The translations under genes and the position numbers were made by a program. The notes under the pieces are model-generated. The model searched no databases and was not told the origin of the DNA. It saw only the letters and a program-made list of their open reading frames with translations. Shown here one piece after another: positions 1 to 64,000 of a stretch of 64,000 nucleotides of DNA (position 1 is its first letter; each line of letters begins with the position of its first letter). The stretch is taken from positions 1,798,001-1,862,000 of the forward strand of contig NZ_CP076019.1 of the NCBI RefSeq assembly GCF_018623055.1. Direction: 5' to 3'. This DNA is from Halorubrum sp. 2020YC2. GTDB lineage: Archaea; Halobacteriota; Halobacteria; Halobacteriales; Haloferacaceae.

Positions 1-111
1 CTGTTCGGGCTGGGCGCGTGGGGCGCCGGCCGGATCGTCGGGGTCGACCGAGCGCTAGAGGAGACGGAACTGGTCGAGAACGCCCCGTGGCTGCGGTTCC
101 TGCTCGGGTGA
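1..111 (+). CDS. C-terminal fragment of a membrane protein, possibly DoxX family (partial)
   Basis: Only the last 36 codons are present; the gene begins outside the window. The peptide starts with a hydrophobic glycine-rich stretch (LFGLGAWGAGRIVGVD), followed by an acidic linker and a short end PWLRFLLG before TGA. This pattern of final membrane helix, GAGR..GVD and a short cytoplasmic tail recalls the end of haloarchaeal DoxX-like quinol-oxidase-associated proteins, but so little is visible that this is a guess. The gene converges on the ferredoxin gene, with about 54 bases between the two stops. Confidence 0.5.
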   Translation: MFGLGAWGAGRIVGVDRALEETELVENAPWLRFLLG

Positions 112-165
112 GGAGTCGGCGGCGACCCGCTGCGAGATTTTTGCCGTCGGTCGGTGCCCGCCCAG

Positions 166-822
166 TCACCGGCGTGTGAACGGTCCGGGCGGGAGGATGA
201 GGTCGTCGAGTTCGGGTCGCTGTTTCACGTTGAACACGACCGACAGCTCGTCGGTCAGGGGGTAACCGTTACAGGAGAGCCGGAACCCCCGCTCCGCGAG
301 GTCGTCGGGCATGATGTGGTCGGTGGGCTGCGAGAGCTCCCCCTCCGCGAGGTACACCGCGCAGTTCGCGCAGGCGCCGCCGCGACACGAGAAGGGCCAC
401 GCGAAGCCGCTGCGCTCGGCCGCCTCCAGCAGGCTCTCGTCGGGGTGGACGAGCAGCCGACCGTGGGCGTCGGGGCCGAGGTCGGCGTGGGCGGCCTTCC
501 GGAACAGCTCGTCGTCGTCGAGCGACCAGCCGTAGTCGACGATGGCCTCGTAGTCGAGGAACTCCACGCGGGTCGAGCGCGGCTCCCGCGCGTCGCCCCC
601 CTGAGAGAGGTCGACGTCCGCCGGGTCGACCTCGTCGTCGCCCCCGTCGCCGTCTCCGTCGCGCTCCGACAGCTCTCGGTAGGCGCGGCGGACCAGCTGG
701 AACTCCTCGGTCGAACCCCCCTGGTCGGGGTGGGCGCGCTTCACGCGCTCGCGGTAGGCCCGTTCGACCGCGTCGTCGTCGGCGTCCTCGTCGACGTCCA
801 ACACCTCGAACGGGGAGACCAT
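166..822 (-). CDS. 2Fe-2S ferredoxin with N-terminal J-like domain
   Basis: Electron carrier of 218 aa. Residues 1-60 resemble a DnaJ J domain (MVSPFEVLDVDEDAD, then AYRERVKRAHPDQGG with the HPD tripeptide). An acidic linker follows, then a plant-type halophilic [2Fe-2S] ferredoxin domain from about residue 95. The cluster cysteines are in CRGGACANC and LSCNG. The acidic insertion before the cluster domain matches haloarchaeal ferredoxins. The start was set at the ATG giving MVSPFEV, because the upstream in-frame extension is low-complexity and overlaps the start of the divergent fen gene. Cytoplasmic. The J-like part may dock the ferredoxin to a partner; that is inference. Confidence 0.88.
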   Translation of the reverse strand: MVSPFEVLDVDEDADDDAVERAYRERVKRAHPDQGGSTEEFQLVRRAYRELSERDGDGDGGDDEVDPADVDLSQGGDAREPRSTRVEFLDYEAIVDYGWSLDDDELFRKAAHADLGPDAHGRLLVHPDESLLEAAERSGFAWPFSCRGGACANCAVYLAEGELSQPTDHIMPDDLAERGFRLSCNGYPLTDELSVVFNVKQRPELDDLILPPGPFTRR

Positions 823-928
823 CCGGTTACCTACCGTACGCGCGTGAGGCACATAAACTGCCCAGAAGTCGGCAGGCGGATCACGGGGCGAGCCGGCGGG
901 CGGCCGGACCGCCGCGGACCGGTCAGCG

Positions 929-935
929 TTTAAGA
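929..935 (+). promoter_or_regulatory. TATA-like box of fen
   Basis: TTTAAGA is centred about 27 bases before the FEN1 ATG, the spacing expected for a leaderless haloarchaeal transcript. No Shine-Dalgarno sequence is seen between it and the start. Confidence 0.55.
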
Positions 936-958
936 GCGCCGCGCCCCAGAGACCGGTA

Positions 959-1936
959 ATGGGAAACGCCGACCTGCGCGACCTCGCGTCGATCCGCGAC
1001 GTCTCCTTCGCGGAGATCGAGGGGAGCGTCGTCGCCGTCGACGCGCACAACTGGCTGTACCGCTACCTCACGACGACGGTGAAGTGGACCTCGGACGAGA
1101 AGTACACCACCGCCGACGGCGTCGAGGTGGCGAACCTGATCGGCGTCGTCCAGGGGCTCCCGAAGTTCTTCGAGCACGACCTGATCCCCGTGATGGTGTT
1201 CGACGGCGCCGTCACCGACCTGAAGGCCGACGAGGTGGCGGAGCGCCGCGAGAAGCGCGAGGCGGCCGAGGAGCGGCGGGCGGCCGCGGAGGATCGCGGC
1301 GACGCGGTCGAGGCCGCGCGCTTAGAGGCCCGGACCCAGCGGCTCACGGACACGATACAGGAGACGACCCGCGAGCTGCTGGAACTGCTCGACGTGCCGG
1401 TCGTCGAGGCGCCCGCGGAGGGGGAAGCCCAGTGCGCGCACATGGCCGCGACCGGGACCGTCGACCACGCGGGTAGCGAGGACTACGACACCCTCCTGTT
1501 CGGCGCGACGACGACGCTCCGTCAGCTGACGAGCAAGGGCGACCCCGAAATGATGGACCTCGCGGCGACGCTTTCGGACCTCGACCTCGACCGGCAGGGG
1601 CTCGTCGACGTCGCGATGCTCTGCGGCACCGATTTCAACGAGGGCGTCCGCGGGATCGGCCCGAAGACCGCGGTGACGGAGGTACGGGAACACGGTGATT
1701 TGTGGAGCGTCTTGGAAGCCCGAGACGCCGAAATCCCGAACGCGGCGGCGATCCGAGAGCTGTTCATGGACCCGCCCGCGGAGGACGTCGCGGTCGACGC
1801 CGACGTGAACCCGGACGTCGAGGCCGCCCGCGAGTACGTCGTCGACGAGTGGGGGGTCGCCGCCGACGAGGTCGAGCGGGGGTTCGAGCGCGTCGCGGAG
1901 TCGCAGGTCCAGACCGGGCTGGACCGGTGGACCTGA
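959..1936 (+). CDS. fen: Flap endonuclease 1 (FEN1/XPG family)
   Basis: Structure-specific nuclease that removes 5' flaps during Okazaki fragment maturation and repair. The 325 aa match archaeal FEN1 length. The N region holds D28 (AVDAHNW) and D82 (VMVFDGA); the I region has E154/E156 (APAEGEAQ), D175/D177 ([10 protein letters not shown]) and D225 (CGTDFNEG), the metal-binding acidic set, followed by the helix-hairpin-helix motif [10 protein letters not shown]. The C-terminus, Q318-TGLDRW, is a PCNA-interacting PIP box whose last aromatic is replaced by Thr. The long charged helix at residues 88-130 is the arch region. Leaderless promoter upstream; divergent from the ferredoxin. Confidence 0.96.
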
Positions 1937-2042
1937 CGGGGGCGGACCGCCGGACCCGACTGGCCACGACCGGCGGACCTGACCGGACGCGACCGACCGG
2001 GTTCCGCCGGGCGTCCGTCGGCGCAACGGCCGCGAACACACC

Positions 2043-2049
2043 TTTTATT
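2043..2049 (+). promoter_or_regulatory. TATA-like box, probable gcv promoter with long leader
   Basis: TTTTATT in the otherwise GC-rich fen-gcvH gap is the only clear TATA-like element before gcvH. It lies about 155 bases before the ATG, implying a leader of roughly 130 nt if it is used. The leader contains GC-rich self-complementary segments near 2163-2192. No known riboswitch core was recognised. Confidence 0.35.
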
Positions 2050-2203
2050 TCCTCGTCGTGGAAAGGGTGAAACACACGTGTCGCGGACCGCCTTTCGACC
2101 GGAGACGCCGCCCGCAGCCGCCCGGCGAGCCGGATCCGCTGCCGGCGCCGACTGCGCGGCTCCCGCGGGCGGGGACCCGGGCGGCCCGCGGCGACCCTGA
2201 CCA

Positions 2204-2587
2204 ATGAGCTTCGACGTTCCCGACGACAGACGGTACTTGGAATCGCACGAGTGGGCGACGACCGGCGGCGAGGCCGTCCGGATCGGCGTCTCCGACTTCG
2301 CGCAGGACGAGCTTGGCGACGTGGTGTTCGTCGAGCTCCCCGAGGTCGGCGGCGAGGTCACCGCCGGGGAGGCGTTCGGCGTCGTCGAGTCGATCAAGGC
2401 CGTCTCGGACCTGTACGCGCCCGTCTCTGGCGAGGTCGTCGCGGTCAACGAAGAGCTGTTCGACCGCCCGGAACTGGTCAACGAGGACCCGTACGGCGAC
2501 GGGTGGATGCTCGAGGTCGAACCCGTCGAGGGCGGCGACGCCGACGGGCTGCTCGACGCCGACGCGTACGACGACCAGATCGCCTGA
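2204..2587 (+). CDS. gcvH: Glycine cleavage system H protein
   Basis: Lipoyl carrier that shuttles the aminomethyl group from the P protein to T and L proteins in glycine cleavage. The 127 aa are typical. The lipoylation lysine is K65 in [13 protein letters not shown]; the flanking GEAFGVVES and later [12 protein letters not shown] are diagnostic. First gene of a run with gcvPA and gcvPB on the same strand. gcvT, often next to gcvH in haloarchaea, is not here: FEN1 is upstream. Confidence 0.97.
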
Positions 2588-2620
2588 CAGCGCGGACGCG
2601 GCCGGCGCGATACCGACCGC

Positions 2621-2670
2621 GACCGTCCGACCGACTGCGGACACCGACCGTCCGACCGACTGCGGACACC
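2621..2670 (+). repeat. Perfect 25-bp tandem duplication between gcvH and gcvPA
   Basis: Two exact adjacent copies of a 25-bp unit beginning GACCGTCCGACC (2621-2645 and 2646-2670) lie in the 195-bp non-coding gap before gcvPA. A degenerate third start (GAACTCGACCGCCCGACC) follows. No further structure was seen. Confidence 0.9.
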
Positions 2671-2782
2671 GAACTCGACCGCCCGACCCGACCATGACAA
2701 CGCCACGTTCCGACCGACGAGCCGCGAACCGAGAACCGAACGACGACCGAGCGACGGCTCGGGGACCCGAGGGAGAGACCAG

Positions 2783-4111
2783 ATGAGCCGGGCGAACGGC
2801 ACCCCGTACGCGCCCCACACCGACGAGGAGACCGCGGCGATGCTGGCCGCGATCGGCGTCGACGACGAGGAGGCGCTGTTCGACATCCCCGAGTCGGTCG
2901 CCTTCGACGGCGACTTCGGTATCGAACCGCGCACCGAACGCGAGATCCGCGACGAGTGCGCCCGGATCTTGGACCGCAACGACGACCTCACGGAGTTCCT
3001 CGGCCGGGGGCACTACGGCCACTACGTGCCGAGCGTCGTCGACCACCTCGCGGACCGCGCGGAGTTCCTCACGAGCTACACCCAGTACCAGCCGGAGGTG
3101 TCGCAGGGGTTCCTCCAGGCCCTCTTCGAGTACCAGTCGATGCTGGTCGAGCTGACCGGATTAGACGTCGCGAACTGCTCGATGTACGACGCCGCGACCG
3201 CGCTCGGGGAGGCCGCGACGCTTGCGGACCGCGTCCGCTCGACGTCCGGCGACGTCGTCCTCGTCCCGGAACAGCTCCGCGAGGGGAAGCGGGCGGTGCT
3301 GGAGAACTACTGCGCCGGCGCCGACCTCGCCGTCGAGACGTACCCGATGGCCGACGGCACCGCGGACGTCGACGCGCTCGCGGAGCGCGCCGGCGACGAC
3401 GTGGTGATGGTGTACGCCGAGAGCCCGACCGTCCGCGGCTGCCTCGAGGAGCGGCTCGCGGCGATCGGTGAGACGGCGGCCGAGACCGACGCGCTGTTCG
3501 CGCTCGGCTCGGACGTGGTCGCGCTGTCGGTGCTCGAATCGCCGGAAGCGGTCGGCGCCGACGTCGTGGTCGGGGAGGCCGGCGCGCTCGGCCTGCCGAC
3601 CAGCTACGGGATGGGGCTGGGGATCTTCGCCTGCCGCGACGACTTCCTCCGGCAGGTCCCCGGCCGGCTCGTCGGCGCGAGCGAGGACGCGGACGGCGAC
3701 CGCGCGTACACGCTCACGCTCCAGACCCGCGAGCAGCACATCCGCAAGGAGCGGGCCACCTCGAACATCTGTACGAACCAGGCGTGGGTCGCGCTCCGCG
3801 CGGCGATCCACGCGGCGACGCTCGGCCCGGACGGCCTCGTCGACCTCGCGAACGACTGCGTCCGCGAGGCGGAGGCGCTGGCGGCGCGGATCGACGACCT
3901 CTCCGGCGCGGCCGCGCCCGTCCACGACCGTCACCACTTCCGCGAGTTCGCGGTGCGGGTCGACCAGCCGGCGGCGCCGGTCGCCGAGGACTTGGAGGCC
4001 GAGGGGTTCGCGGTCCACGCGATCGACGAGCACCTGCTTCAGGTGTGCGTCACCGACCTGAACGCCGGGCGGACCGACGGTCTCGTCGAGGCCTTGGAGG
4101 GGGTGCTGTAG
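2783..4111 (+). CDS. gcvPA: Glycine dehydrogenase (decarboxylating) subunit 1
   Basis: First half of the split P protein, which decarboxylates glycine and loads the aminomethyl group on GcvH lipoate. The 442 aa are the normal length of the archaeal/bacterial split subunit. Family hallmarks include [38 protein letters not shown], the [14 protein letters not shown] segment and [17 protein letters not shown] near the end. This half lacks the PLP lysine, which is in the partner. Its TAG abuts the ATG of gcvPB, indicating translational coupling and a 1:1 complex. Confidence 0.97.
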
Positions 4112-5542
4112 ATGATCCACGATCAGGCGAACTACGAGCGGGACGGAGAGGGCGTCCGCGAGCCGCTGCTCTCGGAGAAGGGCCAGGAGACGGTCGACGT
4201 GCGAGAGGACTCCCCGCTGCCGGACGACCTGACGCGCGAGGAGCTGACGCTGCCGAACCCCTCGGAGCCGGAGACGGCGCGCCACTACACCCGGCTCTCG
4301 CAGATGAACTGGGCGATCGACGCGGGCCCGTACCCGCTGGGGAGTTGTACGATGAAGTACAACCCCAAGTTCACCGAGGACGTCGCGGCCGACCCGAGCG
4401 CCGCGGTCCACCCGGACCGGTCCACGCGCTCGGCGCAGGGGATCTTAGAGCTGCAGTACCGGCTTCAAGAGGTCCTCGCGGACGTCGGCGGGATGGACGC
4501 CGTCACGCTCCAGCCGCCAGCGGGCGCCGCCGGGGAGCTGACGGGGATCCTCGTCGCGAAGGCGTACCACGAACACCACGGCAACGACCGCTCGGAGGTC
4601 GTGATCCCGGCGTCGGCGCACGGGACCAACTTCGCGACGGCCGCGACCGCCGGCTACGACGTGGTCGAGCTCCCCTCCGGCGAGGACGGCCGCGTCGACT
4701 TAGAGGCCCTGGAGGCGGCCGTGGGCGACGACACCGCCGCGCTCATGCTCACGAACCCGAACACGGTCGGCCTCTTCGAGCGCGACATCACCGAGATAGC
4801 CGACATCGTCCACGACGCGGGCGGACTGCTGTACTACGACGGCGCGAACCTCAACGCGCTGCTCGGTCGCGGCCGCCCCGGCGACATGGGGTTCGACGTG
4901 ATGCACTACAACGTCCACAAGACGTTCGCGACGCCTCACGGCGGCGGCGGTCCCGGCGCCGGCCCGGTCGGCGTCGTCGACGAGCTGGCGCCGTTCCTGC
5001 CGACGCCTCGGGTGCGCGAGGCCGAGGAGGGCGCCGGATACGAGCGCTTCGATCCGGCCCACACGATCGGGAAGGTCCACGGCTTCGCCGGCAACTGGCT
5101 CGTGTTGATCAAGGCGTACGCGTACATCGCCCGCCTCGGCGACGAGGGGCTCGCGGACGCGGCCGCGAAGGCCGTCCTCAACGCGAACTACCTCGCGGAG
5201 CGGCTCGACTTGGACGTGCCGCACGGTCCCTTCCACCACGAGTTCGCGGCGACCGCGGGCGACCGCGACGCGGCCGACGTCGCCAAGCGGATGCTCGACT
5301 TCGGCGTCCACCCGCCGACGACGAAGTGGCCGGAGATGGTGCCGGAGGCGATGCTGACGGAGCCGACGGAGATCGAGGGGCAGTCCTCGCTCGACGACCT
5401 CGCTGAGGCGTTCAACCTCGCGTACGCCGACACCGACGAGGCGCTCGACTCCGCGCCGAACCGGACCGCCGCCTCTCGGATCGATCAGGTCGCCGCCGCG
5501 CGCGACCCGCGGCTCTCGTGGCAGGCGCTCGACGGGGAGTAG
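4112..5542 (+). CDS. gcvPB: Glycine dehydrogenase (decarboxylating) subunit 2
   Basis: PLP-carrying half of the split P protein, 476 aa. The Schiff-base lysine is K270 in HYNVHKTFATPHGGGGPG; GPYPLGSCTMKYNPK and LQPPAGAAGELTGI are family signatures, and YYDGANLNALLG lines the cofactor pocket. It starts on the base after the gcvPA stop. With GcvH it would form most of a glycine cleavage system; T and L proteins must be encoded elsewhere. It supplies methylene-tetrahydrofolate, linking it to FolD at 26.3 kb. Confidence 0.97.
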   Translation: MIHDQANYERDGEGVREPLLSEKGQETVDVREDSPLPDDLTREELTLPNPSEPETARHYTRLSQMNWAIDAGPYPLGSCTMKYNPKFTEDVAADPSAAVHPDRSTRSAQGILELQYRLQEVLADVGGMDAVTLQPPAGAAGELTGILVAKAYHEHHGNDRSEVVIPASAHGTNFATAATAGYDVVELPSGEDGRVDLEALEAAVGDDTAALMLTNPNTVGLFERDITEIADIVHDAGGLLYYDGANLNALLGRGRPGDMGFDVMHYNVHKTFATPHGGGGPGAGPVGVVDELAPFLPTPRVREAEEGAGYERFDPAHTIGKVHGFAGNWLVLIKAYAYIARLGDEGLADAAAKAVLNANYLAERLDLDVPHGPFHHEFAATAGDRDAADVAKRMLDFGVHPPTTKWPEMVPEAMLTEPTEIEGQSSLDDLAEAFNLAYADTDEALDSAPNRTAASRIDQVAAARDPRLSWQALDGE

Positions 5543-5564
5543 CCCGGGAGGTCGCTCGGTCGCG

Positions 5565-6395
5565 TCAGGGTTCGGTCGCGGCCGACCGGACCGGCTCCTG
5601 CCCGTTGCGGTCGTTCGCGTCGAGTTCGTCGACGCCGTCGCCGTCGTCGGTCTCGTCGGGAGCGGCGGTGTCCGGGCCGGACCCCTCGACGGTCGCGGTC
5701 TCCTCGGAGGACGACTCGAACGATCCCGCGCCGTCGACGAACCGCCGCATCACCCGTCCCTCGGCGCGGTGGAGCGTCTCGCTACACGTCGACTTCGCGA
5801 TGCCGTTCGCCTCGGCCAGCTCCGTGAGCGTACATCGGCGCGGCGTGTCGTAGTACCCGGAGCGGACCGCCTCGAAGACGAGTTCCCGCTGCGCCTCCGT
5901 GAGCGTCCGGTCCGGGTCGTCGCCGCCGGTCGCGGCGACGCCGACCGTCACCCCGTCGCCGGCGAGCCGGCGCCCGAACGCCTCGATACGGTCCCGGTCT
6001 CCGACCACGGTCACGGTCGCGCGGCCGTCGACGACCTCGACCGTCGACTCGATCGGCAGGCCGACCGCCCGCGCCGCCGGGAGGTACGCGGGGGTCCGGG
6101 CGACCACGCGGAGCGTGCGGACCTCGCCGCGGCGCTCGACGGCCGTCGCGCGGATCACCCGGTCGTGCTCCCGGAGCGCGTCCCCGACCCGGTCCCGATC
6201 CGTGCCCGCGACGAGGACGGTCGCGACCACCGTCGCGCCGTCTCCGGCCGCGTCCGGGCCGTCGACGGGGACCGGGCCGTCGCCGTCGACCGCGATCGTT
6301 TCGTCGACTCGGAGCGTCGCGGCGGGGACGGTCCGCGAGACGTCCCCGAGCCACGACCCGGCCGGGAGGTCGAGCCGTAGTGCGGTCCGACTCAT
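5565..6395 (-). CDS. HTH-10 (Bat-type) DNA-binding regulator
   Basis: Probable transcription regulator of 276 aa. The C-terminal HTH-10 domain at about residues 170-228 (LTEAQRELVFEAVRSGYYDTPRRCTL, then LAEANGIAKSTCSETLHRAEGRV) is the bacterio-opsin-activator type common in haloarchaea. The N-terminal ~165 aa resemble the Bat-associated sensor domain. The acidic tail is low-complexity. The start was taken at MSRTALRLDL; the in-frame upstream extension is unlike protein. It converges on gcvPB and is divergent from thrC, so either could be a target, but nothing in the sequence proves it. Confidence 0.85.
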   Translation of the reverse strand: MSRTALRLDLPAGSWLGDVSRTVPAATLRVDETIAVDGDGPVPVDGPDAAGDGATVVATVLVAGTDRDRVGDALREHDRVIRATAVERRGEVRTLRVVARTPAYLPAARAVGLPIESTVEVVDGRATVTVVGDRDRIEAFGRRLAGDGVTVGVAATGGDDPDRTLTEAQRELVFEAVRSGYYDTPRRCTLTELAEANGIAKSTCSETLHRAEGRVMRRFVDGAGSFESSSEETATVEGSGPDTAAPDETDDGDGVDELDANDRNGQEPVRSAATEP

Positions 6396-6613
6396 CGCTT
6401 CCACCTCGGTCCCCCCGGCGGACCGGCCGCCCCGACGGTCGCTGGTACACACATCTCTCGTGGACGTACGGTCCCGGTCCCCCTCGGGGTGCCCCTTCAT
6501 ACGTTTCGAACCTAAGTACCCCGGCGGGGACCGGGACCGGCGATCGCCGCGGGTCGAGGCCGACGACCGCCGCGACCGCAGGACCGAAGTCCACGGCGGG
6601 CGAGCGCGGTCTC

Positions 6614-7834
6614 ATGGAGACGACAGACGCGTTCATCGGCCTGACCTGCGTCGACTGCGGGGAGACGTTCGACGCGGAGGCGGCGACGCACCGCTGTCCC
6701 GACTGCGACGGGATTCTCGACCCCGACTACGACCGCGTCGAGTTAACGCCGGAGACGCTCGACTCGCGTCCGGACGGGTCGATGTGGCGGTACGCGGAGC
6801 TGCTCCCGTTCCCGGCCGAGACCGCGGTGTCGCTCGGGGAGGGCGCGACGCCGCTCGTCGAGTGCCCGGCGCTGGCGGACGCGATGGGCGTCGGCCGCGT
6901 CCTCCTGAAAGACGAGGGGGCGAACCCGACGGGGACGTTCAAGGACCGCGGGCAGGCGGCCGCGATGACGGCGGCGCGCGAGCACGGCGCGAGCGAGGTC
7001 GCGCTGAACAGCGCCGGCAACGCGGGGCAGGCGGCCGCGGCGTACGCGGCCCGGGCGGATCTGGACGCGCACGTGTTCCTCCCCTCGCGGGCGGGGTTCA
7101 CCCAGAAGGCGATGACCGAGGTCCACGGCGCGGACCTGACGGTCACCGACCCCGTCGACGGGAACTCGCAGATAGGCGACGCCGGGAAGGCGTACGCCGA
7201 GGCGATAGACGACAATCCCGAGTGGTACTCGACGAAGACGTTCGTCACGCCGTACCGCCACGAGGGCAAGAAGACGATGGCGCTGGAGCTGCTGGCCCAA
7301 CTCGACTGGGAGGCGCCCGACGGCGTCGTCTACCCGACGGGCGGCGGCGTCGGCCTCGTCGGGATGCACAAGGCCGCCCGGGAGGCGAAGAAGCTGGGGT
7401 GGACCGACGAACTCGTCCCGATGTACGTCGCGCAGGCCGCGGGCTGCGCGCCCGTGGTCGACGCCTACAAGTCGGGTGCGGAGCGCCACGAGCCGATCGC
7501 GGACGACGAGGTCGACACGGCGTGCAACGGGATCGCGATCCCGGACCCCGGCGCGAGCGGCCTCATCCTGGAGGCGGTCCGCCAGTCCGACGGCGGCGCG
7601 GTGGCGACGACGGACCGCGAGATCCTCGACGCCGCCATCGACGTGGCGCGCGAGGAGGGGCTGGAGGTCGGCGCCACCTGTGCGGCCGCGGTCTCCGGCG
7701 CGTTCGCGCTCGCGGAGTCCGGCGAGTTCGGGCCGGACGACACGGTCGTCCTGTTGAACACCGGCGCGGGCAACAAGGACGTGGACGCGCTGCGCGCGCA
7801 CCTCGGGGAGCGGGAGGCCGAGGCGGCCGAGTAG
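6614..7834 (+). CDS. thrC: Threonine synthase
   Basis: PLP enzyme converting O-phosphohomoserine to threonine. It has 406 aa from METTDAFIGL. The N-terminus is a zinc ribbon with C12-x2-C15 and C28-x2-C31, seen in archaeal ThrC. The PLP lysine is K110 in NPTGTFKDRG; SAGNAGQAAAAYAAR and the glycine-rich TGGGVGLVG bind PLP phosphate. The paired step, homoserine kinase, is at the right edge of the window. The alternative families, cysteate synthase or a threonine-synthase-like paralogue, cannot be fully excluded. Confidence 0.9.
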   Translation: METTDAFIGLTCVDCGETFDAEAATHRCPDCDGILDPDYDRVELTPETLDSRPDGSMWRYAELLPFPAETAVSLGEGATPLVECPALADAMGVGRVLLKDEGANPTGTFKDRGQAAAMTAAREHGASEVALNSAGNAGQAAAAYAARADLDAHVFLPSRAGFTQKAMTEVHGADLTVTDPVDGNSQIGDAGKAYAEAIDDNPEWYSTKTFVTPYRHEGKKTMALELLAQLDWEAPDGVVYPTGGGVGLVGMHKAAREAKKLGWTDELVPMYVAQAAGCAPVVDAYKSGAERHEPIADDEVDTACNGIAIPDPGASGLILEAVRQSDGGAVATTDREILDAAIDVAREEGLEVGATCAAAVSGAFALAESGEFGPDDTVVLLNTGAGNKDVDALRAHLGEREAEAAE

Positions 7835-7914
7835 TCGCAGAGGATGAACCCCACTCGCCGCCACCGAGCCGTCGAACCGGAACCACTACGGCGGGCGGTC
7901 GCCACCCCTCGCGC

Positions 7915-8834
7915 ATGGAACTCGGCGTCATCGGACTCGGGCGGATGGGGCAGATCGTCGCGAACCGGTCGCTGGAGGCGGGCCACGACGTGGTGGCGTT
8001 CGACCTCTCGGCGGAGGCGACCGCCGAGGCGGCGGAGCGAGGCGCGGAGCCGGCCGACAGCGTGGCGGACCTCTGTGACCGGCTGGACGGGTCGGGCGAC
8101 GGCGACGGTAAGCGCATCTGGCTGATGGTGCCCGCGGGCGACGCGGTCGACGCCACGCTCGCGGACCTCGAACCGCACCTCGGCGGCGACGACGTGGTCG
8201 TCGACGGCGGAAACTCCCACTTCGGGAGTCGACCCGCCGCGCCGCGGACACCGACGCCGCCTACCTCGACTGCGGCACCTCCGGCGGGCCGGCGAGCGCC
8301 GAGGCGGGCTTCTCGCTGATGGTCGGCGGCCCGGAGTGGGCCTACGAGGCGATGGTCCCCGTCTTCGACGCGGTGGCGACCGGGCCGGACGGCCACGACC
8401 GCATGGGCGAGTCGGGCGCGGGCCACTACGTGAAGATGGTCCACAACGGCGTGGAGTACGCGCTGATGCAGGCGTACGGCGAGGGGTTCGAACTGCTCAC
8501 GGACGGCCGCTACGACCTCGACATGGAGTCGGTCGCGCGCACGTGGAACAACGGCGCCGTGATCCGCTCGTGGCTCTTAGCGCTGTGCGAGGAGGCGTTC
8601 CGAGAGGAGGGGTCGGATCTTGGCGACGTGGCGGACCACGTCGCGGGCGGGTCGACGGGCACGTGGACGGTTCAGGAGGCGCTCGAACAGGAGGTCCCCG
8701 TCCCCATTATTTATCAGGCGCTCGCGGAGCGGTTCGACTCGCGCAACGAGGGGCGCTTCTCGCGGCGGCTCGCGAACCGGCTCCGCTACGGATTCGGCCG
8801 TCACGAGGTCGCGCGGCGCTCCGACGGGGAGTAG
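7915..8834 (+). pseudogene. gnd: 6-phosphogluconate dehydrogenase, apparent 1-bp frameshift
   Basis: NAD(P)-dependent oxidative decarboxylase of 6-phosphogluconate. The first frame (7915 to ~8226) has the Rossmann motif GLGRMG and DVVVDGGNSHF. The second (to 8834) has CGTSGGPASAEAGFSLMVGG, the catalytic HYVKMVHNGVEYALMQ and the C-terminal helical domain. Adding one G at 8224-8226 (TTCGGGAGT to TTCGGGGAGT) restores NSHFGESTRRAADTDAAY and one 306-aa protein, the usual archaeal Gnd length. Everything outside that base is well conserved, so a sequencing deletion in a G run is likelier than decay. Without correction it would be truncated before the active site. Confidence 0.9.
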
Positions 8835-8942
8835 GGGCGGGCAGAGCGGGCAGAGCGGCGGAGCGGGCAGAGCGGACGACGAGAACCGTTCCTTCGGCTG
8901 ATTATCGGGATCGACCACGCCCGAGAAAGGCTTATGTACTAC

Positions 8943-8961
8943 CGTGGTAGATGATACCACG
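8943..8961. promoter_or_regulatory. Perfect inverted repeat just downstream of a TATA-like box
   Basis: CGTGGTA (8943-8949) and TACCACG (8955-8961) form a perfect 7-bp inverted repeat with a 5-bp spacer. It begins about 5 bases after a TATA-like GCTTATGTA (~8930-8938) and ends 6 bases before the ATG of the next gene. Its place over the expected transcription start suggests an operator, or a 5'-end hairpin. Confidence 0.5.
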
Positions 8962-8967
8962 CATAGA

Positions 8968-9312
8968 ATGTTCGAGCGATTCTCGAGCGGCTACTACCTG
9001 GGGGAACTGTACGTGGAACCCCACGGCGGCGAGCGCGCCGTCATCCGGCGGGCGGACCACGAGCACGTCAACGAGCAGCTGTACGCGGACGGCGAGGGCG
9101 TCGAGCGACTCGACGCCCCGCTGGTCATGAAGGTCGACGGCGGCCACATCCCGGTCGGCGGCGACGACGACGTCCCGAGCGGCACGCTCGCGATTCCGCA
9201 GGCGCTCGCCGACGAGACGCTCCCGGACCGACGGAACGTGCTGCTGGCGGATGCGGATCGGGCGGAGAAGTTGTTGCGTTGGGAGGGGTGGGAGCCGTTC
9301 GTGAACGCATAA
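8968..9312 (+). CDS. DUF5802-like small conserved haloarchaeal protein
   Basis: A 114-aa acidic protein starting MFERFSSGYYLGELYVEP; a GTG 24 bases upstream is possible but would sit in the inverted repeat. ERAVIRRADHEHVNEQLYADGEGVERLDAPLVMKVDG resembles a conserved haloarchaeal family I associate with DUF5802. No catalytic motif, membrane segment or cysteine pair is visible and the function is unknown. It has its own promoter with an operator-like inverted repeat. A T-run at about 9331-9336 may end transcription. Confidence 0.75.
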   Translation: MFERFSSGYYLGELYVEPHGGERAVIRRADHEHVNEQLYADGEGVERLDAPLVMKVDGGHIPVGGDDDVPSGTLAIPQALADETLPDRRNVLLADADRAEKLLRWEGWEPFVNA

Positions 9313-9379
9313 TAAAACGAGGGAGACACCGTTTTTCGGGTTGATGTCGTCCGCTACTCAGGAGTGGGTCGAGGGATCC

Positions 9380-9524
9380 CGGCGGAAAACTCCTCCAAAG
9401 CCCCAGTCGCTCGTTTATAAATAGACACTAGCAGATCGGCGGAAAACTCCTCCAAAGCCCCAGTCGCTCGTTTATAAATAGACACTAGCAGATCGGCGGA
9501 AAACTCCTCCAAAGCCCCAGTCGC
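9380..9524. repeat. 57-bp tandem satellite, about 2.5 units
   Basis: Units at 9380-9436 and 9437-9493 are identical; a third copy is cut off after 31 bases (9494-9524). Each full unit contains TTTATAAATA, a strong TATA-like palindrome, and CAAAGCCCCAGTCGC. Because 57 is divisible by 3 the minus strand stays open and reads a 19-residue repeat, but there is no independent sign that it is translated. The same 57-bp period recurs, degenerate, in copy 2 (58125 and 58182). Confidence 0.93.
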
Positions 9525-9612
9525 GAGGCGGGCGCACGCTCGCTGTGCTCCTCGGTCGCTCACTCCGTTCGCTCCCTCCGGTGCTTGCGTCACCTGCGCC
9601 CGCCTCGCGACT
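9519..9612. repeat. 18-bp perfect inverted repeat with 58-nt loop
   Basis: AGTCGCGAGGCGGGCGCA at 9519-9536 is exactly complementary to 9595-9612. The left arm is also the end of the truncated third satellite unit, so the satellite array and the hairpin are joined. Copy 2 keeps a 9-bp core of this stem (57977-57985 with 58110-58118). Confidence 0.9.
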
Positions 9613-9836
9613 GCCCCTTTGAGTCCCACCCCGCACAGCACCGCAACCGCACCTCACGCCTCCCCAGCCTCGTCGCTGGCGGCTAGCGCCGCCAGCGACT
9701 CCCTCGCGCGTGCGATTCGCGCCGCGTTGCGGCGCTCATCGGCACGCGCCACCGCACGGAGTTCATTTATAAATCACATCAGCGTCGTCGCCGCCGCAGA
9801 CGCACCTTTTAGGTCGCAGGGGGTCGCGGATTCGGT

Positions 9837-10763
9837 ATGATCGACAGGCTGCTCGGGCGCGCCGAGCTGAAAGAGCGGATCGAGGAGCTCGAAGAGGAGA
9901 AGCGCCACCTCGAACGCCGCGCCGAGGCCGAGGAGGAGCGCCGCTCCGACGCCGTCGCGGACCGCCAGCGCGCCGAGGAGCGCGTCAACGAGCTGGAACA
10001 CCGGATCGAGTCGCTCGAAGAGCGATTGGAGCGCGCCGAGGGAACCGACGAGTCGATCGATTTCCGGCGCGTGAGCGACTACGGCGGCTCGCGGCTGGCG
10101 GACGCGCTCGACCGCTTCAGGGCCGTCGAGAGCGACGACCCCGAGGGGCTGCTCACGGCGTACGTCCCGGACGCGGACTCCGTCCCGGCGACCGTCTCGG
10201 ACTGGTTCGGTGACCGCACGGCGCTGGTCCGGCGGGCCGCGCCCGCCGTCGTCCTCGCTGACGACACCGGCGCGGTGAGCGCGGCGCTGACGCCGCCGGT
10301 CGAGCCGGAGCCGTTCGACCGGTGGAGCGACCGCTTCCGACTCGATGACGGGTGGTTCCGCCCGACCGGCCGGTTCGCGTTCGCCGTCGTCCGCTCGGAC
10401 GTCTTCGCCGTCGGCACCTACGAGGGCGACGAGCGGGTCGCCTTCGAGGGGTTCACGAGCGACGTGAAGGAGGCGCACTCGAAGGGCGGCTTCTCGCAGG
10501 GGCGCTTCGAGCGCCGCCGCGAGGGGCAGATCGACGACCACCTAGAGAAGGCGAACGAGGCGCTCGCCGCGGTCGCGGAGGGAGAGGGCGTCGCGGAGGG
10601 TGGGGGAGTCGACCGCGTGATCGCCGTGGGCGAGCGCAGCGTCCTCGGTCGGGTGCGCGACCGCGCCGACATCACCGACGTCTCCGACGCAACCGGGAAG
10701 CCGGAGGCGGCGCTCGACGACGCGTTCCGCGACTTCTGGCGGGTCCGCGTCCGCGCCATCTGA
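9837..10763 (+). CDS. Vms1-like (VLRF1) ribosome-rescue release factor
   Basis: A 308-aa protein. Residues 1-70 are a charged coiled coil (ELKERIEELEEEKRHLERR). Residues ~75-300 match the archaeal Vms1/ANKZF1-like family related to eRF1. The segment HSKGGFSQGRFERRREGQIDDHLEK corresponds to the conserved catalytic loop with its glutamine. Vms1-type proteins release nascent chains from stalled 60S/50S subunits by acting on peptidyl-tRNA. It has its own TATA-like element (CCTTTTAGG near 9807), about 30 bases before ATG. Function is by family only; the coiled coil may bind the ribosome. Confidence 0.78.
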   Translation: MIDRLLGRAELKERIEELEEEKRHLERRAEAEEERRSDAVADRQRAEERVNELEHRIESLEERLERAEGTDESIDFRRVSDYGGSRLADALDRFRAVESDDPEGLLTAYVPDADSVPATVSDWFGDRTALVRRAAPAVVLADDTGAVSAALTPPVEPEPFDRWSDRFRLDDGWFRPTGRFAFAVVRSDVFAVGTYEGDERVAFEGFTSDVKEAHSKGGFSQGRFERRREGQIDDHLEKANEALAAVAEGEGVAEGGGVDRVIAVGERSVLGRVRDRADITDVSDATGKPEAALDDAFRDFWRVRVRAI

Positions 10764-10784
10764 GCCGGCTCGGGACCCTTCGGG

Positions 10785-11213
10785 TCAGAACGGCGGCTCG
10801 GGGCCCTCGTCCGCGTCCCCGGCGTCGCCGTCCGGCTCGTCCGTCGACCGTAGCTCCCCGACCGCTTCTTCCCACGCCTCGACGCCGCCGCGGAGGCTCT
10901 CGACGCGCGCCGCCTGCGTCCCCTCGTAGCTGCCGATCAGCTGCGCCGCCTGCCGGCTGGCGACGCCGTGCGGGCAGACGGTGACGATCCGGTCGGCGCC
11001 TTCGAGGGCCGCGACCCGGTTCGTCAGCTCCGGGAACGGGATGCACTCGCTTTCGGGGAGGTGACCCCGGTCGAACGCGCGCCGGTCGCGGATGTCGACG
11101 ATTCGGAGTGATTCGGACTCGTCGGCGGGGCCGTCAGCGGATTCGTCGACGGAGCCGTCGTCGCGCTCGTCCAGCAGCGCCGACAGCTCCTCGGGGTCGA
11201 TTTCGCCGTCCAT
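10785..11213 (-). CDS. Rhodanese-domain protein
   Basis: A 142-aa single rhodanese domain: SLRIVDIRDRRAFDRGHLPES is the CH2A-like motif and VCPHGVASRQAAQLIG carries the active-site cysteine loop. It probably transfers sulfane sulfur, or is a sulfur carrier or sensor. N- and C-terminal acidic tails. Its ATG overlaps the stop of the upstream cupin gene by one base (TGATG), so the two are co-transcribed and probably coupled. Confidence 0.88.
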   Translation of the reverse strand: MDGEIDPEELSALLDERDDGSVDESADGPADESESLRIVDIRDRRAFDRGHLPESECIPFPELTNRVAALEGADRIVTVCPHGVASRQAAQLIGSYEGTQAARVESLRGGVEAWEEAVGELRSTDEPDGDAGDADEGPEPPF

Positions 11214-11536
11214 CAGAGCGGGGCGAGGGTGGCCGTGAGCACGGCCCGCTCGTCGGTGTCGTTGCGGGCGCCGTGGACCGCGCCCCGCTCGTTCGGCACC
11301 ACCGCGGGCGCCGCGAGCGCCTCCTCCTCGTCGTCGCGGACCACGGTCGGCTCTCCCTCTACCACGTGGAACACGTTCGTCGCGTCGGCGTGTTCGTGGG
11401 CGTCGACCGCCGCGTCCGGGCCGAGGACGAACGCCTTTACGAGCGCGTCGTCGGTGACGACCAGCTCCGCCGTCTCGACCTCGCCGGGGGCCGGGTCGAG
11501 ACCGGAGACCGCCGCCTCGTAGCTGTCGAGCGTCAT
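11213..11536 (-). CDS. Small single-domain cupin protein
   Basis: A 107-aa cupin barrel. Metal ligands fit DAHEHADATNVFHVVEGEPTV (HxH then Glu) and a later His in GAVHGARN. No enzyme can be named; single-domain cupins include dioxygenases, isomerases and sensors. First gene of a two-gene unit with the rhodanese, with a one-base overlap at the junction, so a thiol/sulfur-related role is possible but unproven. Confidence 0.82.
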   Translation of the reverse strand: MTLDSYEAAVSGLDPAPGEVETAELVVTDDALVKAFVLGPDAAVDAHEHADATNVFHVVEGEPTVVRDDEEEALAAPAVVPNERGAVHGARNDTDERAVLTATLAPL

Positions 11537-11583
11537 ACCCGTCTCTCGCGCGGGACGGGGAAAAGTCGCGCGCTCGTGGCGAC

Positions 11584-12117
11584 TCAGTACGAGGGCGACT
11601 CCTCCGGCTCGCCGTCGCGCGCGTTGACGACGCGCCCGAGGGTGAACAGGAGGTCGGAGAGCCGGTTGAGGTAGGTGACGACGGCCTCGTTTATCGGCTC
11701 CGAGCGCGCGAGGTCGACGACGCGGCGCTCGGCCCGGCGCGCGACGGCGCGCGCGTGGTGGAGCGCCGCCCCCGCCTCGCCGCCGCCGGGGAGGATGAAC
11801 GACGTGAGCGGCTCAAGCTCCTCGTCGAACGCGTCGATGCGCTCCTCTAGCTCCTCGGTGTGGCGGCGCTCGACCTGCGGGTCGTCCGGGTCGGGGTCGG
11901 GGTTCGCGAGGTCGGCCTGAACGATGTGGAGGTGGTTCTGGACCGTCTCCAGCAGGTCGTCGACGTCGCCGTGGCCGGTCGGGCGGATCGTCCCGAGCAG
12001 CGCGTTCGCCTCGTCGACGGAGCCGTACGCCTCGATGCGGTGGCTCGACTTCGACACCCGGCTCATGTCCCGGAGGTCGGTCTCGCCCTCGTCGCCGCGG
12101 CCGGTGTAGATGCTCAT
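11584..12117 (-). CDS. Cob(I)alamin adenosyltransferase, PduO type
   Basis: Converts cob(I)alamin and ATP to adenosylcobalamin. The 177 aa form the PduO-type helical bundle: YTGRGDEGETDLRDMSRVSKSS is the N-terminal ATP-binding signature, GSVDEANALLG follows, and HHARAVARRAERRVV with INEAVVTYLNRLSDLLFTLGR carries the conserved C-terminal arginine/asparagine set. Start at MSIYTGRGDEG, which overlaps the stop of the glutaredoxin-like gene by 4 bp (ATGA). The overlap implies coupled expression; reduction of cobalamin or thiol chemistry may link them. Confidence 0.93.
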   Translation of the reverse strand: MSIYTGRGDEGETDLRDMSRVSKSSHRIEAYGSVDEANALLGTIRPTGHGDVDDLLETVQNHLHIVQADLANPDPDPDDPQVERRHTEELEERIDAFDEELEPLTSFILPGGGEAGAALHHARAVARRAERRVVDLARSEPINEAVVTYLNRLSDLLFTLGRVVNARDGEPEESPSY

Positions 12118-12353
12118 TCGAGGGTCCTCTCGACGTACTCGACGATGTTCGCGCTCTCCGCCATCGTCACGCCGCGCTCCTCGTCGACGAGGACGGGGAC
12201 GCCGCGCTGGCCGCTGACTCGCTTGACCTCGTTGCGCTCGGAGTGGAGCGCCTCCACCCACTCCGTCTCGTACTCGACGCCCGCCTCCGCCAGGGCGTCG
12301 GCCGCCTTCTCACACCACGGACACCCGTCGAGGGCGTACAGTCGAACGCTCAT
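12114..12353 (-). CDS. Glutaredoxin / GST N-terminal-like thiol protein
   Basis: A 79-aa thioredoxin-fold protein. The N-terminal LYALDGCPWCEKAADAL contains the CPWC redox motif; GVPVLVDEERGVTMAESANIVEYVE has the cis-proline and the GST-type ESxxI motif. Probably a dithiol oxidoreductase working with gamma-glutamylcysteine, the main thiol in many haloarchaea; the partner is inference. Overlaps the adenosyltransferase start by 4 bp. Confidence 0.88.
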   Translation of the reverse strand: MSVRLYALDGCPWCEKAADALAEAGVEYETEWVEALHSERNEVKRVSGQRGVPVLVDEERGVTMAESANIVEYVERTLE

Positions 12354-12455
12354 ACCGAACGATCCGTCCGCGGCGTCAAGAAGGTGTGCGTCCGGGTCGG
12401 CGCGGCCGGTCGAGTCCGTCCCCTCGCGGCGGCCGGGTCGGACCGACTCCCCGCC

Positions 12456-12854
12456 TCAGGAGTCGTGGTACTCCGCCATCCCCGCCCGGTGGTCCTCCGG
12501 GATCGGCGCCGGTTCGCCGGTGTCGGGGTCGAGCGAGACGAGCGTCGCCTCGGCCTCCGCGGCGACGGCGCCGCTCACCCGGACCTCGTGGGTCATCGTC
12601 GCGCTCGACCGCCCGAGGTCGGCCACGTCGACGGTGACGGTGACCTCGCCGTCGGCGAGCTCAACCGGCCGCCGGAAGTCGATGGAGATGGACGCCAGCA
12701 CGGTCGACGCCCCGGAGATGTCGATGCCGAGGACGTCGCGGAAGAACCGCGTCCGCGCCTGCTCGATGTACGTCGCGTAGACGGCGTTGTTGACGTGGCC
12801 CATCGCGTCGATGTCGCGGAACCGCACGTCGATGTCCGCGGTGTAGGTCGCCAT
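12456..12854 (-). CDS. Acyl-CoA thioesterase, 4-hydroxybenzoyl-CoA type (hotdog fold)
   Basis: A 132-aa single hotdog domain. VRFRDIDAMGHVNNAVYATYIEQARTRFF is the signature of the 4HBT family, with the catalytic Asp in RDIDAMGHVNN. It hydrolyses acyl-CoA; the substrate cannot be told. Divergent from the Lrp-type regulator across a 126-bp gap. Confidence 0.9.
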   Translation of the reverse strand: MATYTADIDVRFRDIDAMGHVNNAVYATYIEQARTRFFRDVLGIDISGASTVLASISIDFRRPVELADGEVTVTVDVADLGRSSATMTHEVRVSGAVAAEAEATLVSLDPDTGEPAPIPEDHRAGMAEYHDS

Positions 12855-12950
12855 ATCCGACCCACTGGCGGGGACCGTATGTAGGCGTCGGGATCGCGGC
12901 GGCCGCGACCGAGCACGCGGACGCCGGATCGGACCGGCGAGCCGCCAACG

Positions 12951-12957
12951 TATAAAA
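12951..12957 (+). promoter_or_regulatory. TATA box of the Lrp-type regulator gene
   Basis: TATAAAA centred 27 bases before the ATG at 12981, in a GC-rich surrounding. A strong leaderless promoter. Confidence 0.7.
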
Positions 12958-12980
12958 CCGCCACGCGTCTACCACGAACC

Positions 12981-13460
12981 ATGGGCAACGGAGCGATCGA
13001 CGACGTCGACAGGGAGATCCTGTACGCGCTACAGGCGGACGCTCGCAACACGTCGTCCGGTGACATCGCTGAGCGGACCGGCACCTCGGACAGCACCGTC
13101 CGCAAGCGCATTCAGCGCCTCGAGTCCGACGGCGTGATCAAGGGGTACAGCGCCAGCGTCGACTATCAGCGGTCGGGGTACCCGCTCCGGATGCTGCTCT
13201 ACTGTACCGCGTCGATACCGGAGCGCGGCGAGCTGATCCCCGACATCTTGGAGATCGACGGGGTCGTCTCGGTCCAGGAGCTCGTCACCGGCGAGCAGAA
13301 CCTCCTCGTGACCGTCGTCGGGGAGTCGGACGACGACATCACGCCCGTGGCGCAGGCGCTCCTCGACATGGGCGTCACGGTGGCCGACGAGGTGCTCGTG
13401 CGGACCCACGAGACGACCCCCTTCGGCAGGTTCGACTCGGGGCGAAGCGGCGAGGAGTGA
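12981..13460 (+). CDS. Lrp/AsnC-family transcription regulator
   Basis: A 159-aa regulator. Residues 6-60 are the AsnC-type winged helix (DVDREILYALQADARNTSSGDIAERTGTSDSTVRKRIQRLESDGVIKGY); residues ~70-145 form the RAM/ligand-binding barrel (LLVTVVGESDDDITPVAQALLDMGV). It would act as a dimer or octamer on nearby or distant promoters in response to an amino acid. It has a leaderless TATA promoter. The flanking thioesterase and amidohydrolase are candidate targets only by position. Confidence 0.92.
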   Translation: MGNGAIDDVDREILYALQADARNTSSGDIAERTGTSDSTVRKRIQRLESDGVIKGYSASVDYQRSGYPLRMLLYCTASIPERGELIPDILEIDGVVSVQELVTGEQNLLVTVVGESDDDITPVAQALLDMGVTVADEVLVRTHETTPFGRFDSGRSGEE

Positions 13461-13490
13461 CCCGGGTGTGGTGATCGGGCGGGGAGCCGA

Positions 13491-14507
13491 TCAGACGAGG
13501 ACGCGCTCGACGTCCAGCCCGGTCGCTCGCCGGACGACCGCGCTCACGGGGTCGACCGAGCCGGACAGGTTGTCGGAGTCGCCGTCGAGGACGACGAGCG
13601 CCGCCCGCCGGCCCGGTTCGATGACCCCGCAGTCGAGGCCGGCGATCTCGGCGCCCGCGGCGGTCGCCATCCGCAGCACCTCCCGGTCGGTCACGTCGAA
13701 CCGCTTCGCCGCGGTCGCCATCTCGCGGAACATCGACGGCGGGTTCAGCATGACGTTGTCCGTCCCGAGCGCGACAGTCGTGTGGTCGAGCAGCTCCCGA
13801 ATGGGCGCCTTTCCGACGTCGAGGACCTCGTTCGCGCGGGGACAGACCGCGACCGGAACCGACTGGTCCGCGACCCGCGCCAAGTGCTCTCGCTCCGCGT
13901 GGACCATGTGGACGAGGAGGTCGGGTTCGAGGTCGAGCGCCGGGTGGACGTCGGTCGCGTCCGGCTCACCCGCGTGGATCGCGAAGGGCCGGCCGCGCTC
14001 CTCGCAGGCGGCGCGCTCCGCCGCGAAGTCGTCGTCGTTCGCGCCGGAGGCCCCGTAGCCGTCGGCGACGTCGAGGACGGACGGGTCGCCGCTCCCGAAG
14101 ATGAACGGGTCGACGCCCGTCTCGGCGGCCGCGTCGCGGAGCGCCCGCGCGCCGGCGGGTCCCGACTCGCGGAAGTCCAGACACGAAACCGTCCCGGTCC
14201 GGCGCATGAACCGGAGCGTCCGGCGCACCGCCGACACGAGCTCGTCGCGGTCGGCGGCCGCCAGCCGCCGGTGTTTGCGGCTATCGGGCGGCGCCACCGC
14301 CTCGTCGAGCGAGAGGCCGACCGCCGCCTCCTTCGCGACGGAGTCACCGACGTGGGTGTGTGCGTTGACGAACGCCGGGATCACGACGTCCGTCGAGTCG
14401 GTGTCCGTCTCCTCGACGGCTTCGATCCGCCCGTCCTCGACGACGACGCGCCCGCGAACGCGCTCGAACGACTCCCCGACGAGGACGGTCCCAGAGAGTT
14501 CCTCCAT
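13491..14507 (-). CDS. Amidohydrolase-superfamily metal-dependent hydrolase
   Basis: A 338-aa TIM-barrel hydrolase of the TRZ/ATZ deaminase-like branch. Metal-ligand motifs in order are NAHTHVGD (HxH), IHAGEPD, HMVHAE and LGTDNVM (Asp). ADVVV-like beta segments at both ends form the small composite domain. Likely hydrolyses or deaminates a heterocycle or amide; the substrate is unknown. Transcribed towards the Lrp-type gene; divergent from dabB. Confidence 0.85.
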   Translation of the reverse strand: MEELSGTVLVGESFERVRGRVVVEDGRIEAVEETDTDSTDVVIPAFVNAHTHVGDSVAKEAAVGLSLDEAVAPPDSRKHRRLAAADRDELVSAVRRTLRFMRRTGTVSCLDFRESGPAGARALRDAAAETGVDPFIFGSGDPSVLDVADGYGASGANDDDFAAERAACEERGRPFAIHAGEPDATDVHPALDLEPDLLVHMVHAEREHLARVADQSVPVAVCPRANEVLDVGKAPIRELLDHTTVALGTDNVMLNPPSMFREMATAAKRFDVTDREVLRMATAAGAEIAGLDCGVIEPGRRAALVVLDGDSDNLSGSVDPVSAVVRRATGLDVERVLV

Positions 14508-14661
14508 ACCGCCCCTGCGCGCTCGCGAACGATATGGTTTTCTGAGTGACGACGGCGAACGGTCCGTGAACGCGGGCCGTCGGGTGGCCGACGCCCTCGC
14601 CGCTCAGCGGCCTCTCGGATAAACATAATGTTCTATGATCTGGTTTGATCGAACGATTTGT

Positions 14662-14693
14662 GAACACAGACAGCTTTAATAGACGTTGTGTTC
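14662..14693 (+). promoter_or_regulatory. dabB promoter: TATA box inside a 7-bp inverted repeat
   Basis: TTTAATA (14675-14681) is the TATA-like box. It is bracketed by GAACACA (14662-14668) and TGTGTTC (14687-14693), perfect inverted repeats with an 18-bp spacer. A protein bound to them would block or steer TBP/TFB, so this is a candidate operator. It implies a leader of ~70 nt before the chosen dabB start. Confidence 0.5.
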
Positions 14694-14772
14694 TCAAATT
14701 TGGGTAGATGCGACCGTATTCGGATTCGGATGCGTTCCGAACGCCGGACGCGGTCGCGTGACGAGTCGAACG

Positions 14773-16254
14773 ATGTCAGGACGCACCTCGAAACCGACGG
14801 TCGGAGCGCTCCGGGAGGCGGGCGAGTCGTCGCCCGTCCCCGCGGTATTGACGTGGCTCGCGTGGTCGCTGTTCGCCGCGAGCGTCGCCGCGCTCGTCGC
14901 CCGAGTCCGACTGGAGGGGGCGTGGGAGCTCCCCGGCGCGGTCGCCGTTGACGGGCTGACCGTCCTGCTGTGGGTCGTTGTCACCTTCTTCAGCGGGGTC
15001 GTTCACAGCTACTCGCGCCGCTACATGGCCGGGAGCGCCCACGAGACGGCGTTCTTCGGCACGGTCTTCGCGTTCACGCTCGCCGTGATTGCGCTCGTCG
15101 CGGCCGACCACGTCGCGCTGTTCTGGCTCTGCTGGCTGGCGATGGGGCTGGCGATGGCCCGGCTCATCGGGGCCGTCGACGGCTGGCCGCAGGCGCGGGC
15201 CGCCGCGAGCGTCGCCCGCCGCTCCTTCCTCGCCAGCAGCGCGCTCCTCGGCGTCGCGCTCGCGACGCTCTGGTGGGCGACGGGCGCCACGACGGTCTCC
15301 GGGGTCGCCGCGAGCGCCGACGGTCTCGGCGGTCCCGCGTGGTTCGTCGCCGCGGCCGCGCTCGTCCTCGCGGCGATGATCCAGTCGGCGCTGGTCCCGT
15401 TCCACGGCTGGCTGCTCTCCTCGATGACCGCCCCGACGCCCGCCTCGGCGCTGATGCACGCCGGGTTCGTCAACGCGGGCGGCGTCCTGTTGACGCGCTT
15501 CGCCCCGGTCGTGACCGCCGACGCGACGCTCATGCTCGCCGTCGTGGTCGCGGGAGCGACGAGCGCCCTGCTGGGGAAACTACTCAAGACGGTCCAGCCG
15601 GACGTCAAGGGCGAACTGGGCTGCTCGACGGTCGGCCAGATGGGCTTCATGATCATGCAGGCCGGGCTGGGCTTCTTCGGCGCCGCGATCACGCACCTGA
15701 TCGTCCACGGCTTCTACAAGGCGTACCACTTCCTCAGCGCCGGCGAGGAGGTCGAACTCGGGGCCCCGGGCGAGGAGGACCGCTCCGGGACGAGCGCCGT
15801 CGGCGCGGTCGTCGTGCTGGCGACCGGCCTGGCGGGCGGCGCGACGTTCGCGGTCCTCACCGGGAAGGGGACGAGCGTCGACAGCGGGCTGCTGCTCGCG
15901 GCGCTCGTCGCGCTCACCACGCTCCACGCGGCCCGGAGCGCCCTCCGCCAGACCGCGCTGTCGCCGGCGGCCCGCTACGGCGCGATCCCGCTGGTCTTCC
16001 TCCCGGCGATTGCGGGGTACGCGCTCGTCTACGAGGCCGTGTCGAGCGTCCTCGCCGGGGTGCCGATGGTCTCCGCGCCCACCGAACTGACCGCGCTCCA
16101 CGCGCTCGTCGCCGTCGCCTTCCTCGCGGCGTACGTCGCGACCGAGACGGGCGTCCACGAGCGGAGCGAGCGCCTCTACGTCGCGCTGCTGAACGCGGGG
16201 CAACCCGCGCCCGAGACGGTGTTGACCGCCACGGAGGAATACAATGAGTACTGA
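14773..16254 (+). CDS. dabB: DabB-like membrane subunit of an inorganic-carbon transporter (NuoL-like)
   Basis: Proton- or cation-conducting membrane partner of DabA. The 493 aa with about 13 hydrophobic segments resemble NuoL/MrpA: SALVPFHGWLLSSMTAPTPASALMHAGFVNAGG and FYKAYHFLSAG carry the family's conserved Lys/His positions in the discontinuous channel helix. The start was taken at MSGRTSKPTVG; an upstream in-frame ATG at 14686 adds a non-homologous leader. Overlaps dabA by 11 bp, so the two are coupled. In the DAB system the ion gradient drives CO2 hydration to bicarbonate in DabA. Confidence 0.88.
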   Translation: MSGRTSKPTVGALREAGESSPVPAVLTWLAWSLFAASVAALVARVRLEGAWELPGAVAVDGLTVLLWVVVTFFSGVVHSYSRRYMAGSAHETAFFGTVFAFTLAVIALVAADHVALFWLCWLAMGLAMARLIGAVDGWPQARAAASVARRSFLASSALLGVALATLWWATGATTVSGVAASADGLGGPAWFVAAAALVLAAMIQSALVPFHGWLLSSMTAPTPASALMHAGFVNAGGVLLTRFAPVVTADATLMLAVVVAGATSALLGKLLKTVQPDVKGELGCSTVGQMGFMIMQAGLGFFGAAITHLIVHGFYKAYHFLSAGEEVELGAPGEEDRSGTSAVGAVVVLATGLAGGATFAVLTGKGTSVDSGLLLAALVALTTLHAARSALRQTALSPAARYGAIPLVFLPAIAGYALVYEAVSSVLAGVPMVSAPTELTALHALVAVAFLAAYVATETGVHERSERLYVALLNAGQPAPETVLTATEEYNEY

Positions 16255-18700
16255 ACGCGCCATCAGAGAGCGCATCGACGACGCCGCGACCGCCGTCGGC
16301 CCGGTCTGGCCGATCCACTCGTTCGTGACCGCAAACCCGCTTTCCGGCTTCGAGGACCGGCCCTTCTCCGAGGCCGTGTCCCTGGCGGCCGACCGCCTCG
16401 GCGGTCGCGGCTACCCGAGCCCGGAGACGTTCCGGGCGGCCCTCGACGACGGCCGGATCGACCCCGAACTCCTCGACGCGGAGCTGACCGAACGGGGGTA
16501 CGAGGCCGACCCCGAGACCCTGCTGGACCGGACGGAGAGCGGCGCCGAGAGCGGGAATCCGACCGGCACCGAGACCCGAGGGCCGTCCGGTGGCGACGAG
16601 GCGGAGCACCCGGGCGTCGAGCGGGTCGACCGCGTGCTCTCGAAGTGGCTGTCGGCGTTCCTCGACGAGGGGCAGGCAGAGTGGTCGATGCCGAACCGGG
16701 AGGACGGGTTCTACGACGCCTTCCGCTCGGTGGCGCCGTACGACGACGAGATACCCGAAAAGGGCCTCGCGGCCGATCTGCCGGCGTCGCCTATCGACGC
16801 CGTCGAGTCCGTGCTGGGGCCGTACCCCGAGGGGAGATGGGGGTCGGTCTTCGAGGCGCAACTCGCCGCGCTCCCGGGGTGGACCGGCCTGATCAAGCGC
16901 CGCGCCGCGGACGACGGCGCGTGGCAGTCCGCGCACCCGATCACGCTCGAAGGGTACCTCGCGGTCCGGCTCGCCCTGCTCGACGCCTTCGACGTCGACG
17001 TCGCGCCACCGCCCGAATCGGGTGACAGCGAGGCCGAGACCGCCGACGAGCCGGCCGACGCGTTCCTGAGCGCGTGGGAGGCGAGCTACCGCGGCGAACT
17101 CGTCGACCGGGTCGCGGCCGAGAGCGAGGCCCGCGGCGAGGCGGCCGACGCCCGCGTCGACGGCGGCGCGTCGGGGCGGCCGGACGCGCAACTGGTCTTC
17201 TGTATCGACACGCGCTCGGAGGTTGTCCGGCGGCACATCGAGGCGACGGGCGACTACGAGACCCACGGGTACGCCGGCTTCTTCGGCGTCCCGATGGAGT
17301 ACCGCGGGTACGACGCCGACGCGTCGGTCGACGCGTGTCCCCCCATCGTCGACGCCCAACACCGGATCTCCGAGGTGCCGACCGACGGGGACGCGCGGGC
17401 CAGCCGCGACCGCTTGGCTAGCCTTCGCGAGGCCGCCGGCGACGTGGTCGAGGCGCTGAAGTCCAACCCCGCCACCGCGTTCAGCTTCGTCGAGGGCGCC
17501 GGGAGCGGGTACGGAGTCGCGCTCGCGGCCCGCACCCTCCTCCCCGGGCGGGTGTACGACGTGCTCGGCGCCGCCGACGACTCGACGCCCGACGACCACG
17601 AGTTCTGCGAGCCGGGCGTCCACGACCACGACGACTCCGGGGTGGGCCTCCCGGTAGGACTGACCCGCGACGAGAGGGTCGAGTACGCCGCGACCGCCTT
17701 CGAGTTGATGGGCTGGGAGGCGTTCGGGCGGCTCGTCGTCTTCGCCGGCCACGCGGCCGAGACGGCCAACAACCCCTACGGCTCCAGCCTCGACTGCGGC
17801 GCCTGCGCCGGCAACCCGGGCGGACCGAACGCCCGCGTGCTCGCGGCGATCTGTAACGACCCCGAGGTGAAGGCGGGCCTGCGCGAGCGCGGCCACGACG
17901 TGCCGGACGACACCGTCTTCCTCGCGGCCGAGCACAACACGACGACCGACGAGATAGCGCTGTACGACGGCGACGTGCCCGACTCGCACGCCGAGGACCT
18001 CGCCCGGTTGCGCGCGGACCTCGACGCCGCGCGCGAAGGCGCGGCGGCCGAGCGGACCGGGTCGGACTCCGGAGACGCGGCCGTTCGCGAGACCGAGCGC
18101 CGCGCCGGCGACTGGGCCGAGACGCGCCCGGAGTGGGGGCTGGCCGGAAACGCCGGGTTCGTCGTCGGGCCCCGCGAACTGACGAGCGACCTCGACCTCG
18201 ACGGGCGGGCCTTCCTCCACTCGTACGACTGGGAGACCGACCCCGAGGGCGACGCGCTCGAAGCTATCCTCGCCGGGCCGATGGTCGTCACCCAGTGGAT
18301 CAACGCGCAGTACTACTTCTCGACGGTCGACAACGCGGCGTACGGGAGCGGGTCGAAGGTGACCCACAACCCCGTCGGGAACGTCGGCGTCCATCAGGGC
18401 AACGGCGGCGACCTGATGACCGGCCTCCCCCTCCAGTCGGTCATGGCCGCGGCCGACGAGCCGTACCACCAGCCGCTCCGCCTCTCGACGGTCCTCCACG
18501 CGCCGGTCGACCGCGTCACCGAGGTCTTAGCCGACAACGAGGGGGTGGCCGAACTGCTGGACAACGACTGGCTCTCGCTGACGGTCGTCGACCCGACGCA
18601 AGAGCACCGCGCGTTCCACTACGAGTCGGACTTAGAGTGGACGTCGCCGTCCGGGTCCGAGCGGACCGAGGCGCCGGCCGCCGCCGTCGCGGACGACTGA
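16244..18700 (+). CDS. dabA: DabA-like carbonic-anhydrase-type subunit (DUF2309/UPF0753)
   Basis: Large soluble subunit, 818 aa, of a DAB inorganic-carbon accumulation complex. The beta-carbonic-anhydrase-like zinc site is visible: C320 and D322 in LVFCIDTRSE, H503 in VFAGHAAE and C518 in SSLDCGACAGNPGG, matching the Cys-Asp-His-Cys set known for DabA. ANPYGSS-like and NVGVHQGNGGDLMTGLPLQSV segments near the C-terminus are also family features. An acidic insertion at 98-122 and one at 258-272 look halophilic. It works with the membrane subunit encoded just upstream. Confidence 0.93.
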   Translation: MSTERAIRERIDDAATAVGPVWPIHSFVTANPLSGFEDRPFSEAVSLAADRLGGRGYPSPETFRAALDDGRIDPELLDAELTERGYEADPETLLDRTESGAESGNPTGTETRGPSGGDEAEHPGVERVDRVLSKWLSAFLDEGQAEWSMPNREDGFYDAFRSVAPYDDEIPEKGLAADLPASPIDAVESVLGPYPEGRWGSVFEAQLAALPGWTGLIKRRAADDGAWQSAHPITLEGYLAVRLALLDAFDVDVAPPPESGDSEAETADEPADAFLSAWEASYRGELVDRVAAESEARGEAADARVDGGASGRPDAQLVFCIDTRSEVVRRHIEATGDYETHGYAGFFGVPMEYRGYDADASVDACPPIVDAQHRISEVPTDGDARASRDRLASLREAAGDVVEALKSNPATAFSFVEGAGSGYGVALAARTLLPGRVYDVLGAADDSTPDDHEFCEPGVHDHDDSGVGLPVGLTRDERVEYAATAFELMGWEAFGRLVVFAGHAAETANNPYGSSLDCGACAGNPGGPNARVLAAICNDPEVKAGLRERGHDVPDDTVFLAAEHNTTTDEIALYDGDVPDSHAEDLARLRADLDAAREGAAAERTGSDSGDAAVRETERRAGDWAETRPEWGLAGNAGFVVGPRELTSDLDLDGRAFLHSYDWETDPEGDALEAILAGPMVVTQWINAQYYFSTVDNAAYGSGSKVTHNPVGNVGVHQGNGGDLMTGLPLQSVMAAADEPYHQPLRLSTVLHAPVDRVTEVLADNEGVAELLDNDWLSLTVVDPTQEHRAFHYESDLEWTSPSGSERTEAPAAAVADD

Positions 18701-18745
18701 GTCCGCGCTCGGCAGCCGGCGCCAGCGGATTCCGTTGCCGCGGGG

Positions 18746-18886
18746 TATCAAAAGGGGCACACGGCCCGGGAGGACGGCAGCGCGTTCGGGCTGTCGATCG
18801 TCGAGCGGATCGTCGACGCGCACGGCTGGGAGATCCGCGCCGCCGGCGACGCGACCGGCGGCGCCCGGTTCGAGATCACGACCTGA
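18746..18886 (+). pseudogene. Remnant of a sensor histidine kinase (C-terminal ATPase end)
   Basis: Forty-seven codons, open to TGA, translate as the last part of a HATPase domain: GHTAREDGSAFGLSIVERIV (ATP-lid and G2 box) then DAHGWEIRAAGDATGGARFEITT, close to the standard end of haloarchaeal kinases. There is no start codon, histidine box, N or G1 box upstream; the reading frame begins 45 bases after the dabA stop. This is a truncated relic left by deletion, not a functional gene. Confidence 0.8.
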
Positions 18887-18920
18887 GAAGGGGATCTGGG
18901 CCGGACCGACCGATGGCGAG

Positions 18921-19265
18921 TCAGACGCCGGGGACGCCGAACGCGCTGATACTGAGGCCGAGCACGCCGTTCAGGACCGCGATGACGACCAGCGCGGCCG
19001 CCCACGCGACCAGCCCCATGATCGCGGCGTCCTTCCAGCCGCCGGGGTACCGCCAGTTGATAACCCACACCCACGCGATCAGCGCGACCAGCGACCCGAT
19101 CAGGGGGATCAGCGACCCGATCGCCCACGCGAGAGCGCCGAAGAGCGCCGTGACCACCGCGTGCGAGTAGTCGTCGACGCCCGCGACGACGCGACCGCTG
19201 ATATAAATCCCCAGTCCACCGACCAGCAGCGCCACGACGAACGAGACGATAGCTCCGAGAACCAT
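18921..19265 (-). CDS. Small membrane protein, three to four helices, function unknown
   Basis: A 114-aa protein starting MVLGAIVSFVVALLVGGLGIYISGRVVAG, followed by hydrophobic segments around residues 38-65 and 85-110 and a short WVWVINWRYPGGWKD loop. No catalytic residues. The start was chosen at the ATG immediately before the first helix, as the upstream extension is polar and non-conserved-looking. It converges on the histidine kinase remnant. Family not recognised. Confidence 0.7.
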   Translation of the reverse strand: MVLGAIVSFVVALLVGGLGIYISGRVVAGVDDYSHAVVTALFGALAWAIGSLIPLIGSLVALIAWVWVINWRYPGGWKDAAIMGLVAWAAALVVIAVLNGVLGLSISAFGVPGV

Positions 19266-19379
19266 GTGTCCGCCGTCTCGGGTCGGACGGATATAGCAGG
19301 GGGACAGCGTTCCCCGGAGTGACACGTTCCCGGCGCAGGGTCGACCGGGCTACGACCCCGGACCGGCGCCGGGTCCCGC

Positions 19380-20054
19380 TCAGTACAGCAGTTCGTCGTC
19401 GTTCTCGATCATGTACAGCGAGCGGGCGGCGATGTTGACCGCGTGGTCCCCGACCCGTTCGAGGTCGCGGATCGTCAGGAGGAGCCGCGAGACGTTTCGC
19501 ATCGTCGCCTCCACGTCCTCGTCGTCGCGGAGTTCGTCGCGCTCGATCAGGTCGCGGACGACGAGGTCGCTCGCGGCCTCGCAGGCGGCGTCGACGTCGT
19601 CGTCGGCCTCCGCGACGGCGTGACAGCGATCGGGGTCCGACTCCGCGTACGCCGCCATCGCCTCCTCGAGCATCGCCAGCGTGTCGTCACCGATGCGCTG
19701 GACGTCGACGTCGGGGAACACCTCTCTGTCGGCCTGTTTGGCGTACTCCCCGAGGTTCGTCGCTAAGTCCGCGATCCGTTCGAGGTCGGTGATGATCTTG
19801 AACGACGCCGCGATGAACCGCAGGTCGCCGGCGACCGGCTGCTGGAGCGCGATGAGGTCCGTACACTGCCCCTCTAACTCGAGGTAGAGGTCGTTGATCT
19901 CGGCGTCGCCGGTGATCACTTCCTCGCCCAGTTCGCCGTCCTGCCGTTCGAGGGCGTCGAGGCCCTTGCGGAGCCGCTCCGCGACCACCTCGCTCATGTA
20001 GAGGACGTCGTCGCGGAGCCCCTCCAGTTTCGTCTGGTACTGTTCGCGTGGCAT
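19380..20054 (-). CDS. phoU: PhoU-domain phosphate-uptake regulator
   Basis: Two PhoU three-helix bundles in 224 aa. Each carries the metal-binding pattern: DLERIADLATNLGEYAK (first repeat) and DLERVGDHAVNIAARS (second). It controls the Pst phosphate transporter and related signalling in the cytoplasm. No pst genes are within the window, so it is either a solitary paralogue or at the end of its regulon's dispersed set. The start at MPREQYQTKLEGLRDDV matches the family. Confidence 0.9.
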   Translation of the reverse strand: MPREQYQTKLEGLRDDVLYMSEVVAERLRKGLDALERQDGELGEEVITGDAEINDLYLELEGQCTDLIALQQPVAGDLRFIAASFKIITDLERIADLATNLGEYAKQADREVFPDVDVQRIGDDTLAMLEEAMAAYAESDPDRCHAVAEADDDVDAACEAASDLVVRDLIERDELRDDEDVEATMRNVSRLLLTIRDLERVGDHAVNIAARSLYMIENDDELLY

Positions 20055-20232
20055 CGTGTTGGCGTATCCGCCACGCCGGACGCACAAAAACACGTCGGCG
20101 GGGGCGGTCCGGCTGCCCGTCCGTCCATCTGCGAGTCGGAGATCACCGGGTCGGTCCGCTGCGCCCGTCGTCGCCCCGCCGGTCCCGCGGTCGAGCGAAG
20201 CGTTCAAACCCCGCCGCGACGACGGCCCGGAC

Positions 20233-20367
20233 ATGCAGCTCATGGAAGACATCGTCCTCGACGAGAACGAGGAGGCGCTCGCGCCCGCGGTCGTGATCGC
20301 GACGGTCGCGCTCCTCGCGGTGTTCGTCGTCGGAGTCCTGGTCTCGGTCGTCGGTCTCGTCGTCTGA
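20233..20367 (+). CDS. Single-helix small membrane protein, 44 aa
   Basis: Short acidic N-terminus (MQLMEDIVLDENEEALAPA) followed by one long hydrophobic helix (VVIATVALLAVFVVGVLVSVVGLVV) ending at the stop. An internal ATG three codons in is an equally good start. No family recognised; likely a membrane-anchored small protein. Third-position GC fits the genome. Confidence 0.55.
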   Translation: MQLMEDIVLDENEEALAPAVVIATVALLAVFVVGVLVSVVGLVV

Positions 20368-20463
20368 CCGGCCTCGTTCCGGCGGCGGAGCGACGCCGGA
20401 ACGGCGCCGGAGCGGCGGTGCCCGGCCCCGACGCTTTTAGTCCCCCCGCCGGGAGAGGCCGGC

Positions 20464-21189
20464 ATGGACCGCCGGATACTCGCTGACCTCCTCGACCGCA
20501 ACGACGACCACGTCGCTGCGCTCGCCCCCGGCGCCTTCGACCGCCACCGCGACGACCAGCGCCCCGGCGTGGTCTCCGTCTGCTGTTCCGACTCGCGCGT
20601 CTCCCAAGAGGGGATGTTCGCGGTCGACGAGCCGGGGTACCTCTTCACCTCCGGCGCCATCGGCAACAGCGTGAGCGCGCTCGTCGACGGCGAGCGCGTC
20701 CTCGACGGGAGCGTGGCGTACCCGCTGGGTCACACCCACACCGAGGTGCTCGCCGTGGTCGGACACACCGGGTGCGGCGCGGTCGGCGCCGCGCTCGCCG
20801 CGGCTCGCACCGGAGAGTTCCCGGCCGAGCCGGGCGTCCGCGCCGACGTTAAGTCGCTGCTGCCGATCGTCGAGGCCGGGCTGGACGACCCGGCCGTCCG
20901 CGGCGACGACGGCGGGGCGGGGGAGAGAGACATCGGCGACCCGGGCGGCGGCGCCTCGGTCCGCGACAGGCTCGTCGAGTACAACGTCCACGAGCAGGTC
21001 GCGTTCGCCCGCGAGAGCGAGGAGGCGGCCGACGCGATGGTGTACGGCTTCGTCTACGACCTCCACGGCGTCTACGGCGACCGCGACGGGGCCGTCTACC
21101 TCGTCAACGCCGACGGCGAGCGCGACCCCGCGGCGCTGCGCGAACTCGTCGGGGACGCGCGCGCGGACCGCGTGGCGACGCTCCTGTAG
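20464..21189 (+). CDS. Beta-type carbonic anhydrase
   Basis: Zinc enzyme interconverting CO2 and bicarbonate, 241 aa. The beta-class site is complete: C41-x-D43-x-R45 in VCCSDSRVS and H101-x2-C104 in VVGHTGCGAVGA. FTSGAIGN is the conserved strand beside the site. An acidic, glycine-rich insertion at ~155-172 is halophile-specific. A TATA-like CTTTTAG lies at 20434-20440, 27 bases before ATG. It lies 1.8 kb from dabA, and together they suggest a bicarbonate-supply function for carboxylases. Confidence 0.93.
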   Translation: MDRRILADLLDRNDDHVAALAPGAFDRHRDDQRPGVVSVCCSDSRVSQEGMFAVDEPGYLFTSGAIGNSVSALVDGERVLDGSVAYPLGHTHTEVLAVVGHTGCGAVGAALAAARTGEFPAEPGVRADVKSLLPIVEAGLDDPAVRGDDGGAGERDIGDPGGGASVRDRLVEYNVHEQVAFARESEEAADAMVYGFVYDLHGVYGDRDGAVYLVNADGERDPAALRELVGDARADRVATLL

Positions 21190-21285
21190 CGGGGCAGACC
21201 GCTCTCGACGCGCCGTTCGGCGCGCCGCGGACCGGGAGCGCCGCATCCGACAACCGTTTCACCGCGACGCCCGAAGCGAGTTCAA

Positions 21286-22521
21286 ATGGACCGACGCGTC
21301 CTGTTCGCGGCGCTGATCCTGTTCGCCGGCGGCGCGACCGGCGTCGGCGTGGCGCTCTTCGCGTTCGTCGGCGTCGACGACGCCACCACGGAGACGACGG
21401 TCGTCTGGGAGTCCGAACCGGCCGCCGGCGACGACGGCACCGGCGCCGTGGTCGCGACGGTCGACGGGGACCCCCTCCTCCTCCGACCCGCGGTCGAAAA
21501 CGGGTCGCGAGTCGTCAACGCCACCGTCGTCGGGACCGACGAGACCGCTTGGACCGTCCCGGTCTCCGGGCCGGACGCGGAGCGCGGCGGCGGGAACGGG
21601 AGCGACGACGCCCCGGTCGGCGTCAGCGGACTCACCGTGGGGACTCTCGCCGGCGACCCGGTCGTGGCGCTCACGACGGCGCCGGGGGAACTCGTCGTCG
21701 TCGACGCGACCGACGGGACGGAGCGGTTCGCGGTCGACCTCGGCGGGGACGGCGGAGTCCGGCCCGCGACCGGCGACCTCACCGGCGACGGGAGCCAAGA
21801 GGTCGCCGCGGTCGCGGGCGACGGAACGGTCCGCGTCGTCGACGGCGACGGGGACCCCGTCGCGGAGGCCTCGCTGCCGGGCGAGGTGGACCGTCGACCC
21901 CTCGTCGTCGAGCCGGACGCCGAGGCGGACGAGCGCGGCGGACTCGCGGTGCTGACGACCGCGGGCGACCCCGCGACGGTCCACATGCTCGACGCGAGCG
22001 GCGCGACGCGGTGGACGACCGAGCCGAGCGTGAACCCGCTGAGCTGGAACGCGGCGGACAGCCGCGACGGGCCCGTGCTGGCGCTCGGCGGCGCGAACGG
22101 AGACATCGAGACCGTCGAGGCGAGCGACGGGTCGGACCGGTACGAGGTCAAGTTACAGGACCGCCCGATCGCCGTCGGGGACGCGGACCCCGGCCGGGTG
22201 TACGTCGGCGGCTCCGGCAGCGTGTGGGCGGTCGACCTCCTCGACGGCGAGGTGGTCTGGAAACAGCAGTACGGCGCGTCGACTCGGATCAACGAGCCGC
22301 GCATGGGCGACGTCGACGGCGACGGCGAACTCGCCCCGGTCACGGTCAACCGCGGCGGCGAAGTCCTCGCGATGACGCAGGGTAGCGACGTGATCGCGCG
22401 CGGCGACGCCGGCGAGGTCGTCGCCTACGGCGGCCCCCTGTTTGCCGACGTCACGGGCGACGGCGGTGACGAGGTGATCGTGGTGGCGGACGACGGGACC
22501 GCGATCGCCGTCGACACCTGA
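21286..22521 (+). CDS. Membrane-anchored beta-propeller (PQQ/FG-GAP-like) protein
   Basis: A 411-aa protein with one N-terminal hydrophobic segment (residues 5-28, VLFAALILFAGGATGVGVAL), then an extracellular repeat domain. Repeated units such as TGDLTGDGSQEVAAVAGDGTVRVV, MGDVDGDGELAPVTVNRGG and FADVTGDGGDEVIVVADDGTAI are Ca-binding FG-GAP/propeller blades, and VYVGGSGSVWAVDLLDGEVVWKQ is a PQQ-type blade. Probably a surface binding or scaffold protein; no enzymatic residues are seen. Confidence 0.75.
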   Translation: MDRRVLFAALILFAGGATGVGVALFAFVGVDDATTETTVVWESEPAAGDDGTGAVVATVDGDPLLLRPAVENGSRVVNATVVGTDETAWTVPVSGPDAERGGGNGSDDAPVGVSGLTVGTLAGDPVVALTTAPGELVVVDATDGTERFAVDLGGDGGVRPATGDLTGDGSQEVAAVAGDGTVRVVDGDGDPVAEASLPGEVDRRPLVVEPDAEADERGGLAVLTTAGDPATVHMLDASGATRWTTEPSVNPLSWNAADSRDGPVLALGGANGDIETVEASDGSDRYEVKLQDRPIAVGDADPGRVYVGGSGSVWAVDLLDGEVVWKQQYGASTRINEPRMGDVDGDGELAPVTVNRGGEVLAMTQGSDVIARGDAGEVVAYGGPLFADVTGDGGDEVIVVADDGTAIAVDT

Positions 22522-22678
22522 GCCGGCGGCGGCGATCCGGGCGGTTATTACTGGTTCAGATCCGGAAAACGGACGACTGCGTGGTGTTCTCTGCTGTGAT
22601 TCACCGGAAACGCGGTGTGTCGGCTGAGCGAGGACTCGACGGACGGCGGCGAAAAGTGAAAGTCCGAAGGCGGCCGCG

Positions 22679-23158
22679 TCAGTGGTCTTCTTCCTCGTAC
22701 ACCCACGCGGCGGTGTCGAGGTCGTAGTCGACGAGTTCGTCGTCGTCGAAGAACAGGTCGATCTCGCGTTCGTTGGCGCCCTCGTCCTCGTGGTCCGACG
22801 CGTGGATCACGTTGTGGCCGAGGTCGAGACCGAAGTCGCCGCGGATCGTGCCCGGGGCGGACTCGGTCGGGTCGGTCTGGCCGACCATCGCGCGGACCTG
22901 TCGGGTCGCGTCCGCGCCCTCCCACACCATCGCGAAGACGGGGCCGGAGGTGATGAAGTCGACGAGACCGTCGAAGAACGGCTTGTCCTCGTGCTCGCCG
23001 TAGTGCTCCTTCGCGAGCGCCTCGTCCAGCTGGACGAACTTGCCGGCGACGAGCTTGAGCCCGCGGTCCTCGAAGCGAGAGACGATCTCGCCGATGAGAC
23101 CGCGCTGGACGCCGTCGGGCTTCACCATCACGAAGGTGCGCTCGTCGTGGTGGCTCAC
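22679..23158 (-). CDS. ndk: Nucleoside diphosphate kinase
   Basis: Transfers phosphate between NTPs and NDPs through a phosphohistidine. It has 159 aa. [18 protein letters not shown] is the N-terminal signature and the active-site His is in GHNVIHASD. It uses a GTG start at 23156-23158, which overlaps the rpl24e stop by 4 bp (GTGA); the next ATG would remove the first beta strand. It is the last gene of the rpl7ae operon. An acidic C-terminal extension follows the core. Confidence 0.96.
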
Positions 23159-23349
23159 TGGTCGTCGCCTCCCGCGCGGTGGCCCTCCTCGGTCCACTCG
23201 ACGTCGCGCGCCTCGCGGCCGAGGAAGTAGTTCTTCTCCGCCTTCGAGTCGACGAAGTGGAGGATCTGTCCGTCTTTCTTCACGTACATCGTGCCCGTGC
23301 CGGGCTCGATCTCCTCGCCGCTGTAATCGCAGGTGCGTGTCTCGACCAT
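23155..23349 (-). CDS. rpl24e: Ribosomal protein L24e, zinc-finger residues lost
   Basis: A 64-aa large-subunit protein: [46 protein letters not shown]. In zinc-binding L24e the pattern is CDYCG...HFCSSKC. Here only the first cysteine remains, while the fold-defining [16 protein letters not shown] and LGREAR-W segments are intact, so the zinc knuckle is replaced by ordinary packing. Coupled to ndk by a 4-bp overlap and three bases behind rps28e. Confidence 0.95.
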
Positions 23350-23352
23350 TGG

Positions 23353-23577
23353 TTATCGGCCTCCGATGGAGTCGGCGTCGCGCTGGGTCTCCCGCAGCTG
23401 GAGCACGTCGCCCAGACGGACGGGACCCAGGACGTTCCGGGTGATGATCCGGCCCTGGTTCGATCCCTCCTGGATGCGGCACTTGACCTGCATGGCCTCG
23501 CCGTGCATCCCGGTCTTGCCGACGACCTCGATGACCTCCGCGGTCGTCGAGTCGCCGGTGCCCTCTTCTGCGCTCAT
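23353..23577 (-). CDS. rps28e: Ribosomal protein S28e
   Basis: A 74-aa small-subunit protein with the S28e core [25 protein letters not shown], then [26 protein letters not shown]. Located between rpl7ae and rpl24e, the usual archaeal order, with gaps of 6 and 3 bases. Confidence 0.97.
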
Positions 23578-23583
23578 GGGAGG

Positions 23584-23946
23584 TTATCGGAGCTCCGCGA
23601 CCTTCTCGCCGATGTCCTCGACGTCGTCGGCGGCGTCGCCGGCGTCGACGACGGCGGCGGCGGCCGAGCCGACTTCGAGACCGGCGGCCTGGCCGACCTC
23701 GTCCTGCGTGTCGACAAAGGCGACCGGAATCCCCTTCTCCTCGGCGAGTTCGGGGAGGTGCATCACGATCTCCTCGGGGGAGACGTCCTCAGCGACGATA
23801 ACGAGATCCGCGTTGCCGCGCTCGACGGCCTTGGTGGTCTCGTTGGTTCCTTTCTTTACTGTACCGGTGTCTCGGGCGACCTCGAGCGCTTCGAGGGATC
23901 GCTCCGCGAGGTCCGCTGGGGTGTCGTAGTCTACGTAAACGGGCAT
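23584..23946 (-). CDS. rpl7ae: Ribosomal protein L7Ae
   Basis: A 120-aa kink-turn-binding protein: part of the 50S subunit and also of box C/D and H/ACA RNPs and RNase P in archaea. The RNA-binding signature is [45 protein letters not shown]. First gene of the rpl7ae-rps28e-rpl24e-ndk operon. Confidence 0.97.
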
Positions 23947-24060
23947 ATGTTGTTCACCTATCCTCCGTGCGGGCTCGCGTGCCCGTCCCGTGGTCGGTCC
24001 CTAACGGAACGGCACATCATCAACCCCACAGAGGCTGTGCCCCGTCGTAGTCCGGACATC

Positions 24061-24068
24061 CATAAAAG
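24061..24068 (-). promoter_or_regulatory. Promoter of the rpl7ae operon
   Basis: CTTTTATG on the minus strand is the only TATA-like element upstream of rpl7ae. Its position, ~115 bases before the ATG, implies a leader of about 90 nt. L7Ae autoregulates some of its own mRNAs through kink-turns; no clear kink-turn was identified here by eye. Confidence 0.45.
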
Positions 24069-24226
24069 CGCTTTCAATGTCCTGCGCGTGTGCGAGCGGG
24101 GATCACGGGGCGGAATAGCGGGCGGGGTCGCAGTCGAGGCCGCGGAGACGACGGCGACGGCGCTCGCCGGCGCCGGGCCGACTCCGCGCTTTTTAAGCAT
24201 CGCTCGCCCCTCCCGTCCGACATCGA

Positions 24227-25648
24227 ATGGTCCGTCTCGTTCACTACTCCGACATCGAGAACGTCTTCGACGCCCCCGAGCGGGCGGCCCGCCTCGCCGG
24301 TCGGATCCGAGCGCTCTCGGGCCCCGACGCCGCGGTCGTCGCCACCGGCGACACGACCGCGCCGGGCGTCCTCTCGCTGGTCGCGACCGGGAGGCAGGTC
24401 CTCGACTTCTACGCGGCGACCGACACCCTCCTCGACACGTTCGGCAACCACGAGTTCGACTACGGCCCCGACGCGCTCCGCGGCCTCGTCGCCGACGCGC
24501 CCGCGACGTTCGTCTCCGCGAACGTGCGCGACGAGTCGGGCGAGCCGTTCGGCCGCGACGAGGGCGTCGTCCCGTGGGCGGTTCGCGAGGTCGACGGCGA
24601 GCGCGTCGGGTTCGTCGGCGTCACCGACCCCGCGACCGACTCGCTGAACCCGATGGCCGCGGACCTCTCCTTCGACGACCCAGTCGCGGCCGCGGGCGAC
24701 GCACTGGCGGCGACGCGCGCCGCGGTCGCGGAGGGCACCGACGGCGGGGAGGCCGGCGAGCGACTCGATCACGTCGTCGTCCTCTCGCACCTCGGCGCGG
24801 GCGACGACGACCTCGCCCGCGAACTCGACGTCGACGCGGTCCTCGGGGGCCACGTCCACAGCCGCCGGAACGAGGTCGTCGACGGCACCCTCCTCGTCCG
24901 GCCGGGCGTCAACGGCGAGGCGGTGGCCGAGGTCGACCTCGGCGCCGACCCCCCGACCGCGACGCTCCACGAGCCGGACGGGGCCGAGCCAGCGCCCGGC
25001 CTCGCTGACGCGCTCGCGGAGCGGATGGCCGCCGCCGACCTCGACGAGACCGTCGACGTCGTGGACGGACCGATCGAGCGCGCCGGCGACGTGGTCCACG
25101 GCGGGGAGTGCCGGGTCGGGAACTTCGTCGCGGACGCGTTCCGCTGGGCCCACGACGCCGACGTGGGCCTGTCGAACGCGGGCGGGCTCCGGCAGGGCGA
25201 CCCGTGGGAAGGCGACGTGACGAAGGCGGACCTGATCTCGCTGATCCCGTTCGAGGAGCCGGTGGCGCTCGCCTCCGTCAGCGGCGCGGAGCTCCACGAC
25301 GTGCTCCGCGAGATGGCCGCGCCCGACGTGGACTTCGGAGAGGAGGACTGGTGGCACGGCCACGTCTCGAACGCCCGGGTCGTCTGGGACGACGACGCCG
25401 AGCTGATCTTAGAGGCGACCGTCGGCGGCGAGCCGATCGACCCGGACGCGCGCTACACGGTCGCCGTCTCCGAGTATCTGCTCCACTCCGAACACGAGTT
25501 CCCGACGCTCGCGCAGCGCCACCGCATCGACGAGGCGGGCATCCAGTACGAGGTGCTGGCCCAGTACGCCCGCGAACGCGGGATCGACCCCGAGATCGAA
25601 GGTCGGATCGAGATCCGGAACCGCGCCGCCGCGGCCGACGACGACTGA
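24227..25648 (+). CDS. 5'-nucleotidase / UshA-family metallophosphoesterase
   Basis: A 473-aa two-domain hydrolase of nucleotides or similar phosphoesters. The N-terminal metallophosphatase domain has HYSDIEN, TGDTTAPG, GNHEFDYG, LSHLG and GGHVHS. The usual first DxH is DIE here, so one metal ligand differs. The C-terminal domain from ~290 (GECRVGNFVADAFRW, LSNAGGLRQGD) is the 5'-nucleotidase substrate domain. No signal peptide is visible, suggesting a cytoplasmic enzyme unlike secreted UshA. TATA-like TTTTTAAG at 24190. Confidence 0.85.
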   Translation: MVRLVHYSDIENVFDAPERAARLAGRIRALSGPDAAVVATGDTTAPGVLSLVATGRQVLDFYAATDTLLDTFGNHEFDYGPDALRGLVADAPATFVSANVRDESGEPFGRDEGVVPWAVREVDGERVGFVGVTDPATDSLNPMAADLSFDDPVAAAGDALAATRAAVAEGTDGGEAGERLDHVVVLSHLGAGDDDLARELDVDAVLGGHVHSRRNEVVDGTLLVRPGVNGEAVAEVDLGADPPTATLHEPDGAEPAPGLADALAERMAAADLDETVDVVDGPIERAGDVVHGGECRVGNFVADAFRWAHDADVGLSNAGGLRQGDPWEGDVTKADLISLIPFEEPVALASVSGAELHDVLREMAAPDVDFGEEDWWHGHVSNARVVWDDDAELILEATVGGEPIDPDARYTVAVSEYLLHSEHEFPTLAQRHRIDEAGIQYEVLAQYARERGIDPEIEGRIEIRNRAAAADDD

Positions 25649-25702
25649 GCCTCACGGAGTAGACCGCGCTCCCGCCGCAGGCGGCTCGCCAGCCGGCGAC
25701 GT

Positions 25703-25741
25703 CGTGACGTGTCTTTAACAGGAACCGTGACGTTGTGTCAC
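25703..25741 (+). promoter_or_regulatory. dacZ promoter with direct and inverted repeats
   Basis: TATA-like CTTTAAC (25713-25719) lies between two 8-bp direct repeats CGTGACGT (25703-25710 and 25726-25733). The downstream copy is part of a palindrome GTGAC-N5-GTCAC (25727-25741) covering the expected transcription start. The arrangement suggests control of diadenylate cyclase transcription; no regulator is identified. Confidence 0.45.
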
Positions 25742-25748
25742 ATACGAC

Positions 25749-26306
25749 ATGGAATCGCTCGACCGAGTGCTGAAGAAGTACGCGACGAGCCAGGACCTGA
25801 TGGACCAGATCAGGTACACGGCCGAGGCGCTCAGTCTCGGGTTCGACCAGTGGGGCGAGCAGTACGTGAGCGGTCCCAGCCTCTACGTGTTGATCGTGGC
25901 GGAGGTCAACTTCGACGAGTACACCGATCCGCTCGGCGACAACGAGTGGCCGGTCGACCGCTGTCAGGTCGTCACCGAGTCGCCCGACGTGTTCACCAAG
26001 GTCGCCCGAGACGTGGCGTTCAGTCGCGACGGGGCCGTCGTCGTGACCGGCGACGGTACCATTCAGCGACAGATGGTCCGCGTTCGGAGCCCCTTCGAAG
26101 AGGAGGTGCCGGGCGTCGCCGCCCTGGAGTTCCCCGACTGGATGGGCACGAAACACATGAGCGCGCTGGAGACGTCGCTGCGCGACGACGTCCTCTGGGC
26201 GGTCACGCTCAGCGAGGAGGACGGCCGCGTCACCACGTTCCTCAACGGCACGTATCAGGACTATCCCCGCGACGACATCGGCGGCCGCTGGCGTCCCGAC
26301 GAGTAG
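25749..26306 (+). CDS. dacZ: Diadenylate cyclase DacZ (c-di-AMP synthase)
   Basis: Makes the second messenger c-di-AMP from two ATP. The 185 aa match haloarchaeal DacZ, which consists of a DisA_N catalytic domain with a short N-terminal helix. VAFSRDGAVVVTGDGTI contains the conserved DGA motif and WMGTKHMSALETSLRDDV replaces the classical RHRAA region. c-di-AMP controls osmotic balance and cell shape in Haloferax, where its level must stay in a narrow range. Monocistronic with its own repeat-rich promoter. Confidence 0.93.
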   Translation: MESLDRVLKKYATSQDLMDQIRYTAEALSLGFDQWGEQYVSGPSLYVLIVAEVNFDEYTDPLGDNEWPVDRCQVVTESPDVFTKVARDVAFSRDGAVVVTGDGTIQRQMVRVRSPFEEEVPGVAALEFPDWMGTKHMSALETSLRDDVLWAVTLSEEDGRVTTFLNGTYQDYPRDDIGGRWRPDE

Positions 26307-26333
26307 GGGACGCCCCCGGCGGTCGACGCCGCG

Positions 26334-27227
26334 CTACTCCAGACGCACGTCGACGTCGCGCTGGAGGCCGGCCGCCTTCACCGTGTTATAGAGCAGCATC
26401 GCGCGCGTCATCGGCCCCACCCCACCGGGGACCGGAGTGATCGCCCCCGCCACTTCGCTCGCAGACTCGTACTCCACGTCGCCCACGAGTTCGTACCCCT
26501 TCTCGGTGTCCGCGTCGACGCGGTTGATCCCCACGTCGATCACGGTCGCGCCCTCCTTCAGCATCGAGCCGTCGAGGAACCCCGGGACGCCCGCGGCCGC
26601 GACGACGATGTCCGCGCCGGCCAGTTTCCCCTCCAAGTCCTCGGTCCGGGAATGACAGACCGTGGTCGTCGCGTTCCCGACCGGACTCTTCTGGATCAGC
26701 AGGTTCGCCATCGGCTTCCCGACGATGTCGGAGCGGCCGACGACGACCGCGTCCGCGCCCTCGGTCTCCACGTCGTAGGCGTCGAGCAGCTTCTGGACGC
26801 CGTGGGGGGTACACGGCTTGAACCGGGCGTCGCCCGCGACGAGGCGGCCGACGTTCTCCGGGTGGAAGCCGTCCACGTCCTTCTCCGGGTCGATCCGGCG
26901 GAGAACCGTCCGCTTGTCGACGTGGTCCGGGAGGGGAAGCTGGACCAGTATTCCGTGAACGTCGTCGCGGTCGTTGAGGTCGTCGATCGTCTCGTACAGC
27001 TCGCTCGCGGGCGCGTCGGCGTCGATCTCGACGTGGAAGCTCTCGATGCCGACCTCCTCGCAGTCGCGCTGCTTCATCGAGACGTACGTCTCGCTCGCGG
27101 GGTCGTCGCTCATCAGCACCGTGGCCAGCCCCGGCTCGACGCCGGCGTCCGACAGCCTCGTCACCTCGTCCGCGACCGCGTCGCGCACGTCGGCCGCGAC
27201 CGACTCCCCGTCGATGGTCTCCGTCAT
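26334..27227 (-). CDS. folD: Methylene-tetrahydrofolate dehydrogenase/cyclohydrolase
   Basis: Bifunctional FolD, 297 aa, interconverting 5,10-methylene- and 10-formyl-THF. Catalytic Y48 and K52 are in ETYVSMKQRDCEE; GILVQLPLPDHV and the nucleotide-binding VVGRSDIVGKPMANLL and GVGPMTRAML are diagnostic. It uses the one-carbon units made by the glycine cleavage genes at 2-5 kb. Convergent with dacZ. Confidence 0.97.
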   Translation of the reverse strand: MTETIDGESVAADVRDAVADEVTRLSDAGVEPGLATVLMSDDPASETYVSMKQRDCEEVGIESFHVEIDADAPASELYETIDDLNDRDDVHGILVQLPLPDHVDKRTVLRRIDPEKDVDGFHPENVGRLVAGDARFKPCTPHGVQKLLDAYDVETEGADAVVVGRSDIVGKPMANLLIQKSPVGNATTTVCHSRTEDLEGKLAGADIVVAAAGVPGFLDGSMLKEGATVIDVGINRVDADTEKGYELVGDVEYESASEVAGAITPVPGGVGPMTRAMLLYNTVKAAGLQRDVDVRLE

Positions 27228-27332
27228 GCCAGAGCCTCGGCGGTCCCGAGGTAAAAATGACCCGGGATCGTGCGTATTACCGAATCTCTCTTTCCAATTC
27301 GATCCGAGAAAGTGGATCAGACTCGAACGAGC

Positions 27333-28142
27333 TTACTCCGGGAACAACTCCGCCTCGCGCGGAACGGCGTCGATCGCGGCGACCTCGGCCTCGGTCAGTT
27401 CGAGGTCGGCCGCCGCGAGGTTCGCGCGGAGGTGTTCCTCGCTCGACGCCTTCGGGATCGCGACCACCGGCTCCTTCGCGGTCGCCCACGCGATCGCGAC
27501 CGCCTCGGGCGTCGTCTCGCGCGCGTCCGCGACCCCGACGACGGCGTCGACCTCGCGCACCCGCCCGCCGGCGAGCGGCGAGTAGGCGACGACCGGATAG
27601 CCGTGGTCGCGGGCGTGGTCCAACAGCTCCGGCTCGTGAAACAGCGGGTGGAGCTCCGTCTGATGGGCGGCGGGCGGCCGGCCGAGGACGTCGACCGCGC
27701 GGTCGAGATCGGGCCTCTCGAAGTTCGAGACGCCGACGTTCCGGACGAGTCCCTCCTCGACCACCCGGTCTAACGCCGGCAGCGTCGCCGCCGGGTCGTA
27801 GTCGCCGCGCGGCCGATGGACGTACAGGAGGTCGATGGCGTCGACCCCGAGTCGGTCCGCGCTCTCGCGGGCGGCCGGCTCGACCGCGTCGGCCGCGAGG
27901 TCGTCGATCCACAGCTTGGTCGCGACGGTCACGTCGTCGCGGTCGAGGTTCCCCGTGCCGTCCGCGGCGTCGTCGACGCCGCCGTCTCCGGCCAACCCCG
28001 CGGCGAGGCCCTCGCCGACGACCGCCTCGTTGTCGTAGATCCGCGCGGTGTCGAGGTGGCGGTAGCCGAGGTCGAGCGCGGTCGCGACCGCGTCGGGGTC
28101 GTCGATCCCCATCGTGCCGAGACCGACGGGCGGGAGTTCCAT
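27333..28142 (-). CDS. Aldo/keto reductase
   Basis: A 269-aa NADPH-dependent oxidoreductase with TIM-barrel fold. Catalytic tetrad positions are visible: D and Y in DTARIYDNE, K in VATKLW and H in LYVHRP. Cofactor-binding segments are VGVSNFE, YSPLAGG and IPKASSEEHL. The insertion GGVDDAADGTGNLD is acidic. Start at MELPPVGLGTMG. Substrate unknown. Confidence 0.93.
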   Translation of the reverse strand: MELPPVGLGTMGIDDPDAVATALDLGYRHLDTARIYDNEAVVGEGLAAGLAGDGGVDDAADGTGNLDRDDVTVATKLWIDDLAADAVEPAARESADRLGVDAIDLLYVHRPRGDYDPAATLPALDRVVEEGLVRNVGVSNFERPDLDRAVDVLGRPPAAHQTELHPLFHEPELLDHARDHGYPVVAYSPLAGGRVREVDAVVGVADARETTPEAVAIAWATAKEPVVAIPKASSEEHLRANLAAADLELTEAEVAAIDAVPREAELFPE

Positions 28143-28358
28143 GCGTCCCGGTCCGCGCCGCGGAAGAAAAACCTCCCGTCGCGGAGCGGAAACGGCGCGC
28201 CCGCACCCGGGTCTGCGGGTACCCCGACCCACGGCAGCATTTACGTGAACGGTCCTCGTACGGCCGTTCATGTCCGCTATCCCTCCCCGTCCCCGTCGGC
28301 TCGCCGTCGACCGCGCGCCCCTCTCGTCCCTCGCGTCTCCGCTCGGAGCCGACGCGGA

Positions 28359-28904
28359 ATGAGCCGGACCGGGACGTGGTCGTTCGCGACGGCCGCCGGA
28401 CGCGTCGAGGTCGCGCCCGACGAGGTGCGGGTTCGGCGGCGAGTCGGTCGCACGTGCTGCGAGGCCGCTCGGAGCCTCGCGAGCGGACGGCTCCCCGCCG
28501 TCGGACGCGACGTGGGAGTGTCCGCGCTCGGCGCCGCGTTCGGCGCCGTCGGGGTGCTGCTGGAGTGGGCCGGCGACCCCGGCGCCGGCGTCGGCGTCGC
28601 GGCGTTCGGCCTCGCGACGGCGTTCGCCGGGGTCGGCCTCTCGGCGCTCCGGAACGCCCGGACCGAGGTTCCGCTCCGAGAGGTCCGCCACGTCGCCTTC
28701 AGGGACGGGGAGGTGGTCGTCGTTCGCGAGGGCGACGCCGGCGACCGCGCGGCCGAGACGACGCTCAGCCCGCGGTCGCCGGCGGGCCGAAACGACGCGG
28801 CGCTCGCGTTCCGGCTCCGAGGCGTCGACCTCCGGGGCGCCGAGGACGCCGAGGGCGTCTCCCGGACCGCCGTCGACGCGCCGGAGACCGAACTCGTCGC
28901 GTGA
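28359..28904 (+). CDS. Membrane protein of unknown function
   Basis: A 181-aa protein with two adjacent hydrophobic segments at ~52-98 (VSALGAAFGAVGVLLEW and VGVAAFGLATAFAGVGLSAL). Before and after are beta-rich soluble parts (WSFATAAGRVEVAPDEVRVRR; EVPLREVRHVAFRDGEVVVVREGDAG) that look like a split PH-like domain. It converges, with a 13-bp gap, on another membrane protein of similar size. Not recognised beyond this. Confidence 0.65.
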   Translation: MSRTGTWSFATAAGRVEVAPDEVRVRRRVGRTCCEAARSLASGRLPAVGRDVGVSALGAAFGAVGVLLEWAGDPGAGVGVAAFGLATAFAGVGLSALRNARTEVPLREVRHVAFRDGEVVVVREGDAGDRAAETTLSPRSPAGRNDAALAFRLRGVDLRGAEDAEGVSRTAVDAPETELVA

Positions 28905-28917
28905 GCCGAGAGGTGAG

Positions 28918-29715
28918 TCACCGCGTCAGCGAGGTCGTCCGCTGGACGACCTCGTACCCCTGCGCCGCGAGCGCGTCGGCGTAGTGCCGTTCCGCGGCCC
29001 GGCCCTGCGGGATCCGGCGGAGGTCGAACCGTCGCGTCGGCCGGAGTTCGACGTCGACGATGCTCCCGCCGTCCGCCGCCTCGCTGACCCCGACCGCGTA
29101 CGAAGCCCACGGACGGCCGTCCGTCGTCGCCTCTATTTCGACCGACGCGGCGGCCGGCCGGTCCGACTCGTCGTCCCGGTCGGGCGCCCCCTTCGAGGGT
29201 CGGTCGCCGTCGGTCGCGTCGACGTCGAGGGATAGCTCGGCCGTCCTGAGTCCGAAGAGGTACGATAAGGCGTACGTCGCGGTCGTCCCGGACGGGCGCT
29301 CGTCACTGTCGTCGTCTCCGAGAGCGGTCGCTTCGCCGTCGGGACCGCGGACCTCGTCGGCGACGCCCCACTGGAACGCGAGGACCGGCGGCGTCGACGA
29401 CGCGAACTCGCGGACGACGGTCTCGGGCGGCGCGTCGGTCCGGAGCCGGGTCGAGCCGCGCCGGCGGAACGCCGGGAGCCGGAGCGCGACGACGAGGACG
29501 GTCGCGACCGCCACCCCGGGCCAGAGCGACAGCGCGGCGACCGCCGCGAGGAACGCGCCGGCGACGAGCAGCGCGAGCGTCCAACTGACGACGCGCTCGG
29601 CGCGGCGGTAGCGAGCGACCGCGGCGTCGAGCGCGCCCCGATCGACGCGGGAGGAATCGACGCGCGGAGGAGCGTCGGGGGCTGACGCCCCCGCTGAACT
29701 GGAGGGATCGGACAC
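28918..29715 (-). CDS. Membrane-anchored protein of unknown function
   Basis: 265 aa from a GTG start (VSDPSSSAGAS); the only longer option is a TTG 24 bases upstream. Two transmembrane segments (VVSWTLALLVAGAFLAAVAAL; PGVAVATVLVVALRLPAF) are followed by a long outer or cytoplasmic domain with alternating beta strands (TATYALSYLFGLRTAELSLDVDA; SIVDVELRPTRRFDLRRIPQGR). No known motif. Confidence 0.6.
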   Translation of the reverse strand: MSDPSSSAGASAPDAPPRVDSSRVDRGALDAAVARYRRAERVVSWTLALLVAGAFLAAVAALSLWPGVAVATVLVVALRLPAFRRRGSTRLRTDAPPETVVREFASSTPPVLAFQWGVADEVRGPDGEATALGDDDSDERPSGTTATYALSYLFGLRTAELSLDVDATDGDRPSKGAPDRDDESDRPAAASVEIEATTDGRPWASYAVGVSEAADGGSIVDVELRPTRRFDLRRIPQGRAAERHYADALAAQGYEVVQRTTSLTR

Positions 29716-29774
29716 GGCCCCAACTCGTCGAGACCGCAAATCAGGATTTCGGTCGGACGCCGCCGGGTGCCGCC

Positions 29775-30452
29775 TCAGACCGAGTCGTCGGCCGGCGCCC
29801 GCCCGCAGATGCTCACGAGGTCGTGGAGGTCGTCGATCTCGTAGGTCGGGTGGCAGGCGAGCTCCGTCGACCGGCGGTGGGGTCGGCGGACGAACGCGGA
29901 GTCGATGCCCGCGTTGTCCGCCGCGCGGACATCCGACTCGTTGTCGCCCACGAACAGCGCCGTCTCGGCCCCGAGGTCTTCGAGCGCGCGCTCGATGTAG
30001 TACGGGGAGGGCTTCTTCCGCGAGAGGCTGGCGACCGACGGCTCGCGGCCGTACGCGACCTCGAAGTGGCCCGCCAGCCCGAAGTGGTCGAGGAGGGCGT
30101 CGACGGTTGCCTGCTGGTTCGACGAGACCACGCCGAGCGAGGCGTCGAGCGCGCGGAGGGCGTCGACGTCGTCGTACGGCGTCTTCCGCCCCTTCCGGGC
30201 CGCGTCGATCTGCGCGGCGGCCGCGGTCTCGTCCCTGACGCGCCAGAACTCGGTGGGGTCCACGCCGTAGCGCTCGCAGATGTCGGTCAGGGTCGCGGGG
30301 TCGACGCCGACGGCCACGTCGTCGACGTGAGCTAGGTCCGGGTCCTCGACGCCGAGACTCACGAACGCGTCCCAGGCGGCCTCGCGGAGCGTGTCGAACG
30401 GCGTCCGCCCGACCAACACCCCGTCGTTGTCGAGGACGATGGCGTCGTACAC
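29775..30452 (-). CDS. HAD-superfamily hydrolase (phosphatase-like)
   Basis: A 225-aa haloacid-dehalogenase fold phosphohydrolase. Motif I is VLDNDGVLVGR (nucleophile Asp and second Asp), motif II VVSSNQ, motif III RKKPSP, motif IV FVGDNESDVRAADNAG. The helical cap at 20-90 is of the phosphoglycolate phosphatase type. GTG start at VYDAIVLDNDG was preferred to an upstream TTG. Substrate unknown; phosphoglycolate or pyrophosphate are possibilities. Confidence 0.88.
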   Translation of the reverse strand: MYDAIVLDNDGVLVGRTPFDTLREAAWDAFVSLGVEDPDLAHVDDVAVGVDPATLTDICERYGVDPTEFWRVRDETAAAAQIDAARKGRKTPYDDVDALRALDASLGVVSSNQQATVDALLDHFGLAGHFEVAYGREPSVASLSRKKPSPYYIERALEDLGAETALFVGDNESDVRAADNAGIDSAFVRRPHRRSTELACHPTYEIDDLHDLVSICGRAPADDSV

Positions 30453-30532
30453 GCCTCTCCCTGCGTCGGTAGCGGGCAAAAAGGTTTCACACGCCGAGGG
30501 GCCGGCGTCTCAGACGCCGAACAGCCGAAGGC

Positions 30533-30673
30533 TCACAGCCCGAACAACCGGAGGAACAGCCCGGCGAGCAGCGCGAGCGTCCCGACGATCACGCCGATGA
30601 AGGGGATCGGAACGGGGAGCGGGACCACGATCAGCGCGACGCCGAGGGCGATCAGCGCGGTCGAAATCTTCAC
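30533..30673 (-). CDS. Very small membrane protein, 46 aa
   Basis: A GTG start preceded by a strong Shine-Dalgarno GGAGGT five bases upstream opens VKISTALIALGVALIVVPLPVPIPFIGVIVG, continuing TLALLAGLFLRLFGL to TGA. It is two hydrophobic helices joined by a proline-rich PLPVPIP turn. Easily missed because of its length. The strong ribosome site is unusual in this mostly leaderless genome and supports translation. Lies between the HAD gene and the CBS gene. Confidence 0.7.
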   Translation of the reverse strand: MKISTALIALGVALIVVPLPVPIPFIGVIVGTLALLAGLFLRLFGL

Positions 30674-30799
30674 GGATGACCTCCGTCCGCGACGCGGAAA
30701 TACCTTCAGGCGGATTCCGACCGCCGGATGACGAGTCCGGGCGGACGCGACGACCCCCGCACTTTCAATACCCGTCCCGTCGAAGACTCAGATTGGATC

Positions 30800-31939
30800 A
30801 TGAACATCTCTGATATCGCAGTGTCGGAATACGTCGAGGTCGACGTCGATGAGCGGCTCGCCAAGGTCCGTTCTATCTTCGAGCGAGAGAACCCGAAGGG
30901 GATCGTCGTCGTCGAGGACGGCGAGTACGCCGGGGTCGTCGGAGAGAAACAGCTCATGCGTTCGCGCATGGAGGACGACACGAAGGTGTCGGCGGTGATG
31001 AAGCCGGCGCCCTCGGTCGACCGCCACGAGGACGTCCGCGAGACCGCCCGGCTCCTCGTCGAGGGCGACGTGAAGATCGCGCCCGTCTACGAGGGCGAGA
31101 AGCTCTACGGCATCGTCACCGTCGACCAGATCCTCCATGCCGTCCTCGACAGCCTCGACGCGATCACCGTCGGCCAGATCGCAACCGAGGACGTGATCGG
31201 CATCGGTGAGACCGAGAGCGTCGGCCGCGCGATCAACCGGCTCCGCGAGAACGGCGTCTCCCGGCTCCCGGTGTTAGACGAGGACGGCGACCTCGTGGGC
31301 GTCGTCACCACGAACGACATCGTGGAGTTCGTCGTCCGCGACCACGAGCGACAGGGCAGCGGCGACCGCGCCGGCGACATCGACCGGATGCTCGACATCC
31401 CCGTCTACGACATCATGTCGAATCCGGTCGTCACGGCGACGAGCGAGGAGACCGCGCAGGCGGTCGTCGAGCGCATGTTCGACAACGAGGTGTCCGGGCT
31501 GGTCGTCACGCCGAAGGGCGCCGACACCGTCGCCGGAATCGTGACGAAGACCGACGTGTTGCGCGCGCTCACGTTCACCGAGCAGGACTCGATGGACGTC
31601 CAGATCACCAACGTCGACCTGCTGGACACGACCTCCCGCGAACACATCGTCGAGTCCATCGAGCAGGTCGCGGACAAGTACGCGGACATGCACGTCATCC
31701 ACGCGCACGTCCGCCTCCACGCCCACAAGGAGAAGCTCCGCGGCACGCCCCTGATCCAGTGTCAGATCCGCCTCCGCACCAACGAGGGGCAGGTCGGCGG
31801 CTCCGGCGAGGGGTACGGCGCCGAGCACGCGTTCCACGTCGCGCTCGATAAGCTGGAGCGTAACGTCCTCGAAATCAAGGGCGTCAACGCCGACGAGGAG
31901 TACCGCGGCCAGCTCCTCCGGAAGCTCGGCCAGCTGTGA
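30800..31939 (+). CDS. Four CBS domains fused to a ribosome-hibernation-factor-like domain
   Basis: A 379-aa cytoplasmic protein. Four CBS motifs, in two Bateman pairs, occupy residues 1-275 (EYVEVDVDERLAKVRSIF; VMKPAPSVDRHEDVRETARLL; ITVGQIATEDVIGIGETESV; DIMSNPVVTATSEETAQAVV). Residues ~285-379 (DVQITNVDLLDTTSREHIV, then KYADMHVIHAHVRLHAHKEK and AEHAFHVALDKLERNVLEIK) resemble an S30AE/HPF domain. CBS pairs bind adenine nucleotides, so this may tie ribosome silencing to energy state. TATA-like TTTCAATA at 30763. The HPF likeness is by eye. Confidence 0.8.
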   Translation: MNISDIAVSEYVEVDVDERLAKVRSIFERENPKGIVVVEDGEYAGVVGEKQLMRSRMEDDTKVSAVMKPAPSVDRHEDVRETARLLVEGDVKIAPVYEGEKLYGIVTVDQILHAVLDSLDAITVGQIATEDVIGIGETESVGRAINRLRENGVSRLPVLDEDGDLVGVVTTNDIVEFVVRDHERQGSGDRAGDIDRMLDIPVYDIMSNPVVTATSEETAQAVVERMFDNEVSGLVVTPKGADTVAGIVTKTDVLRALTFTEQDSMDVQITNVDLLDTTSREHIVESIEQVADKYADMHVIHAHVRLHAHKEKLRGTPLIQCQIRLRTNEGQVGGSGEGYGAEHAFHVALDKLERNVLEIKGVNADEEYRGQLLRKLGQL

Positions 31940-32073
31940 GCCGATAGGCGACCCGACGCGCGGGTGAACATCGAGTCCGGGATCGGCGTTCGGCCGCCGA
32001 CTCGGGCCGCACTCGTCCGCCGACCCTGACCGACTCCGGCTGTATTTTCGTCGCTTCAACCGTTCCGTCGACC

Positions 32074-32127
32074 GACCGTTTTCGATGCGCTTCCGCGGCC
32101 GACCGTTTTCGACGCGCTTCCGCGGCC
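32074..32127 (+). repeat. 27-bp tandem duplication downstream of radB
   Basis: Units 32074-32100 and 32101-32127 (beginning GACCGTTTTCGA) differ at one base. The 200-bp gap between the CBS gene and radB otherwise shows nothing recognisable. Confidence 0.9.
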
Positions 32128-32140
32128 GACCGCCGCGTCA

Positions 32141-32848
32141 CTACCCGTCTGCGCCTTCCGCGAGCCCGTCGGCCACGATCCGGAACGTCGCGGTGTCGCC
32201 CGCGGGCTTCGAGCGGTGCTTTTCGAGGGTGGCCCGGCGGTTCCCGCCGCGGAACCGGTCGACGCGGACGATTGCGCCGGTCCAGTGGCTGAGGGTGTTG
32301 CCGCCGAGCGCGCGGTCGCGGTCGCCGTCGGGGTCCGTGAACACCTGATTCGTGATCACCACGGCGATGTCGTGCCGCCGAGCCAAAGAGAGGAGGTGCG
32401 TCACCTGCTTGGCGACCTTCCGCAGCGACTCGCCGCCCTCGGTGTCGCCCGCCCGCTCCAGCCGGTAGAAGCCCGTCGCGGAGTCCAACACGATCAGCTC
32501 CACCTCCTCCGCCAGCTCCTCGGCGTCGCGGACCGCCTCGCGCTGGTCGTCGAAGTCGTACGCCTCCGAGATGACGAGCCGCGAGGCGAGCGCCTCGAGG
32601 GCCTCGTCGCCGTCGCTCCGGTCGAGCCGCCCCTCGGCCATCTGCTCGAACCGGTCGATCGAGAGCCCCTCGGTGTCGATGTAGAGGGCGCGGTCGCCGC
32701 CGGCCGCGACCTCGACCGCCGCGGCGAGCGCGAGGTTCGTCTTCCCCGCCGCCGGCGGGCCGTACACCTGCGTGACGACGCCGCGCTCGAAGCCGCCGCC
32801 CAACAGCTCGTCGACCGGACGGCAGCCGGTCGGGATCGGATCGGTCAC
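32141..32848 (-). CDS. radB: DNA repair and recombination protein RadB
   Basis: RadA/RecA-family recombination accessory ATPase of euryarchaea, 235 aa, lacking the RadA N-terminal HhH domain. Walker A is YGPPAAGKTNLALAAA (K36), Walker B VELIVLDSATGFY; VTNQVF-like VVITNQVFTDPDGDRDRALGGNTLSHW is the L2-region equivalent. It acts with RadA on recombination intermediates. A TATA-like ATTTAAAT is at 32875-32882. Confidence 0.95.
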   Translation of the reverse strand: MTDPIPTGCRPVDELLGGGFERGVVTQVYGPPAAGKTNLALAAAVEVAAGGDRALYIDTEGLSIDRFEQMAEGRLDRSDGDEALEALASRLVISEAYDFDDQREAVRDAEELAEEVELIVLDSATGFYRLERAGDTEGGESLRKVAKQVTHLLSLARRHDIAVVITNQVFTDPDGDRDRALGGNTLSHWTGAIVRVDRFRGGNRRATLEKHRSKPAGDTATFRIVADGLAEGADG

Positions 32849-33065
32849 TAGGGAGCGTTTCGCCCGCGCTCGTATTTAAATGGTCGATCGCGGCGGGAAC
32901 GAGCCGGTACGCGCCCCTCGGCGGCGAGCGGCGGTCGACCCTCGGAGAACGGCGTCGCTCGTCGAGCTGTAATAAGTGTGAGAGAAACGGAGATAGGCGT
33001 CGATCGCGTCGAGCGACGGCCGAAATCCGGTAGTGCGTGCGGACGCGTCGTCCGCGATTCGGGGG

Positions 33066-33272
33066 TTAGTTGCGGACGAGGTTCGTCGCGCGCGGTCCCT
33101 TGGGGGACGATTCGATGTCGAATTCCACTTCCTGACCCTCCTCGAGGTCCGGGCCGCCGACGTCTTCCATGTGGAAGAACACGTCTTCGTCGTCGTCGAG
33201 GTCGCCGTCGTCAGTCGAGATGAAACCGTAGCCGCCAGTGTCGTTGAAGAAATCAACCTTACCGTTTGCCAT
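33066..33272 (-). CDS. Cold-shock-domain protein
   Basis: A 68-aa single OB-fold nucleic-acid-binding protein: MANGKVDFFNDTGGYGFISTDD has RNP1 and EDVFFHMEDVGG has RNP2; ESSPKGPRATNL closes the fold. RNA chaperone or transcription antiterminator role. The insertion GDLDDDED between the two motifs is acidic. Promoter-like GGTTATG near 33298-33304 gives a near-leaderless transcript. Confidence 0.95.
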   Translation of the reverse strand: MANGKVDFFNDTGGYGFISTDDGDLDDDEDVFFHMEDVGGPDLEEGQEVEFDIESSPKGPRATNLVRN

Positions 33273-33481
33273 TGCGAATACACGTACAACCCGTTCGGGC
33301 ATAACCCTTGCGAGGGCCACGGTACCACGGGGGTTTCGGACGTTCGTCCATCGAACTGATTCCGCGTGTCGAGACGGTTCACGACCGCTGGAGCCGCTCT
33401 CCCGGCGCTCCCGGTCGTGTTCACCGCGTGCCATCAGCCGCGGGGTTCATTTACGCGCGACCACGTAGGTCGGACAACGAC

Positions 33482-34240
33482 ATGGACCGCCGCCACTTCC
33501 TCCGCTCGCTCGCTGCCACCGGCGCCGCTGCCGGCGCGACCGCCACCGCCGGCTGCGCCGGCGTCCTCGGCGATTCCGGCGGTGCCGACGACTCTCCCGA
33601 TTCCGGCGGCGCCGACGACTCCCCCGACTCCGGCGGCGCGGGCGCGAACGAGACCATCCTCGGCCCGCCCGAACAGACCCGCGGCGATCCGGTCCACCCG
33701 ATCCGAGGCGACGAGATGCCCGAGTTCAGCGTCCCCGACCCGATCTCGGGAGAGGAGATATCGACGGCGGAGTTCGAGGGCGAGCGCGCGTTCCTGTGGA
33801 CGTCCTTCTACACGAGCTGTCCCGACGGCGTCTGTCCGGCGCTTATTCTCCGCCTCCGCCGCGTCCAAGAGGTCGCCGCCGAGGAGGGGTTCGGCGACGA
33901 GGCCGCGTTCCTGCCACTCACGTTCGACCCCGAGCGAGACACGGCCGACGTCCTCCGCGAGTACGCCGATCAGCGCGGCGTCGACCTCGACGCCGGTAAC
34001 TGGCACTTCCTCCGCCCCGAGAGCTACGAGGCGGGCGTGGAGCTGATGGACGAAAACTTCGGACTCAAAATCGAGAAGACGGACGGCTCGGAGTACGAGA
34101 ACTTGGAGTACGCGTTCCCGCACTACGGGCTCATCCTGCTCGTCAACAAGCGGGGGATCGTGGAGCGGTCGTACCCGCGCGGCCCGGCCACCGACGTGGA
34201 ACGGATCGTCGACGACTTCCGGCGGGTGGTCACGGCGTGA
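33482..34240 (+). CDS. Sco1/SenC-like copper-thiol lipoprotein
   Basis: A 252-aa exported protein assisting cytochrome oxidase copper insertion or thiol transfer. The N-terminal Tat-type motif RRHFLRS is followed by the lipobox TAGC, then two 9-residue SGGADDSPD-type repeats. The thioredoxin-like Sco domain has SFYTSCPDGVCPALIL, spaced CxxxxC rather than the classical CxxxC, and a distal HYGLILLVNKRG with the metal His. Overlaps the next gene by 4 bp (GTGA). Confidence 0.88.
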   Translation: MDRRHFLRSLAATGAAAGATATAGCAGVLGDSGGADDSPDSGGADDSPDSGGAGANETILGPPEQTRGDPVHPIRGDEMPEFSVPDPISGEEISTAEFEGERAFLWTSFYTSCPDGVCPALILRLRRVQEVAAEEGFGDEAAFLPLTFDPERDTADVLREYADQRGVDLDAGNWHFLRPESYEAGVELMDENFGLKIEKTDGSEYENLEYAFPHYGLILLVNKRGIVERSYPRGPATDVERIVDDFRRVVTA

Positions 34241-34854
34241 GGCGGCGGGACCTGGTGGCCGGACTCGCGAGCGTCGGGGTGCTCGGCGGAGCGGGCGCCG
34301 TCGCGACCGGCGGGGTCCCCGACTCGCTCGGCGGTGACGGCCCCGACGAGGTCGGCGGCGACGGCGGAAGCGGCGGCAGCGGTGACGGTGGCGACGGGGA
34401 GACCGACGACGACGGCCCGGAACCGGTCGAGCCGGTGACGCTCGACACCGTCGACGCACCCGGGAGCCGCGACGGCGAGGTGACGCTCCCGGCGCCCGAC
34501 CGGCCGACGTTCGTCGACTTCTTCGGGACGTGGTGTCCCCCCTGCGCCGAGCAGATGCCCGACCTCGCCGCGGCCCACGACCGGATCGGCGACGAGGTGC
34601 TGTTCGTGTCCGTGACGACGGAGCCGGTCGGGGGCGCGGTCAGCGAGGAGACGGTGGTCGAGTGGTGGCGCGAGAACGACGGCGACTGGCTCGTCGCCGC
34701 CGACGTCTCCGCCGAACTCGCCGCGCGGCTCAACGTCGGGAGCTACCCGAGCGCGCGCGCCGTCGACGCCTCGGGGCGCGTCCGGTGGTCAACCACCGGG
34801 ACCCACACCACCGAGGAGTTCGTCGCGGGCATCGAGCGGGCGCTCGACGGATGA
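34237..34854 (+). CDS. TlpA/ResA-like extracytoplasmic thioredoxin
   Basis: A 205-aa exported thiol-disulfide oxidoreductase: GTG start, N-terminal Tat-like RRRDLVAGLASVGVLGG signal, a Gly/Asp-rich linker, then VDFFGTWCPPCAEQMPDL with CPPC and a cis-Pro in NVGSYPSARAV. It probably receives electrons from CcdA encoded just downstream and keeps Sco or apocytochrome thiols reduced. Confidence 0.9.
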   Translation: MRRRDLVAGLASVGVLGGAGAVATGGVPDSLGGDGPDEVGGDGGSGGSGDGGDGETDDDGPEPVEPVTLDTVDAPGSRDGEVTLPAPDRPTFVDFFGTWCPPCAEQMPDLAAAHDRIGDEVLFVSVTTEPVGGAVSEETVVEWWRENDGDWLVAADVSAELAARLNVGSYPSARAVDASGRVRWSTTGTHTTEEFVAGIERALDG

Positions 34855-34890
34855 CGGGGCGATCCGATCGATGAACCGACGAGGGGGCCG

Positions 34891-35556
34891 ATGACCGACG
34901 TTTCGCTCGCGACGAACGTCCCGTTCGCCGTGACAGCGGGGATCGCGACGTTCTTCTCGCCCTGTGCGTACCCCCTCCTCCCGGGGTACGTCGGCTTCTA
35001 CGTGAACTCCGTCGACGCCGACTCCGCGTCCGTCCTGGGAGCGGGAGCCCGCGGCGTCGCGGCCGCGGTCGGCGTGCTGGCGACGTTCGCGCTGCTCGCC
35101 GGCGCCACCCTCCGGGTCGGCTACTCGACGCTGTCGAACATCACGGTGTTCGAGACGCTCGTCGGCGGGCTGCTCGTCGTCTTCGGGCTGCTCGTGGTCG
35201 CCGGGCGCGCGCCGTCGATATCGGTGCCGCTGCCGGAGCGTCGGTCGAGCGTGCTCGGGTTCGGCGTCTTCGGCGCGGGGTACGCGCTCGCCGGGGCCGG
35301 CTGCGTGGCGCCGGTGTTTCTGGGCGTCGTCGCCCGCGCGATCGCGCTCCCGTCGGAGACGGCGGCCCTCATCCTCGCCGTCTACGCCGGCACCGTCGCG
35401 GTCCTGATGGCGGCGACGACCGTCGCGACGGGCGTCGGACTTGTGAGCAACGCCAACCGGGTGATGGCCCACGCCGGACTGCTGAAGCGGGTCGCGGGCG
35501 CGGTGATGATCGCCGCGGGGATCGGCCAGCTGTACCTCTCGCTGGTCGTGTACTGA
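34891..35556 (+). CDS. CcdA-like membrane thiol-reductant transporter
   Basis: A 221-aa polytopic membrane protein with six hydrophobic helices. FFSPCAYPLLPGYVGFY in helix 1 and GYALAGAGCVAPVFLG in helix 4 hold the redox cysteines and prolines of the CcdA/DsbD family. It passes electrons across the membrane to TlpA and Sco. Third gene of the sco-tlpA-ccdA run. Confidence 0.92.
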   Translation: MTDVSLATNVPFAVTAGIATFFSPCAYPLLPGYVGFYVNSVDADSASVLGAGARGVAAAVGVLATFALLAGATLRVGYSTLSNITVFETLVGGLLVVFGLLVVAGRAPSISVPLPERRSSVLGFGVFGAGYALAGAGCVAPVFLGVVARAIALPSETAALILAVYAGTVAVLMAATTVATGVGLVSNANRVMAHAGLLKRVAGAVMIAAGIGQLYLSLVVY

Positions 35557-35688
35557 GGCCGGAGTCGGCGACGACACCGGTCGCGGCGTGCGACGGTGGC
35601 CAAAAGCGCTCTTTGTCTCTCCCGTAGATTCTTCATCCGCAAGGCGCAATCTCCGAACAGCCGAACCCGACGGTTCGGTCCCCGCATC

Positions 35689-36345
35689 ATGAACCTCGAT
35701 CAGTTCACCGCCGAGAACGCACCGACCGACAGCGCGGAACCGTTCCAGCGCGAGAACAGCTACACCTTAGACGTCGAGGTCGCCGGCACCGTCATGGCGA
35801 AGGCGGGCTCGATGGTCGCGTACACGGGCGACGTCTCGTTCACCGGGAAGGCCTCCGCGGAGGGCGGCATAACCGGCTTCCTCAAGGAGGCGGCCACCGG
35901 CGAGGGGACGCCGATCATGGCCGTCGAGGGTGACGGGCACGTCTACTTCGCGGACGACGGCAAGAAGGTACAGGTGATCGAACTCGGCGCCGGCGAGTCG
36001 ATCACGGTCAACGGCGAGGACGTGCTCGCGTTCGAGGAGTCGCTCTCCTACGAGATCAGCGCCATCGACAGCCTCGCCGGCGCGCTCGCCGGCGGCTTCA
36101 GCAACGTCTACCTCGAAGGCCCGGGCTACGTCGCGCTCACCACTCACGGCGACCCGATCGTCTTGGAGCCGCCGGTGGCGACCGACCCGAGCGCGACCGT
36201 CGCGTGGGGCGGCACCTCCCCCGACGTGGAGGTCAACCGGAGCCTCTCTGACATGATCGGCCAGGAGTCGGGCGAGCGCTACCAGATGCGATTCGAGGGG
36301 GACGGCGGATTCGTCGTGGTCCAGCCGCGCGAGGAACACGTTTGA
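35689..36345 (+). CDS. AIM24/TIGR00266-family protein
   Basis: A 218-aa beta-rich protein. YTLDVEVAGTVMAKAGSMVAYTGDVSFTGKAS and the terminal RYQMRFEGDGGFVVVQPRE fit the AIM24/TIGR00266 family, found in all domains and involved in membrane organisation in mitochondria, but of unknown role in archaea. No membrane helix. The start at MNLDQFTAENAPTDS follows a long non-coding-looking in-frame extension. Confidence 0.85.
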   Translation: MNLDQFTAENAPTDSAEPFQRENSYTLDVEVAGTVMAKAGSMVAYTGDVSFTGKASAEGGITGFLKEAATGEGTPIMAVEGDGHVYFADDGKKVQVIELGAGESITVNGEDVLAFEESLSYEISAIDSLAGALAGGFSNVYLEGPGYVALTTHGDPIVLEPPVATDPSATVAWGGTSPDVEVNRSLSDMIGQESGERYQMRFEGDGGFVVVQPREEHV

Positions 36346-36393
36346 GGCGGGGCGAGAGGTCGACCCCGAGACCGCGGCCACCGCGCCGTCGGC

Positions 36394-37749
36394 TTACCGC
36401 GCCGCCAGCCAGTCGGCGAAGCCGCCGGTGAGGAAGTCGACGTAGTCGGTGACGCCGAGGAACAACGAGACGAGGATGACGACTGCGACCGGGAGCCGAA
36501 CGACCCAGATCCACGCGACGTCGAGGCCGCCGACGTCCGCGATCCCCTTCCGAAGCTCTTCGCGGCCCAGATCCGGCACGACCCAGCCGACGAACAGCGC
36601 GAGCAGCAGCGAACCGAGGACGAGCAGGATGCCGTACGCGAGCCCGTCGTACAGGCCGAGGAAGATCGTGTCGATCGCGACCGGCACGCCGAGCAGGAAC
36701 ACCGCGGCGCCCACCGCGGCCGCGGCCGGCACGCGAGCGACGCCGACCTCGTCGATCAGGTAGGAGACGAGCACTTCGAGGATGCTGATCGCGGAGGAGA
36801 GCGCGGCGATCCCGACCATGCCGAAGAAGACGATTCCGAGGACTCGACCGCCGGGGATTCCTGCGAACGCGGCCGTGAGGCTCACGAAGATCGCGCCGGG
36901 ACCGCCCGTCCCCGGCTCGATGCCGACCGAGAAGAGGACGGGGAAGACGACGAAGCCGACGAGGACCGCGACGAGCGTGTCGATCGTCGCGATGACCCCG
37001 GCGTCGGCCGCGAGGTTTCGGTCCTCGCCGAGGTATGAGGCGTACGTGATCATCACGCCCATTCCGAGCGAGAGGGTGAAGAACGCCTGACCGGCCGCGG
37101 CGGGCAGTATCTCGGTCCAGTTGGCCGCGATCGTTCCGAAGTCGGGCGAGAGGTAGTAGCCGTACGCCGCGGTCGCGCCGTCAAGCGTGAAGCCGTACGC
37201 GGCCAGTCCGACGAGCAGCACCAGAATGGCGGGTACCATCACCTTCACGCTGAGTTCGATACCGCGCCTGACGCCGGCGGCGATGATGCCGACGACGAGC
37301 AGCATGAAGAGGGCGTGGAACGCGACCGCGTCGAGACCGGCCGAGACCGATTGGTAGAGCGCGTTCGCCTCCGACGGGTCGGTCAGCGTGTATCCCTCCG
37401 TGATCCCGATGAGCGTGTACCGGAGGAACCAGCCCGCGACGACGCTGTAGTACGAGAGGATGACGAAGCCGGTGACGACGAACAGCCACCCGGCGTACGA
37501 CCAGACGCCGCTCCCCAACTCCCGCAACGCGCCGACGGGGTTCCGGTCGGTCCGGCGCCCGATGACGAACTCCACGAGGATCGCCGGGAACCCGATCAGC
37601 GCGACGAACGCTAGGTATGTGATCAGAAAAGACGATCCGCCGTACTGGCCGGTGATGAAGGGGAACCGCCAGATGTTCCCCAATCCGACCGCGCTACCGA
37701 CCGCGGCGAGGATGAACCCCGCCCGCGTCGCCCACGTCTCGCGTGCCAT
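36394..37749 (-). CDS. Sodium:neurotransmitter-symporter (NSS) family transporter
   Basis: A 451-aa membrane transporter of the LeuT fold, ~11-12 helices. GSAVGLGNIWRFPFITGQYGG in helix 1 holds the Na+/substrate site; YLAFVALIGFPAILVEFVIG is helix 2. It imports an amino acid or related solute driven by Na+, which fits a halophile. Start at MARETWATRAG, preceded by TAAAAAC-type TATA at ~37772. Confidence 0.94.
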   Translation of the reverse strand: MARETWATRAGFILAAVGSAVGLGNIWRFPFITGQYGGSSFLITYLAFVALIGFPAILVEFVIGRRTDRNPVGALRELGSGVWSYAGWLFVVTGFVILSYYSVVAGWFLRYTLIGITEGYTLTDPSEANALYQSVSAGLDAVAFHALFMLLVVGIIAAGVRRGIELSVKVMVPAILVLLVGLAAYGFTLDGATAAYGYYLSPDFGTIAANWTEILPAAAGQAFFTLSLGMGVMITYASYLGEDRNLAADAGVIATIDTLVAVLVGFVVFPVLFSVGIEPGTGGPGAIFVSLTAAFAGIPGGRVLGIVFFGMVGIAALSSAISILEVLVSYLIDEVGVARVPAAAAVGAAVFLLGVPVAIDTIFLGLYDGLAYGILLVLGSLLLALFVGWVVPDLGREELRKGIADVGGLDVAWIWVVRLPVAVVILVSLFLGVTDYVDFLTGGFADWLAAR

Positions 37750-37909
37750 TGGTGTCGGAGAGAGATCCCTAACCCGGTAAAAACGTGTCTCTCCGCCGCT
37801 CTCACCAGTAATCATCGAACGTGATCAATTAGGCACCGGGGCGGCAGAGGCGGGATTCGGCGCCCCGAGCCGAAGCGACGCCCGGTTCGGCCCGCGTCGG
37901 GACCGTGAA

Positions 37910-37916
37910 TTTAATA
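37910..37916 (+). promoter_or_regulatory. TATA box of the geranylgeranyl-reductase-family gene
   Basis: TTTAATA centred 27 bases before the ATG at 37940. Leaderless arrangement. Confidence 0.6.
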
Positions 37917-37939
37917 CCCGGACGGCGACCTCACGGGAT

Positions 37940-39328
37940 ATGGAACGCGTAGACGTCGCGATCGTGGGCGGCGGGCCGGCCGGGTCGTCCGCGGCGCACG
38001 CGGCCGCGACCGGCGGAGCGGATGCCGTGGTCCTCGAAAAGGGCGTCCCCCGGGCCGACCGCGACGGCCCCGGTCCCGACTCGACCGACGCGGCCGGGAT
38101 CTTGGACTACTGGGTGGACATCATGGGGATCCACCCCGACGAGTTCGACGACGGGGTCGTTCAACGCGAACTGAACCGCGCCGAGTTCCGCGGCCCGGAG
38201 GAGTCGGCCACGCTCACCGCGACCGGGATCGACTCCTCGTACGACAAGTTCGGGTACACCTTCCAGCGCGCGCGCTTTGACGACTGGCTCCGCGAGCGCG
38301 CCGAGGACGCCGGCGCCGAGTTCCGCGTCGGGGCCTCGGTCCGCGGGGTCGACACCGACCTCTCGGTCGCGGCCGGCGACGACGACCCGCGTCACACGCT
38401 CGAACTCGCTGACGGCGGCGCCGTCGGCGCCGACTTCGTCGTGCTCGCGGACGGGCCGCAGCGGACGGTGACGAACCGCGTCTTGGACGAGTACCTGCCC
38501 GCCGACGCGGCCGCGTCCGATCGGCTGGCCTCCCGCACCGCGAACCACATCGCCTACCAGGAGTACCGGCGGGTCCCCGAGGACGTGTTCGAGGAGGTGA
38601 ACGACGCCCTCGTCTTCTGGTGGGGCGTGATGCCCGGCGAGACCGCCTACCCGTGGATATTCCCGAACGCGGACCGCGTCTGTCGGGTGGGGCTGACGAT
38701 GCCGATCGGTCTCGACATCGACGAGGTCGACGCCGGCGAGTACGCGCTGCTCCGCGAGGACGACGAGTCGATCCCGCAGGGTGGCGAGTACATCCGGCGG
38801 CTCCTAAAGTGGCAGTACGGCGACGAGTACGACGTCGAGGAGGACTTTCCGCTCGTCGAGGACGCCGGGAAGCGGAACGGAACTGAGACGTATCCGATCT
38901 CGTCGACCCGGCCGATCGACTCGCCCGTGGAGGCCGGCATCGCGGTCGCGGGCGGCGCGATGGGCACCACGTCGTCGTTCCACGAGGGCGGCGACCACGT
39001 CGCGGTCCGAACCGGCGCCATCGCCGGCGAACTCGCCGCCGAGGGCGACCTGGCGGCGTACAACCGGCGCTGGAAGGAGGCGATAGGCGACGAGGTCGTC
39101 CGCAACGTGACGATGGCGGACATGGTCGCGGAGTACGAGCCGGCCGACTGGGACCGCGTCATCGGGGCGGCCGACGCGATGCTCGCCGCCGAGACCGGCG
39201 ACGACCTCCTCTCGCAGCCGTACCGCTCCGGCTGGGAGTCGCTGAAGCTACTGCTCGGCTACAAGTGGAACAAGCGGCGGGTGAAGCGGGACTACGTCGG
39301 CATCGACGAGAGCGAGTACCGGTACTGA
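37940..39328 (+). CDS. Geranylgeranyl-reductase-family flavoprotein
   Basis: A 462-aa FAD-dependent reductase. The N-terminal Rossmann motif VDVAIVGGGPAGSSAAHAAA and the GG-reductase FAD segment VEAGIAVAGGAMGTTSSFHEGGDHVAVRTGAIAGEL are clear; YDKFGYTFQRARFDDWL is the substrate domain. Family members saturate isoprenoid chains of archaeal lipids or menaquinone. It is close in length to geranylgeranyl reductase GGR; the exact lipid substrate cannot be told. Confidence 0.88.
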   Translation: MERVDVAIVGGGPAGSSAAHAAATGGADAVVLEKGVPRADRDGPGPDSTDAAGILDYWVDIMGIHPDEFDDGVVQRELNRAEFRGPEESATLTATGIDSSYDKFGYTFQRARFDDWLRERAEDAGAEFRVGASVRGVDTDLSVAAGDDDPRHTLELADGGAVGADFVVLADGPQRTVTNRVLDEYLPADAAASDRLASRTANHIAYQEYRRVPEDVFEEVNDALVFWWGVMPGETAYPWIFPNADRVCRVGLTMPIGLDIDEVDAGEYALLREDDESIPQGGEYIRRLLKWQYGDEYDVEEDFPLVEDAGKRNGTETYPISSTRPIDSPVEAGIAVAGGAMGTTSSFHEGGDHVAVRTGAIAGELAAEGDLAAYNRRWKEAIGDEVVRNVTMADMVAEYEPADWDRVIGAADAMLAAETGDDLLSQPYRSGWESLKLLLGYKWNKRRVKRDYVGIDESEYRY

Positions 39329-39375
39329 CGCGGTGTTCTGGCCGGCTTCGGCTCGGGAGTGGCGAACTCGCCCCG

Positions 39376-40518
39376 TTACCGGATCACCGGCGCCGACAGC
39401 TCCACCGGCTCCGCGTCGATCCCCGCGACGTCGACCGGCTCGGCCTCGTGGGTCGGCCATCGCCCCGTCTTCGTGAGGCGCTCGGTCAGGTCCGACGCGA
39501 CGAGGTGCGTGTCCTCGCTTTTGGTTCCCCGCACCGTCGGGTTCCACGCGTAGCCCATCGGCCGCCGAACCGGCTCGTCGCCGTCCGGGGTCGCGATCCA
39601 CTCCCGGCCGGCGAATCCGGCGGCGCCGCCCTGGTGGTGCTGCTCCCACTCGTCGGGGAAGCCGACCGCGTCGTACGCCGCCTGAACGGCCTCGAAGACG
39701 TCGCCGGCGGTATCGGGGGCGTCGCGGTCGTCGCCGCCGCTCCCTCCCGCGAGGGCTCCGGCCGCGGCGGCCTCGGTGGCCCGGAGCGCGGTCGCCTCGA
39801 CGCGCGCCGCGGCGCGGTGGCGCTCCTCGAACCAGTCGGGCGCGTCGAAGGCGACGGTCCGGGTCAGCGAGGCGTACAGCCCCGCGCGCTCGGCGGTGAC
39901 CGACACGAGCGCGTAGTCGCCGAGGCTCGCGTCGGTCGGCGTAAAGTGGCGGTACGTCCCCGCCCGCTCCGCGCCCCCGACGAGCACGACCGGCGTGTCC
40001 ACGTCGCGGGAGGCCAGCGAGATGTCGATGCCGGCCGCGACCTCGTACTCGGGGTCCTCGGGTTCGAGGTTGCGGCAGACGGTCTCGACCGCGGCGGCGG
40101 CCTCGCGGCCCAGCTCCCGGTACCGCTCGACGTCGTCGTCGGTGAGCGGCTGCCGGAGCCGGCTCCCGTCGACGGTCTCGAACCCGGGCACGTCGAAGTC
40201 GGCGGCCGCAGGGGCGGGCGACCGATCCGCGACCGCCCCGGCGAGGGAGTCTGCGTACCACGGGAACGACTCGACCGCGAACGCGTCCGGAAGCTCCTCG
40301 GCCGCGAGCCGGTCCGCCTCGATGTCGTCGGTGATCACGCGGAGGCCGCCGCCGTCGTAGCCGGCGGCGGCGACGCCCGTCGTCGCGTCGCCGTCGACGA
40401 CGTTATCGCCGCCGGTGAGCCACGCGAAGCCGTTGGGGCGCGCGAACCAGACCGCCTCGAGGCCGCGCTCGTCGAGGTACGCGTCGAGCCTGTCGGTGCG
40501 GGCGGCAATGTCGACCAT
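39376..40518 (-). CDS. M24 (Xaa-Pro aminopeptidase-like) protein, metal site degenerate
   Basis: A 380-aa protein of the pita-bread family. The N-terminal creatinase domain (VWFARPNGFAWLTGGDN) is followed by the M24 catalytic domain. Usual ligands are DAG...DxTRT...H...E...E. Here they read VTAERAGLYASLTRT (both Asp missing), EQHHQGGAAG (His kept), WNPTVRG (first Glu missing) and SEDTHLV (last Glu kept). It is thus unlikely to bind two metals; a binding or regulatory role, or lost activity, is probable. Confidence 0.75.
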   Translation of the reverse strand: MVDIAARTDRLDAYLDERGLEAVWFARPNGFAWLTGGDNVVDGDATTGVAAAGYDGGGLRVITDDIEADRLAAEELPDAFAVESFPWYADSLAGAVADRSPAPAAADFDVPGFETVDGSRLRQPLTDDDVERYRELGREAAAAVETVCRNLEPEDPEYEVAAGIDISLASRDVDTPVVLVGGAERAGTYRHFTPTDASLGDYALVSVTAERAGLYASLTRTVAFDAPDWFEERHRAAARVEATALRATEAAAAGALAGGSGGDDRDAPDTAGDVFEAVQAAYDAVGFPDEWEQHHQGGAAGFAGREWIATPDGDEPVRRPMGYAWNPTVRGTKSEDTHLVASDLTERLTKTGRWPTHEAEPVDVAGIDAEPVELSAPVIR

Positions 40519-40733
40519 ACGGGGGGACTCTCGTCGAACGGGTAAAACCGGTCGAAAAACGCCGACGCGCGGACGCCGGCGGCGGCGGGCGCTTGGCCGG
40601 TGCCCCGACGGGATCCGAGGTCGTCACGGCGCCGTCTTCCGATCGGCTCGTCCGACCCCGCCGACCCGAAACCCGAAACGAAAGGTTCAATTACGTTCCA
40701 CGGAAACGACGAGATGCGTCAGTAAGCCCCTTC

Positions 40734-40808
40734 GGGTTGGTAGTCTAGTCCGGTTATGACACCTCCTTGACATGGAGGAGGCCGGCGGTTCAAATCCGCC
40801 CCAACCCA
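40734..40808 (+). tRNA. tRNA-Val (GAC)
   Basis: A 75-nt cloverleaf: acceptor GGGTTGG pairs with CCAACCC, with discriminator A. The anticodon stem CCTCC/GGAGG encloses loop TTGACAT, anticodon GAC (Val). The T arm is GGCGG-TTCAAATCC-GCC type and the D arm holds AGTCTAGTCCGGT. CCA is not encoded. It is intact and immediately followed by tandem copies of its own 3' end. Confidence 0.95.
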
Positions 40809-41053
40809 TTTTTGTTGACACCACAACCGTGAGCGACAGCGAGCGGTCCGTGTCGACAAAGTGGTGTCGCGGATTCGAACCCAGAGGACGAGCGGAGCGA
40901 AGTCCTCGCGGTTCAAATCCGCCCCAACCCATTTTTCTTGACACCACAACCGTGAGAGATAGCGAGCGGTCCGTGTCGACAAAGTGGTGTCGCGGATTCG
41001 AACCCAGAGGACGAGCGGAGCGAAGTCCTCGCGGTTCAAATCCGCCCCAACCC
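40808..41053 (+). repeat. Two 123-bp tandem units ending in tRNA-Val 3' sequence
   Basis: Units 40808-40930 and 40931-41053 are nearly identical. Each ends with GCGGTTCAAATCCGCCCCAACCC, the last 23-24 bases of the tRNA, repeated at 40785, 40908 and 41031. Inside each are two hairpins: GACACCAC...GTGGTGTC (40817-40824/40861-40868) and an imperfect arm pair GCGGATTCGAACC/GGTTCAAATCCGC (40869-/40910-40922) around GAGGAC...GTCCTC. The second hairpin puts a tRNA-T-arm-like sequence on each strand. The pattern fits remnants of site-specific insertion at a tRNA 3' end. The remainder, 41054-41165, has no gene. Confidence 0.88.
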
Positions 41054-41165
41054 GTTTCTGATTCCTCGCAGCGACGAGCGACGCGAGGAGTCCGCGGAAT
41101 CGATTTTCGGACTCGGGACGGTAGCGGATACCAACGTATATCCCGACGGGTAATGGACTCCGATC

Positions 41166-41948
41166 ATGGAGGACAGGACCCGGAGAGCCGTCATCAAGGT
41201 CGGGGCGACCGGACTGGTCACCGGCGTCGCCGGGTGTAGCGGAGCGCTTCCGGAAGACGTCACCCGGCGGGCGGTCTCCGGAAACGAGTCGGAACCGGAG
41301 CCGCCGGAGCCCGCGGAACTCTCGGAGGCGGAACTCGACCGCGCCGGCGCGCTGGGGGAAGAGGTCCGGGCGGCGGTCGCGGTGATCAGGGGCGAGAGCG
41401 GAGAGGGCGGGACCGCGTGGTTCCTCGACGGTGGCGGTCTCCTCACGAACAGCCACGTCGTCGACCGCAGCGAGGAGTTCGAGGCGTGGTCGATCGGCGG
41501 CGAGAAGTTCGAGCCGGAACTCGTCGGGGCGTCGGAGTACCTGGACAACCCGTACCACGACGTGGCCGTCCTCGAAACGGAGTTTTCCCCGAGCAACCGA
41601 CTCTCGCTCGGGGACTCGACGTCGGTCGAGACGGGGCAGCCGCTCGTTCAGGTCGGCCATCCGTTCGGGATCGGCAACTGGGCGGTGTCGATCGGGCGGT
41701 ACGTCGAGCGCGGGCACGGGGAGACGCTGCTCACCTCCGTCCCCTCGCTGAGCGGGAACAGCGGCGGTCCCCTGCTCACGCTCGACGGGGAGGTCGTCGG
41801 GATCACGACCGGCGGCGTGCCGCGCGAGCGGGGCGGTTCCACGCCGCCCGAGCCGGTCGAACCGACGGTTCACGAGGAGTTCACCGACTACGAGTGGACG
41901 ACCCACGATGACACCTCGGTCATCGAGCGGTACGTCGAGGAGTTCTAG
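41166..41948 (+). CDS. Exported trypsin-like serine protease (DegP-like, lipoprotein)
   Basis: A 260-aa secreted S1C-type protease without PDZ domain. N-terminal TRRAVIKVGATGLVTG-VAGC is a Tat-like signal with lipobox. The catalytic triad is visible: His in LLTNSHVVD, Asp in YHDVAVL and Ser in SGNSGGPLL. An acidic linker separates the lipid anchor from the domain. Probable role is surface protein quality control. Confidence 0.9.
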   Translation: MEDRTRRAVIKVGATGLVTGVAGCSGALPEDVTRRAVSGNESEPEPPEPAELSEAELDRAGALGEEVRAAVAVIRGESGEGGTAWFLDGGGLLTNSHVVDRSEEFEAWSIGGEKFEPELVGASEYLDNPYHDVAVLETEFSPSNRLSLGDSTSVETGQPLVQVGHPFGIGNWAVSIGRYVERGHGETLLTSVPSLSGNSGGPLLTLDGEVVGITTGGVPRERGGSTPPEPVEPTVHEEFTDYEWTTHDDTSVIERYVEEF

Positions 41949-42034
41949 ACCGGCGGGAGAGGAGCGCTGGCGGCGCCAGTCGCGGGATGGCCAATAGGAA
42001 GTTTCTTTTGTCTCACCCCGGAGGATACGGATAG

Positions 42035-42706
42035 ATGAGTGACCGAGGCGGTCGGGCGCCGGACCGGGGCGAATCGACGATTTCGAACCGCGACACGGCC
42101 GATTCTCTCGCGCCGACGGCGTCGGACTCGGCCGCCGTGACCGGCGACGACGAGGCGTCGACCGGGCGCTTGGTGGTCGTCTGCGGACTCCCCGGCGTCG
42201 GCAAGACGACCGTCGCCGAGCGGATCGCCGACCACGTCGACGGCCGGATCCGCCGGACCGACGTGATTCGAAAGGAACTGTTCGACGACCCGGAGTACAC
42301 CGACGCCGAGACGGAGGCCGTCTACGTCGAACTCCTCTCCCGCGCCCGCAACGATGTCGACGCCGGGGACGCGGTCGTCCTCGACGCGACGTTCGCGGAC
42401 GACCGGTTCCGGACGGATGCCCGCGAGACGGCCGCCGAGGCCGGCGCCGAGTTCGACCTCGTCGAGGTCGCCTGCGACGAGGACGTCGTCGAGCGACGGA
42501 TCGAGCGCCGAGACGGGATCAGCGACGCGGACTTCGACATCCACCTCCACTTCAAGCAACTGTTCGACGAGGTCGCGACCGACCACGTCGTTGTCGACAA
42601 CTCCGGCACGGAGCCGGAGACGTTCGCGCAGGTCGACGCCGCGTTCGCTGACGACGCGCTCGTCGATCGCGGGGAGCGGTCCGCCGCGGTCACCGACGCC
42701 GAGTGA
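42035..42706 (+). CDS. P-loop kinase / AAA_33 family
   Basis: A 223-aa zeta-toxin/AAA_33-like kinase. Walker [15 protein letters not shown], lid or DR motif [11 protein letters not shown], Walker B-like [14 protein letters not shown], then an adenylate-kinase-like [10 protein letters not shown]. The first 40 residues are disordered. Related enzymes phosphorylate small molecules or tRNA-bound residues; the substrate here is unknown. Confidence 0.82.
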
Positions 42707-42854
42707 GACGGTCGGGAGCGAGGAGGGAGATACCGCCGGGGAGGAGGCGGCCGCCGGGCGTACCGCGGGTCGGCGCCGTCGTGCGAACGGATGGCGCGCC
42801 GAACGCACACACGCGTCTCCAATCACTTATACGGGCGAGCGCACAACGGGAGGT

Positions 42855-43139
42855 ATGAGCGAAGAATCCGGGCGGAAGAACCTCCGAATGCCCAACGACG
42901 ACGAAGTGTTCGCCGTGGTGACGGAACACCTCGGCGGCAACCACGTTCAGCTGCGCTGCGCCGACGGCGAGGAGCGACTCGGCCGGATCCCCGGGCGAAT
43001 GAAGTACCGCACGTGGATCAGCGAGGGCGACGTGGTCCTCGCGGAGCCGTGGGACTGGCAGGACGAGAAGGCGAACGTCGAGTGGCGGTACTCGGACGAG
43101 GACGCCGACCAGCTCCGCCGCGAAGGCCACATTCAGTAA
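42855..43139 (+). CDS. eif1A: Translation initiation factor 1A
   Basis: A 94-aa OB-fold factor that binds the 30S A site during initiation: [68 protein letters not shown] matches archaeal aIF1A throughout. It has a GGGAGG Shine-Dalgarno-like sequence and a TATA-like ACTTATAC at ~42827. Confidence 0.97.
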
Positions 43140-43376
43140 TCGAGCAGCGCGGGGCGCCGCGGTCGACGCGGTCCTCGCCCACCGATCTCCCGCCGTCTCT
43201 CCCCCCTCTCCGACGCGGTCCGTTCCGGCGCCGTACGCCCGACGGCTGCGTGATTCTCGACGCCGACAGCGACCGCTGCGGGCCGCCTCGCGGCGGGACC
43301 GGACCGATTCGGGACGCTATCACGCGTAGTATTGTAAATTTTATCCAAAACCGTTATCACGGCGAGGGGCGTATCT

Positions 43377-43724
43377 ATGAGTATGAGTTCAACAGAAGCC
43401 GCTCCCGCGGAGCCGATCCAGCTGGCCGACACGGACGCGTTCGACGCGCACGTCGACGACCACGACGTCGTGCTCGTCGACTTCTACGCCGACTGGTGCG
43501 GCCCGTGTCAGATGATGGAGCCGGCCGTCGAGGCGGTCGCGGCGGACACCGAGGCGGCGGTGCTGAAGGTCGACGTGGACGAGCACCAGTCGCTGGCCGG
43601 TGAGTACGGCGTTCAGGGGATCCCGACGCTGCTCGTGTTCGCTGACGGCGAACTCGTCGAGCAGATGGTCGGCGCACAGACCGAGGAGGCGCTGACCGAG
43701 GCGGTCGCCGGACCGTCAGCCTGA
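43377..43724 (+). CDS. Thioredoxin
   Basis: A 115-aa (or 113 from the second ATG) cytoplasmic thioredoxin: VLVDFYADWCGPCQMMEPAVEAV with CGPC, cis-Pro in GIPTLLVFADGE. The acidic N-terminus is typical of halophiles. TATA-like TTTTATC at 43339-43345. The 237-bp gap before it holds only this promoter. Confidence 0.95.
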   Translation: MSMSSTEAAPAEPIQLADTDAFDAHVDDHDVVLVDFYADWCGPCQMMEPAVEAVAADTEAAVLKVDVDEHQSLAGEYGVQGIPTLLVFADGELVEQMVGAQTEEALTEAVAGPSA

Positions 43725-43782
43725 CCCGACCCGAGCCGCACCGCCTTCGACAGACGACCGCCGGACCGCCAGAACCGACACC

Positions 43783-44925
43783 ATGAGAACGATCGAAACC
43801 GACGACGACGGTATGACCCCGAGAGAGCTCCGCGCGGACGTCCCGGCGCTTGGCGACGCGGCGTACTTCAACTTCGGCGCGCACGGCCCCAGTCCGGAGT
43901 ACGTCGTCGAAGCGGCCGCGTCCTTCGTCGAGGACCACGAGTACGGCTCCGCGACGACCGACCCCTACGAGCACGCCTTCGGGACCTACGAGGAGGTACG
44001 CGAGCGGATCGCGGCGTTCGTCGGCGCCGACCCCGAAGAGATCGCGCTGACCGAGAGCACGAGCGACGGGATCGCCCGCGTCGCCGGCGCGATCGACTGG
44101 GAGCCGGGCGACGTCGTCGTCCGGACCGACCTCGAACACCCGGCCGGCGTCCTCCCGTGGAAGCGGCTCGAACGCGAGGGCGTGGAGGTGCGCGTCCTAG
44201 AGACCGAGGACGGCCGCGTCGACCGCGACGAGTACGCGGAGGCGGTCGCGGACGCCCGGCTCGTCTGCTTCAGCGCGATCACGTGGACCCACGGCACGCG
44301 CCTCCCGGTCGCGGACCTCGTCGAGGTCGCGAACGACGCCGGCGCGTTCACCCTCGTCGACGCGGTCCAGTCGCCCGGGCAGGTCGAGATGGACGTGGCC
44401 GAGTGGGGCGCCGACGCGGTCGCGGCCGCCGGACACAAGTGGACGCTCGGCCCGTGGGGCGCCGGCTTCCTCTACGTCGACCGCGACGCCGCGGCCGACC
44501 TCGCGCCGCGCGCGGTCGGCTACCGGAGCGTCGAGGACCCGACCGGCGACGAGATCGAGTTCAAGCCGGCGGCCGGGCGCTTCGAGGTCGGGACGACGAC
44601 GGCCGCGGCCCACGTCGGCCTCGTCGAGGCGCTCGACGCGATCGACGCGGTCGGCCTCGACGTCATCGAGTCGCGGATCGAGTCGCTCACCGACCGGCTG
44701 AAAGCGGGCGTCCCCGACGATCGGCTGCTCAGTCCGGAGGCGTACGAGTCCGGGCTCGTCACGGTCGACGTCGACGACCCGGAAGCGACCGTCGAGCGAC
44801 TGGCCGACGACGACATCGTCGTCCGGTCGCTGCCGGATCCGAACGGGATCCGCGCGTCGATTCACGCCGTTTCGACGGAGGCGGAGGTCGACAGGCTCCT
44901 CGACGCGCTAGCGCGGGAGTGGTGA
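43783..44925 (+). CDS. Class V aminotransferase / cysteine-desulfurase-like PLP enzyme
   Basis: A 380-aa fold-type I PLP enzyme. AALTESTSDGIARVA, VVRTDLEHPAGVLPW, FTLVDAVQSPGQVEMDV and the Schiff-base lysine in AAGHKWTLGPWGAGFLYV are class V features. The RFEVGTTTAAAHVGL segment is of the isopenicillin-epimerase/selenocysteine-lyase branch. No catalytic cysteine loop of true SufS/IscS is clear, so desulfurase activity is uncertain. A shorter start at 43813 (MTPRELRAD) is possible. Confidence 0.88.
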   Translation: MRTIETDDDGMTPRELRADVPALGDAAYFNFGAHGPSPEYVVEAAASFVEDHEYGSATTDPYEHAFGTYEEVRERIAAFVGADPEEIALTESTSDGIARVAGAIDWEPGDVVVRTDLEHPAGVLPWKRLEREGVEVRVLETEDGRVDRDEYAEAVADARLVCFSAITWTHGTRLPVADLVEVANDAGAFTLVDAVQSPGQVEMDVAEWGADAVAAAGHKWTLGPWGAGFLYVDRDAAADLAPRAVGYRSVEDPTGDEIEFKPAAGRFEVGTTTAAAHVGLVEALDAIDAVGLDVIESRIESLTDRLKAGVPDDRLLSPEAYESGLVTVDVDDPEATVERLADDDIVVRSLPDPNGIRASIHAVSTEAEVDRLLDALAREW

Positions 44926-45015
44926 ACCGCGGGCGGGGTCGCTCGCTCCCGAGTCGGACGCGGCCGCGCGCGGCTCGACCGGACGCGTTTTAGCGCTCGA
45001 CGCACAAGACCGCGC

Positions 45016-45573
45016 ATGGGATTCCACACGTTCGACGCCGATCAGGCGGACCGACTGGAGCGCCCCGACCGCTACCGCTGGGTGTCCGCGGAGGAGCTGG
45101 TCGGTCCGCTGGCCGAGTCCGGCGCCGAGGTCGTGGCCGACCTCGGCAGCGGCACCGGGTTCTACACCGACGACGTGGCGGCCCGCGTCGGGACCGTCTA
45201 CGGCGTCGACATCCAGCCCGAGATGCACGACCGGTACCGCGAGAAGGGGACGCCGGCGAACGTCGAACTCGTCGCGAGCGACGTCGCGGACCTCCCGTTC
45301 GCGGACGGCGAGCTCGACGGCGCCGTCTCCACGATGACCTACCACGAGTTCGCGAGCGACGCCGCGATAGCGGAGGTCGCGCGCGTCGTGGGGTCCGGGG
45401 GCGTCGTCGCGACGTTCGACTGGGCCGGCGACGGCGCCGGCGAGCAGGGGCCGCCCGTCGACGAGCGGTTCGCCGCCGCCGAGGCGGTCGCGGCGCTGGA
45501 GGCCGCGGGCTTCGAGGTCGTCTCGGCCGCCACCCGGACGGAGACGTTCGGCGTCGTCGCCCGGGCGCCGTAG
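45016..45573 (+). CDS. SAM-dependent methyltransferase, type 11-like
   Basis: A 185-aa class I methyltransferase. Motif I is VVADLGSGTGFYTDDVA; motif II-like YGVDIQPEMHDRY; then VASDVADLPFADGELDGAVSTMTYHEF. Substrate unknown. Leaderless TATA GTTTTAG at ~44987. Confidence 0.9.
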   Translation: MGFHTFDADQADRLERPDRYRWVSAEELVGPLAESGAEVVADLGSGTGFYTDDVAARVGTVYGVDIQPEMHDRYREKGTPANVELVASDVADLPFADGELDGAVSTMTYHEFASDAAIAEVARVVGSGGVVATFDWAGDGAGEQGPPVDERFAAAEAVAALEAAGFEVVSAATRTETFGVVARAP

Positions 45574-45669
45574 GCGACCGAGTTCGAATTCCCGAAACGG
45601 ACGCCTCAGAGTCGCATCCGAACGTTCGTGAAGAAATACCGTTAGGTGTGTCCGGCCCGTACGTGAGGT

Positions 45670-46770
45670 ATGTCCGTTCGTCTCCGGTCGGCCGCCGTCG
45701 CCGCGTTCGCCCTGTTCGCGACGCTCGCCGCGCGGCCGGTCGCGGCCCACGTCGACTACGTCACCGAGGACCCGAGCGACCCGCTCGACGCGGTCGGGTT
45801 CGTCGCGGAGGTGCTTTCGGACCCGTTCAACGCGGCGATTTTCGCCGGGTCAGGGCTGCTCGGAGTCGCCGGGCTGGCCGTCTACCTCTGGATACGTCCC
45901 ACCATCGTCGACGTCGTGGTCCTACGCGAGAAGCTCGCCGGCTACGGCGACCTCGTCCCGTGGATGCTGCGGCTCGCCGTCGGGCTCCCCCTCGTCGGCG
46001 CGGGCTTCCAGGGGTACCTGTTCGCGCCGACGCTCTCGTTCGACACCGCCGCGAGCCCGCTCCTCCGAGTGCTCTTCATCGGGCTCGGCTTCTTCGTCCT
46101 CTTCGGGCTGGCGACGCGTATCGTCTCCGTCGTCGGACTGGTGACGTACGCGTGGGTGCTCGCCGCCGTCGACCCCCTCGTCGTCCTCGCGGTGGAGTAC
46201 GTCCCGGTGTTCGTCGCGCTGGCGGTCCTCGGCGGGGGCCGGCCGAGCGCCGACGACATGCTCCTCGAGGTCGCGAGCACGCCGGGGTCGTACTACGGCC
46301 GGATCGACCCCGTCCACCACCTGAAGTCGTTCCTCGACGAGGCGACCGCCCCGCTGCGGCGCTACGTCCCGACGGTGCTCCGGGTCGGGATGGGCGTCTC
46401 GTTCGTCTACCTCGGACTGATCCAGAAGCTCGCTGACCCCGGCAGCGCGCTGCTCGTCGTCGAGAAGTACGACCTCACGTCGGTCGTCCCCGTCGATCCG
46501 GGACTGTGGGTCGTCGGCGCCGGCGTGACCGAGGTCGCCGTCGGCCTCGCGCTCATCGCGGGTTTTTTCACCCGCGGCGCGGCCGCGCTCTCGTTCGTCC
46601 TGTTCACGACGACGCTGTTCGGCCTCCCCGACGACCCCGTCCTCGCTCACGTGGCGCTGTTCGGCCTCGCGTCGGCCGTCTTCACGCTCGGGTCCGGCCC
46701 GCTCTCACTCGACCGGCTGATCGGTCGCCCCGCGCTCGACGACGAGGAGCCGGTCGCGGCGGCCGACTGA
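45670..46770 (+). CDS. DoxX-like multi-helix membrane protein
   Basis: A 366-aa exported membrane protein with a cleavable signal ending in AARPVAAHVDYV and about 8-9 helices. GVSFVYLGLIQKLADPGSALLVVEKYDL and LALIAGFFTRGAAALSFVLFTTTLFGLPDDPVLAHVALFG fit the DoxX/DoxD superfamily in the C-terminal half; the N-terminal half is a second four-helix bundle. Function unknown, perhaps quinone or thiosulfate redox. Confidence 0.75.
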   Translation: MSVRLRSAAVAAFALFATLAARPVAAHVDYVTEDPSDPLDAVGFVAEVLSDPFNAAIFAGSGLLGVAGLAVYLWIRPTIVDVVVLREKLAGYGDLVPWMLRLAVGLPLVGAGFQGYLFAPTLSFDTAASPLLRVLFIGLGFFVLFGLATRIVSVVGLVTYAWVLAAVDPLVVLAVEYVPVFVALAVLGGGRPSADDMLLEVASTPGSYYGRIDPVHHLKSFLDEATAPLRRYVPTVLRVGMGVSFVYLGLIQKLADPGSALLVVEKYDLTSVVPVDPGLWVVGAGVTEVAVGLALIAGFFTRGAAALSFVLFTTTLFGLPDDPVLAHVALFGLASAVFTLGSGPLSLDRLIGRPALDDEEPVAAAD

Positions 46771-46872
46771 GCCCGGTCGCTCGCGGCGCGTTCGGGCCGC
46801 CCGCCGCCCCGCCGACGCGGGGGGCGTCCCCCGTCGGCGGTTTTTAAGTCGCTCTCCCGCGGTGAGTGATGT

Positions 46873-48159
46873 ATGCGAGTGGACCTCGGCAACGCCCTCG
46901 GGACGACCCCGGGGCTGACGACGGCGACGCTGGACAGGCTCGACGACCGTGTCGCGGCCGCACACGAGCGGATCGCGGCCGGGATGGCGGACGACGAGTT
47001 CGGGTACGCCGCCCTGAACCTCCCGGAGACCGCGGACCCGGACGAGATCCGCGCCGCGGTCGACGGCTTCGACCGCCCCGAGGCGGTGCTGACGGTCGGT
47101 ATCGGCGGGAGCGCGCTCGGCGCGGCGACGCTGTCGGAGGCCCTCGACAGCGACGTGGACGCGTACGTCCTCGACAACGTCGACCCCGACGACACGCGGC
47201 GGCTGCTCGACGGCCTCCCGCTCGAGGAGACGGTCGTCAACGTCGTCTCGAAGTCGGGGACGACCGCGGAGACGCTCGCGAACTTCCTCGTCGTCCGCGA
47301 GGCGATGACCGACGCGGGCGTCGACTGGACCGAACGCACCCTCGTCACGACGGGCGAAGAAGGGAATCTCCGCGACCTCGCGGACCGCCACGACCTGCCC
47401 TCGCTCCCGGTCCCCGACGGCGTTCCGGGGCGGTTCTCGGTGCTGTCGACGGTCGGCCTCGCGGTCGCCGCAGTTCAGGGCCACGACGTCGAGGCCGTCC
47501 TCGCGGGCGGCCGCGACGGGATGGACGCGCTCTCCGGGTCGCTGTACGAGTCGCCCGCCTACGCCTACGGGGCGGCGGCGTACGCGCTCGCGGAGCGCGG
47601 CGCGCTCACCAACGCCGTGATGCCGTACGCGGAGTCGTTAGAGACGTTCGCGGAGTGGTTCGCCCAGCTGTGGGCCGAGAGCCTCGGAAAGGACGGGCTG
47701 GGACAGACGCCGGCGCGCGCGCTCGGCGCGACCGACCAGCACTCTCAGCTCCAGTTGTACCGCGCCGGGCCGCCGGACAAGCTGGTGACGCTCGTGCGCC
47801 CGACCGAGCGCGCCGGAGTGACGATTCCGGAGACGGACCTCGACGGGCTGGCGTACCTCGGCGGCTCGTCGCTCGGCGGGCTGCTCGACGCCGAGTTCGA
47901 GGCGACGGAGGCGAGCCTCGCGGCCGCCGGCGTCCCCAACGTGCGCGTCGAGATCGACCGCGTCGACGAACGGGCGCTCGGGGAGCTCCTGTTCGGGATG
48001 GAGGCGGCCTGCGTGCTGTACGGCGAGCTGGCGAGCGTCTCGACGTTCACGCAGCCCGCCGTCGAGTGGGGGAAGAAGGCGGCTCGCGGGCTGCTCGGCG
48101 GCGGCGACTTCGCGGAGGCCGAGGCGGTCGCGGAGAAGCGCGAGCTGCGGATCGACTGA
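46873..48159 (+). CDS. pgi: Glucose-6-phosphate isomerase
   Basis: A 428-aa Pgi. VLTVGIGGSALGAATLSEAL (phosphate-binding), VVSKSGTTAETLANFLVVR, LGQTPARALGATDQHSQLQLYRAG (with catalytic His) and EWGKKAARGLL near the end are PGI signatures. Interconverts glucose-6-P and fructose-6-P. With Gnd at 7.9 kb it belongs to hexose-phosphate metabolism. Leaderless TATA TTTTTAAG at 46841. Confidence 0.96.
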   Translation: MRVDLGNALGTTPGLTTATLDRLDDRVAAAHERIAAGMADDEFGYAALNLPETADPDEIRAAVDGFDRPEAVLTVGIGGSALGAATLSEALDSDVDAYVLDNVDPDDTRRLLDGLPLEETVVNVVSKSGTTAETLANFLVVREAMTDAGVDWTERTLVTTGEEGNLRDLADRHDLPSLPVPDGVPGRFSVLSTVGLAVAAVQGHDVEAVLAGGRDGMDALSGSLYESPAYAYGAAAYALAERGALTNAVMPYAESLETFAEWFAQLWAESLGKDGLGQTPARALGATDQHSQLQLYRAGPPDKLVTLVRPTERAGVTIPETDLDGLAYLGGSSLGGLLDAEFEATEASLAAAGVPNVRVEIDRVDERALGELLFGMEAACVLYGELASVSTFTQPAVEWGKKAARGLLGGGDFAEAEAVAEKRELRID

Positions 48160-48237
48160 CGCCGCGGAGCCGAGTCCCGGGAGCGGCGTCTCTCCCCTTC
48201 CGGTGCGTCTAAACCCCCGTGCGCCGTACAGCCGACG

Positions 48238-48972
48238 ATGAGCGACGACCCCCTCGCGGGCGTGATCGGCCGGCGACTGTTCCGCGTCGCGAGCGCGCTG
48301 TTCGCGATCGTGTTCGCGTTCCTCGTCGCGGGCGCGATCTCCGCGCCGGGAGCGGACCTGGCCGCCTCCCTCGGGCTGGTGGCGGAGGGATCGACCGGCT
48401 ACCAGCTGACCCAGACGGTGCTCCAGTTCGTCGGGTTCGTCGTCGCGGTCGCGGGGTACCTCGCGATCACGGACGAGTGGGGGCTCGTCCGCCTCTCGCG
48501 GCCGACCGCCCGCGAGGCGGCGATCATCGTCGGCGGCGGTATCGTCCTCTTCGGGTTCCAGTACGGCGCCCTGTTCGCGCTCGATCAGGTCGGGCTCTCG
48601 ACCGGACAGAACCAGGCGGTCGTCCCCGCCGGCGACCCCGTGGTCTACTACCTCGCGATGATCGCGGTGTCGCTCGCGGTGGTCGGACCCGTAGAGGAAC
48701 TGCTGTTCCGCGGCGTGGTTCAGGGCGGAATCCGGCGCGCGTTCGACGCCGTCCCCGCGGTGCTGGTCGCGAGCCTCGCGTTCGGCCTGATCCACCTCCC
48801 GGCGGTCTCCGGGACCCCGGTCGAGCGGTGGGCGTACGTCGGCGTCGTCGTCGTCCTCGGCTCGGTCCTCGGCGCGCTCTACGAGTGGACGGACAACGTG
48901 CTGGTGCCGGGGCTGGTCCACGGCATCTACAACGCGGTCACCTACGTCGTGCTGCTGGCGCAGGCGATCTGA
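48238..48972 (+). CDS. CPBP (CAAX/Rce1-like) intramembrane protease
   Basis: A 244-aa membrane protein with about 7 helices. The active-site glutamates are in VGPVEELLFRGVVQGGIRR; the metal or catalytic histidines are in FGLIHLPAV and LVHGIYNAVTYV. This family includes type II CAAX proteases and bacteriocin-immunity (Abi) proteins. Confidence 0.88.
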   Translation: MSDDPLAGVIGRRLFRVASALFAIVFAFLVAGAISAPGADLAASLGLVAEGSTGYQLTQTVLQFVGFVVAVAGYLAITDEWGLVRLSRPTAREAAIIVGGGIVLFGFQYGALFALDQVGLSTGQNQAVVPAGDPVVYYLAMIAVSLAVVGPVEELLFRGVVQGGIRRAFDAVPAVLVASLAFGLIHLPAVSGTPVERWAYVGVVVVLGSVLGALYEWTDNVLVPGLVHGIYNAVTYVVLLAQAI

Positions 48973-49010
48973 GGGGGACGCTGCTGTTCTGAAACGCTAT
49001 TACTCCAACG

Positions 49011-49105
49011 AAGCCTCTGCGGTGGCGCGTGCCGACGAGCGCCCGATAGGGCGCGATGTCGCACGCGCAAGGGAGTGGTGCGGAGCAGGGCGGGACTCAA
49101 AGGGC
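49011..49105 (+). repeat. Dispersed structured repeat, copy 3 (short)
   Basis: Starts CTCTGCGGTGGCGCGTGCCGA, keeps the GAGCGCCC...GGGCGC stem, GCACGCGCAAGGGAGT and GCGGGACTCAAAGGG boxes of copies 1 and 2, but skips the 12-bp-arm hairpin block and has no satellites. The remainder of the 48973-49188 gap shows nothing else. Confidence 0.75.
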
Positions 49106-49188
49106 CAGCCGTGAGAACGGCGCTCGTGACCATTAGGACGCGGATCCTCGGGGTCGACATCGTCGCCCGTCCGTGTTTCCTCGCTGGG

Positions 49189-49584
49189 TCAGGCGTTCGC
49201 CTTGCGCCCCTGTCCCGACCCGGTCGTGAGCGGGATGTCAGCGTCGATCTCGTCGTACCACACGACCGGCCGCTTGGCCCGGCCATCCTCTTCGAGTTCG
49301 AGGAGGCCGTAGTCGGCCAACTCGTTCACGTTTTCGAGAACTTCTGGCGGGTTCCGGTCGACGAGGCGCGCGAGTTCGCGGATGCTCCCTGGCTCGTGTT
49401 CGACGATTGCTTCTAAGAGTTCGAGGTTGGTCGAGCGGAAGACGCGGCCGAACGTCTCGAGGTTCTCGATCGAGAGCGTCGGCTCGCTGGGTTCGACGTC
49501 CTCGCCGGCATCGATCGCTTCGAGGCGCTCTTCGAGGTCGCTACGGTCGGCGGACTTGATCCGAACGTGGAGTGTCTGAGTCAT
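49189..49584 (-). CDS. HTH DNA-binding protein, probable antitoxin-type partner
   Basis: A 131-aa winged-helix protein. SRSTNLELLEAIVEHEPGSIRELARLVDRNPPEVLENVNELADYGLLELEEDG is a MarR/ArsR-like HTH of the HVO_A0114 type, often next to TumE-type toxins. Directly follows the TumE-like reading frame. Likely represses its own operon and neutralises the partner; that is inferred from context. Confidence 0.8.
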   Translation of the reverse strand: MTQTLHVRIKSADRSDLEERLEAIDAGEDVEPSEPTLSIENLETFGRVFRSTNLELLEAIVEHEPGSIRELARLVDRNPPEVLENVNELADYGLLELEEDGRAKRPVVWYDEIDADIPLTTGSGQGRKANA

Positions 49585-49650
49585 GGGTAGTGTGGGGTCG
49601 TCGGTTGGAGTTGGTCGCGGCCAGTACGTCGGTCACCGTGCTCGAACGCG

Positions 49651-49943
49651 CTACCAGTCGTCGCGCTTCTCCTCTGGGAGCGCCGCCCGCCACGCGCGGA
49701 AGATCTCCGCAAGGCCGGGGTAGTCGATCTCGGAGGTCTCGCCCCCGAGGTGGAGTTCGTGGACGCCGTGGTGGTTGTCGAACCGGATGATCGGCTCGCG
49801 CCGGCTTCGCCGTAGTGGTAGGCGTACTTGATCCCGTCCTCGAACCGATCCGAGGTTGGGACCGAGAGCACGCGAACCCGCGCAACAGTGCCGTCGGCAT
49901 AGGCCTCGATCTCGTCTTCGAGTACGGTGACATCATCGCTCAT
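49651..49943 (-). pseudogene. TumE/DUF6516-like toxin component, apparent 1-bp frameshift
   Basis: First frame MSDDVTVLEDEIEAYADGTVARVRVLSVP...YAYHYGEAGA, then the frame is lost near 49797-49800. Adding one G (CGCGAG to CGCGGAG) continues EPIIRFDNHHGVHELHLGGE, TSEIDYPGLAEIFRAWRAALPEEKRDDW to TAG, 97 codons in all. IIRFDNHHGVHE fits TumE-like proteins, which pair with small HTH proteins. Damage is one base; it may be sequencing error or a disabled toxin. Confidence 0.75.
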
Positions 49944-50038
49944 CCACACGTGTGTCGACGCACCCTGCTCCGATAAGTGTTAGGGAAAATACTAACAAAG
50001 AACGGGCAGTACCTTTCCGAACTCCTGAGGAAAAGGCG

Positions 50039-50460
50039 CTGTTGAAATCCTTAGAAAATGATACGAACTGCGTGCGAGATACAGAGGATGTAGTCAGCAC
50101 CTGAACAATGTTATTTTCTCCGTCTATGTCCTGAATCAGGCGGTAGAATTCGCTTACTTATCAAAAAATTTATAGAAACGATTAATAATTGTTCTATGGC
50201 TGATACTCGGATTATTCAGTTAGCAACCCTCTGGTTCGCTGTCCTCATCTACATACAGACAGGCTCTGGTGGCGGTGGCGCAGTTAATCTGGCTGTCGGG
50301 GTCATAGCTATTCTCCTCGCGTATATTCTCCCGCTTACCCTCGTTATATTCGTCACGCTACAACTCGTCGATAGATAGGCCACCTGTACAGAACGACTCG
50401 TGAGTCCTCTGAGTTGATCGGAACCGAGGTAGAACGTTCTCTCTCTGAGTATTTCAACAG
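50039..50460. mobile_element. Candidate small inverted-repeat element carrying one ORF
   Basis: CTGTTGAAAT (50039-50048) and its exact complement ATTTCAACAG (50451-50460) begin 422 bp that are much more AT-rich than the surroundings. Matches continue inward for several bases (CT-AGA pattern on both sides), giving imperfect ends of about 19 bp. No transposase lies inside and no target duplication was found. It carries the 60-aa membrane protein. Possibly a MITE-like element or the remnant of one. Confidence 0.5.
50196..50378 (+). CDS. Small two-helix membrane protein, 60 aa
   Basis: MADTRIIQLATLWFAVLIYIQTGSGGGG then AVNLAVGVIAILLAYILPLTLVIFVTLQ: two hydrophobic helices joined by a glycine loop. 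AT-richer codons than the chromosome and a strong leaderless promoter TTTATAG (50169-50175) 24 bases before ATG. It is the sole gene in the inverted-repeat segment. No family recognised. Confidence 0.7.
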   Translation: MADTRIIQLATLWFAVLIYIQTGSGGGGAVNLAVGVIAILLAYILPLTLVIFVTLQLVDR

Positions 50461-50545
50461 AGACGAATATTCATATCCGAGCGGCCGGTGCTTTCGAGAG
50501 GTTCGCCGCCAATTTGGTATCAGCCGCTTATGAGCGATCAGCGGG

Positions 50546-51838
50546 TCAGTACGTCTCCTTGCCCCACCGCAGGTCGTCGTACGTCGCCTGCTGGTCGCTG
50601 CCGAGCCGCTCCTCGAACTTCCGGCGGAGCGCCGCCTTCTCGGTGGCCGAGATGCGCGCAAGCTCGTCCGCCTTCGAGACCGGCTCCGGCGGGCCGCGCG
50701 TCGCCGCCACCTCCGCGACGACCTGTCGGGTGAGCCGCTCGCGGGTCGCGGCGTCGCGGGTGAACGCGTACGGCGCCTCCAGCTTGTAGGTCACGTCGGT
50801 CCGGGGGTCGTAGACGATCATGAACGTCGGTTCGTACAGCTCCGGGTCAAGTTCGCGCTCGACGCCGAGCGCGTCGCCGTCGGCGGCCATCGGCGCGTCC
50901 GCGCCGCCGCGGCTGCGGAACCACGTGGTGAACGTGAGGTCGTCGTCGAGGCGGGCGCCGCGGTCGGCGTCGGGGTCGCCGTCGGTGACTCCGCCGGTAC
51001 CGCCCCCGTCCGGCTCGCGCCGCTCCAGCAGCCGGGTGAACAGCGCGGTGTCGTCGGGCCACGGCGACTCGACGCCGGCGCGCGCAAGCGCCCGGACGGC
51101 GGTGCCGCTGGCGGGATTTTTGACGAAGCCGGCCAGCGGCACGTCGCGCTCGACGAACCGTTCGACGAGGCGGACGTACTTCTCGATCACCGCGCGGGGC
51201 TTCGCCTCGCGGGCGAGCGCGCCGAGCTCGGGGTCGCGGTCGGCCCAGTTGAACAGCTCCTTTGGGTAGACGGGCCCGTCGAGGACGAGCAGGTCGTCGA
51301 CGCGGTCCGCGTGGTCGAGCGCGTGGGTCCCCTCCGCGAGGTACAAGGCGAGCGCGTGGACGACCCGCTCGGCGTAGCGGTTCACCCGCGGGACGTGGAG
51401 CACGCGCTGGCGGGTGTGCCCCTCGTCGCGGCGGGTCCACTCGCTGTCGAAGCCCGCGGTCGAGTCGCCCGCGTGGACGGTGGCGACGATGGTCCGGTCG
51501 CGGTGGAGGTCCAGATCCGTGGGCGAACTCGCCATCGCCGCGTGCGCGACGTCGACGACGAGCCCGTTTTTAAACGTCGTCGGGTTGATCGTTCCCGAAT
51601 CGAGGCCGTGGACCGTCTCGAACGGGCGCTCGGCGAGCGCGATGTCGTCGATGGCGGCCCGCCGGCGCTCGTGGTCCCCGAGCGCCTCGACCACGACCCG
51701 GCCCTCGCGACGAAGCTCGGGGAGCCACTCGTGCCACACGCGCTCCGCGAGGTCGTCGTGGTCGGTCGCGTCCACGTCGCCGCCGATGCCGTACGCGAGT
51801 TGCGCGATGTTCTCGACGTGGATCGGATCGAGCGTCAC
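50546..51838 (-). CDS. nurA: DNA double-strand-break repair nuclease NurA
   Basis: A 430-aa NurA-domain nuclease that with helicase HerA resects DNA ends. Start is GTG (VTLDPIHVENIAQLA), 27 bases after a TATA box. HGLDSGTINPTTFKNGLVVDVAHAAMA holds the first metal Asp; LLVLDGPVYPKELF the second. C-terminal extension is acidic. No herA lies within the window, unlike the usual neighbourhood. Confidence 0.88.
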   Translation of the reverse strand: MTLDPIHVENIAQLAYGIGGDVDATDHDDLAERVWHEWLPELRREGRVVVEALGDHERRRAAIDDIALAERPFETVHGLDSGTINPTTFKNGLVVDVAHAAMASSPTDLDLHRDRTIVATVHAGDSTAGFDSEWTRRDEGHTRQRVLHVPRVNRYAERVVHALALYLAEGTHALDHADRVDDLLVLDGPVYPKELFNWADRDPELGALAREAKPRAVIEKYVRLVERFVERDVPLAGFVKNPASGTAVRALARAGVESPWPDDTALFTRLLERREPDGGGTGGVTDGDPDADRGARLDDDLTFTTWFRSRGGADAPMAADGDALGVERELDPELYEPTFMIVYDPRTDVTYKLEAPYAFTRDAATRERLTRQVVAEVAATRGPPEPVSKADELARISATEKAALRRKFEERLGSDQQATYDDLRWGKETY

Positions 51839-51861
51839 GACCGTACGGCGGGCCGGACGAA

Positions 51862-51869
51862 TATAAAAG
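51862..51869 (-). promoter_or_regulatory. TATA box of nurA
   Basis: CTTTTATA on the minus strand, 27 bases before the GTG start; supports that start over the long in-frame extension. Confidence 0.7.
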
Positions 51870-52077
51870 TCGTCGGCCGCGCGGTCGCCGCCGCTCGTCG
51901 AGCGGTCGCAGTTGGGGGACCGAACCGGGCTGTTTGACGAACGGATTCGACTTCCATCGAAGAAGCAGCAAAACCGGCTGATTGCGAGCCGGCGAGCGAA
52001 TAGCGGGGGACGGGTTATTCTCACGGGTCTAAGCGCCTAAACGACGGTATCAGCGATAATACTCGGAGGCGATGTAC

Positions 52078-52084
52078 TTTTATC
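52078..52084 (+). promoter_or_regulatory. TATA box of the transducer gene
   Basis: TTTTATC centred 24 bases before the ATG at 52105. It supports that start rather than the ATG at 52072, which lies upstream of the box. Confidence 0.65.
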
Positions 52085-52104
52085 GCATACGACAATCGAC
52101 GGCC

Positions 52105-54012
52105 ATGGTAGAGACTGCGACCGGGGTAGACGCAGGTGGATCGGGAGGGCTGGCGGAGAGCGTCCGGGAGGTGATCCGGTACATTCCGGACGGCACCTCT
52201 ATGCCGGAGGAGATGTGGAAGCCGCGGCACCGGAACATCCTGATCGCTACCGTGATTCAGGTGCCGGTGCTGATCGCGATGGGGCTGTACAGCGGGACCG
52301 AGTCGATCACCGGGGCGCAGATCCCCGCGACGCCGCCGTGGATGCTCGGCGGGTTCGTCGCCGTCATTCTCGGCACCGCCGCGCTGGCGAACTGGTCGGG
52401 GCTCGGCCGTCGCCAGCGGACGGTGCTCACGGCGTTCAGCCTCATGACCGTCTCGATGGCGCTGGTGAAGCTGTCGGGCGGGTACATCGAGGCGCACTTC
52501 AGCTTCTTCGTGTTCGTCGGGGTGCTCGCGCTGTACGAGGACTGGCTCCCGTTCGCCGTCGGCGTCGGGTACGTGGCGGTCGGTCACGGGGCGTTCAGCA
52601 TCATCGACTCGAGTCTCGTCTACAACCACGCCGCGGCGATCGAGAACCCGGTTATCTGGGGCGGCATTCACGCGTTCTTCGTCCTCGCGCTCGTCGGCGC
52701 GCTGATGGTCAACTGGTATTCGATCGAGAAGTCGCGCGAGGCGGCGCGCGAGCAGGTCGAACTGGCCGAGCGGAAGCAGTCGGAGATACAGGACGTCGAG
52801 GCGGCGAAGGCGAAGGTCGAACAGCGCCGCGAGGAGGTCGAGCGGCTGAACAGCCACCTAGAGAAGAAGGCGGACGACTACAGCGCCGCGATGGACCGGG
52901 CGGCCGACGGCGACCTGACCGTCCGGCTCGACGCGGAGAGCGAGAGCGACGCGATGGCGCAGATCGGCGCGGCGTTCAACGGCATGATGGACGACATCGA
53001 CGAGGCGATGGGCGAGGTCCGCTCGTTCGCCCGGGACGTGTCGACCGCGAGCGAGAACACGGTCCGCGGCGTCGAGACCGCGGCCGACCAGAGCGAGGTC
53101 GTCAGCCATTCGGTCGAGGAGATCGCGGAGGGCGCGGACGAGCAGCGCGAGATGCTCCGGCAGGTGTCCGATGAAATGAACGACCTCTCCGCGACGATCG
53201 AGGAGGTCGCCTCCTCGACGCAGACCGTCGTCGAGGTCGCGGAGCAGACGGCCGACATCGCGGACGACGGAGAGGAGACCGCCGAGACCGCGATCGACCG
53301 CGTCGAGGAGTCCCGCGAGTCGCTTGACGACGCGGCCGAGACCGTCCAGCAGCTCGACGACCGGATGGAGGACATCGGGGAGATCGTCGACCTCATCGGG
53401 GACATCGCGGAGCAGACGAATCTGCTCGCCCTGAACGCGAACATCGAGGCCGCCCGCGCCGGCGGGAGCGGGGGCGGGAGCGACGGGTTCGCGGTCGTTG
53501 CCGACGAGGTGAAACAGCTCGCGGAGGAGACCCAAGACGCCGCCACGGAGATCGAGGAGCTGATCGGCGCCACGCAGTCGCAGACCGAGGGGACGGTGAA
53601 GGCGGTCCGGAGCGCCGAAGAGAACATCGCCGCGGGCGCCGACGCGGTCGACGACGCCGCGGACGCGTTCGCGCGAGTGTCGGAGAACGCCGCGGAGTCC
53701 GGTGAGGGGATCCGCGAGATCAGCCGCGCGACCGACGACCAGGCGGCCAGCACGGAGGAGACCGTCTCGATGGCCGAAGAGGTCGCGGAGATCAGTCAGT
53801 CGACTGCCGAGGAGGCCGACGCGGTCGCGGAGGCCGCGGACGAGCAGCTGACCGCGATGGACGAGGCGACGACCGAGGCCGGGTCGCTGGCCGAGCGCGC
53901 GGAGCGGCTCGGGTCGCTCGTCCGCGACTTCGACGTCACCGGCGACGACGTCGACCCCGCCGCGGGCCCCGGGCAGAACGTCGCGGTCGGTGACGGCGGG
54001 CAGCCCGAATAG
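52105..54012 (+). CDS. Haloarchaeal methyl-accepting transducer (Htr)
   Basis: A 635-aa chemotaxis/taxis receptor. Residues ~45-205 hold 6 membrane helices without an outer domain, suggesting an intramembrane or energy sensor. A coiled coil (~210-255), HAMP ([37 protein letters not shown]) and the long signalling helices follow. The hairpin tip [20 protein letters not shown] carries a GSGGGSDG insertion usual in haloarchaeal Htrs. Signals to CheA/CheW, not encoded here. Confidence 0.93.
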
Positions 54013-54089
54013 GACTCGGTACGGCCGAGGCGTCTTTCCTCTTCCGCGATCCGACGCCGAGCGGCGGCGCTCGGAGCGGTCCGGTGCGG

Positions 54090-54515
54090 TCAGTCGGCGC
54101 CCGGTTCGCCTCGGAGCGCTTCCAGCACCGTCAGCGCGCGCTTCACTTGCGCCCCGTCCTCGACGAACACCAGCGTCCGGGGCGGGCGCACGGCCTTCGG
54201 GCGGACGCGGAGGTCCGCCTCGGCCGCCGCGGTCGCGGCCGCCTCGGGGGCGCCGATCGCCTCGATCCGCGCGCGGTCCGGCTGGACGTACACCTCGGCC
54301 AGCGCCGCGCCGGGGGCCGCGTCGGCGGCGGCCGCGTCTCCGCCCTCCGGCGTCTCGCGCGCGATCCGGTACGCCAGCGCGCCGTCGGTGGTCGCCTCGA
54401 CGTCGGTGTCGGCGTCGACGACGGTCAGCCCGCGGAGGGCGCTCTCGTTGCCCGTCACCTCGGAAGCGAGCAGCTGGGCGATCCGGACGCCGTCGTCGAG
54501 GCGGTCCGCGACCAT
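54090..54515 (-). CDS. Conserved haloarchaeal protein, unknown function
   Basis: A 141-aa acidic, alanine-rich alpha/beta protein (IAQLLASEVTGNESALRGLTVVDADTDVEATTDG; LRVRPKAVRPPRTLVFVEDGAQVKRALTVLEALR). No motif recognised. It starts one base after the stop of the DUF2240 gene, so the two form an operon. Confidence 0.7.
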   Translation of the reverse strand: MVADRLDDGVRIAQLLASEVTGNESALRGLTVVDADTDVEATTDGALAYRIARETPEGGDAAAADAAPGAALAEVYVQPDRARIEAIGAPEAAATAAAEADLRVRPKAVRPPRTLVFVEDGAQVKRALTVLEALRGEPGAD

Positions 54516-54516
54516 C

Positions 54517-55035
54517 TCAGGCCGCCCCCGGGTCGTCGGTCGGCTCGTCCGCGCCGGTCGCTTCCCCCGTCTCGGTCGCCTCTTCCGCCTCGGTCGCGAG
54601 TTCCTCGCGCACGTCGGCGGCGAGGCGGTCGACCGCGGCGCCCTGCTCGCGGGCGTAGAGGACCGCCGCGGCCTCGATGGTGATCGCCAGCGCGCGCTGG
54701 CGCTCGTTTATCGCGGCGACCGCGCGCTGCTTTGCGACGCCCGCGGCGACGATGGCGTCGAGCGCGCTCTCGAAGGTGGACTGCTCGCGGAGGACCGACT
54801 CGTCCGGGGTAAACCCCTCGGGGACGGTCACCTCGGCCGGGTCGAACTGCGGGACGAGGTCGCCGTCGTCGGACGCCAACAGCCCGCGACCCACCGCGAC
54901 GTCGACGAGCCGCTTCGCCTGGTCGGGAGAGAACCACTCCCGCTCAAGGGATAGCGCGACGACGAACTCCCCCTGTCCGAGCCGGTCCCGGGCCCGGGCC
55001 TTGAACGGGGCGGCGACGGCGACCTCCAGACTCAT
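54517..55035 (-). CDS. DUF2240-family protein
   Basis: A 172-aa protein matching haloarchaeal DUF2240: MSLEVAVAAPFKARARDRLGQGEFVVALSLEREWFSPDQAKRLVDVAVGRGLL, then an acidic, disordered C-terminus (TEAEEATETGEATGADEP). SPDQAKRLVDVA looks like a small winged helix. Function unknown. First of a two-gene unit. Confidence 0.8.
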   Translation of the reverse strand: MSLEVAVAAPFKARARDRLGQGEFVVALSLEREWFSPDQAKRLVDVAVGRGLLASDDGDLVPQFDPAEVTVPEGFTPDESVLREQSTFESALDAIVAAGVAKQRAVAAINERQRALAITIEAAAVLYAREQGAAVDRLAADVREELATEAEEATETGEATGADEPTDDPGAA

Positions 55036-55094
55036 GTACAACGGACGGCGCGGCGGGCGCGTAAACGTGTCGAACGCCAGGTCCCCCTCGGCGC

Positions 55095-56561
55095 TCAGTC
55101 GTCGCCGCCGGGGGTCGGGGCGGAAGCCTCCGCCGGGTCGGCGTCGGTCGGCGTCGGGTCGGCGTCGATCGTGTACCCGGTCGCGGCCATGGCGAAGAGC
55201 ACGAGCGGCGAGAGGAATGCGAACAGGTAGTACGGCGCGTACTCCAGGGTCGGCACGCCGGTAACGCCAGCCATGTAGACGGCGCCCGCGTGCCACGGGA
55301 ACAGCGCGCCGGTCGGAGTCCCGGCGGCCTCCACCGCCCGGGAGAGCTGATCGGTGTCCAGCCCGAACTCGTCGTAGGTGTTCCGGAGCGTGACGCCCGG
55401 GAGGACGATGCTCATGTACTGCTGGGAGGTGAGCGCGTTGATGACGATCGCGGAGACGCCGGTCCCGGCGACGAGCGCGCCCGGACTCCGCACGGACGAG
55501 GTGAACGCGTGAGCGATCACCGCGAGGACGCCGGTGCGCTCCAAGATGCCGCCGAGCGACAGCGCGGCGACGACGACCGTGATCGTCCACGCGGAGCCGG
55601 TGAGTCCCCCGGTCGCGAGGAGTTCGTTCACCGTCGTGGAGGCCGACTCCGGCGCGGTCCCGTACATGAAGATCTCCCACGCGGCGACGAAGCCGGTCCC
55701 CTGGAGGAGGATCGTCGTGAACGCGCCGGCGAACACGCCGGCGACGAGCGTCGGGAGCGCCGCGTAGCCGCGCAGCGCCAGCCCGAAGGTGACGACGAGC
55801 GGGACGAAGGCGACGAGGGTGATCGCGTACGTCTCGGTGAGTCCGCCCTGAATCGCCGCGATCTCGCCGGCCGGGATGTCGCCGCTCGTACGCAGGCCGA
55901 GCGCGGCGAAGCCGAGGACCGCCAGCCCGAAGGCGATCGCGGTGCCGGTCCGCATCCGGCGGATGTGCGCGTACAGGTCGGTGTTGGTGACGCCGGCCGC
56001 GAGGTTCGTGGTGTCGGAGAGCGGCGACTGCTTGTCGCCGGCGTACGCGCCGGAGAGGACGGCGCCGACCGTCATCGGGGCGGGGACGCCGAGTCCGGCG
56101 CCGATGCCGACGAAGGCGACGCCGAGCGTCCCGACCGTGGTCCACGAGGAGCCGATCGCGAACGCGACGACCGCGGCGAGGACCGCGGCCGCGGGGAGGA
56201 ATATCGTCGGCGAGAGGAACTCCAGCCCGTAGTACATCAGGCTCGGAATGGTGCCGGCGCTGACCCACGTGGCGATCAGCCCGTAGATTGTGAAGATGAT
56301 GAGGATCGCCTGTAACCCCATCACGAGTCCGTTCGCGATGCCGTCGAACAGGTCGTCCCAGTCGTAGCCGAGCCACAGGCCGAACGCGCCGACGAAGGCG
56401 ATACTCCAGAGCAGCGGCGGGTGCGGGTCGAGACCGAGGACGGCCGAGCCGATACCGAGGAACGCCACGACGGCGAGGACCGGGACCAGCGCCGCCGCCA
56501 GGCTCGGGCGACGGTCCGGGTCGAGGTCGTCGTACGCCGTGGGCGTGAACGAGCGTGCCAT
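55095..56561 (-). CDS. NhaC-type Na+/H+ antiporter
   Basis: A 488-aa antiporter with about 12 helices. GSSWTTVGTLGVAFVGIGAGLGVPAPMTVGAVLSGAYAGDKQSPLSDTTNLAAG is the NhaC core; SAIVINALTSQQYMSIVLPG and LFPWHAGAVYMAGVTG are later features. It exports Na+ for protons. It uses ATG at MARSFTPTAYDDL. Confidence 0.92.
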   Translation of the reverse strand: MARSFTPTAYDDLDPDRRPSLAAALVPVLAVVAFLGIGSAVLGLDPHPPLLWSIAFVGAFGLWLGYDWDDLFDGIANGLVMGLQAILIIFTIYGLIATWVSAGTIPSLMYYGLEFLSPTIFLPAAAVLAAVVAFAIGSSWTTVGTLGVAFVGIGAGLGVPAPMTVGAVLSGAYAGDKQSPLSDTTNLAAGVTNTDLYAHIRRMRTGTAIAFGLAVLGFAALGLRTSGDIPAGEIAAIQGGLTETYAITLVAFVPLVVTFGLALRGYAALPTLVAGVFAGAFTTILLQGTGFVAAWEIFMYGTAPESASTTVNELLATGGLTGSAWTITVVVAALSLGGILERTGVLAVIAHAFTSSVRSPGALVAGTGVSAIVINALTSQQYMSIVLPGVTLRNTYDEFGLDTDQLSRAVEAAGTPTGALFPWHAGAVYMAGVTGVPTLEYAPYYLFAFLSPLVLFAMAATGYTIDADPTPTDADPAEASAPTPGGDD

Positions 56562-56762
56562 GTCCCCGCGTATTCCTTTGAAGCATAAGAACGCCTCGAA
56601 ATATGCGTGGAAAAGATAACGATAGTGCATCTCCCTCGGCGCCCGGCGGCGTGGCGGCGGGAGGCGCTCCCCGGCACCCGCCGCGTCCGACCGTGTGCCG
56701 CCGTGTCGCGGCGGTCCGCGAACGGACGGTCTTATACGCGTCGGCGGCGAAGCCGGGGTAAC

Positions 56763-57745
56763 ATGATATTTGAGGGCCTCCCGACGACTCCGCGCGCGGA
56801 GGAACTCGTCGACAAGGCGTTCTCGCGGGCGGCGCGGGCCGGGCGCGCGAAGCGCGGCCACGAGGCGCAGGAGTCGATGCTGCGGACCGCCGGCAACGTG
56901 CTCTCGGACAACTTGGAGAACGTCGTCACCTCGTGGCCCGACTTCGGCTTCGACGTCGACCCGTTCTACTACGAGCTGGCCGACGCCATCGTCGACGTCG
57001 ACCGCCTCCGACAGGCGCTCTCGCAGGTGATGTGGGCCAGCCGCCAGATCGAGGACCTCCGCGACGAGTACACGACGAAGATCCGCAACTCCGACGTCGA
57101 CACCGCGCGGAAACACCGGAAGCAGGCGTTCGCGCGCATGGCCGACGTGATGGACCAGATCGAAGACGACCTGCGCTACATCGGGGACTCGCGGGACCAG
57201 CTGAAGGTCCTCCCGACATCCGGCCCGATGAGCCGGCCATCGTCGTCGCCGGCTACCCGAACGTCGGGAAGTCCTCGTTCGTCAACCGCGTCACCCGCGC
57301 GTCGAACCAGATCGCGGAGTACCCGTTCACGACCAAGGGCGTCCAGATCGGGCACTTCGAGCGGAACCACGTCCGGTACCAGATCGTCGACACCCCCGGT
57401 CTGCTCGACCGCCCGGAAGACGAGCGCAACGACATCGAGCGGCAGGCGGTGAGCGCCCTCGAACACCTCGCTGACGCCGTCGTCTTCGTCATCGACCCCT
57501 CCGGCGACTGCGGCTACCCGCTCGACGTCCAGTTAGAGCTCCGCGAGGAGATCCGCGAGCTGTTCGGCGCGGACGTGCCGCTGCTCACGGTGGCGAACAA
57601 ACACGACCGCTTCGAGGCGGTGAAAGCCGAGTCCGTCGACGCGACGATGAGCGTCACGGAAGACGAGAACGTCGAGGACGTCCTCGACATGGCGGTCGAC
57701 GCGGTCGGCTACGAGCCCGACCTCCCCACCCGAGACGGGGAGTAG
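56763..57745 (+). pseudogene. NOG1-like GTP-binding protein, apparent 1-bp frameshift
   Basis: Ribosome-assembly-type GTPase. The first frame (to ~57215) holds the helical NOG1 N-domain (MIFEGLPTTPRAEELVDKAF...SRDQLKVLP). The other frame, to 57745, holds the GTPase: G1 GYPNVGKSSFVN, G3 DTPGLLDRP, G4 NKHD. Adding one base at 57212-57215 (CTCCCG to CTCCCCG) joins them as LKVLPDIRPDEPAIVV and gives 327 aa, the normal length. Both halves are well conserved, so a miscalled C run is the simple explanation. Confidence 0.9.
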
Positions 57746-57819
57746 TCACGGGAGTAGGTATCGCAGATCGCCGGCCGCGAGGTCGTATTTAAATAACCGT
57801 GAGCGGCGGCGGCGGTCGC

Positions 57820-58258
57820 TTATAAAGAACTCTGCTGTGGCGCGCCCCGGTGAGCGGCCGTCAGGCCGCGAACCGACGGTGCGAGGGAGTCGCTGGCGGC
57901 GCCAGCCGCCAGCGACGAGGCTGGGGAGGCGTGAGGTGCGGTTGCGGTGCGGTGGGTGGGACCCAAAGGGGCAGCAGCGAGGCGGGCGTAGGCGACGCAA
58001 GCACCGCAGCGAAGGAACGGAGTGACTGAGCGAGGAGCGTGGTTCGAGAGAGCGAAGCTCTCTCGTCATCCCGAAAATCTCCGATTTTCGGGCGACAGCG
58101 AGCGTACGGCCGCCTCGCGGCTGGGGCTTTGATGGTTTTCGCCGTCGATCCACAATCAATCATTTATAAGAGAGGAGTTGAGGCTTTGGAGGTCCTCACC
58201 GCAGTAGTGTCGGTTACTTATAAACAGCCGACAGCAACACCGCTATTTTCCTTATAAA
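57820..58258 (+). repeat. Dispersed structured repeat, copy 2
   Basis: Occupies most of the 651-bp gap 57746-58396. Order as in copy 1: TTATAAAG, GGCGCG box, 12-bp-arm hairpin (57889-57900/57905-57916, loop GCCA), ACCCAAAGGGGCAG, GCGAGGCGG stem (57977-57985/58110-58118). The stem's loop holds two perfect hairpins absent from copy 1: CGAGAGAGC/GCTCTCTCG (58045-58065) and CCCGAAAATC/GATTTTCGGG (58070-58092). It ends in degenerate satellites with 57-bp period (GGCTTT at 58125 and 58182) and TTATAA boxes at 58164, 58218 and 58252. No gene seen. Confidence 0.85.
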
Positions 58259-58335
58259 CAACTGCGCCATCACACTGAGCGACGTACTCCCGCACTCGAG
58301 CAAGAAGCAACGCTCATCAGCCGGCTGTTTCAGGC

Positions 58336-58359
58336 GAAACCCGTCTGAAAACGGGTTTC
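58336..58359. repeat. 9-bp hairpin downstream of the SIMPL gene
   Basis: GAAACCCGT (58336-58344) and ACGGGTTTC (58351-58359) with a 6-base loop, 38 bases past the SIMPL gene's stop on the minus strand. Could mark the transcript end, but lacks the T-tract of archaeal terminators. Confidence 0.5.
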
Positions 58360-58396
58360 AACGGCGCCCCGAGATCGATACGTCCCCGTTCGGCCG

Positions 58397-59146
58397 TCAG
58401 GCCGGAACCGCTTCGTAGACGACGTTCACCGAGACGCGCACGCTCACGTCGCCGGTCTCGACGCTGGTCGAGGCGCCGCCGGCCGCGTCGCCGCCGGCCG
58501 CCGCGTCGTAGCTCTCGGCCACGTACGGCTGCGACCCCGACTCGCTCGTCGACACCTCGTAGACGCCCGAGACCTCCAGCCCGCTCGCGTTGGCCAGCGC
58601 GGCCGCGTCGGCGTCGGCGTTCGACATGGCCTTCCCGATCGCCTCCTCGCGGACCTCGCGTTCGGTCTCCTCGGTCAGTCCGAACTCGATCCGCTGGACC
58701 TCGTCCGCCCCGGCGTCGACCGCGACGTCGATAACCTCCCCGACGGCGTCGACGTCGTCGAGTTCGACCGCGTACCGGTGGACGCCCTCGTAGCGCGTCC
58801 GGTTCGGGTCGTCGCGGGTCTCGTAGCTCTCGCGGACGTCGTACTGCTCGGTCCGGATCGCGTCGTCACCGAGCCCCCACTCCGTCAGGGCCCCCCGGAG
58901 CTCCTCGTCGCCGGCGTCGAGTTCGTCGCGGACGGCCTCGGCGTCGGGGCCGGTCGCCGTCACCGCGACCCGGAGCGTGGCGCGGTCGGGCGCCGACGTC
59001 GCCTCGCCCGCGGCCGTCACCTCGATGCTCCGTTCCAGTTGCGCCTCGTCGCCGTCGGCCGGGGTCGCGGTGCCCGCGAACCCGGAGCAGCCGGCCAGCG
59101 CGACGAGCGCCGCGATACCGATGAGTGCCGTCAGTCGCCTGTTCAT
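58397..59146 (-). CDS. SIMPL-domain (DUF541) lipoprotein
   Basis: A 249-aa exported lipoprotein: signal MNRRLTALIGIAALVALAGC with lipobox, then the SIMPL domain, SIEVTAAGEATSAPDRATLRVAVTATG, WGLGDDAIRTEQYDVRE and VSVRVSVNVVYEAV at the end. Family members sit at the cell surface and are linked to oxidative stress in bacteria. Function in archaea unknown. Confidence 0.88.
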   Translation of the reverse strand: MNRRLTALIGIAALVALAGCSGFAGTATPADGDEAQLERSIEVTAAGEATSAPDRATLRVAVTATGPDAEAVRDELDAGDEELRGALTEWGLGDDAIRTEQYDVRESYETRDDPNRTRYEGVHRYAVELDDVDAVGEVIDVAVDAGADEVQRIEFGLTEETEREVREEAIGKAMSNADADAAALANASGLEVSGVYEVSTSESGSQPYVAESYDAAAGGDAAGGASTSVETGDVSVRVSVNVVYEAVPA

Positions 59147-59205
59147 ATCCGCCCGATCGATCGGGGAGGCATATAAAACGCCGATAGCGCAAAGAGCCGT
59201 TTTCG

Positions 59206-61374
59206 CTATCGGTCGTCGCGCTCGGCGGCCGCGTCGTCGTCGGCTGCCTCCTCGGCGGCCTCCTCGTCCGCGTCGTCGTGGTCCACGACGTACGTGTCGT
59301 CGAGGTGCGGCTGTTCGTCCTCGGGGGAGTGCCCGCTGTCGGCCGCCTCCTCCCGCTCGTCGAGCGCGTCGTCGACGGCCGCGTCCGCGTCGTCGGCGGA
59401 GCCGCCGTCGGTGTCGGGTCCGTCGCCGTCGCCGTCGCCGTTGCCGTCGTCGACGGCGAGCTGACCGCCCTCGACGGAGCGCACGTTCGTGCCCTCCGAC
59501 TCTTCGGGGTCGCGCTCGACGCCGCCCGACATGTCGGTGGCGCGGCGGCCGGAGCCGAACAGCCGCTCGCGCAGCGACCGGCTGCTGGGCCGCTCCGTGA
59601 GCAGCACCGAGGCGTCGACGTCGTGGATGACGTCGAGGTGGAGTGAGTTCGAGACGAGCCGGGAGAGCAGCCCCTTCTCCGTGGCGCCGATGATGACGAG
59701 CGTCTTGTCGGCGGCCGCCTCGCAGATGCCGGTCTCCACGTCGCCGCCGTCGTCGACGACGAGCTCCGCGTCCCCGAGACCGTGTTCCTCGGCCCACCCC
59801 GCGAGGAACACCTCTCCGCGCTGCCTGTTCTCGGGGCCGTCGACCACGTGGAGCAGCGTCACCTCGGCGCCGGCGGTCTCCGAGAGGACCTTCGCGACCT
59901 CCGCGCTGAGGTCCGAGTCCGGCCCGCCGGAGGTCGGGATGAGGATCCGCGAGGTGTCCAGCTCGTGCTCGTTGAGGATGAGGAAGTCGCAGGGGAGCTG
60001 GTTGGTCAGCTCGTCGATCGGGCGCTCCGCGCGGGCGGCGCTCCACAGCTGGTCGTCGCCCCAGCCCATCAGCACCGCGTCCGGGCGGGTCCGGCGGGCC
60101 ATGTTGAACACCTCCTCGAACGAGCGGTGCGAGATGACGGTCGAGGTCGACACCTCGACGTCGTACTCCGTCGCGGTCGACCGCAGGTTCGCCATCCCCT
60201 CGGCGGAGACGTCCGCGATGCGACGCCCCGCGTCGCCGGAGGACAGCGACATGCGCTCGGGCGCCTGGACGACGTGGACGATGTGGACGACGCCGTCCTC
60301 GTGGCTGCTCGCGAGCCGCGCCGCCAGCTCGACTATCGGCCCGTCGGTCCGCGGGTTCGTGATCGGCACCATGACGCGGTACCCCTCGCCCGCGAACAGC
60401 GTCGCCTCGGTGGCGTCGAGGATGGGGACGTACGAGCGCCCGGCCGCGCGGCCGAACACCCACTCGGGGACCGTCAGGCGGCGGCTCACGCCCTCGAAGC
60501 GCGCCTCTTCGAGCCGCTCCTCGCTGGTCTGGAAGTAGTTGACCAGCGTGACTAAGACGACTCCGCCGATGGTGTTCCCGAGCAACACCGGGATCACGAA
60601 GCCGACGATCCCGGAGTAGAGGCTTATCTCCGCGCCGTACAGCGGGATGTTGTGCTGGAAGAACAGATAGAGGACCTCGGTGAACGAGACGACGACGTGG
60701 AACAGGTTGCCGAGCGGGATCGCGAGAAACGCGAGGTAGACGACCGCGAGCCGGGTGAACGAGTCGGTGGAGGCGAAGCCGACCCAGACGACGCCGGCGA
60801 CGATGAGCCCCGCCATCGCGGCCTTGAAGAACAGCGGGACGAACTCGACGCCGAAGCCGCCCTCGGAGATGTACCGCGCCGCCTCGACCGTGTCGCCCGT
60901 GAAGACGCCGCCGTACGAGAGGACGGCCGCGCCGATGGCACCGCCGGTGAAGTTGCCCGCGAGCACGATGGTCCAGTGGCGCAACAGGGTCGGGAGGCTC
61001 GCGAGCCGTTCGAGGGTGAGCGCCACCGGCGGCAGGGTGTTCTCGGTGTACAGCTGGTACCCGCCGATGATGATGTAGATGAACCCGAGCGGGTACAAAA
61101 GCACGCTCAGTATCGGGTTGGAGTCGGTCGCCGCCGTCAGCGACGCGTACAGCATGAACGTGATCGTGATCGCCAGCCCGGCGGCGAGTCCGCTGAAGAA
61201 CAGCTCGCGGCTCCCCGAGGTCACCTCCTCGTCCGCGGCCGCGATGATCCGCTGGAACACCTCGTCGGAGGAGAACCGGTCCCGGACGGCCTCACCGACC
61301 GCGGGCGCGCCGCTCCGAGACCGCTCGACGACCTCGCGCATGGAATCGTCGTCGGGTTGCTCTGAGTCCGTCAC
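59206..61374 (-). CDS. Formate/nitrite-type channel fused to universal-stress-protein domains
   Basis: A 722-aa fusion. Residues ~50-280 are an FNT channel with six helices: VLAGNFTGGAIGAAVLSYGG and IPLGNLFHVVVSFTEVLYLFF, the latter with the pore His. Residues ~315-605 are two UspA-like domains (YVPILDATEATLFAGEGYRVMVPITN...; DTSRILIPTSGGPDSDLSAEV...LVIIGATEKGLLSRLVSNSLHLDV). The tail ~610-722 is acidic and disordered. FNT channels move formate, nitrite, hydrosulfide or small acids; the Usp part may gate them by nucleotide binding. Confidence 0.9.
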   Translation of the reverse strand: MTDSEQPDDDSMREVVERSRSGAPAVGEAVRDRFSSDEVFQRIIAAADEEVTSGSRELFFSGLAAGLAITITFMLYASLTAATDSNPILSVLLYPLGFIYIIIGGYQLYTENTLPPVALTLERLASLPTLLRHWTIVLAGNFTGGAIGAAVLSYGGVFTGDTVEAARYISEGGFGVEFVPLFFKAAMAGLIVAGVVWVGFASTDSFTRLAVVYLAFLAIPLGNLFHVVVSFTEVLYLFFQHNIPLYGAEISLYSGIVGFVIPVLLGNTIGGVVLVTLVNYFQTSEERLEEARFEGVSRRLTVPEWVFGRAAGRSYVPILDATEATLFAGEGYRVMVPITNPRTDGPIVELAARLASSHEDGVVHIVHVVQAPERMSLSSGDAGRRIADVSAEGMANLRSTATEYDVEVSTSTVISHRSFEEVFNMARRTRPDAVLMGWGDDQLWSAARAERPIDELTNQLPCDFLILNEHELDTSRILIPTSGGPDSDLSAEVAKVLSETAGAEVTLLHVVDGPENRQRGEVFLAGWAEEHGLGDAELVVDDGGDVETGICEAAADKTLVIIGATEKGLLSRLVSNSLHLDVIHDVDASVLLTERPSSRSLRERLFGSGRRATDMSGGVERDPEESEGTNVRSVEGGQLAVDDGNGDGDGDGPDTDGGSADDADAAVDDALDEREEAADSGHSPEDEQPHLDDTYVVDHDDADEEAAEEAADDDAAAERDDR

Positions 61375-61524
61375 TGGCGGAGGCCACGGCGGCCCGGTAA
61401 AAAGCCCTTGCTCTTCGGGTCACGCGGGCGGAAAACGACCCGACTGCGGTCGCACCGGACGGTTTCCGCGAGGGACGGTTCGAGGGGCGCGCCCGCCCGC
61501 GCTCGACGGCGAGAGACGGGCCGC

Positions 61525-62817
61525 TCACGCGCGCTCGACGGTCACCGTTCGGACCTCGACGGTGACCTCGCGGCCGACCACGGTCTCGATGCGGTCGTCG
61601 AGCACGGGCGCGATTCCGTCGACGGTGCCGCCGGGCGGCGCGCCGACCGTGATCACCACTCGACCGGTTTCGAGCGGCGGGACGGTCCCGGTCCGTTCGA
61701 CCGTCAGTTCGAGGAGTTCGAACTCCGAGTCCAGCGCCGTCAGCTCCTGGGTCGCGGCGGCCCGGATGTCGGCCTCGGTGGTCGAGGCGACGTACGACTC
61801 GTAGGTGACGCCGCCGAGGAACACCGAGAGCAGCGCGATGGCGACCGCCAGCACGGCGACGCGCTTGAGGAACGCGGCCCGCGCGTCGTCCTCGCGGAAC
61901 CACCGCTGGGGGCGGTACCCCTCGTACCACAGCATGACCAGCGCCGAGAGGTTGATAGAGAGGACGTTCACCGCGACGATGACGCCCGCGCCGATCACGA
62001 GCCGCGGGATCGCGAAGGCGATCCCGATGCCGACCGCGGCCGCGGGCGGGATGAGCGCCACCGCGATCATCACGCCCACGAGCGTCGCGGAGACGCCGGT
62101 CATCAGCGAGACGATGCCCGCGACGCCGGCGCCGACCGCGACGACGAGGACGAGGACGTTCGGCGCGAGCCGCTCTGACACCTCCGCGAGTTCGAGCGGG
62201 TCGAGTCCGGGCGGGACCAAGGCGAGCGAGCGCAACGCGAACGCGAACAGCGTGGCCGCGAGGACCGCGACCGCGACCCCCAGTATCTGCATCCGCACTC
62301 CCCGCCTGAACAGCGCCTCGTCGTCGACGACGGTGCCGATCGCGGCCGACATCGCCGGCCCGATGAGCGGCGCGATCACCATCGACCCGACCACGGTCGC
62401 GGGCGAGTCGAGCAGCAGCCCGGCCGTCGCGATCACCGCCGAGATGACGGTCATCAGCACGTACGTCCCCAACCCCGAGGCGAGTCCCTCCGCCTTCGCC
62501 TGTAGCTCCTCGCGGGAGATGTGGTCGCCGCCGCGCTCGGCGTCCTCCTCGTACCGCTCTTCGAGCGCCTCGAACCGCCGCGAGATGACCGTCTCGGCCG
62601 CGACGATGACCGTGTAGGTGCTCTCGTCGATGCCCGCCTCCCGCAGGCGGTCGAGGACCGGCTCGACGGCGGCCGTCGGGAGCGGGAACGTCGCGACCGC
62701 GGTGTACTCCCGGCCGCTCGTCTCGTCGCTGACGACGTAGTCGACCCCCTCGTCGTCGAGCGCGCGGACGACCGCGGCCCGCTTGCCCGCCGGAATCATG
62801 ACCTGAACGAGTCGCAC
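61525..62817 (-). CDS. DUF389 / TIGR00341-family membrane protein
   Basis: A 430-aa protein. The N-terminal ACT-like soluble domain (VRLVQVMIPAGKRAAVVRALDDEGVDYVV) is followed by the DUF389 membrane domain, with the signature SPATVVGSMVIAPLIGPAMSAAIG and about 8 helices, then a C-terminal soluble domain. The GTG start at 62817 was chosen because the TATA box lies 28 bases upstream; an earlier GTG at 62832 is too close to the box. Function unknown. Confidence 0.88.
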   Translation of the reverse strand: MRLVQVMIPAGKRAAVVRALDDEGVDYVVSDETSGREYTAVATFPLPTAAVEPVLDRLREAGIDESTYTVIVAAETVISRRFEALEERYEEDAERGGDHISREELQAKAEGLASGLGTYVLMTVISAVIATAGLLLDSPATVVGSMVIAPLIGPAMSAAIGTVVDDEALFRRGVRMQILGVAVAVLAATLFAFALRSLALVPPGLDPLELAEVSERLAPNVLVLVVAVGAGVAGIVSLMTGVSATLVGVMIAVALIPPAAAVGIGIAFAIPRLVIGAGVIVAVNVLSINLSALVMLWYEGYRPQRWFREDDARAAFLKRVAVLAVAIALLSVFLGGVTYESYVASTTEADIRAAATQELTALDSEFELLELTVERTGTVPPLETGRVVITVGAPPGGTVDGIAPVLDDRIETVVGREVTVEVRTVTVERA

Positions 62818-62840
62818 GGTCGCCGGTCGCACCGGCGGCC

Positions 62841-62848
62841 CTTATAAG
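62841..62848 (-). promoter_or_regulatory. TATA box of the DUF389 gene
   Basis: CTTATAAG, a perfect palindrome, 28 bases before the chosen GTG start on the minus strand. Being symmetric it could also be read on the plus strand. Confidence 0.6.
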
Positions 62849-62924
62849 GTCGGCACGCGGTCGCCGGCCCGGGCCGCGAGAAACGGAACTTTAATGCGCG
62901 AATCGCTCGGACCTTCGGCCAAGA

Positions 62925-63173
62925 ATGCTCTCGCCGCTGGTCATCGACACGTTCCTGCTCAACTACCACCTCGGGCACATCATCCTGTTCGGGCTCCTCG
63001 TGTCGCTTCTGGGTGCCGCGCCGCTGAAGTCCCAGAAGATCATCGCGTCGATTCTGGCCGTCTTCGGAGTCATCTTCCTGATGGCGCCGTACACGACGAT
63101 GCCGCCGACGTTCATCCTCCTCGGCATCCCGCTCGTCTTAGTCGGCACGCTGCTGTGGACGATGGCGCGCTGA
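62925..63173 (+). CDS. Small three-helix membrane protein, 82 aa
   Basis: MLSPLVIDTFLLNYHLGHIILFGLLVSLLG then QKIIASILAVFGVIFLMAPY and PPTFILLGIPLVLVGTLLWTMA. Three hydrophobic helices almost without loops. TATA-like CTTTAAT at 62889-62895. Looks like a conserved haloarchaeal small membrane protein, but function is unknown. Confidence 0.75.
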   Translation: MLSPLVIDTFLLNYHLGHIILFGLLVSLLGAAPLKSQKIIASILAVFGVIFLMAPYTTMPPTFILLGIPLVLVGTLLWTMAR

Positions 63174-63324
63174 CGCGCCCGAACGACGCCGGACGAAGCG
63201 CCCGACCGAACCGCCCTCGACACGTTCTCTCCTCTCTCCCTCCGCCGACCGCGACCGCTTCCGTCGCCCTCTCGTCATCTGTTCGATCCCGCTCCTTTTT
63301 GCCCCCCGGGAGACACTCCCCGCC

Positions 63325-64000
63325 ATGGTAACGGTACGGGCCCCCGCGACGAGCGCGAACCTCGGGAGCGGCTTCGACGTGTTCGGGGCGGCCCTCTCGC
63401 GGCCGGCGGACGTCGTCACCGTCGAGAAGGCGCCCGAGACGACGATAGAGGTCACGGGCGTCGGCGCGCAGTACATCCCGGAGGACCCGGAGAAGAACAC
63501 CGTCGGCGCCGTCGTCGAGGCGCTCGACGCGCCCGCGCGCATCCACATCGACAAGGGCGTCCGGCCGGCCTCGGGGCTGGGCTCCTCGGCCGCGAGCGCC
63601 GCGGGCGCCGCCGTCGCGCTCAACCGGCTGTACGACCGCGGCCTCTCCCGCGAGGAGCTGGTCCCGATCGCCGCGGAGGGCGAGGCGGTCGTCTCCGGCG
63701 TCGCGCACTCCGATAACGTCGCCCCCTCGATCCTCGGCGGCTTCACCGTGACGACCGCCGAGGGGACCTCTTCGGTCGACGCCGCGATCCCCCTCGTCGT
63801 CTGCCTGCCCGACGTAGCGGTCTCGACCCGCGACGCCCGGCGGGTCGTCCCCGAGACCGCCTCGATGGAGGAGTTGGTCGAGACGGTCGGCAACGCGGCG
63901 ACGCTCGCGATCGGGATGTGCCGCTCGGACCCGGACCTCGTCGGTCTCGGCATGGACGACCCCGTGGTCACGCCCGAGCGCGCCCGCCTGATCACCGGCT
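63325..64000 (+). CDS. thrB: Homoserine kinase (3' end beyond the window)
   Basis: GHMP-family kinase phosphorylating homoserine, the step before threonine synthase. The visible 225 codons hold motif 1 RAPATSANLGSGFDVFGAAL, motif 2 VRPASGLGSSAASAAGAAVALN (ATP-binding glycines) and AHSDNVAPSILGGF. Continues past 64000. Confidence 0.94.
   Translation, partial: MVTVRAPATSANLGSGFDVFGAALSRPADVVTVEKAPETTIEVTGVGAQYIPEDPEKNTVGAVVEALDAPARIHIDKGVRPASGLGSSAASAAGAAVALNRLYDRGLSREELVPIAAEGEAVVSGVAHSDNVAPSILGGFTVTTAEGTSSVDAAIPLVVCLPDVAVSTRDARRVVPETASMEELVETVGNAATLAIGMCRSDPDLVGLGMDDPVVTPERARLITG

Follow-up and report, generated by a model that had tools for sequence, protein, structure and literature searches.

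A high-copy repeat family of haloarchaea with a predicted, covarying RNA structure

The nearest described repeats in haloarchaea are the PATEs (palindrome-associated transposable elements) and the SMR-A small mobile repeats of Haloquadratum walsbyi (PMC3119063). They are short, gene-free, palindrome-bearing and present in high copy number, small hairpin repeats nest in larger ones, and some sites hold the same element in opposite orientation in two strains ('SwitchRepeats'). PATEs share near-terminal palindromes with IS605-type transposons and are polymorphic between strains. The REP/BIME, ERIC and BOX-type extragenic palindromes of bacteria are intergenic and imperfectly palindromic, occur at about 100–200 copies per genome and are enriched near gene 3′ ends, but they are only 20–130 nt long. 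Eukaryotic SINEs such as Alu are dispersed, promoter-bearing, structured RNA units with a repeated tail and founder-type sequence classes. Large structured ncRNAs of unknown function, such as OLE RNA (PMC9723947), have an intricate conserved fold with conserved unpaired blocks in extremophiles, with a partner that was initially unknown. OLE is not known as a dispersed repeat of the kind presented here.

We have analyzed a 64,000-nt stretch of the chromosome of Halorubrum sp. 2020YC2 (assembly GCF_018623055.1, contig NZ_CP076019.1, positions 1,798,001 to 1,862,000; to be referred to as the window). A preliminary description of this sequence had reported three look-alike loci, at 9.4, 49.0 and 57.8 kb, sharing a series of boxes and a 12-bp-arm hairpin in the same order. 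This observation is confirmed, and the family is far larger than was described. Covariance models built from copies of the family recognize the three loci in the order and on the strands reported. Copy 1 is on the minus strand (3′-half model at 9506–9671, 177 bits; 5′-half model at 9652–9755, 96 bits), and copy 2 is on the plus strand (57917–58135, 109 bits, E=5e-19; 57834–57936, 69 bits). Copy 3, also on the plus strand, is truncated (5′ half at 49019–49116, 59 bits, E=1.4e-7; the 3′ half scores only 20 bits). The features of the three copies are as follows.

9765–9774, minus strand: TATA-like box of copy 1 (ATTTATAAAT), about 14 nt upstream of box A
9702–9755, minus strand: domain 1 of copy 1, with box A (GCGGTGGCGCGTGCC), helix P1 with three covarying pairs, tandem G·A, hairpin P2 and box B (GCACGCGCGAGG)
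9672–9699, minus strand: hairpin P3 of copy 1 (12-bp arms, loop GCTA)
9628–9671, minus strand: box C (GAGGCTGGGGAGGYGTGAGG) and G-rich linker of copy 1
9509–9627, minus strand: helix P4 of copy 1, with box D GGGACTCAAAGGGGCAG (9611–9627), a long arm with apical GACGYAAGCACCGCAGG / GGAGCGCAGCGAG, and box F CTGGGGCTTTGG (9509–9520)
9380–9524, minus strand: tail of copy 1, 2.5 perfect 57-bp satellites, each with box F and a TTTATAA motif
57818–57827, plus strand: TATA-like box of copy 2 (GCTTATAAAG)
57834–57936, plus strand: domain 1, P3 (57889–57916) and box C of copy 2
57917–58135, plus strand: box C, linker, box D (57958–57974) and P4 of copy 2
58039–58102, plus strand: inserted double-hairpin module in copy 2 (GTGGTTC-hairpin-GTCATC-hairpin-CGACAGCGAG)
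58136–58265, plus strand: degenerate tail of copy 2, with TTTATAA-type motifs at satellite spacing
49019–49116, plus strand: copy 3, a truncated element (box A, P1/P2, start of box B, box D) that has lost the TATA-like box, P3, box C and most of P4

Several details of the preliminary description need correction. It contrasted the hairpin loops TAGC and GCCA as a sign of selected structure, but this compared opposite strands. Read on one strand, the P3 loops of copies 1 and 2 are GCTA and GCCA, one base apart, and the arms are identical, so this pair of copies is not evidence for selected structure, although the rest of the family is. It also assigned 57-bp satellites to both full copies. The satellite is perfect only in copy 1 (2.5 units, 100% matches). 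In copy 2 the unit is degenerate and is not reported by the tandem-repeat program (TRF), although the 57-bp spacing of the first two units can be counted by eye. Copy 3 lacks the TATA-like box, box C and most of P4 in addition to the hairpin. Moreover, the inserted double-hairpin module of copy 2 had not been noted.

The 15-nt box GGGACYCAAAGGGRC occurs 147 times in the 3.06-Mb genome with up to one mismatch, compared to none for the reversed control, which excludes chance. The 3′-half model finds about 150 copies, 148 distinct ones of which were used for the analyses below. On the sense strand (the strand of GGGACTCAAAGGGG), a TATA-like hexamer is found within 45 nt of box A in 93 of 127 copies, and 58 of these start 13–16 nt before box A. 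The other 34 copies lack such a box. At the usual archaeal spacing, transcription would begin at about the start of P1. P1 (GCGCGTGC/GCACGCGC) is extended by three pairs that differ freely between copies (TGC/GCA, GAT/ATC, GAC/GTC, TCC/GGA, GGT/ACC), and is followed by a symmetric GA/GA loop and hairpin P2. Next come P3, box C, the G-rich linker, box D, the long P4 arm with its conserved apical blocks, box F, and a tail of 57-bp units, each repeating box F and a TTTATAA motif. One or more inserted hairpin modules, of at least five recurrent types, are present in 65 of 147 copies, and the module type of copy 2 is found in 28 of 147. These modules look like small mobile repeats of their own that target this element, reminiscent of the SMR-A repeats targeting PATEs.

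The structure is under strong constraint. In alignments of 28–29 copies of this genome, 13 of 26 and 17 of 41 consensus pairs show changes on both sides. Across genera, 39 matches from three single-copy Halorubrum species and eleven other genera were aligned. In this alignment 95.2% of cells pair, 35 of 41 pairs have double changes, and 305 cells changed on both sides. None of 500 shuffles reaches any of these measures, and partners slid by 1–3 columns pair in 33–44% of cells. However, this alignment is fitted to the model, and a strand test was therefore made independently of any model, on raw hairpin arms of the copies of this genome. It gave 57 G·U against 16 A·C mismatches (p=1.5e-6), whereas a purely DNA constraint predicts equal numbers. 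This supports RNA of the promoter-proximal strand as the constrained molecule. On the other hand, the low absolute number of G·U pairs suggests that DNA-templated correction of quasipalindromes also contributes, and much of the stem turnover may be DNA-templated.

Relatives occur in 51 of 52 genomes of the genus, with 1 to at least 150 copies, three species having only one detectable copy. In the class, 297 of 391 sampled genomes and 72 of 86 genera match at E≤1e-4, and fourteen genomes searched more fully gave 1–85 copies. The aligned sequences show the same boxes with GACTGAAAGGGGC...GGGGCTTTC in place of GACTCAAAGGGGC...GGGGCTTTG, a paired change. A pattern with both boxes, run over 84,980 named genomes, hit only haloarchaea among the 80 records listed. 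The element was not found in phage records, and 31 viral contigs with the bare 15-mer lack the fold. A match was found in 5 of 72,556 plasmid records, the most significant one being on a Halorubrum salinarum plasmid. In other genera (loci L118, L138 of genome G172, L139 of genome G168, L379 of Halorarius litoreus and L391 of Halonotius roseus; G and L numbers denote genomes and loci of the survey), the P4 units often occur as divergent pairs, in the named records about 35 bp apart.

A search of Rfam (release 15, 4227 models) at the gathering score finds only a tRNA in the window. For copy 1, the best sub-threshold match has 22.7 bits against a gathering score of 80, and nothing relevant was found at E≤1. 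Literature searches, including one for the box sequences themselves, found no description of the family, although only open-licence papers were covered and an earlier report under another name is possible. Papers on expanded 5S rRNA and on haloarchaeal vesicle ncRNA showed no link to it. With about 250 nt plus a tail, several domains, conserved unpaired boxes and a promoter-like box, the element differs from REP/BIME, ERIC and BOX-type repeats, although it shares with REP/BIME-like repeats its extragenic location, palindromic stems, high copy number and enrichment near gene 3′ ends. In comparison with OLE RNA, what differs is its presence at about 150 places per genome. With the PATEs and SMRs it shares the palindromic, nested habit. 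In contrast to PATEs, it is stable in place between species, has a covarying multi-domain fold and a positioned TATA-like box, and shows no relation to the TnpB loci of the genome. The 3′-half model, run on the 15 TnpB-type loci of the genome, finds only ordinary nearby copies of the family in three of them, and the rest are near-chance matches under 16 bits, which rules against a TnpB/omega-RNA origin. We regard the family as a structured-RNA family that is also a high-copy dispersed repeat.

None of the 148 copies lies in a predicted gene, with genes called by codon usage. Of 147 copies, 57 lie between convergent genes, 41 are antisense to both neighbors, 28 are sense, and 21 lie between divergent genes. 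Convergent gaps are enriched relative to 426 neighboring element-free gene pairs, of which 61 are convergent (39% against 14%, p=2.6e-9), and the 3′ neighbor faces the element in 98 of 147 copies (p=6.5e-5). However, avoidance of promoters would give the same bias, and this alone does not show a cis function. Read-through from the upstream gene does not explain the copies lacking a TATA-like box, as the box is in fact commoner behind co-directional genes (58 of 71) than elsewhere (33 of 56).

The places of the element are stable between species, while its contents are not. In 800 kb of the genome of another species (G022), with flanks mostly 85–95% identical to those of the present genome, 39 sites with both flanks alignable could be compared. 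The element is in the same orientation at 37 of them. At one site, that of copy 2, it is inverted together with its flanks between 9-bp inverted repeats. The whole intergenic segment (window 57749–58310; G022 about 1118458–1119164) is inverted in place there, bounded by short inverted repeats (CGGGAGTA/TACTCCCG) outside the element. At the remaining site G022 has lost the element, and a small array of about 27-bp tandem repeats (TAGACGTACCCCTCCTCGACGAGCAGT) is found instead (about 1247066–1247814). Inside the element, orthologs are hardly more alike than random pairs (P2 0.643/0.636, P3 0.596/0.586, linker 0.683/0.658, P4 0.699/0.667), whereas the flank up to box A keeps 0.66–0.79 against 0.46–0.54. 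Simple cassette swapping does not account for this, as identical P2, P3 or P4 strings are shared by few loci and P4 is almost always unique, so that stems mutate as well as exchange.

At the site of copy 1 (site 1), 28 species have a full or nearly full element and two have remnants. Two others that are not sister to each other (G025 and G028) lost the linker and P4 through the same 8-bp direct repeat GGCTGGGG of boxes C and F. Seven species, mostly in an early-branching group, have a short empty gap between the same two genes. The edges of the empty gaps in remoter species are too diverged to define. No target-site duplication was recognized in the empty/filled comparison of the sister species G005 and G007, at this one site. 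The sister species G001 and G023 share P3 exactly and P4 nearly so, while P2 differs and G023 has gained a double-hairpin module inside box A. Contents therefore pass vertically over short times and are replaced over longer ones. Between genera, 26 loci were compared with the flanking genes of the 148 copies, with only scattered matches. The best one, upstream of a Hel308-like helicase gene in Halorubrum and Halobaculum (genus names inferred), proved empty or differently oriented in the species between them, and no claim of a shared site is made.

The copies also change in a coordinated manner. In the present genome, 118 copies are CAAA with CTTTG, 12 are CGAA with CTTCG, and only a handful are mixed. 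In G045 all eight copies sampled are CGAAG/CTTCG, in G048 all four are CAAAG/CTTTG, and G040 is mixed (5 to 3). G045 belongs to a supported clade whose members G039, G015, G046 and G033 also have CGAAG at site 1. A paired change thus appears across unlinked copies of one lineage, although only eight copies of G045 were sampled. This fits ectopic gene conversion, a shared partner whose preference shifted, or both. A late founder burst is a weaker explanation because site 1 is filled on both sides of the change.

The preliminary description had offered a structured RNA, a non-autonomous mobile element or a chromosome-organising element, and this interpretation is partly supported. The observations it had named as refuting did not materialize: there are about 150 further copies in this genome and copies in most related genomes, covariation is extreme, and the three loci are not one recent duplication. 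The structured-RNA reading is strongly supported by the covariation, the strand bias and the positioned TATA-like box, whereas mobility is supported only as history, by patchy presence and absence and variable copy number. We take the family to be ancient, haloarchaea-specific, repeated non-coding RNA genes (or RNA-gene-derived repeats) of mobile origin, with a probability of roughly 0.5. In this view, each full copy is predicted to be transcribed from its own TATA-type promoter, starting at about P1, into an RNA of roughly 250 nt with three domains (P1/P2, P3, P4) joined by strongly conserved unpaired boxes. The RNA would act in trans through one shared partner, a protein or RNP that reads the conserved boxes. 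The partner would keep the fold while ectopic gene conversion and hairpin shuffling replace the stems. The family would have spread by a mobile mechanism, amplifying early in the main Halorubrum lineage and separately in other genera, and would now be nearly immobile, with occasional losses. The analysis itself establishes the copy number, the constraint on the structure, the bias to the sense-strand RNA, the intergenic location, the conservation of place between two species, and the turnover and coordinated change of copies within genomes. Transcription, function, action in trans, the common partner and the means of spread are inferences. Against this view, the single-copy species argue that high dosage is not needed, single sites are lost, truncated or empty, 34 of 127 copies lack a TATA-like box, and neither a mobilizing enzyme nor an RNA partner was found.

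The main rival is a chiefly selfish, non-autonomous mobile element (SINE-, MITE- or PATE-like), with the conserved fold and boxes needed for mobilization by an enzyme supplied in trans and the satellite tail and inserted hairpins as by-products. This is possible but less likely. The range of copy number within one genus, the filled and empty states at site 1, the genus-specific sequence types (which fit founder bursts), the nested hairpin modules and the SINE-like layout of 5′ promoter, structured body and tandem tail are in its favor. However, 38 of 39 comparable sites are shared with G022, no clean young insertion and no near-identical pair of full copies were seen, the TnpB loci show no related ends, and structure is kept in copies that have not moved. 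By eye, and without comparison to transposon ends, the two ends of the element (GCGGTGG... and CTGGGGCTTTGG...) are not inverted repeats of each other. In comparison with SINEs, no reverse transcriptase link is known, no target-site duplication was seen at the one site compared, sites are conserved and copies change in concert.

A cis-acting boundary element, such as a bidirectional terminator, 3′-end stabilizer or antisense promoter between convergent genes, is unlikely. The enrichment in convergent gaps and the antisense 3′ neighbors would fit, but 90 of 147 copies are not between convergent genes, copy 2 is inverted in place in G022, sites are empty or truncated in relatives, and avoidance of promoter regions explains the bias equally well. 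Equally unlikely is a DNA-level element (cruciform, recombination or chromosome-organising site) whose perfect inverted repeats are kept by replication template switching (quasipalindrome correction) and not by RNA selection. Stems do swap wholesale with few G·U intermediates, and the recurrent P4 deletion in G025 and G028 also fits. The apical arm of P4 is flipped relative to boxes D and F in G019 and apparently in the lone copy of G049, as if recombined across its own arms. In the only detected copy of G026, the unpaired GGGG of box D reads CCCC, turning the GGG/GGG internal loop into a continuous perfect helix. On the other hand, G·U exceeds A·C on one strand only, which DNA symmetry does not predict, the TATA-like box sits at a fixed distance on that strand, and the unpaired boxes are conserved across genera.

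A bolder reading, which we consider doubtful, is that haloarchaea carry a class-wide family of 10 to about 200 dispersed, individually promoted ncRNA genes per genome, a prokaryotic counterpart of SINE-derived RNA families. All copies would serve one trans-acting RNP or regulator, so that their stems drift freely and swap, and paired changes spread through all copies together with the partner's preference.

If transcribed, the family would be among the most numerous ncRNA gene families known in archaea. A large covarying RNA fold at about 150 places per genome, across most of an archaeal class, would add a major component to haloarchaeal genomes. Its stable places with freely exchanged contents make it an unusually clear natural case of concerted evolution in a prokaryote, and make testable whether structured RNA, rather than DNA, is what keeps such repeats alive.

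The gene next to copy 1 (window 9837–10763) matches the acVLRF1 / archaeo-eukaryotic release-factor families.

Follow-up and report, generated by a model that had tools for sequence, protein, structure and literature searches.

A haloarchaeal DAB locus with a linked Lrp/AsnC-type gene, a conserved promoter-operator and a nearby beta-carbonic anhydrase gene

The dab genes and their products

The window, by which we mean the whole 64,000-nucleotide stretch of Halorubrum sp. 2020YC2 DNA analysed here, carries an Lrp/AsnC-type gene, a promoter-operator, dabB, dabA and, further downstream, a gene for a beta-carbonic anhydrase (CA) (Table 1). The two dab genes overlap by 11 bp, an arrangement found in 123 of the 141 loci compared (140 fetched haloarchaeal loci plus that of the window). 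Translation of dabB starts at the conserved ATG at 14773; the start at 14662 given in an earlier note on this DNA is too early, because stop codons are present in the same frame at 14677.

Table 1. Features of the dab region and their positions in the window
Feature	Position	Strand	Remarks
Lrp/AsnC-type regulator gene, proposed to be dedicated to dabBA	12981..13460	+	159 aa; HTH_AsnC-type 48.6 bits
Amidohydrolase	13491-14507	-	upstream of dabB, downstream of the Lrp gene
Upstream AT-rich site	14622..14639	+	AACATAATGTTCTATGAT, consensus CATaatGTTCtaTaat; part of a conserved block
Promoter-operator	14651..14693	+	43 bp: GAAC arm, TATA box TTTAATA (14675-14681), GTTC arm; PWM 59 bits
5' leader, possible hairpin before the start codon	14708..14759	+	arms CGACC (14711-14715) / GGTCG (14752-14756)
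dabB, NuoL-like membrane subunit	14773..16254	+	493 aa; PF00361 (Proton_antipo_M) 121.6 bits
dabA, predicted cytoplasmic zinc subunit	16244..18700	+	818 aa; PF10070 857.6 bits
PhoU	19383-20054	-	between dabA and CA
Beta-carbonic anhydrase, linked but not operonic	20464..21189	+	241 aa; PF00484 (Pro_CA) 64 bits

The DabA protein covers positions 1-747 of the 747 positions of the PF10070 model, and the sole solved relative that we found for it by sequence is DabA2 of the DAB2 complex from Halothiobacillus neapolitanus (PDB 9rd0_A, E 1.2e-108). The best solved relative of DabB is DabB2 from the same structure (9rd0_B, E 4.7e-40). The zinc set proposed in the earlier note, C320, D322, H503 and C518, is exact in its numbering and aligns with C351, D353, H524 and C539 of DabA2. 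Together with R324 these residues form a Cys2His zinc site with an Asp-Arg dyad, which is present in all 141 haloarchaeal sequences, as is the finger glutamate, E417 in the window. The further active-site residues of the window protein are R324, S325, E417, H564, D569 and L633, and the counterparts of the DabA2 Asp-Arg dyad, finger glutamate, H585/D590 pair and Leu658 are thereby all kept. Across the 141 haloarchaeal DabAs the equivalents of C351, D353, R355, S356, E444, H524, C539, H585 and L658 are invariant, and that of D590 is conserved in 137.

The locus thus shares with DAB2 the adjacent dabB-dabA genes, the C-D-R-H-C zinc site of DabA with its finger glutamate, a leucine at the place of the CA transition-state residue, and the S/H/K/S/H/H/K proton path of DabB. 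It differs from DAB2 in that the DabA proteins are only about 35% identical, the R182/D185/K235 triad of DabB2 reads L/S/Q in the window, and A703 is replaced by glycine in 141 of 141 haloarchaeal sequences; moreover, an Lrp-type regulator with its operator, and a heterotrophic host that lacks RuBisCO, are found on the window side. The Pfam matches, the relatives in PDB 9rd0 and the active-site residues bear out the earlier assignment to the DAB/MpsAB type, and the window locus is a genuine and regulated haloarchaeal DAB complex. The remark in the same note that CO2-fixing bacteria are the best-known carriers of DAB systems overlooks MpsAB of the heterotrophic Staphylococcus and Bacillus. Within the order to which the window belongs, dabA (PF10070) is present in 160 of the 293 Halobacteriales genomes compared, Haloarcula hispanica among them.

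The Lrp-type gene and the promoter-operator

The strongest conserved partners of the dab genes are an Lrp-type gene and an operator, both of which are absent from the earlier note. The encoded protein contains an AsnC-type helix-turn-helix (PF13404, 48.6 bits; PF13412, 55.3 bits); at E 1e-3 no RAM Pfam model matches it, but in phmmer searches its alignments with Lrp structures cover residues 3-114 and 6-129. It resembles Lrp/AsnC regulators of known structure (PDB 2ivm; 1i1g, LrpA) in its helix-turn-helix and in the alignment over residues 3-114, and differs from them in that it apparently has a single target per genome and is genetically tied to dabBA.

When the window protein was used as query against the 293 genomes, best E-values left an empty gap between 3e-63 and 4e-46, and we called orthologs at a best E below 1e-55. 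By this cut-off an ortholog is present in 157 of 160 genomes with dabA versus 1 of 133 without it (Fisher p 3e-79, a value inflated by shared ancestry). Because of this inflation the test was repeated within genera. The two genes are fully concordant in 16 of the 17 genera that mix genomes with and without dabA, and the 17th fails through G277 alone, a genome whose dabA consists of weak fragments only. The other genomes with dabA that lack the ortholog are G011 and G025, and G010 is the sole genome with the ortholog and no dabA. In a direct search, 140 of 141 loci have the Lrp gene 5' of dabB and on its strand, at a distance of up to 600 bp in 104 of them, up to 2 kb in 33 and up to 5 kb in 3; the annotation of H. 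hispanica agrees with a linked Lrp gene. The exception is G051, where some 55 kb separate dabA from the best Lrp match.

The promoter-operator follows the pattern GAAC-N5-G-...-TTTAATA-...-GTTC with fixed spacing, and its positions 1-4 (GAAC), 10 (G), 27-28 (TA) and 40-43 (GTTC) are 98-100% conserved. Its PWM, applied to the 420 bp 5' of a conserved DabB position, gives 134 of 141 loci a score above 30 bits, whereas shuffled regions reach at most -19; the matrix was fitted to the sequences it scores, and a strict IUPAC pattern is the more independent measure, though drawn from the same loci. This strict pattern has 116 matches in 114 of the 293 genomes, or about one per genome with dabA, and 107 of the matches are located 1570-1748 bp upstream of dabA on the dabA strand. 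The others comprise four in dabA-containing genomes for which the place of dabA is unlisted, two stray matches in further genomes with dabA, and three in genomes without it. The reversed pattern matches once in 293 genomes, and the copy listed in Table 1 is the sole match within the window. Among the bacterial dab loci, taken as the best 80 of 585 DabA2 relatives, no operator scores above 5 bits.

An alternative explanation is that the 43-bp element is bound by some other factor, or is merely an unusual core promoter, and that the linked Lrp-type protein controls something else. The element does surround the TATA box, binding of the Lrp-type protein to it is something we infer, and seven loci stay under 30 bits although the Lrp gene is linked, several of them with a version of the element that is recognisable by eye but altered in spacing. 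However, the near-invariant GAAC and GTTC arms, which flank the TATA box with fixed spacing, go beyond the requirements of a core promoter; a count near one copy per genome suits a single dedicated regulator; and the Lrp-type gene co-occurs with dabA (157 of 160 genomes versus 1 of 133). We therefore regard this explanation as improbable, and read the element as most likely the operator of the linked Lrp-type protein.

Two further features accompany the operator. One is the upstream AT-rich site of Table 1: allowing up to two mismatches, AATGTTCTAT occurs 5' of dabB in 98 of 141 loci. More tentatively, the leader between operator and start codon may form a hairpin: a 5-bp CGACC/GGTCG stem is available in 90 of 132 leaders versus 20 of 132 when the 3' part is shuffled, and the arms are 74% paired versus 15-44% when the partner is slid. 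RNAalifold applied to the whole leader returned no structure, and solely this anchored stem stands out.

The carbonic anhydrase and the fate of bicarbonate

The earlier note joined DabAB and the CA located 1.8 kb downstream of dabA into a module. The enzyme does appear complete, to judge by the motifs C41-x-D43-x-R45 and H101-x2-C104 read from its translation. The genes are not one operon, because a small membrane-type ORF on the minus strand, phoU and small plus-strand ORFs intervene. Conservation of the pairing across haloarchaea, which the note had proposed to look for, is seen in so far as the linkage recurs: an intact beta-CA lies within about 10 kb on either side of dab in 52 of 141 loci, where a rough estimate gives about 1 by chance. 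Downstream CAs are convergent and near in 29 loci, co-directional just downstream in 4, and co-directional but distant in 6, all of the window's genus; upstream CAs are divergent in 7 and co-directional in 6. In a phylogenetic tree the dab-linked CAs fall into at least four well separated clades, and the linkage therefore seems to have arisen repeatedly. The CA of the window belongs to a genus-specific clade, which is dab-linked in 6 of the 15 same-genus loci examined, and a second beta-CA is encoded in the same genome at about 2.79 Mb.

What finds no support is the module as a fixed unit. Beta-CA (PF00484) is found in 251 of the 293 genomes; 132 genomes have both dabA and CA, 28 have dabA only, 119 CA only and 14 neither, which gives no positive association (p 0.10). 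Complementarity of the two genes like that seen in staphylococci was considered as well and rejected, since the signal is weak (the same p 0.10). In the window's genus, 4 of 17 genomes with dabA have no beta-CA match, and in the 17 mixed genera 61 of 120 genomes have one of dabA and CA without the other. The dab operator is absent at the CA, the one site in the window being that before dabB. Given this recurrent but partial linkage and the lack of a dab operator at the CA, we take beta-CA to be an optional companion of dab and not half of a fixed module.

A functional pair, in which CA supplies or equilibrates CO2/HCO3- for or after the pump, is a possibility that we take seriously but find doubtful. 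The linkage, which takes at least five arrangements and involves no fewer than four CA clades, is far above chance, and the same linkage is published for MpsAB, with a CA immediately 3' of the genes in S. sciuri, B. anthracis and B. subtilis (PMC8552792). However, the genomes that carry dabA without any PF00484 match, the discordance within mixed genera and the lack of the operator at the CA argue against a pair, and a CA in the compartment of the pump would short-circuit it. The last problem was raised for MpsAB in the same publication, where a cytosolic CA is said to revert imported bicarbonate to CO2, so that possession of both is hard to understand. The haloarchaeal system resembles MpsAB as a DAB homologue in non-autotrophs with a CA sometimes directly downstream (PMC8552792). 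It differs in that DAB and beta-CA coexist in 132 of the 160 genomes with dabA, and in having a dedicated Lrp-type gene and operator. Retaining the optional-companion reading, we suggest that the nearby CA would be under other control and probably serves at times of ample CO2, or equilibrates the pool.

As for the use of the bicarbonate, the genome that contains the window (G000) encodes a PEP carboxylase and two biotin-type carboxyltransferases and has no full-length glutamate mutase, and no match to RuBisCO (PF00016) was found in it or in 18 other sampled genomes of the genus. Across genomes, RuBisCO is not associated with dabA (61 of 160 with dabA versus 42 of 133 without, p 0.27), nor is PEP carboxylase (50/61 versus 61/85, p 0.17) or glutamate mutase (20/61 versus 22/85, counted by eye). 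Since no sink marker among the three associates with dabA, the sink is something that we can only infer: the most likely consumers of the bicarbonate in this heterotroph are PEP carboxylase and the biotin carboxylases.

Just 3' of dabA we noticed by eye what looks like the tail end (~35 codons) of a histidine kinase gene. The dab locus of a relative (L155) contains an entire kinase gene (483 codons) that ends in the same way. This fits a deletion of the kinase gene in the window, and it fits the varying distance between dab and CA, which ranges from 1.8 to 6.7 kb within the genus.

DabB coupling and the proposed working of the locus

The DabB of the window keeps the residues of the proton path (S225, H229, K279, S285, H308, H312 and K316). 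Their counterparts in DabB2 are S256 and H260, with equivalents in 141 of 141 haloarchaeal DabBs, and K310, S316, H339, H343 and K347, with equivalents in 140 of 141. The NuoL-type ion pair, on the other hand, is absent: Q204 replaces K235 of DabB2 (glutamine in 140 of 141 sequences), S156 replaces D185 (serine, threonine or glycine in 141 of 141), and the neighbouring R182 is hydrophobic in haloarchaeal DabBs (leucine in the window). Among bacterial DabBs the R182/D185/K235 triad is R/D/K in 68 of 79, R/E/K in 2, another combination with K in 3 and unalignable there in 6, in a DabA2-biased sample of the best 80 of 585 confirmed DabA2 relatives, 79 of them with DabB and with Firmicute MpsA outside it. 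A DabB encoded on a Nocardia plasmid has L/D/R. The pair K235/D185, with R182, is a trait of bacterial DabBs and no published criterion of membership, and breaking these ion pairs in DAB2 lowered growth by 30-60% without abolishing rescue (PMC13144422). Since the ion pair is lost and the proton path kept, these sequences suggest that haloarchaeal DABs either couple by another route or do not need a NuoL-type latch. The loss across a whole order provides a natural test of gating in NuoL-type subunits.

The same loss could be read to mean that the main role of DabBA is Na+- or H+-coupled transport in the service of membrane potential or pH, and that inorganic carbon comes second, the sense in which MpsAB originally received its name. 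In favour of this, DabB is a member of the Mrp/NuoL antiporter superfamily, the ion or the coupling may differ where the latch of NuoL and DabB2 is gone in 141 haloarchaeal DabBs, the haloarchaeal habitat is rich in Na+, and Na+ coupling has been argued for MpsAB (PMC13144422, PMC8552792). However, the catalytic residues of DabA, needless for ion transport, are invariant in 141 of 141 sequences, and DAB2 is independent of sodium (PMC13144422). We consider this explanation unlikely.

Overall, a DAB complex under an Lrp-controlled dedicated operator, with an optional CA, is in our judgement the probable explanation of the locus. CO2 that has diffused in would bind to DabA at its buried zinc site, and DabB would admit protons (possibly Na+) to drive its one-way hydration to membrane-retained bicarbonate. 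The zinc site, the finger E417 and the proton path are all present as far as the alignments tell; that the chemistry would be one-way and PMF-driven is suggested by analogy with Halothiobacillus DAB2. Transcription of dabBA would start from the single dedicated promoter-operator, to which the Lrp/AsnC-type protein encoded just upstream most likely binds, and this protein would switch a costly pump according to carbon status. Counting against this explanation are the loss of the ion pair in DabB, the lack of an association with any sink, a CA beside the pump that would undo the bicarbonate gradient, the seven loci that score low for the element despite a linked Lrp gene, the genome with the Lrp ortholog and no dabA, and the lack of a match to a RAM Pfam model.

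A haloarchaeal DAB is not new, because HVO_2410/HVO_2411, the dabAB of Haloferax volcanii, was already predicted as a CO2 transporter in 2021 (PMC8305020); unlike the present account, the passages of that paper on these genes are without a regulator, an operator or a residue change in DabB. Among the open-licence PMC papers searched we found no mention of a haloarchaeal dab regulator, operator or DabB change, and no experiments on haloarchaeal DAB. Our broader proposal, to which we give even chances, is that the DABs of haloarchaea are a branch of their own within the family. In this view an Lrp-type sensor, dabB and dabA make up a three-gene unit that would have a single private operator in each genome, would sense inorganic-carbon status and would also move on plasmids, and its DabB would couple ion flow to CO2 hydration without a NuoL-type ion-pair latch. 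This bears on the bicarbonate supply of heterotrophic archaea in brine and on why so many of them retain a carbonic anhydrase alongside a CO2-trapping pump. With one regulator and one site, the signal is directly testable in the genetically tractable Haloferax and Haloarcula. The Lrp-dabB-dabA trio is also plasmid-borne in Haloarcula hispanica and Halobaculum litoreum, where the operator scores 72 and 59 bits, respectively; in phages, dab genes turned up in a single 5.9-kb record.

Carbonic anhydrase-like genes preceding dabB

In nine of the 141 dab loci from the window and related haloarchaeal genomes, dabB is directly preceded, on the same strand, by a gene resembling carbonic anhydrase, two copies of which (L115 and L047) are broken. 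The encoded protein, which in locus L119 matches the Pfam family Pro_CA with 28.7 bits, retains the Cys, His and Cys residues, and its catalytic Asp-Arg dyad is gone, CSDSR having been replaced by SC[SP]M or CCPM/TCPM. Possibly, this gene encodes a CO2/bicarbonate-sensing or accessory pseudoenzyme.

Coordinates and strands of genes in the dab loci and their surroundings
Feature	Location	Strand
CA-like gene	L119:12768-13451	dabB strand
CA-like gene	L102:12776-13468	dabB strand
CA-like gene	L111:12773-13468	dabB strand
CA-like gene	L117:6455-7153	dabB strand
CA-like gene	L130:12766-13461	dabB strand
CA-like gene	L052:6300-7091	dabB strand
CA-like gene	L068:6450-7130	dabB strand
PEPC	G023:C1 262489-265152	-
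Lrp	G023:C1 265298-265750	+
dabA	G023:C1, from 267567	+
Cobalamin adenosyltransferase	window 11584-12258	-
VLRF1-type release-factor-like protein	window 9837-10760	+
L7Ae-type ribosomal protein	window 23587-23946	-

A PEP carboxylase neighbour

In one Halobacteriales genome (G023:C1:262489-269825) a PEP carboxylase (PEPC) gene adjoins the Lrp-dabB-dabA cluster in divergent orientation, which hints at the enzyme that uses the bicarbonate.

Spacing, remnants and decay

By mechanical gene calls, locus L113 (genome G118) is the one among the 141 where dabB and dabA fail to overlap; 464 bp separate them there. Judged by eye, window positions 18735-18887 resemble the C-terminal end of a histidine kinase, of which a relative (L155) has a complete copy; this stretch is probably left over from a deleted kinase gene. 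Genome G277 (same order, genus g61) has only weak dabA fragments left and no Lrp ortholog, and from this genome the Lrp-dab unit seems to decay jointly.

Among phage sequences, a 5.9-kb entry filed under Staphylococcus phage SA 1298 Kay (OR849901.1) has a DabA/MpsB-like stretch (37%) at 4163-5800; this is probably host DNA carrying a phage label.
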